NCBI GenBank assembly: GCA_946480485.1
Contig: CAMLJW010000351.1
Location: forward strand, 1-5,740
DNA length: 5,740 bases
Reading direction: 5' to 3'
Origin: an uncultured Streptomyces sp.
GTDB taxonomy: Bacteria; Actinomycetota; Actinomycetes; Streptomycetales; Streptomycetaceae
The notes beneath the pieces are model-generated. The model saw nothing but the letters and a program-made list of their open reading frames with translations, was not told where the DNA came from and did no database searches. Shown here piece by piece: positions 1-5,740 of the stretch. Every line of letters begins with the position of its first letter. The first letter of the stretch is position 1. A program made the position numbers and the translations under genes.

Positions 1-1
1 G

Positions 2-1255
2 GCGACGCGAGCCGTCGCCGCACCTACGCCCACCCCCACGCCCAGTAACGACCCTTGCGACCTTATTCATGGCCCCGCCAAGGACTACTGCGAAGACGGC
101 AGCGGCTCCGGCGGAGGCGGAGGCGGCGGCACCCTGACCGACCCCACCTCCACCCTCGACCCCCTCTCCTCCCTCGCCAAGGGCTGTGCCGACGCCGCGT
201 CCTGGACCATCGACAAGCTCAGCGAGGCCGTGAAGGAGACGGCGAACGTCGACTTCACGAACCCGAAGTTCCTGCAGCAGTACGCCGTCGTGTTCGCGGC
301 GTCGGCGATTCTGACCCTGCTCCTGTGGCTGCTGGCAGTGGCCAAGCGGGCCGTTCGCGGTGTGCCGCTCACCACGGCCATCTCGGAGGCGATCGGGTTC
401 CTCTGGCTGACGGTTCTCGCGTCCGCGTTCACGCCGCTGATCCTCTACACCGTCGTCTCGGCGACCGACGGCGTCGCGGAGGTCCTGGCCAAGACGACCG
501 GCAACCAGACGGATCAGTTCTTCGGAAACTTCTCCGGAGCCCTGAGCAAGGGCGAGGACATCGGCGGCGGGCCCATCATGCTCATCGTCGTGTCCCTGGT
601 CTCGATCCTCGCGGCCGGAGTGCTGTGGCTGGAGCTCGTCATCCGCGCCGCCCTGCTCTACGTCGGCGCGCTGCTCGGCACCGTCGTGTACGCGGGGCTC
701 GTCGACAAGAACCTGTGGGGCCACGTCCGCCGCTGGGCCGGCATCATGATCGCGGTGATTCTGGTGAAACCAGTCATCGTGATCGTGCTGGGGCTGGCCG
801 GTGCGCTGGCCGGTGAGGACGGGCCGGACGCCTTCTCGGCCGTCGTCTCCGGGCTCGCCATCATCCTGATGGCCATCTTCGCGAGCGCGATGATCTACCG
901 GTTCGTACCGGGCTTCGGCGACGAGATCGCGAACTCCCGGAACAACCGCATCATGCAGGGCGCCGAAGGCAAGGCCGCGGCCGTCATCAGCTCCCCGGCG
1001 ACCCTCGTCGCCCAGGGCATCAAGACGCACAGCACCCGGGCGGACAGCGGCGGCGGCAACCAGGGCGCCGGCGCCCGCCCCGCCAACCCCGCCTCCGGCG
1101 GCGTGGCCGCCCACAGCTCACGCCCGTCCTCCCACGGCGGCGGCGGATCCGGCTCCTCCGCCCCGCCCCCGCCGCGCAGCAGCACGGCGAACACCCCCCA
1201 CGCCGGCAACAACCGCAACAGCAGTACCAACCGCTCGGGAGGTGAAGGGCGTTGA
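2..1255 (+). CDS. VirB6/TrbL-like polytopic membrane protein, SCO6881-type (5' end outside window)
   Basis: The frame is open from the first bases of the window to TGA at 1253-1255, giving 417 visible residues; the true start lies upstream. The visible N-terminus reads ATRAVAA, then an alternating Pro-Thr stretch. This resembles the end of a signal peptide with an Ala-x-Ala cleavage site, but the hydrophobic core is not in view. Next come Cys19 and Cys30, a seven-Gly run at residues 37-43, and Cys62. Six hydrophobic segments follow, at about residues 95-113, 129-153, 191-210, 214-234, 244-268 and 279-298. The tail from about residue 347 is rich in Gly, Ser, Pro, Asn and His and is probably disordered. 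Exported N-terminus, six spans and a position beside VirB4-like genes fit a VirB6/TrbL-type channel component of a type IV secretion-like system. I recognise the core as the SCO6881-type family of Streptomyces; the VirB6 role is inferred from topology and context. The last four bases overlap the next gene, so the two are probably translated together. Confidence 0.88.
   Translation, partial: ATRAVAAPTPTPTPSNDPCDLIHGPAKDYCEDGSGSGGGGGGGTLTDPTSTLDPLSSLAKGCADAASWTIDKLSEAVKETANVDFTNPKFLQQYAVVFAASAILTLLLWLLAVAKRAVRGVPLTTAISEAIGFLWLTVLASAFTPLILYTVVSATDGVAEVLAKTTGNQTDQFFGNFSGALSKGEDIGGGPIMLIVVSLVSILAAGVLWLELVIRAALLYVGALLGTVVYAGLVDKNLWGHVRRWAGIMIAVILVKPVIVIVLGLAGALAGEDGPDAFSAVVSGLAIILMAIFASAMIYRFVPGFGDEIANSRNNRIMQGAEGKAAAVISSPATLVAQGIKTHSTRADSGGGNQGAGARPANPASGGVAAHSSRPSSHGGGGSGSSAPPPPRSSTANTPHAGNNRNSSTNRSGGEGR
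1238..1245 (+). promoter_or_regulatory. Ribosome binding site for the TTG-started SCO6880-family gene
   Basis: GGAGGTGA is close to a perfect match to the anti-Shine-Dalgarno sequence and ends 6 bases before TTG at 1252. It lies inside the last codons of the upstream gene. It decides the start: the next in-frame candidate, ATG at 1270 (codon 7), would be 24 bases from this site, and I see no better site of its own. Confidence 0.8.
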
Positions 1256-2811
1256 CGACCCAGTCCCACATGTCCCATCCGGTCACGCCCCGCCGTACAT
1301 ATCTGATCGGCCGCGCCCGGCCGAACGCGATCGTCGGCAAGAACCGTGAAACCGGTGAGATCGCGCTGATCATCACGGGCGCGTTCCTGGGCATGATGTG
1401 CGGCCTGCTCGTTCCCGTGCTCTCCCTGCGCATCGTCCTGCTGGTGGGCCTCCCGATGCTGGCGCTCGCCGCGGTGTACGTGCCGTACAAGCGCCGTACG
1501 TTCTACAAGTGGTTCGAGATCAACCGCAGTTACAAGCGGACACTCCGCCAGGGCACGACGTACCGCAGCAACGTCATGGAGGCCGGTACCGGCATCGACG
1601 GCCGTGAGGTCGAGATCGGCCCGCCTCCGGGGATCGGACGCATCATGTGGCTGGCGGCGCCCTTCGGACCCGACGAGATCGCCGTCCTCCTGCACGCCGA
1701 CCGCCGCACGGTCACGGCCGCGATCGAGATCGAGGGCCCGGGTGTCGGACTGCACGACTCGGAGGACCAGGAAGCCCTCGTCGACCGGTTCGGCACGCTC
1801 CTCAAGCACGTCGCGAACGGCGACGGCTTTGTCACCCGCCTCCAGATGCTCGCCCGCACCCTGCCCGCCGACCCGGACGCCCACGCCAAGGACGTCGCCG
1901 TACGAGGGGACGAGCGCGCCCCCGGCTGGCTGCGGCAGTCGTACGACCAGTTGCAGTCCATGGTGTCCACCAGCAGCGAGCAGCACCGCGCGTACCTGGT
2001 CGCCTGCATGCACTACTCACGGGAACTCGCCGCCGAGGGCCACGCGATGGCACGGGCCGCCCGCCCGCAGGGCGGCAAGAAGCTCGACAAGGACGCGGGG
2101 CTCGCCGTCGTCATGGCGCGTGAACTGACCGACATCTGCTCGCGGTTGCAGGAGGCCGACATCCGCGTACGGCAGCCGCTGGGGCAGGGGCGCCTGGCCT
2201 CCCTCGTCCACTCCATGTACGACCCGGACCACCAGATCGACCACATCCAGGCCATGACGAGACGCAACGCCTGGCCGGCCGAGCTGGACGCCATGGAGGC
2301 GACGTACCTCCAGGCGAAGACCCGCGAGTCCTCCACCCGCGCGCCCTGGTGCCATGCCACGGCCTGGGTGAAGGAGTGGCCGATGACGCCGGTCGGGGTC
2401 AACTTCCTCGCGCCCCTCCTGGTCCACACCCCGGATGTCATCCGCACGGTCGCCGTCACCATGGACCTCGAACCCACCGAGATCGCCATCGAGCGGATGC
2501 TGACCGAGAAGACGAACGACGAGGCGGAGGCCAGCCGCCAGGCCAAGATGAACCGCACCATCGACCCGCGCGACATCGCCTCACACAACCGCCTGGACCA
2601 GCGGGGCGAGGACCTCGCGAGCGGCGCGGCCGGCGTCAACCTCGTCGGCTACATCACCGTCTCGTCCCGCTCCCCCGAGGCACTCGCCCGCGACAAGCGG
2701 ACGATCCGCGCCTCGGCAGGCAAGTCGTATCTGAAACTCGAGTGGTGCGATCGCGAGCACCACAGGGCCTTCGTCAACACGCTCCCGTTCGCGACCGGCA
2801 TCCGGAGGTAG
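1252..2811 (+). CDS. SCO6880-family protein: membrane hairpin plus VirB4 N-terminal-like domain
   Basis: This 519-residue protein starts at TTG 1252, which overlaps the upstream TGA (TTGA). Residues 1-35 are basic and cytoplasmic-looking. Two hydrophobic helices at about 36-56 and 60-79 form a hairpin, followed by a basic aromatic stretch at 80-96. The rest is soluble. Residues 120-210 contain a GPPPGIGR turn, a strand pattern around 141-162 and an ARTLP motif at 201-205, resembling the N-terminal domain of VirB4-type proteins. The C-terminus ends at NTLPFATGIRR, about where the ATPase domain begins in a one-piece VirB4. I recognise the family as SCO6880 of Streptomyces. My inference is that it combines a VirB3/PrgI-like membrane hairpin with the non-catalytic half of VirB4, and binds the ATPase encoded 6 bases downstream, anchoring it to the membrane. 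It has no P-loop; AGKS at 489-492 lacks the upstream Gly. Codon use is typical high GC and the frame is intact. The family call is firm; the molecular role is inferred. Confidence 0.93.
   Translation: MTTQSHMSHPVTPRRTYLIGRARPNAIVGKNRETGEIALIITGAFLGMMCGLLVPVLSLRIVLLVGLPMLALAAVYVPYKRRTFYKWFEINRSYKRTLRQGTTYRSNVMEAGTGIDGREVEIGPPPGIGRIMWLAAPFGPDEIAVLLHADRRTVTAAIEIEGPGVGLHDSEDQEALVDRFGTLLKHVANGDGFVTRLQMLARTLPADPDAHAKDVAVRGDERAPGWLRQSYDQLQSMVSTSSEQHRAYLVACMHYSRELAAEGHAMARAARPQGGKKLDKDAGLAVVMARELTDICSRLQEADIRVRQPLGQGRLASLVHSMYDPDHQIDHIQAMTRRNAWPAELDAMEATYLQAKTRESSTRAPWCHATAWVKEWPMTPVGVNFLAPLLVHTPDVIRTVAVTMDLEPTEIAIERMLTEKTNDEAEASRQAKMNRTIDPRDIASHNRLDQRGEDLASGAAGVNLVGYITVSSRSPEALARDKRTIRASAGKSYLKLEWCDREHHRAFVNTLPFATGIRR
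2804..2808 (+). promoter_or_regulatory. Ribosome binding site for the VirB4-like ATPase gene
   Basis: GGAGG overlaps the final Arg codons of the SCO6880-family gene and lies 9 bases before ATG 2818. The upstream stop (TAG 2809-2811) sits between this site and the start, so ribosomes finishing gene 2 can restart on gene 3. This suggests the two products are made in matched amounts. Confidence 0.78.
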
Positions 2812-2817
2812 GACTCT

Positions 2818-4239
2818 ATGCGGGATCCGCTGTCCGTCCTCACCGAAGCCTTCACGTCGTTCCTGTTCGGCAAGGTGGAGACGACCCGGCTGCCGGTGCG
2901 TACGTCCACCGGGCAGGCCCAGGCCGTCTACCTGCCGACCGCCGCGCCCGGCCTCGGCGACTCCGGCGTCATCATCGGCCGCGAGGTCTACTCCGGGAAG
3001 GGCTACATCTACGACCCCTTCCAGTTGTACGGGCAACAGCTCCCGGCGCCCCACTGGCTGGTGCTCGGCGAGTCCGGAAACGGCAAGTCGGCCCTGGAGA
3101 AGACTTACGTACTACGGCAGTTGAGGTTCCGTGACCGGCAGGTCGTGGTGCTCGACGCACAGGGTGAGGACGGGGTCGGTGAGTGGAACCTCATCGCCCA
3201 GGAGCTGGGGATAACCCCCATCCGGCTCGACCCGACGGCGGCCCTGGACATGGGCATCCGGCTCAACCCGCTCGACCCGTCGATCACGACGACCGGGCAG
3301 CTGGCCCTGCTCCGGACGATCATCGAGGTGGCGATGGGGCACGGGCTCGACGAGCGCTCGGGCTTCGCCCTGAAGGTCGCGCACGCGTACGTCAACGAGT
3401 CGATCGTGGAACGCCAGCCCGTCCTGACGGACATCGTGGAGCAACTGCGCCATCCCGAGCCGGATTCGGCGGAGGCGATGAACGTCGCCATCGACGACGT
3501 ACGGGCCTGGGGCCTGGACGTGGCCCTGGTGCTCGACCGTCTGGTGGACGGTGACCTGCGGGGCATGTTCGACGGCCCGACAACGGTCGGTATCGACCTG
3601 GACGCGCCACTCATCGTGTTCGACCTGTCCCACATAGACCGCAACTCGATCGCGATGCCGATCCTGATGGCGATCGTGGGCGTGTGGCTGGAGCACACCT
3701 GGATCCGCCCCGACCGGAAGAAGCGCATCTTCCTGGTCGAGGAGGCCTGGCACATCATCAACAGCCCGTTCGTGGCCCAGCTCTTCCAGCGCCTGCTGAA
3801 GTTCGGCCGCCGCCTCGGCCTGTCCTTCGTCGCCGTCGTCCACCACCTGTCCGACGTCGTCGACGGCGCGGCGGCGAAGGAGGCCGCGGCGATCCTGAAG
3901 ATGGCCTCGACCCGGACGATCTACGCCCAGAAGGCCGACGAGGCGAGAGCGACGGGCCGGGTGCTGGGCCTGCCCAGATGGGCGGTGGAGATCATCCCGT
4001 CGTTGACTCCCGGCATCGCCGTGTGGGACGTCAACGGCAACGTCCAGGTGGTCAAACACCTGATCACCGAGACGGAACGCCCCCTCGTCTTCACCGACCG
4101 CGCCATGACCGAGTCCTCCGCCGATCTGTCGGACGACGCGCTGCGGGACGCCGAGTTGGAGGCGGAGGAGCGCGCGGCGGCGTTCATGGAACATCACCTG
4201 AGCGATCTCGACGACCCGTCCGAGTCCACGGTGGCGTGA
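2818..4239 (+). CDS. VirB4-like (FtsK/HerA superfamily) secretion ATPase
   Basis: This complete 473-residue protein starts at ATG 2818 behind a GGAGG site. It is probably the energy-supplying motor of the type IV secretion-like apparatus, hydrolysing ATP at the inner face of the membrane. Walker A is GESGNGKS at residues 84-91 (Lys90, Ser91). The FDGPT motif typical of VirB4-type proteins is at 251-255. The Walker B region is RIFLVEEAW at 303-311, with Glu308-Glu309 where VirB4 proteins usually have Asp-Glu. A basic KFGRRLG stretch at 328-334 matches the place of the conserved arginine region. It is followed by AVVHHLSDV at 339-347, where VirB4 relatives usually have a Gln. ARATGRVLGLP at 377-386 and the WDVNGNVQ strand region complete the core. 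There is no membrane segment, and the large N-terminal domain of a full-length VirB4 (often about 800 residues) is absent, apparently supplied by the preceding gene. The acidic tail (430-473) is probably flexible. The ATPase call is firm; the transported substrate is unknown. Confidence 0.94.
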   Translation: MRDPLSVLTEAFTSFLFGKVETTRLPVRTSTGQAQAVYLPTAAPGLGDSGVIIGREVYSGKGYIYDPFQLYGQQLPAPHWLVLGESGNGKSALEKTYVLRQLRFRDRQVVVLDAQGEDGVGEWNLIAQELGITPIRLDPTAALDMGIRLNPLDPSITTTGQLALLRTIIEVAMGHGLDERSGFALKVAHAYVNESIVERQPVLTDIVEQLRHPEPDSAEAMNVAIDDVRAWGLDVALVLDRLVDGDLRGMFDGPTTVGIDLDAPLIVFDLSHIDRNSIAMPILMAIVGVWLEHTWIRPDRKKRIFLVEEAWHIINSPFVAQLFQRLLKFGRRLGLSFVAVVHHLSDVVDGAAAKEAAAILKMASTRTIYAQKADEARATGRVLGLPRWAVEIIPSLTPGIAVWDVNGNVQVVKHLITETERPLVFTDRAMTESSADLSDDALRDAELEAEERAAAFMEHHLSDLDDPSESTVA

Positions 4240-4282
4240 GTTCCGGTTGTGGGTGAATATGGCGTGAGAACGGTGGCCTGAG
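4240..4282 (+). other. Short intergenic gap before the VirD4-like gene
   Basis: This 43-base gap is the only real spacer in the window. I see no hairpin followed by a T-run, so no terminator, and no convincing -35/-10 pair. The purine-rich GGTGG at 4272-4276 is a weak ribosome binding site 6 bases before ATG 4283. The next gene is therefore probably read through from the same transcript, perhaps at a lower translation rate than the two genes before it. Confidence 0.55.
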
Positions 4283-5740
4283 ATGAGACCGGACGAGCGG
4301 CGCCGCGAGGGCGAACGGGGTGAAGGAGGCGTTTCCGACGGCCTGTTGGTCGGGGGGCTCGCGTTCCTGCTGGCCATAAGCCTGCTGGTGTGGTCGGCGA
4401 CGGGCCTGGCGGGCCTCTTCGACCAGGGCTCCTGGCCCTCCCAGGTCACCTTCGGCCGTACGCCGCTCGCGATGCGTCACCTGATCCAGCAACCGCACGA
4501 CATCGCGGGAGCGTGGCCAAACACCCCGGAGGTCCAACTCTCGGGATACGGGCTCTTCTGGGGGCTGTTCATCTCCCAGTTGCTGGTCCTCCTGGTCCTC
4601 ACCGTGTTCGTGATGGGGGCGGTGGTGAGGTGGAGAGCGGGGAGAGCGAGGAGAGCGGCCAGGCGAAAGGCGGCGGCCTTCGACTCGGGAGGTCGGCCTG
4701 AAGGTACGGCGGGCTCGGTGGGTCGGCCTGGACGTGCCGCCGGCTCGGGCGTTGCGACTGAGGCCGCGTCCGGCTCGGGTTCGCCTGGGGCCGGCGCAGG
4801 GCTTCCGCCTGGGGACGCGGCGGGCTCGGGCCTCTCGCCAACGGGCGGACCGGGCCTTCGGCCTGCAGACGCGCCCGGCGCAGGCTACGCGCCCGGGGAG
4901 ACATCCGGATCAGCGCTTCCGTCTGCGGGTGCCGGCTCAGGCTTTCCGCCTGAGGTCGGCTCCGATCCGGCCGCTTCGTCGGTGGCCGCTTCGGTGGCCG
5001 CTTCCTCGGGGGCCTCTTCGCACGTAGGGGCTCCGCACGCAGGCACTCCGCACGCGGCTTCCTCGGGGCCGAAGCGCCCGCTCGCCGCCACTCCGCCGGC
5101 GGCAAACTCCGGCACGGCCGGTCATCTCCGAGCGGGCGCCTCGGGCCCGACAACCACCCCCCTTCCCCCGGCGGCGAAGCGACCGGTTGAGAGGGCCTCG
5201 TATACGGCCGGCAGTAAACGGATGGGCGGATGGGAAACCATGCGCGCCGAAGGCGCGGCGACGGCCCCCGCCCCCGTTCACACCCTTCGCGGCCCACGGG
5301 TCCTCGGCCCCCCGGAAACCCGCCACCCCCTGGCCGGCGAGGCGGTACGAGACGCCGAGGGTCCCGCCCTCGTCATCACCTCGAACCCCGCCCTCTGGTC
5401 GGAAACCAAGGACGCCCGGGCGAAACTCGGCCCAGTCCTCCTCTACGACCCCTCCCACCTCTGCGACACTCCGGCACGCCTGCACTGGTCCCCCTCAGCC
5501 GGCTGCGCGAACAAGGACATTGCCAAGGCCCGGGCGGCAGCTCTCCTCGCGCCGGTGCGGCCCACCGCGAAGATCGACCAGATGGTCGCCGACGTCGCGG
5601 AGACACTCCTTCGCAGCTACCTGCACGCTGCCGCCGCTGACGGCCGCACCATCCGGCACCTCCACCGCTGGGCCCAGGGCGCCCAGGTCCAAGAGGTCGT
5701 ACGCATCCTCCGTGCGAACCCCAAGGCGGCCTCCGGCGCC
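4283..5740 (+). CDS. VirD4/T4CP-like membrane protein with degenerate P-loop (3' end outside window)
   Basis: The frame is open from ATG 4283 to the last base, giving 486 codons with no stop. The start is the only one available: an in-frame TGA lies at 4265-4267 and no ATG or GTG falls between. Residues 1-19 are charged. Two membrane spans lie at about 20-45 and 89-114, with a loop of some 43 residues between them, the usual N-terminal layout of VirD4 coupling proteins. A basic stretch (116-129) follows the second span, then a Gly/Ala/Pro/Ser linker to about residue 335. From 338 the sequence again looks folded: GPALVITSNP (360-369), KLGPVLLYDP (381-390), LHWSPSAGC (400-408) and RWAQGAQVQEVVRILR (462-477). 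These match the order VTSTKP, GPVxVFDP, RWSPxxGC and the helical domain of actinobacterial VirD4/TraG proteins. The segment where Walker A should precede GPALVITS reads GPPETRHP (342-349) and lacks GK[ST]. It probably works with the VirB4-like pair upstream, perhaps as a substrate receptor. The family call rests on motif order; the catalytic state is inferred. Confidence 0.85.
   Translation, partial: MRPDERRREGERGEGGVSDGLLVGGLAFLLAISLLVWSATGLAGLFDQGSWPSQVTFGRTPLAMRHLIQQPHDIAGAWPNTPEVQLSGYGLFWGLFISQLLVLLVLTVFVMGAVVRWRAGRARRAARRKAAAFDSGGRPEGTAGSVGRPGRAAGSGVATEAASGSGSPGAGAGLPPGDAAGSGLSPTGGPGLRPADAPGAGYAPGETSGSALPSAGAGSGFPPEVGSDPAASSVAASVAASSGASSHVGAPHAGTPHAASSGPKRPLAATPPAANSGTAGHLRAGASGPTTTPLPPAAKRPVERASYTAGSKRMGGWETMRAEGAATAPAPVHTLRGPRVLGPPETRHPLAGEAVRDAEGPALVITSNPALWSETKDARAKLGPVLLYDPSHLCDTPARLHWSPSAGCANKDIAKARAAALLAPVRPTAKIDQMVADVAETLLRSYLHAAAADGRTIRHLHRWAQGAQVQEVVRILRANPKAASGA
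4628..4666 (+). other. Cluster of rare AGA/AGG arginine codons after the second membrane span
   Basis: In residues 116-128 of the VirD4-like protein, six of seven arginines use AGG or AGA (116, 118, 121, 123, 124, 127) and the seventh uses CGA. In high-GC actinomycetes CGC/CGG/CGT predominate, and the other genes in this window almost always use them. The stretch encodes the positively charged cytoplasmic end of the second membrane span. The purine-rich run is visible directly; an effect on translation speed is only a possibility. Confidence 0.6.
4700..4960 (+). repeat. Degenerate ~10-residue Gly/Ala/Ser/Pro repeats in the linker
   Basis: Residues 140-226 of the VirD4-like protein show a recurring, strongly diverged unit of roughly 10-12 residues. 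Its pattern is a small-residue core (AGSG, GAGAG, SGS) followed by a bulky residue and Pro: GLPPGDA, GLSPTGG, GLRPADA, GYAPGET, ALPSAGA, GFPPEVG. At DNA level the same units recur as GGCTCGGG and CTTCCGCCTG-like words. This suggests growth by tandem duplication followed by drift. The segment is probably a disordered tether between the membrane spans and the cytoplasmic domain. Confidence 0.6.
4979..5002 (+). repeat. Perfect 12-bp tandem duplication (two copies)
   Basis: TCGGTGGCCGCT occurs twice in direct succession, encoding SVAA-SVAA at residues 233-240 of the VirD4-like protein. The bases just before (GCCGCTTCG) echo the unit. It is in frame and sits in the low-complexity linker, so copy number could change without breaking the gene. 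Confidence 0.8.
5027..5056 (+). repeat. Imperfect 15-bp tandem duplication (two copies)
   Basis: Two adjacent 15-base units encode GAPHA and GTPHA (residues 249-258 of the VirD4-like protein). They share the CTCCGCACGC core and differ at a few positions. This is a second in-frame duplication in the linker, 24 bases after the perfect 12-bp one. Confidence 0.65.

What the first reader, a model, noticed from the sequence alone, without database searches (positions are those of the whole stretch)
5306..5392. Coupling-protein-like gene appears to have lost its Walker A motif
From residue 338 of the last gene the sequence follows the VirD4/TraG order. In that family a P-loop of the form GPPGSGKT sits about 15-20 residues before the VTSTKP-like strand. 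Here the equivalent stretch reads GPPETRHP (342-349), then GPALVITSNP. No GK[ST] occurs anywhere in the 486 visible residues. The GPP remnant at the right distance suggests erosion of a real P-loop rather than misalignment. If so, this is a T4CP-like pseudo-ATPase that may serve as a receptor or scaffold, leaving the VirB4-like protein as the only visible active motor.
Basis: partly seen in the sequence, partly recalled or inferred. Interest (0 to 1): 0.72.

Follow-up and report, generated by a model that had tools for sequence, protein, structure and literature searches.

The report
Coupling protein that lost its motor
In Streptomyces bacteria a membrane protein descended from the DNA-pumping "coupling protein" of conjugation systems appears to have lost the parts needed to use ATP, and its relatives show stages of that loss, from an intact motor signature to a bare membrane anchor to no gene at all.

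Summary

The loss is graded. Of 121 family genomes all have cmdB and 86 have cmdA. Of 84 readable slots 1 is intact, 12 keep GK without S/T, 71 have no GK. Seven genomes keep only the membrane segment, 28 nothing recognisable. CmdB keeps Walker A in 76 of 76 loci.

"T4CP-like pseudo-ATPase" is well supported by sequence and predicted structure; a receptor/scaffold role is untested. Published genetics (no apparent sporulation defect without cmdA) suggests an accessory role. I file it as T4CP-derived, not as a working T4CP.

The parts
4283..5740 (+). cmdA-slot gene, T4CP-derived protein, 3' end cut by the window (486 aa visible)
   Evidence: operon order as in PMC2782261
4325..4423 (+). first hydrophobic segment (residues 15-47)
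   Evidence: Kyte-Doolittle scan
4538..4642 (+). second hydrophobic segment (residues 86-120)
   Evidence: Kyte-Doolittle scan
4643..5293 (+). Ala/Gly/Ser/Pro-rich linker, about residues 121-337
   Evidence: Composition of residues 120-330
5294..5740 (+). start of the RecA-like T4CP body (residues 338-486)
   Evidence: model of orthologue L004
5306..5329 (+). eroded P-loop slot GPPETRHP (residues 342-349)
2818..4239 (+). cmdB-slot gene, VirB4-like ATPase (473 aa)
   Evidence: AAA_10 above Pfam cut-off, NCBIfam VirB4-type models matched below their cut-offs
3067..3090 (+). intact Walker A of CmdB, GESGNGKS (residues 84-91, Lys90)
   Evidence: same motif in 76 of 76 loci that reach cmdB
1252..2811 (+). 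cmdC-slot gene, SCO6880 family
   Evidence: NF042935, 180.1 bits against cut-off 60
2..1255 (+). cmdD-slot gene, SCO6881-like, 5' end cut by the window
   Evidence: NF047967 weakly, 20.4 bits against cut-off 325; position in the operon

Best explanation
The gene is the orthologue of Streptomyces CmdA, the last gene of a chromosomal operon (cmd) related to conjugative type IV secretion genes. It descends from a VirD4/TrwB-type coupling ATPase and sits in the gene slot of coupling proteins on actinobacterial plasmids. Shown here: Walker A is gone; in orthologues the Walker B glutamate is aspartate and the C-terminal part of the motor domain is missing; the RecA-like fold is predicted to remain. 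Inferred: it does not bind ATP in the usual way or hydrolyse it, and CmdB is the motor. Most likely it works as a membrane-anchored, non-catalytic accessory subunit of the CmdB complex. The two-helix membrane module would be the longest-kept working part, the dead RecA-like body a protein-contact surface that most species keep and some have shed. I give about 0.9 to 'T4CP-derived pseudo-ATPase' and about 0.5 to the accessory-subunit mechanism; the confidence below is for the whole statement.
Against: No binding or activity was measured; T4CP folds could in principle bind nucleotide atypically. Arg347 is nearly fixed in the slot (77 of 78) and the Asp after the Walker B Asp is fixed (79 of 79), which pure loss of function does not explain. 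The accessory role rests on genetics from one species: cmdA is the last gene, and the screen paper's introduction names 'CmdA to CmdE' as modulators. The cmdC and cmdF mutants also lacked the pigment phenotype, so lack of one phenotype does not single out cmdA. No evidence of CmdA-CmdB contact exists in what I read.
Confidence: 0.55

Rival explanations
1. Receptor or scaffold: the dead T4CP body keeps the substrate-docking job of a coupling protein and hands a substrate to CmdB, so its surface matters although its motor is dead.
For: The body is under purifying selection (dN/dS 0.265), uninterrupted in the 80 Streptomyces loci and predicted to fold as a T4CP; the all-alpha-domain part of the fold is present in the alignment.
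Against: 35 of 121 genomes keep cmdB without this body; cmdA deletion gave no apparent sporulation difference; the body evolves faster than CmdB in 2768 of 2768 pairs. No substrate is known.
Confidence: 0.2
2. Relic: CmdA has no function now; the gene is decaying in place and survives because it is the tail of an expressed operon.
For: Graded loss up to absence, frames that are broken or cut short in some genomes (G079, G120, G049, G103), no apparent sporulation phenotype, near-free evolution of the slot (0.72).
Against: dN/dS of the body is 0.265, with many fixed columns and uninterrupted frames in 80 loci; the membrane segment alone is kept as an ORF in 7 genomes at 37-45% identity to the window.
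Confidence: 0.2
3. Atypical ATPase: CmdA still uses nucleotide through a different site, or completes a site shared with CmdB.
For: Nearly fixed Arg347 in the slot; 12 of 84 family slots keep GK followed by R or Q.
Against: In the model the phosphate loop is two residues long against six in the Walker A-bearing orthologue; the Walker B Glu is replaced in all 83 scored rows of the CmdA clade.
Confidence: 0.04
4. Sequencing or frame error in the window hides a normal P-loop.
For: None found.
Against: The replacement is in all of the loci that cover the slot (78 of 80) and in 120 of 120 listed database relatives.
Confidence: 0.01

Closest known systems
CmdA (SCO4126) of cmdABCDEF, Streptomyces coelicolor (PMC2782261)
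   Same: Operon position and membrane-protein prediction; CmdB Lys90 matches
   Different: What I read of the paper calls CmdA only a membrane protein; the T4CP descent and the lost P-loop are not mentioned there. Its sequence was not compared directly
T4CPs of actinobacterial plasmids (TraM recognition / TraG-type, e.g. Citricoccus, S. chartreusis)
   Same: Gene slot, membrane helices, fold and alignment along the body
   Different: They have Walker A, Walker B Glu and a longer C-terminus
TrwB of plasmid R388 (1gki, 1e9r)
   Different: TrwB has a working P-loop and about 85 more residues of chain after the point where CmdA ends (alignment reaches TrwB 405; the W. tyrosinilytica orthologue reaches 490)
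Type IV secretion systems without a VirD4 protein
   Same: A VirB4-type ATPase without a coupling ATPase (PMC12857230, passages); 28 of 121 family genomes look like this at the cmd locus
   Different: Here intermediates between having and lacking a T4CP still exist in one bacterial family

Membership tests
Type IV coupling protein (VirD4/TrwB/TraG), as a working ATPase | Walker A GxxxxGK[ST] | tested here: not met
   Window residues 342-349 GPPETRHP, no GK; 0 of 120 listed relatives
Type IV coupling protein (VirD4/TrwB/TraG), as a working ATPase | Walker B Asp followed by catalytic Glu | tested here: not met
   Not in the window (it ends before); Asp in 79 of 79 aligned orthologues and 119 of 120 listed relatives
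Type IV coupling protein (VirD4/TrwB/TraG), as a working ATPase | RecA-like fold with inserted all-alpha domain | tested here: met
Type IV coupling protein (VirD4/TrwB/TraG), as a working ATPase | N-terminal membrane helices | tested here: met
   Two hydrophobic segments, residues 15-47 and 86-120
Type IV coupling protein (VirD4/TrwB/TraG), as a working ATPase | Couples a substrate to a type IV secretion machine | not testable with these tools
   No substrate known; needs experiment
cmd operon, CmdA | Follows CmdD-, CmdC- and CmdB-like genes in the same direction | tested here: met
   CmdD match is weak (20.4 bits)
cmd operon, CmdA | Direct sequence match to SCO4126 | not tested
   S. coelicolor M145 was not among the records fetched

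The most novel reading that the evidence does not exclude
A domesticated, conjugation-derived machine used in Streptomyces development runs on its VirB4-like motor alone, and its coupling protein is preserved in one family at many stages of dismantling: catalytic glutamate first, then the P-loop (more than once, unless it was regained), then the whole motor body, with the two-helix membrane module as the last part kept. The membrane module, not the ATPase, would be the unit this machine still uses.
Probability: 0.45. Interest if true: 0.65.

Novelty: new variant of a known kind. Interest (0 to 1): 0.5.

Why it matters
It gives a natural experiment on which parts of a coupling protein a type IV secretion-like machine needs: a conserved VirB4-like partner and a coupling protein at successive stages of decay exist in one family, and the cmd genes have already been deleted one by one in S. 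coelicolor, a tractable laboratory species (PMC2782261). It also warns that database names such as 'P-loop NTPase family protein' and 'type VI secretion protein' for CmdA relatives are misleading.

Tried and rejected
Whole-genome search of the window's own genome: none is held. Pfam and NCBIfam on the window protein: no family at E up to 0.1; the window cuts it, and the full orthologue L004 reaches PF12696 just above its cut-off, 22.3 against 22 bits. The long ORFs after cmdB in genomes without CmdA were first suspected to be replacement coupling proteins; three that I scanned are 5'-nucleotidases and tblastn finds that gene in 25 of the 28 stretches; L204, L212 and L230 were left unresolved. 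The Walker A labels came from a coarse text pattern: it mis-scored L086 and P0251 (and labelled L060 and L112 by an upstream GKR outside the slot). The first count was 5 changes; after rescoring L086 and P0251 it is 3, and 2 without the outgroup row L185, which reads GSAKT. The tree is a 'quick' one with unresolved forks at the base of the CmdA clade and inside the Wenjunlia group. Literature: searches listed no paper that I recognised as describing CmdA as a coupling protein or a T4CP without Walker A; these searches cover one open-licence library, and beyond four papers I saw listings only.

Full report
What was checked. The last gene of the window (4283-5740, +) is open to the window end and gives 486 residues. 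GPPETRHP occupies residues 342-349, nt 5306-5329, and there is no GK anywhere in the visible protein.

What the gene is. The neighbours are a SCO6881-like membrane protein (2-1255; weak match, 20.4 bits against a cut-off of 325), a SCO6880-family protein (1252-2811; 180.1 bits against 60) and a VirB4-like ATPase (2818-4239; AAA_10 48.8 bits against 27.5). Xie et al. 2009 (PMC2782261; outline and abstract, the first two of four parts of the text and the Discussion read) describe the S. coelicolor operon cmdABCDEF (SCO4126-4131), in which CmdB is VirB4-like and SCO6878, SCO6880 and SCO6881 resemble CmdB, CmdC and CmdD. The window has this order. Its VirB4-like protein carries the Walker lysine at residue 90, a position mutated in that paper (K90); the other mutated position, 404, is Asp in the window. 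I did not compare with the S. coelicolor proteins directly. A scan of genome contigs found 103 relatives of the C-terminal stretch, of which the best 80 loci were kept; all carry Streptomyces names except L060, deposited as Kitasatospora aureofaciens. Ribosomal RNA genes lie downstream on the opposite strand in 4 of 6 loci examined; none reached the threshold in L054 and L009.

Relation to coupling proteins. tblastn against plasmids gave 18 records; 16 of the matches lie in genes annotated as TraM-recognition or type IV conjugative DNA transfer proteins. I fetched nine of the 18. In three of the nine the series SCO6880 family, ATPase, T4CP is annotated; L084 has an ATP/GTP-binding protein directly before the T4CP, L088 a SCO6880-family gene and a hypothetical gene, and the other four have no such annotation nearby. 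In the alignment of seven CmdA and these nine plasmid proteins all nine have a Walker A-type GK and a DE, the seven CmdA have neither; the CmdA slot is one or two residues shorter and the CmdA proteins end shortly after Walker B. Of 120 T4CP relatives listed, 118 score as Walker A (pattern with GK[STG]); of 120 CmdA relatives listed, none does. The residue after the Walker B aspartate is Glu in 114 of 114 scored T4CPs (6 of 120 not scored) and Asp in 119 of 120 CmdA relatives; 45-48 residues follow it in CmdA, a median of 192 (41-288) in the T4CPs.

The remaining part of the protein. In the 80 loci the frame runs uninterrupted through the domain; four loci (L001, L018, L023, L062) start at a contig edge inside or next to it. 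GK[ST] occurs in 5 of 80, more than 120 residues upstream of the slot. One search aligned the window and 79 loci (L056 dropped because it lacks my anchor pattern): Arg347 in 77 of 78 that cover the slot, Walker B second residue Asp in 79 of 79. The slot's mean top-residue frequency is 0.65 against 0.85 for 274 columns of the body. So the slot is not frozen as GPP, but one arginine in it is.

Graded loss. A profile of CmdA was run on 121 genomes of the family (98 with any match, paralogues included). CmdB was found in 121 of 121: 83-98% identity in 119, two (G027, G079) in pieces, while second copies were at most 50% identical. By position, 84 genomes have CmdA directly after CmdB and two more (G029, G068) have it on another contig, so 86 of 121. 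I read the slot in 88 fetched loci and dropped four before the count: L162 (a paralogue with AAERMGKT and DE), L248 (same gene as L118), and L184 and L186 (frames that do not reach the slot). Of the remaining 84, 1 has Walker A (L144), 12 have GK followed by R or Q, 71 have no GK. L144 is the same as P0241, named Wenjunlia tyrosinilytica. Its nearest relatives show GPPGSGKT (P0242, P0243), GPPRSGRT or similar (P0245-P0247), APPGARAT (P0244, named Streptomyces capparidis) and GPPGTGVA (P0248, W. vitaminophila). Two genomes, G049 and G103, have a CmdA that ends at or before Walker B (L150, L159). For the 35 genomes without CmdA the stretch after cmdB was read (with G079 as a 36th): 7 have an ORF of 149-176 aa, stop to stop, that is the membrane part alone, 37-45% identical to the window's first 140 residues; 28 have no recognisable CmdA there, with a 5'-nucleotidase gene in 25 of the 28 stretches. 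G079 has CmdA split over frames.

Order of loss. In a quick tree of 124 rows (118 different) built without the P-loop columns, CmdA forms a group of 91 rows (SH-aLRT 100); the rows with Walker A in it lie in a 10-row group (97) together with GR[ST] and lost forms. The Walker B Glu/non-Glu split needs one change among 100 scored rows, and none of the 83 scored CmdA rows has Glu (8 not scored, the window among them). Walker A needs two changes after rescoring L086 and P0251 and leaving out L185, three with it. So, if motifs are not regained, the glutamate went before the P-loop, and the P-loop was lost at least twice, once inside the Wenjunlia group and once outside. The base of the CmdA group is unresolved and several long branches were flagged.

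Selection. Over 2768 pairs of 75 loci with dS 0.1-1, median dN/dS is 0.265 for the CmdA body and 0.073 for CmdB, CmdA being higher in all 2768. Pooled over 2922 pairs it is 0.72 for the slot, 0.46 for the following helix and 0.28 for the rest. Pairs overlap, so no test is attached. The body is constrained, the slot much less, CmdB much more. CmdB has GESGNGKS in 76 of 76 loci that reach it.

Function. PMC2782261 reports that the SCO4126 mutant looked like wild type for sporulation while the other single mutants and the whole-operon deletion did not; for pigment, cmdA, cmdC and cmdF mutants gave little or none. CmdB is found at the membrane, and K90 and K404 mutants did not complement. PMC6585502 (listing and passages) names cmdBCDEF, not cmdA, among genes whose insertion raised actinorhodin, though its introduction cites 'CmdA to CmdE'. 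PMC12857230 (listing and passages) states that some T4SSs lack VirD4 while VirB4 is a signature of all. PMC7431656 (listing and passages) states that a Walker A lysine mutant of TrwB lacked ATPase activity and transfer. I therefore commit to a non-catalytic accessory subunit of a CmdB-driven complex, the membrane module being the longest-kept part; this last step is inference.

Range. In 246 genomes of the class, 23 have a CmdB match at E up to 1e-80; 22 of these also appear in the family sample and one, G132 (79% identity), does not. At that threshold the operon looks like an old possession of this lineage.

Noticed in passing
window 5321-5323 (Arg347): One arginine in the eroded P-loop slot is nearly fixed, 77 of 78, although the rest of the slot drifts; in the model it lies in the first turn of the helix.
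   Followed up: partly
L122, L123, L126-L131, L134, L142, L233, L247: A group of family genomes keeps GK in the slot but follows it with R or Q instead of S/T (12 of 84).
   Followed up: partly
L211, L215, L216, L226-L229, directly after cmdB: Seven genomes carry an ORF that is only the CmdA membrane segment (149-176 aa stop to stop); in four of them its stop codon reads TGATG, as if the next gene overlapped.
   Followed up: partly
L232 (G079) and L186 (G120): CmdA is split over frames in G079, and in G120 the CmdA frame starts only after the slot; broken genes or assembly errors.
   Followed up: no
L168-L170, L172-L178, L095-L098: Paralogous T4CP genes with Walker A-type GK[ST] occur elsewhere in some of the same genomes; some have a CmdB-like gene nearby, 47-50% identical to the window's.
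   Followed up: partly
L002, L013, L064, L074: Ribosomal RNA genes lie downstream of cmdA on the opposite strand (4 of 6 loci), which may explain why many contigs end there.
   Followed up: partly
database names of P0001-P0120: CmdA relatives are named 'type VI secretion protein', 'P-loop NTPase family protein' or conjugative DNA transfer protein although they lack a P-loop.
   Followed up: no
window CmdB residue 404: PMC2782261 mutated K404 of CmdB as a conserved lysine; the window has Asp at 404, so numbering or conservation differs there.
   Followed up: no
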